The position numbers were made by a program, and so were the translations under genes. Source: Deltaproteobacteria bacterium (GTDB taxonomy: Bacteria > Desulfobacterota > Desulfobacteria > Desulfobacterales > ETH-SRB1). Taken from it: a stretch of DNA of 5,880 bases. The notes under the pieces were generated by a model that was not told the origin of the DNA, did no database searches, and was given only the letters and a program-made list of their open reading frames with translations. Shown in pieces: positions 1-5,880 of this stretch (positions within the stretch are counted from its first letter, which is position 1; every line of letters starts with the position of its first letter). The stretch covers positions 1-5,880 of the forward strand of contig JAUWQK010000099.1 in the NCBI GenBank assembly GCA_030611115.1, read 5' to 3'.

Positions 1-64
1 GGCACTTTAGTGAAGCTTTAGCGCTAATCGGACAAAAAAGGATGTTTTTAAAAGGTCTTAATAT

Positions 65-69
65 GGAGG
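65..69 (+). promoter_or_regulatory. Ribosome binding site that favours the start at 75
   Basis: GGAGG lies 5 nt upstream of the ATG at 75, which is ideal Shine-Dalgarno spacing. The earlier in-frame ATGs at 42 and 63 lack this: the one at 42 has AAGG directly against it with no spacer, and the one at 63 overlaps the GGAGG itself. Confidence 0.75.
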
Positions 70-74
70 TTGAT

Positions 75-755
75 ATGACAGACAACAAAGATACAAATCA
101 ACTCAATGATGAAGCAAGCCCGGAGGATGATGAAGATATTATAACTCTTACAGATGTTGTCTCGGACACAGAAGACATTGATGATATTGAATTCCCTGAT
201 TATACAGATGAAGCAATCAGTGTTTCAGAAGAAAAAAAAGTCCCTGTCCCTGAGCTTGATGATGATATTTTAGATAATGTAGTTATATTAGAAGACGATC
301 TTAAAGACATAGAAAATAAAGACATAGAATTAGAAGACGACCTTAATAAAGATATAGAATTAGAAGACGACCTTAATAAAGATATAGAATTAGATAATTA
401 TTTAGATGATGAATTTGTCGATTCTACCGATTTAGGTTTAGAATTAGATGCCCCAGAGGATAAAAAATCAGAGGATAAAAAACAGGATATATCCCTTGAA
501 CCTGAGGAAGAATCGGATGAGCTTGGACAGCTAATTGCAGATGTTGTAGAAGACACGCAGGAGAAGGCCGTCTATGAAAAGGAGACTGCTTCTGACATCC
601 ATAATATTCCCTTATCTCCCGAGCAGGTTGACGAAGCTTTAGAAAGAGTTATAAAGAAGATGTATGCCGACAAAATCGACAGTATGCTTACTGAAGTAAT
701 CGAAAAAACAGTCACAAAAGAAATAGAAAGGCTAAAGACTCTTCTGCTCGAATGA
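75..755 (+). CDS. Acidic, repeat-containing protein with helical C-terminus (function unknown, PopZ-like layout)
   Basis: I do not recognise this 226-residue protein as a named family. From the start at 75 (chosen for its GGAGG), roughly residues 1-150 are dominated by Asp and Glu, with few aromatic residues and no predicted fold, signal peptide or membrane segment. It therefore looks like a disordered cytoplasmic region. A 10-residue unit, NKDIELEDDL, is repeated at about 81-110, and EDKK occurs twice at 128-137. A small helical segment (DELGQLIADVVED) begins near 148. The last ~47 residues (180-226) look like two amphipathic helices, beginning LSPEQVDEALERVIKK and ending VTKEIERLKTLLLE. An acidic disordered linker followed by short C-terminal helices is the layout of PopZ-type polar scaffold proteins, but the resemblance is by eye and may be convergent. 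The reading frame is open upstream to base 3, so a start before the window, or at 42, cannot be excluded. An intrinsic terminator follows 40 nt after the stop, so it probably ends its transcription unit. Confidence 0.8.
   Translation: MTDNKDTNQLNDEASPEDDEDIITLTDVVSDTEDIDDIEFPDYTDEAISVSEEKKVPVPELDDDILDNVVILEDDLKDIENKDIELEDDLNKDIELEDDLNKDIELDNYLDDEFVDSTDLGLELDAPEDKKSEDKKQDISLEPEEESDELGQLIADVVEDTQEKAVYEKETASDIHNIPLSPEQVDEALERVIKKMYADKIDSMLTEVIEKTVTKEIERLKTLLLE
315..404 (+). repeat. 30-bp in-frame tandem repeat inside the acidic gene
   Basis: Two near-identical 30-bp units (315-344 and 345-374, one base different, GACATA versus GATATA) are followed by a third that diverges after about 20 bp (375-404). 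Each encodes NKDIELEDDL, the third NKDIELDNYL. A partial related unit (LEDDLKDIE) precedes them from 288. The near-identity at DNA level points to recent duplication by slippage. A 30-bp unit changes length without breaking the frame. Confidence 0.9.
456..485 (+). repeat. 15-bp in-frame direct repeat (EDKK twice)
   Basis: Two adjacent 15-bp copies starting GAGGATAAAAAA (456-470 and 471-485) differ only in the last three bases and encode EDKKS and EDKKQ. This is a second, independent small expansion in the same disordered region. Confidence 0.8.
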
Positions 756-784
756 GACCTTTAGGGACTTGGAAAATGTGAACG

Positions 785-819
785 AAAAAAAATCGGGGAT
801 TATTTAATAATCCCCTTTT
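785..819 (+). terminator. Rho-independent terminator after the acidic gene
   Basis: A perfect 9-bp stem, GGGGATTAT (795-803) and ATAATCCCC (807-815), closes a TTA loop and is followed by TTTT, then a further T-run at 824-827. An A-tract at 785-792 precedes the stem, so it could also work on the opposite strand. It separates the acidic gene from valS. Confidence 0.9.
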
Positions 820-906
820 CAAATTTTAGGGAACAGATGCCAGGGATCAGCGAACCAAAGTAATTAATGATATATTAAAATTTTTTGATTTGAGAAAGAT
901 TAACAT

Positions 907-3567
907 ATGACTTCAAATATTCTTCCTAAGGGTTATGAACCACATGAAGTAGAAAAACGCTGGTATGATTTCTGGGAAAAAGAACAGCTTTTTGCAGCCA
1001 AAGATGAAAGCTCTCAAAAACCATACTCAATAGTAATACCCCCGCCGAACGTAACAGGCGTTCTCCATATGGGCCATGCCCTCAATATTACAATGCAGGA
1101 TATTCTCTGCCGGTACAGGAGAATGCACGGCGACAATGTATTATGGATGCCGGGCACCGACCACGCAGGTATCGCAACTCAGAACGTTGTGGAAAAAAAG
1201 CTTGCCGGCGATGGGCGTGACCGTCATCAGTTAGGCAGAGAAAACTTTATTGAGGCTGTGTGGAAATGGCGCAAGGAATACGGCAGCGCAATCATAAACC
1301 AGCTTAAACGTCTTGGAGCATCATGCGACTGGAACCGCGAACGCTTTACCATGGATGAAGGACTGTCACTCGCCGTTCGAAAGGTTTTTGTTCAGCTTTA
1401 TAATGAAGGGCTTATCTACCGCGACAATTATATTATTAACTGGTGTCAGCGTTGCCATACAGCCCTTGCAGATCTTGAAGTAGAACATGAAGAGCATGAC
1501 GGCCATCTTTATCACATAAAATATCCCTCAACCGATGGTTCCGGCGTAATTATTGTTGCAACCACAAGGCCTGAAACGATGCTTGGAGATACAGCGGTTG
1601 CTGTCAATCCTGAAGATGAGCGCTACCGGAATATCGGATATAACGAGATCATACTTCCGCTTATGAACAGGACTATTCCCATAATCAGGGAAAAATATGT
1701 TGATACGTCTTTTGGTACCGGTGCATTGAAAATTACTCCCGCCCATGATCCAAACGACTTTGAGATAGGAAGACGTCATAATCTTCCAAGCATAAAAATC
1801 ATAGGCGATGACGGGTTAATGACATCCGAGGCAGGGCAATTTAAAGGCCTTGACCGTTTCGAATGCAGGGAGGCTGTTCTCAAAGCCCTTAAAAAAGAGG
1901 GCCTTCTCGAAAAAATCGAGCCTCATAAACATAAGGTGGGTCACTGTTACCGCTGCAAAACAGTAGTTGAGCCAAATTTATCCAAACAGTGGTTTGTTAA
2001 TGTTAAACCTCTTGCAAAAAAAGCTGTTAAAGCAGTTGAGGATGGTAAAACAAAAATAATCCCTGAATCATGGACCAAGAATTATTATAACTGGATGAAC
2101 GAAATCAGGCCCTGGTGTATTTCAAGACAAATCTGGTGGGGGCACCAGATACCGGTATGGACCTGCGAAAACTGCAATGAAGTGATCGTTGCCGTTGATA
2201 CTCCGGAAACCTGCCCGAAATGCAACGGCAAAAACCTTGTTCAGGAATCCGATGTCCTTGACACATGGTTCAGCTCAGCCCTCTGGCCCTTTTCCACAAT
2301 GGGCTGGCCTGAAGAAACACCTCTTTTAAAAACCTTTTATCCCACATCGGTTCTTATAACCGGATTTGATATACTGTTTTTCTGGATTGCGCGCATGATG
2401 ATGATGGGCATCCATTTCATGGGAGATGTACCTTTTAAAGACGTTTATATACATGCACTGGTACGCGATGAAGAAGGCAATAAAATGAGCAAGTCAAAAG
2501 GAAATGTAATCGATCCGCTTACTGTTATAGATCACTACGGGACTGATGCATTCCGTTTTACTCTGGCCGCCTTTGCGGCTCAGGGACGCGACATAAAGAT
2601 GTCTGAAAAAAGGGTCGAAGGATACCGCAATTTTGTAAACAAGCTCTGGAACGCCTCCCGTTTTTCCCTTATGCATCTGGATAAAGGCTATGACGACATT
2701 GATTACAATCAACTTTCGCTTCCCGACAGGTGGATTTTATCCAAGCTGAACGCCGCTACGGAAAACGTTAATGACGCGCTGGATAATTACAAGTTCAATG
2801 AAGCTGCCGGGACAATTTACAAATTCGTATGGCACGAGTTCTGCGACTGGTATCTGGAAATAATCAAGCCCACCTTGTACGCAAAAGAAAAGCAAAACGA
2901 GCGTCAGTCAACTCTGAGCGTTCTCCGGCGAGTGCTGCAAGATATACTACTTCTTCTTCATCCTTTTATGCCCTTTGTTACAGAAGAAATCTGGCACAAG
3001 TTGCCGGGAACAGAAGGCTCCATAATGAGGGCGAAATTTCCTGCAAGTTCTTCCGATTATCTGATTACCGAAAAAGACCCTGAAGCTGAATCAAAAATGG
3101 AAGTTATCACAGAAATTATATCCGGCATAAGAAATATAAGGGGAGAGATGAACATAGCGCCGTCTTTAACCCTTGAAGCCTCGGTTCAGTCACAGGATGA
3201 ATTAAAAATTGAAACCTTAAAGCAATATCAGGACATCATAATTAACCTTGCAAGGCTTAAATCATTTTCAGTAAGTGAATCCGGGATAAAGCCAAAATCA
3301 TCTGCAACCGCTATTGTAAATGGAGCTTCGATTTTTGTATCACTTGAAGGTATAATTGACTTTGCAAAAGAGGCTGGCCGCCTTGAAAAGGAAATCAACA
3401 AACTAACAAAAGAACTTTCCGCTGTTTCAAATAAACTGAGCAATGAAAACTTTCTTAACAAGGCACCTGCAGATGTGGTAGAAAAGGTTAAAGAAAAAAA
3501 CACAGCTCTTCTGGAAAAGCAGCAGAAACTTCAGGCAAACCTTGAAAAAATAAAAGAAATCAGATAG
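907..3567 (+). CDS. valS: Valine--tRNA ligase (valyl-tRNA synthetase)
   Basis: This is a complete class I aminoacyl-tRNA synthetase of 886 residues that charges tRNA-Val with valine in the cytoplasm and hydrolyses mischarged threonine. The HIGH signature is HMGH at 54-57 within PPPNVTGVLHMGHAL, and KMSKS is at 526-530, so both halves of the catalytic Rossmann domain are present. The inserted CP1 editing domain shows TTRPETMLGD at 219-228 and TPAHDPND at 277-284. A zinc-ribbon-like set CxxC (420, 423) and CxxC (436, 439) precedes DVLDTWFSSALWP at 449-461. The anticodon-binding helical domain starts near LPDRWILSKL (605) and includes FCDWYLE at 645-651. The last ~70 residues (817-886) form the C-terminal coiled-coil arm typical of ValRS. 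The length is close to the Bacillus-type enzyme and shorter than that of E. coli. The ATG at 907 has only a weak GAGAAAG upstream, and I see no convincing promoter in the AT-rich leader at 820-906. No T-box-like leader is evident. The gene appears intact. Confidence 0.98.
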   Translation: MTSNILPKGYEPHEVEKRWYDFWEKEQLFAAKDESSQKPYSIVIPPPNVTGVLHMGHALNITMQDILCRYRRMHGDNVLWMPGTDHAGIATQNVVEKKLAGDGRDRHQLGRENFIEAVWKWRKEYGSAIINQLKRLGASCDWNRERFTMDEGLSLAVRKVFVQLYNEGLIYRDNYIINWCQRCHTALADLEVEHEEHDGHLYHIKYPSTDGSGVIIVATTRPETMLGDTAVAVNPEDERYRNIGYNEIILPLMNRTIPIIREKYVDTSFGTGALKITPAHDPNDFEIGRRHNLPSIKIIGDDGLMTSEAGQFKGLDRFECREAVLKALKKEGLLEKIEPHKHKVGHCYRCKTVVEPNLSKQWFVNVKPLAKKAVKAVEDGKTKIIPESWTKNYYNWMNEIRPWCISRQIWWGHQIPVWTCENCNEVIVAVDTPETCPKCNGKNLVQESDVLDTWFSSALWPFSTMGWPEETPLLKTFYPTSVLITGFDILFFWIARMMMMGIHFMGDVPFKDVYIHALVRDEEGNKMSKSKGNVIDPLTVIDHYGTDAFRFTLAAFAAQGRDIKMSEKRVEGYRNFVNKLWNASRFSLMHLDKGYDDIDYNQLSLPDRWILSKLNAATENVNDALDNYKFNEAAGTIYKFVWHEFCDWYLEIIKPTLYAKEKQNERQSTLSVLRRVLQDILLLLHPFMPFVTEEIWHKLPGTEGSIMRAKFPASSSDYLITEKDPEAESKMEVITEIISGIRNIRGEMNIAPSLTLEASVQSQDELKIETLKQYQDIIINLARLKSFSVSESGIKPKSSATAIVNGASIFVSLEGIIDFAKEAGRLEKEINKLTKELSAVSNKLSNENFLNKAPADVVEKVKEKNTALLEKQQKLQANLEKIKEIR

Positions 3568-3568
3568 C

Positions 3569-3596
3569 AGGGATCGGGGGTCAGGGATCGGGGATC
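3569..3596 (+). repeat. RGGGRTC heptamer array with G-quadruplex pattern, just after the valS stop
   Basis: Four head-to-tail 7-bp units (starting at 3569, 3576, 3583 and 3590) of consensus RGGGRTC begin one base after the valS stop codon. The G-runs at 3570-3572, 3576-3580, 3584-3586 and 3590-3593 are separated by 3-nt loops (ATC, TCA, ATC). This satisfies the standard four-run G-quadruplex pattern on the coding strand. A lone unit, AGGGATC, also occurs at 842-848 upstream of valS. Confidence 0.85.
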
Positions 3597-3610
3597 AGAT
3601 AGAAAAAAAC

Positions 3611-3754
3611 AAATTTGTACCCGTTCACGGCTTGAAACTTGAAATTGGGGAGAAATTAAAATAGCAATTGGGAATTGGGAAGAACAGTACAAAAGCATGA
3701 AGGCCAAATTTCTAATTTCTAATTTCAATGTTCCGTGAACGCTTACACAAATTT
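3611..3754. repeat. Composite inverted repeat filled with heptamer runs, between valS and nadC
   Basis: Two nested pairs of inverted arms frame this stretch: AAATTTGT (3611-3618) with ACAAATTT (3747-3754), and CGTTCACGG (3622-3630) with CCGTGAACG (3733-3741). Inside are further 7-bp tandem runs: CTTGAAA twice (3631-3644), AATTGGG twice (3666-3679), and AATTTCT, AATTTCT, AATTTCA (3707-3727). No reading frame, U-tract or transposase is present. It could be a small non-autonomous element or a patch of slippage repeats; the sequence alone does not decide. Confidence 0.75.
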
Positions 3755-3771
3755 ATTGTTAATACTATAAT
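3742..3771 (+). promoter_or_regulatory. Probable sigma-70-type promoter of nadC
   Basis: A perfect -10 box, TATAAT (3766-3771), lies 18 bp downstream of CTTACA (3742-3747), a 4/6 match to the -35 consensus. Transcription would start near 3778, giving a leader of about 20 nt before the nadC ATG. The right arm of the CGTTCACGG inverted repeat ends at 3741, directly against the -35 box. Confidence 0.6.
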
Positions 3772-3797
3772 ACTTATGTCAGCCACCTGAATTATTT

Positions 3798-4628
3798 ATG
3801 CATTCAATACAACATTTAATAAAAATCGCCCTTGAAGAAGATATCGGCCCCGGAGATATTACGACTGAAAACCTTATTGATAAAAATCTTAAAGGAATCG
3901 GCGAAGTTGTTGCAAAGGAACCTCTTGTAATCGCAGGCCTTGATGTTGGCCGCCAGGTTTTTGAACAACTTGACCCTGATATTTCTTTCAGGCCGAATTT
4001 CAAGGATGGCGATTTTATCGAAAAAGGCAAAATCGTGCTGGAAGTTGAAGGCAAACTTCGTGTCTTGCTGATGGGTGAACGTACCGCCCTAAATTTCCTG
4101 CAGCACCTTTCAGGCATCGCAACGCACGTTCGCTCATATATGGACAGTATTGCAAACAAAAATGTCCGCCTCGTTGATACACGCAAGACAACTCCCGGCT
4201 GGCGGGTTTTGGAAAAATATGCAGTCCGGGTCGGCGGAGCCCATAATCACCGCATGGGTTTATATGATGGTGTCCTGATCAAGGACAATCACATTGCTGT
4301 TTGCGGCGGCATAAAAAAAGCCATAGAAAGCATCAAAGATAAATTATCCCATCTTGTAAAAATAGAGGTGGAAGTTTCTGATCTGGATGGCATAAAGCAA
4401 GCATTAGAAGCCGGTGCCGACGTTATCATGCTGGACAATATGGACATAGACCAGATAAAAGAAGCAATTGAATTCATCAATGGAAAATCTGTGGTTGAAA
4501 TCTCAGGTGGCGTAACAATAGACAGCCTGAATCAGCTTGCCGATACAGGGGTAGACATCATTTCAGCAGGCGCCCTCACCCACTCTGCAAGAAGCGTTGA
4601 TATCAGCATGCGAATCAAATCAATCTGA
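3798..4628 (+). CDS. nadC: Nicotinate-nucleotide pyrophosphorylase (quinolinate phosphoribosyltransferase)
   Basis: This 276-residue enzyme converts quinolinate and PRPP to nicotinate mononucleotide, CO2 and pyrophosphate, the step that joins de novo quinolinate synthesis to NAD formation in the cytoplasm. The length is normal for the family. The N-terminal domain carries EEDIGPGDITT near residue 14 and the GERTALNFLQHLSGIAT helix near 90-110. The C-terminal barrel carries the substrate-binding signatures DTRKTTPG (127-134), GGAHNHRMGLYDG (146-158), LIKDNH (160-165), KIEVEV with acidic E190 and E192, MLDNM (211-215), EISGGV (234-239) and a closing SAGALTHSA. All the key basic and acidic residues expected for the active site are visible, so it should be active. 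The ATG at 3798 is the only plausible start before an in-frame stop at 3768, but no Shine-Dalgarno precedes it. nadA and nadB are not in the window. A good promoter lies immediately upstream, so it is likely transcribed on its own. Confidence 0.97.
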   Translation: MHSIQHLIKIALEEDIGPGDITTENLIDKNLKGIGEVVAKEPLVIAGLDVGRQVFEQLDPDISFRPNFKDGDFIEKGKIVLEVEGKLRVLLMGERTALNFLQHLSGIATHVRSYMDSIANKNVRLVDTRKTTPGWRVLEKYAVRVGGAHNHRMGLYDGVLIKDNHIAVCGGIKKAIESIKDKLSHLVKIEVEVSDLDGIKQALEAGADVIMLDNMDIDQIKEAIEFINGKSVVEISGGVTIDSLNQLADTGVDIISAGALTHSARSVDISMRIKSI

Positions 4629-4650
4629 TATCTCATATGCGTCTGTTGAA

Positions 4651-4681
4651 TTATCCATTTATCTTTTTAAAAAAGTATAAC
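4651..4681 (+). promoter_or_regulatory. Weak candidate promoter for the rhomboid gene
   Basis: TATAAC (4676-4681) matches the -10 consensus at 5/6, but the best -35-like hexamer at suitable distance, TTATCC (4651-4656, 19-bp spacer), is poor. If used, the transcript would begin near 4688, at the left arm of the GTTCAC inverted repeat. Confidence 0.25.
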
Positions 4682-4684
4682 AAG

Positions 4685-4779
4685 TGTTAACAGTTCACGG
4701 TTCACAGTTTTTTCAATGAACTATGCAACGACTGAAGCATTTTAACCGTGAACTGTAAACTGTTAACTGTGAACCGTTA
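4685..4779. repeat. GTTCAC heptamer arrays forming an inverted repeat before the rhomboid gene
   Basis: The left side carries heptamers of consensus RGTTMAC (4685-4705). The right side carries five head-to-tail heptamers of consensus ACYGTDA (4745-4779), the same family on the other strand. They contain a perfect 13-bp inverted pair, ACAGTTCACGGTT (4690-4702) and AACCGTGAACTGT (4744-4756), separated by 41 nt. The array stops 6 nt before the ATG at 4786 and has no U-tract after the right arm, so it is not a classical terminator. The GTTCACGG core is shared with the arms at 3622-3630 and 3733-3741. Confidence 0.85.
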
Positions 4780-4785
4780 CAACAA

Positions 4786-5754
4786 ATGATACCCATCCGC
4801 GACACAATCCGCACCAAAACCTATCCCCTAATCAACAATGCCCTCATCGCCATCAACGTGGTATTCTTCCTGGTAGAACTGTCTCAGGGGCCGGGGCTGG
4901 AACGCTTTATATACATGTACGGACTTGTGCCTGCCCGTTACACCATTCCCCAAATTGCATCTTATTTTACGACAGGTCAGCAGCTTGTCTCACTCATTAC
5001 CTTCATGTTTCTTCACGGTGGATTCTGGCACCTTCTTGGCAACATGTGGTCTCTTTACATTTTTGGCGACAATATTGAAGAGCGCCTGGGCCCCCTGCGC
5101 TATCTGGCTTTTTATATGATATGCGGTCTTGCGTCAGGCCTTTCCCACCTTGTTTTTAACTATAATTCAACAATGCCAACAATTGGGGCAAGCGGTGCAA
5201 TTGCAGGAGTAATGGGAGCCTACTTTATTCTCTTTCCAAAAGCAAAAATATTGACCCTTATACCGATATTTTTTATACCCTATTTTATTGAGATACCCGC
5301 ATTTTTCTTTTTAGGCATATGGTTTATCTTTCAGTTCCTCAGCGCAGCGGGAAGCCACGGCCAAATGACAGGCATTGCATGGTGGGCTCACATAGGCGGA
5401 TTTATCTTCGGCATAATCTTTTTAAAACTGTTCCTTGCCCTGCCCGGAGGCGGTGTCAGCGAGAAGCTGCGGAAGATGACCGAAAAAAAGAAATCCTACC
5501 GTCTGCAGGTTATCCGACCTGTCGGGATGGCAAATGATCCAAACCTTTACGGCACAATTACTATCACACCCCTTGAAGCCATTACAGGAACCCGGAAGCT
5601 GGTAAACATCCCCTGGGGTTTTCAGAAAAGGCTTTTTAAAGTAATCGTTCCTCTCGGCATGAAAGAAGGAAGCCTGCTGAAGCTGAGAGGGATGGGAAAA
5701 GATGCGCCCCACGGACAGAAAGGTGATCTTTTACTTAAGGTTGCTATTCAGTAA
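4786..5754 (+). CDS. Rhomboid-family intramembrane serine protease with C-terminal DnaJ_C-like domain
   Basis: This 322-residue membrane protein would cleave transmembrane substrates within the inner membrane. About six hydrophobic segments lie near residues 16-34, 67-90, 104-122, 133-150, 153-184 and 199-218. The catalytic dyad is visible: Ser136 in GASG (134-137) and His202 in WWAHIGG. The supporting HxxxN motif is H82-N86 in the second membrane segment. The N-terminus, MIPIRDTI, is typical of this rhomboid branch and supports the first ATG, although there is no Shine-Dalgarno and a repeat array runs to within 6 nt. After a basic linker (about 225-240), residues 250-322 resemble a DnaJ C-terminal peptide-binding domain: LYGTITITPLEAITGT (254-269), a VIVPLGMKEGSLLKLRGMG stretch (286-304) and a final GDLLLKVAI (313-321). 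No J-domain HPD and no zinc-finger cysteines are present. With six membrane spans the tail should be cytoplasmic. The rhomboid assignment is firm; the DnaJ_C assignment is by motif recognition. Substrates are unknown. Confidence 0.93.
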   Translation: MIPIRDTIRTKTYPLINNALIAINVVFFLVELSQGPGLERFIYMYGLVPARYTIPQIASYFTTGQQLVSLITFMFLHGGFWHLLGNMWSLYIFGDNIEERLGPLRYLAFYMICGLASGLSHLVFNYNSTMPTIGASGAIAGVMGAYFILFPKAKILTLIPIFFIPYFIEIPAFFFLGIWFIFQFLSAAGSHGQMTGIAWWAHIGGFIFGIIFLKLFLALPGGGVSEKLRKMTEKKKSYRLQVIRPVGMANDPNLYGTITITPLEAITGTRKLVNIPWGFQKRLFKVIVPLGMKEGSLLKLRGMGKDAPHGQKGDLLLKVAIQ

Positions 5755-5781
5755 TAATTTAGTAACTACTCACGTAGTCAG

Positions 5782-5810
5782 GCTGAAGCTGTTTAGACTG
5801 AAGGCTGAAG
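5782..5810 (+). repeat. RCTGAAG heptamers downstream of the rhomboid gene
   Basis: GCTGAAG (5782-5788), ACTGAAG (5797-5803) and GCTGAAG (5804-5810) form a short degenerate run, the last two directly adjacent. A single ACTGAAG also sits at 4731-4737 in the spacer of the upstream inverted repeat. The rest of 5755-5880 holds no convincing gene or terminator. Confidence 0.6.
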
Positions 5811-5880
5811 GAGTCAGAAGAGCACGATTGCCGTACTTTGGCGGAAATATCTGATTCTTGCATCAAACATGGCTTTTAAT

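What the first reader, a model, noticed from the sequence alone, without database searches (positions are those of the whole stretch)
3568..5810. Several distinct families of 7-bp tandem repeats fill every gap after valS
All three noncoding stretches downstream of valS carry short runs with the same 7-bp period but different sequences: RGGGRTC (3569-3596), CTTGAAA (3631-3644), AATTGGG (3666-3679), AATTTCT (3707-3727), RGTTMAC and its complement (4685-4705, 4745-4779) and RCTGAAG (5797-5810). A shared period with unrelated units suggests a common generating mechanism, such as slippage with a fixed step or a templated enzyme, or selection for helical or structural spacing, rather than copies of one element. 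Cyanobacterial heptamer STRR repeats are a known parallel; I do not know a named equivalent for this lineage.
Basis: partly seen in the sequence, partly recalled or inferred. Interest (0 to 1): 0.7.

Follow-up and report, generated by a model that had tools for sequence, protein, structure and literature searches.

The report
Heptamer repeats are S23-element arms
The odd 7-letter DNA repeats between these genes are mostly the arms of decayed mobile elements that once carried a small four-helix-bundle (S23) gene, and the same link between such genes and short repeats appears in several bacterial phyla.

Summary
Every gap after valS carries 7-bp arrays where stated, and period 7 is in strong excess in intergenic DNA of the two closest genomes. 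E1 (3617-3746) has an exact 8-bp target duplication, E2 (4687-4780) a 7/8 one; the relative L001 lacks both. A complete 505-bp E1 copy (L286) carries a PF05635 'S23' four-helix-bundle gene between its arms; the window's E1 and E2 keep only last codons of such genes. This is general: 42 of 57 full-length S23 genes have period 7-9 arrays in their flanks, against 9 of 51 same-locus control ORFs; 20 of 28 against at most 9 of 352. The set includes cyanobacterial plasmids and a Nitrospinota genome. The repeat word follows the protein subfamily above about 60% identity. E1 copies often differ by whole 7-bp units. Against: only 9 of 77 array clusters lie near a recognisable S23 gene. What S23 does, and why the step is 7, are inferred.

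The parts
3568..3598 (+). E0: four GGGRTCR units starting right after the valS stop codon; single array; same words as the arms of S23 loci L302, L308, L310
   Evidence: TRF; 26 nt at 96% and 30 nt at 87% to the two arms of L302, 31 nt at 90% to L310, 31 nt at 84% to L308; the best hit (29 nt at 93%) is an array in L303 some 650 bp from the S23 gene there; no partner arm reported in the gap, no duplication sought beyond reading
3609..3616 (+). left 8-bp target duplication of E1, ACAAATTT
3617..3746 (+). E1: 130-bp deletion derivative of an S23 element; ends GTACCCGTTCACGG..CCGTGAACGCTTAC, heptamer arms CTTGAAA/AATTGGG and AATTTCT, core keeps ..NSTKA* (last codons of the S23 gene)
   Evidence: both arms match complete element L286 1434-1938 at 87% and 90%; frame read
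3747..3754 (+). right 8-bp target duplication of E1, ACAAATTT
4679..4686 (+). left target duplication of E2, AACAAGTG (7/8 to the right copy)
4687..4780 (-). E2: deletion derivative of an S23 element; arms RGTTNAC and complement; core 4709-4743 reads on the minus strand VKMLQSLHSSLKKL*, like the C-terminus of an S23 protein
   Evidence: (4693-4743, 51 nt at 96% to L296)
4781..4788 (+). right target duplication of E2, AACAAATG; its ATG is the predicted rhomboid start codon
5762..5880 (+). E3: start of a third dispersed element (GTAACTACTCACG.., heptamers RCTGAAG at 5797-5810); runs off the window; complete copies elsewhere 164-172 bp
   Evidence: end shared with IS66-type element L219 (GTAACTACTCA); no S23 remnant recognised
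829..855 (+). degenerate GGGATCA units upstream of valS; none in L009, about 5-6 in L001 at the same place
   Evidence: counted by eye
907..3567 (+). valS (flanking gene)
3798..4628 (+). nadC, quinolinate phosphoribosyltransferase (flanking gene)
4786..5754 (+). rhomboid protease with DnaJ_C-like tail (flanking gene)

Best explanation
The heptamer arrays are the arms, or solo remnants of arms, of small mobile elements built as [array] - S23 gene (four-helix-bundle '23S rRNA intervening sequence protein', PF05635) - [usually inverted array]. In this lineage the E1, E2 and E3 types also carry IS66-like ends (GTAA.. and near variants), and many copies are flanked by 8-bp target duplications; probably an IS66-family transposase moved them in trans (inferred; none found in the two genomes). 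Most copies then lost the S23 gene by internal deletion, leaving MITE-sized elements such as the window's E1 and E2. Inside the arms, units are gained and lost in 7-bp steps, by slippage or unequal exchange (inferred from lengths). Because both arms have the same period, they stay complementary when unit number changes, so the transcript can still fold into a stem around the gene, as in 23S rRNA intervening sequences. SHOWN: insertion, ends, target duplications, 7-bp length steps in E1, S23 gene between arms, S23 remnants in window E1 and E2, the array-S23 association in more than one phylum, repeat word following protein subfamily. INFERRED: the transposase, the slippage mechanism, binding of the arms by the S23 ring, RNase III processing. 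E0 is assigned by word match only; E3 by its ends only.
For: Target duplications: 23 of 93 TIR-defined candidates (some overlapping) match 7/8 or better at offset 0, 0-2 at other offsets within 8; 29 of 2817 ends-only candidates against 3 in control flanks. L001 lacks E1 and E2. 7-bp length steps; E1 copies at the same place in G001 and G002 differ by single units. L286: 505 bp, TIR 13/14, duplication 8/8, PF05635 E 9.6e-24. Arrays flank 20 of 28 S23 genes cut only by PF05635 score, against at most 9 of 352 control ORFs; 42 of 57 against 9 of 51; 10 of 12 on plasmids (no plasmid control); 4 of 6 in the phylum of G445; 0 of 17 ParE-like ORFs. Empty sites without array: L359, L360, L363; arms with no S23 annotated: L362. 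Arm words alike (score 18 or more) in 18 of 37 pairs at 60% protein identity or more, 8 of 1145 below; reversed control 2 of 37 and 14 of 1145; one pair group crosses phyla (L325 with L335/L336). Arm-arm pairs at least 12 in RNA folds of 45 of 57 against 17 of 76 controls. The Coxiella IVS paper reports variable GACAGAT heptamers just upstream of its S23p ORF (PMC4990558, passages).
Against: Only 9 of 77 period-7 array clusters lie within 600 bp of a recognisable S23 gene (random 0.2-1.6%); the rest are solo. 8 of 28 S23 genes show no array at the threshold; arm complementarity beats the control's 95th percentile in only 14 of 28, and in L396 both arrays run in the same direction. 9 of 51 same-locus control ORFs also have arrays. 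No PF03050 match in G001 or G002, and the 36-40 nt printed of IS66 ends show no heptamers. In 23 S23 loci of G001/G002 a scan for GTA..TAC ends gave one complete element, L286, and an E3-like remnant in L295, so IS66-type insertion explains only some families. Among all gaps between orthologous G001/G002 blocks, 7 is only mildly raised (6: 8, 7: 11, 8: 3). E3 has no recognisable S23 remnant; E0 no partner arm.
Confidence: 0.75

Rival explanations
1. Independent polymerase slippage with a preferred 7-bp step makes heptamer arrays anywhere in intergenic DNA; S23 genes are unrelated or only tolerate them. This is the hypothesis that Rehm et al. attribute to their reference 33 (Mrazek 2007, name recalled).
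For: Unit number also changes outside recognisable elements: CTGACCA x1 in L104 against about x6 in L184 (by eye); GGGRTCA none, about 2 and about 5-6 units before valS. Most arrays have no S23 gene near. PMC4692102 discussion read.
Against: Strong enrichment at S23 genes; arrays arrive with the S23 gene at empty sites; words shared between clades, 13 against 3.7 +- 1.8 in composition-matched permutations, the two searched words left out; E1/E2 are dispersed inserted copies.
Confidence: 0.35
2. The arrays are simply the inner part of the terminal inverted repeats of IS66-driven MITEs, and the S23 gene is a passenger.
For: GTA..TAC ends, 8-bp duplications; six of 38 IS66 loci scanned have GTAA ends with 8/8 duplications (L208, L218, L219, L220, L222, L223), L219 with GTAACTACTCAGG; L196 has GTAACTTCTCAATAACC ends without a matching duplication.
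Against: S23 genes without such ends still have 7-9-mer arms, on plasmids of other phyla too; no heptamers in the printed IS66 ends.
Confidence: 0.3
3. Arrays are kept for a structural or regulatory role at gene ends, e.g. G-quadruplex formation by E0.
For: E0 has four G3+ tracts 4 nt apart right after a stop codon, the arrangement described for GGGNATC repeats (PMC4692102, abstract, passages).
Against: Fits only G-rich words; unit number at orthologous places is not conserved.
Confidence: 0.15
4. S23 elements choose pre-existing heptamer arrays as insertion targets.
For: Arrays on both sides of the gene; solo arrays exist.
Against: Empty sites in Nostoc and Calothrix plasmids have no array; E1 and E2 sites in L001 have none.
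Confidence: 0.08

Closest known systems
23S rRNA intervening sequences (IVS) with S23p ORF, e.g. of Coxiella burnetii (PMC4990558, introduction and passages seen)
   Same: S23p-type ORF inside complementary arms that form a stem; Coxiella's has 2-3 heptamers before the ORF, varying by strain
   Different: Here the elements lie between protein genes, are dispersed and multi-copy, have long heptamer arms, and in some families IS66-like ends and 8-bp duplications
Heptanucleotide STRR / GGGNATC / TAACTGA repeats (cyanobacteria, Xanthomonas, Beggiatoaceae; PMC4692102, PMC4679880)
   Same: 7-bp units, intergenic, variable number; Xanthomonas arrays partly in inverted pairs (70 cases Xcc, 75 Xac)
   Different: The main texts of those two papers hold no mention of S23 or four-helix proteins (supplements not seen); here arrays are tied to S23 elements
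Geobacter metallireducens multicopy elements (four GGGACCG; paired sites with five MTYCTGA on opposite strands; PMC2700814, section 14 and passages seen)
   Same: Paired inverted heptamer arrays in what was then the same class
   Different: Described as regulator-binding sites or regulatory RNA; no S23 link in the main text
IS66-family insertion sequences and MITEs in general; a MITE holding a minisatellite is reported in Porphyromonas gingivalis (PMC4596501, listing and start of abstract only)
   Same: GTAA-type ends, 8-bp target duplication (IS66); tandem repeats inside a MITE (P. gingivalis)
   Different: No heptamer arms in the printed ends of IS66 copies; here an S23 gene, not a transposase, lies between the arms

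Membership tests
23S rRNA intervening sequence (IVS) | inserted in an rRNA gene | tested here: not met
   window elements lie between valS, nadC and rhomboid genes; no Rfam match at gathering score
23S rRNA intervening sequence (IVS) | S23p-type ORF | tested here: met
   complete relative L286; window copies keep only C-terminal codons
23S rRNA intervening sequence (IVS) | complementary arms forming a stem | tested here: met
   window E2; 45 of 57 S23 loci against 17 of 76 controls
23S rRNA intervening sequence (IVS) | excision by RNase III | not testable with these tools
   none
IS66-type MITE | GTAA-type inverted ends | tested here: met
   E3 GTAACTACTCA exact; window E1 GTACCC../..CTTAC and E2 TTAACA../..GTTAC are near variants of the GTAGCC/GTAAGC and GTAACS ends of other copies
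IS66-type MITE | 8-bp target duplication | tested here: met
   E1 8/8, E2 7/8; population peak at 8; E3's far end is off the window
IS66-type MITE | matching transposase in the genome | tested here: not met
   PF03050 in 0 of 2 genomes G001/G002, 6 of 17 in the family, 59 of 146 in the order; drafts, so loss in assembly is possible; the window's own genome is not held
Heptanucleotide STRR | tandem 7-bp units in intergenic DNA, variable number | tested here: met
GGGNATC G-quadruplex repeats | four G3 tracts able to fold as quadruplex | tested here: inconclusive
   E0 has the tracts; folding not tested
REP/RAYT elements | partner Y1 transposase | not tested
   no search made

The most novel reading that the evidence does not exclude
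Most bacterial heptamer repeat families (STRR, GGGNATC, GTTCACR and others) are arms or solo remnants of one superfamily of S23-gene elements that exists far outside rRNA. Each S23 subfamily reads its own 7- to 9-nt word, as a ring protein bound to tandem repeats in RNA or DNA, and the step of 7 is the spacing of that binding.
Probability: 0.35. Interest if true: 0.93.

Novelty: new variant of a known kind. Interest (0 to 1): 0.84.

Why it matters
Heptamer repeats have been listed in bacteria without an accepted origin (PMC4692102), and S23p proteins are said to have no known function (PMC4990558). If the two are parts of one element, both questions become testable: the protein has a candidate ligand (its own flanking repeat word), and the repeats have a candidate source. 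My searches of the held library (listings, four papers opened) showed no paper making this general link; the Coxiella paper notes heptamers beside one S23p ORF.

Tried and rejected
Window genome: none held, so G001 (ValS 89%) and G002 (ValS 97%, contig ends in valS) stand in. IS66 as the source of the arrays: set aside, none seen in the 36-40 nt printed of its ends (no array test was run on whole IS copies). A pure 'MITE makes period 7' reading: dropped after bare arrays turned up in other genomes (16 of 297 genomes hold the GTTCACR pattern; loci read) and after S23 loci without GTA ends. Reverse-complement partner within 300 bp: 34 of 57 period-7 runs, against 17 of 259 (period 5), 21 of 135 (period 6), 5 of 14 (period 8), not length-matched. 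Enrichment of TGA/TCA in units (34 of 85 words against 20.8) was seen but words are related, so no weight was put on it. An unspecific duplication scan without end motif gave no excess over offset controls; only among its 8-bp hits did GTA-ended elements stand out (12 of 27). First S23 motif regex found 1 of 23 loci because minus-strand loci were not turned and the pattern was too narrow; redone with an HMM on both strands. Same-locus controls lie in array-rich neighbourhoods and are unverified ORFs, so searches are also given; I kept 17 of 30 loci by a rough motif, and 3 of the 17 look spurious. Of 39 plasmid hits 12 were read, and the ORF ends of two unannotated ones (L338, L342) were guessed. 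Reverse association is weak. E3 core: no S23 found (reading). A paper search for the Avd/S23 ring gave nothing useful.
Full report
What is there. The window holds an acidic ORF, valS, nadC and a rhomboid gene. The listed 7-bp runs are real and in place. In contigs taken by number, period 7 exceeds shuffles far more than periods 5 or 6 in intergenic DNA: G001 36 against 2.6, G002 9 against 1.6; period 8 is raised too, on small counts (4 against 0.2, 2 against 0.2). Counting arrays of at least three exact copies, period 7 leads, though in the 78 valS loci of relatives more than half of the longer runs sit in one locus, L004.

Dispersed elements. The gap stretches match many places in G001 and G002 (52 and 58 matches for the whole query, gene matches included, from 40 scored candidates each). 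They resolve into E1, E2 and E3. Candidates defined by their ends show 8-bp target duplications: 23 of 93 (some overlapping) at offset 0, at most 2 at other offsets within 8; 29 of 2817 with looser ends against 3 in control flanks, exact duplications 14 at k=8, 1 at k=7, 0 at k=9. 19 of those 29 hold an exact heptamer run. In the window E1 is flanked by ACAAATTT on both sides and E2 by AACAAGTG/AACAAATG, the latter holding the rhomboid start codon. L001 has the same gene order and neither element.

Seven-base steps. 31 E1 copies have lengths 93 x4, 100 x3, 107 x4, 114 x3, 125, 130 x4, 135, 137, 139, 144, 146, 151, 153, 156, 176, 206, 244, 260. Of 1149 gaps of 1-39 nt between copies, 363 are 7, 110 are 1, 96 are 39 (a recurrent insert), 90 are 14. 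Between blocks of G001 and G002 at the same place, 11 gaps of 7 were found (8 of 6, 3 of 8); five of the 11 lie in E1 arms. A bare CTGACCA site has one unit in L104 and about six in L184. Before valS, L009 has no GGGRTCA unit, the window about two, L001 about five or six.

Ends. IS66-family transposase genes were sought because GTAA ends with 8-bp duplications are what I recall for that family. None is in G001 or G002; 6 of 17 genomes of the family and 59 of 146 of the order have one. Of 38 loci scanned, six had GTAA ends with an exact 8-bp duplication, L219 with the E3-type end GTAACTACTCAGG. The printed ends (36-40 nt) show no heptamer array.

The S23 gene. Long E1 copies contained ORF pieces, which led to PF05635: 23 matches in G001 and G002, 0 of 14 named control genomes. 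L286 is a complete E1: 505 bp, inverted ends 13/14, duplication TAAAAATA 8/8, ORF with PF05635 E 9.6e-24 and TIGR02436; its frame runs past ..FINSTKA into a short insert. Other S23 genes there have, by eye, their own arms: GGTTCAC, AAGTCAG/AGGTCGG, TCGACAT, CGAAATC, GCGGTTA, ATTATCA, and 8-mers. Window E2 reads VKMLQSLHSSLKKL* on the minus strand; the decayed L296 copy, with a PF05635 match, ends KMLQSLHSSLKKP*. Window E1 ends NSTKA*. E0 has the words of the L302, L308 and L310 arms.

Generality. From the order of G001, 87 of 116 genomes have PF05635; the best locus of 29 of them was cut and 28 had usable flanks. Lag-7, -8 or -9 periodicity (20 of 28 positions) was in 15, 3 and 2, and no other period 4-12; 352 control ORFs gave 6, 2 and 1. 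On plasmids, tblastn with one S23 protein found 39 records, mainly cyanobacteria; of 12 read, 7 had lag 7 and 3 lag 8. Six genes from the phylum of G445 (Nitrospinota by the title of L077) gave 3 and 1. 17 ParE-like ORFs gave none. Pooled full-length set without those six: 42 of 57 against 9 of 51 same-locus control ORFs, P 3e-9; by group 9 of 11, 19 of 25, 10 of 12, 4 of 9. Arm sequences are alike in 18 of 37 pairs with at least 60% protein identity and 8 of 1145 below; pairs at 65% link L325 of G001's order with cyanobacterial L335 and L336. Arm complementarity exceeds the control's 95th percentile in 14 of 28; RNA folds put at least 12 pairs between the arms in 45 of 57 against 17 of 76. 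L396 is an exception with both arrays in one direction.

Empty sites. On Nostoc plasmids one gap is empty in L359 and L360 with no array, filled in L337 and L361 with (GGGAACA)n-S23-(TGTTCCC)n of different unit number, and in L362 holds arms with no S23 gene annotated. L363 (Calothrix) is the empty counterpart of L332. So arrays come with the S23 gene and seem able to outlive it.

Limits. Only 9 of 77 period-7 clusters lie within 600 bp of a recognisable S23 gene (1 of 16, 7 of 40, 1 of 21; random 0.2-1.6%). Remnants as short as those in the window would be missed, but independent slippage cannot be excluded for solo arrays. E3 is tied in by ends only. The mover of S23 elements without GTAA ends is unknown. 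Binding of arms by S23 and the reason for 7 are proposals.

Known work. PMC4990558 (introduction and found passages) describes the Coxiella IVS with variable heptamers before the S23p ORF. PMC4692102 (abstract, introduction, discussion, passages) describes GGGNATC heptamers and cites a polymerase-footprint idea. PMC4679880 (outline with abstract; a term search found no S23) and PMC2700814 (section 14 and passages) describe other heptamers. The only PDB relative by sequence is 2gsc, XCC0516; that the S23p of Xanthomonas is a pentameric ring is from the Coxiella paper's introduction.

Noticed in passing
window 4786-5754: Rhomboid domain followed by a C-terminal DnaJ_C-like domain in one ORF; the L001 gene looks alike by eye.
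   Followed up: no
window 315-394: 30-bp tandem repeat (2.7 copies) in the first, very acidic ORF.
   Followed up: no
L331, L332, L334: S23 genes sit tightly between operon genes: cas6/cas4, nrdB/nrdA, cas10(cmr2)/cmr3 on cyanobacterial plasmids.
   Followed up: partly
L097 315-420: Half an E1 runs directly into an ORF that looks MiaB-like by eye; the element's ATG seems to serve as its start codon.
   Followed up: no
L094 4743-4982, L103 1882-2102: E1 nested inside another GTAAC-ended element (GTAACAATTTAGCC..GTGTTAC) with its own 8-bp duplication (8/8 and 7/8).
   Followed up: partly
L140, L182, L184, L185: A 39-bp palindromic insert (CCCGCCCGCCTCGCC..GGCGGGCAGG, either direction) recurs inside the E1 core of several G001 copies.
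   Followed up: no
L111 3809-3934 and 11782-11961: Another dispersed palindromic element, GTAGGGGCGA..TCGCCCCTAC, absent at the corresponding places of L174 (G001).
   Followed up: no
L149, L150, L141, L175: E6: inverted TTCAATCTTC/ATATTCA heptamer arms around a GCGAAGCGATTCC core, without GTAA ends seen; in L149 next to an S23-like gene (G001:C20:5212-5514, 134-aa frame).
   Followed up: partly
L282, L285, L291, L317, L321; L316, L329: Some S23 genes have 8-mer arms and two have 9-mer arms, which may account for part of the period-8 minority.
   Followed up: partly
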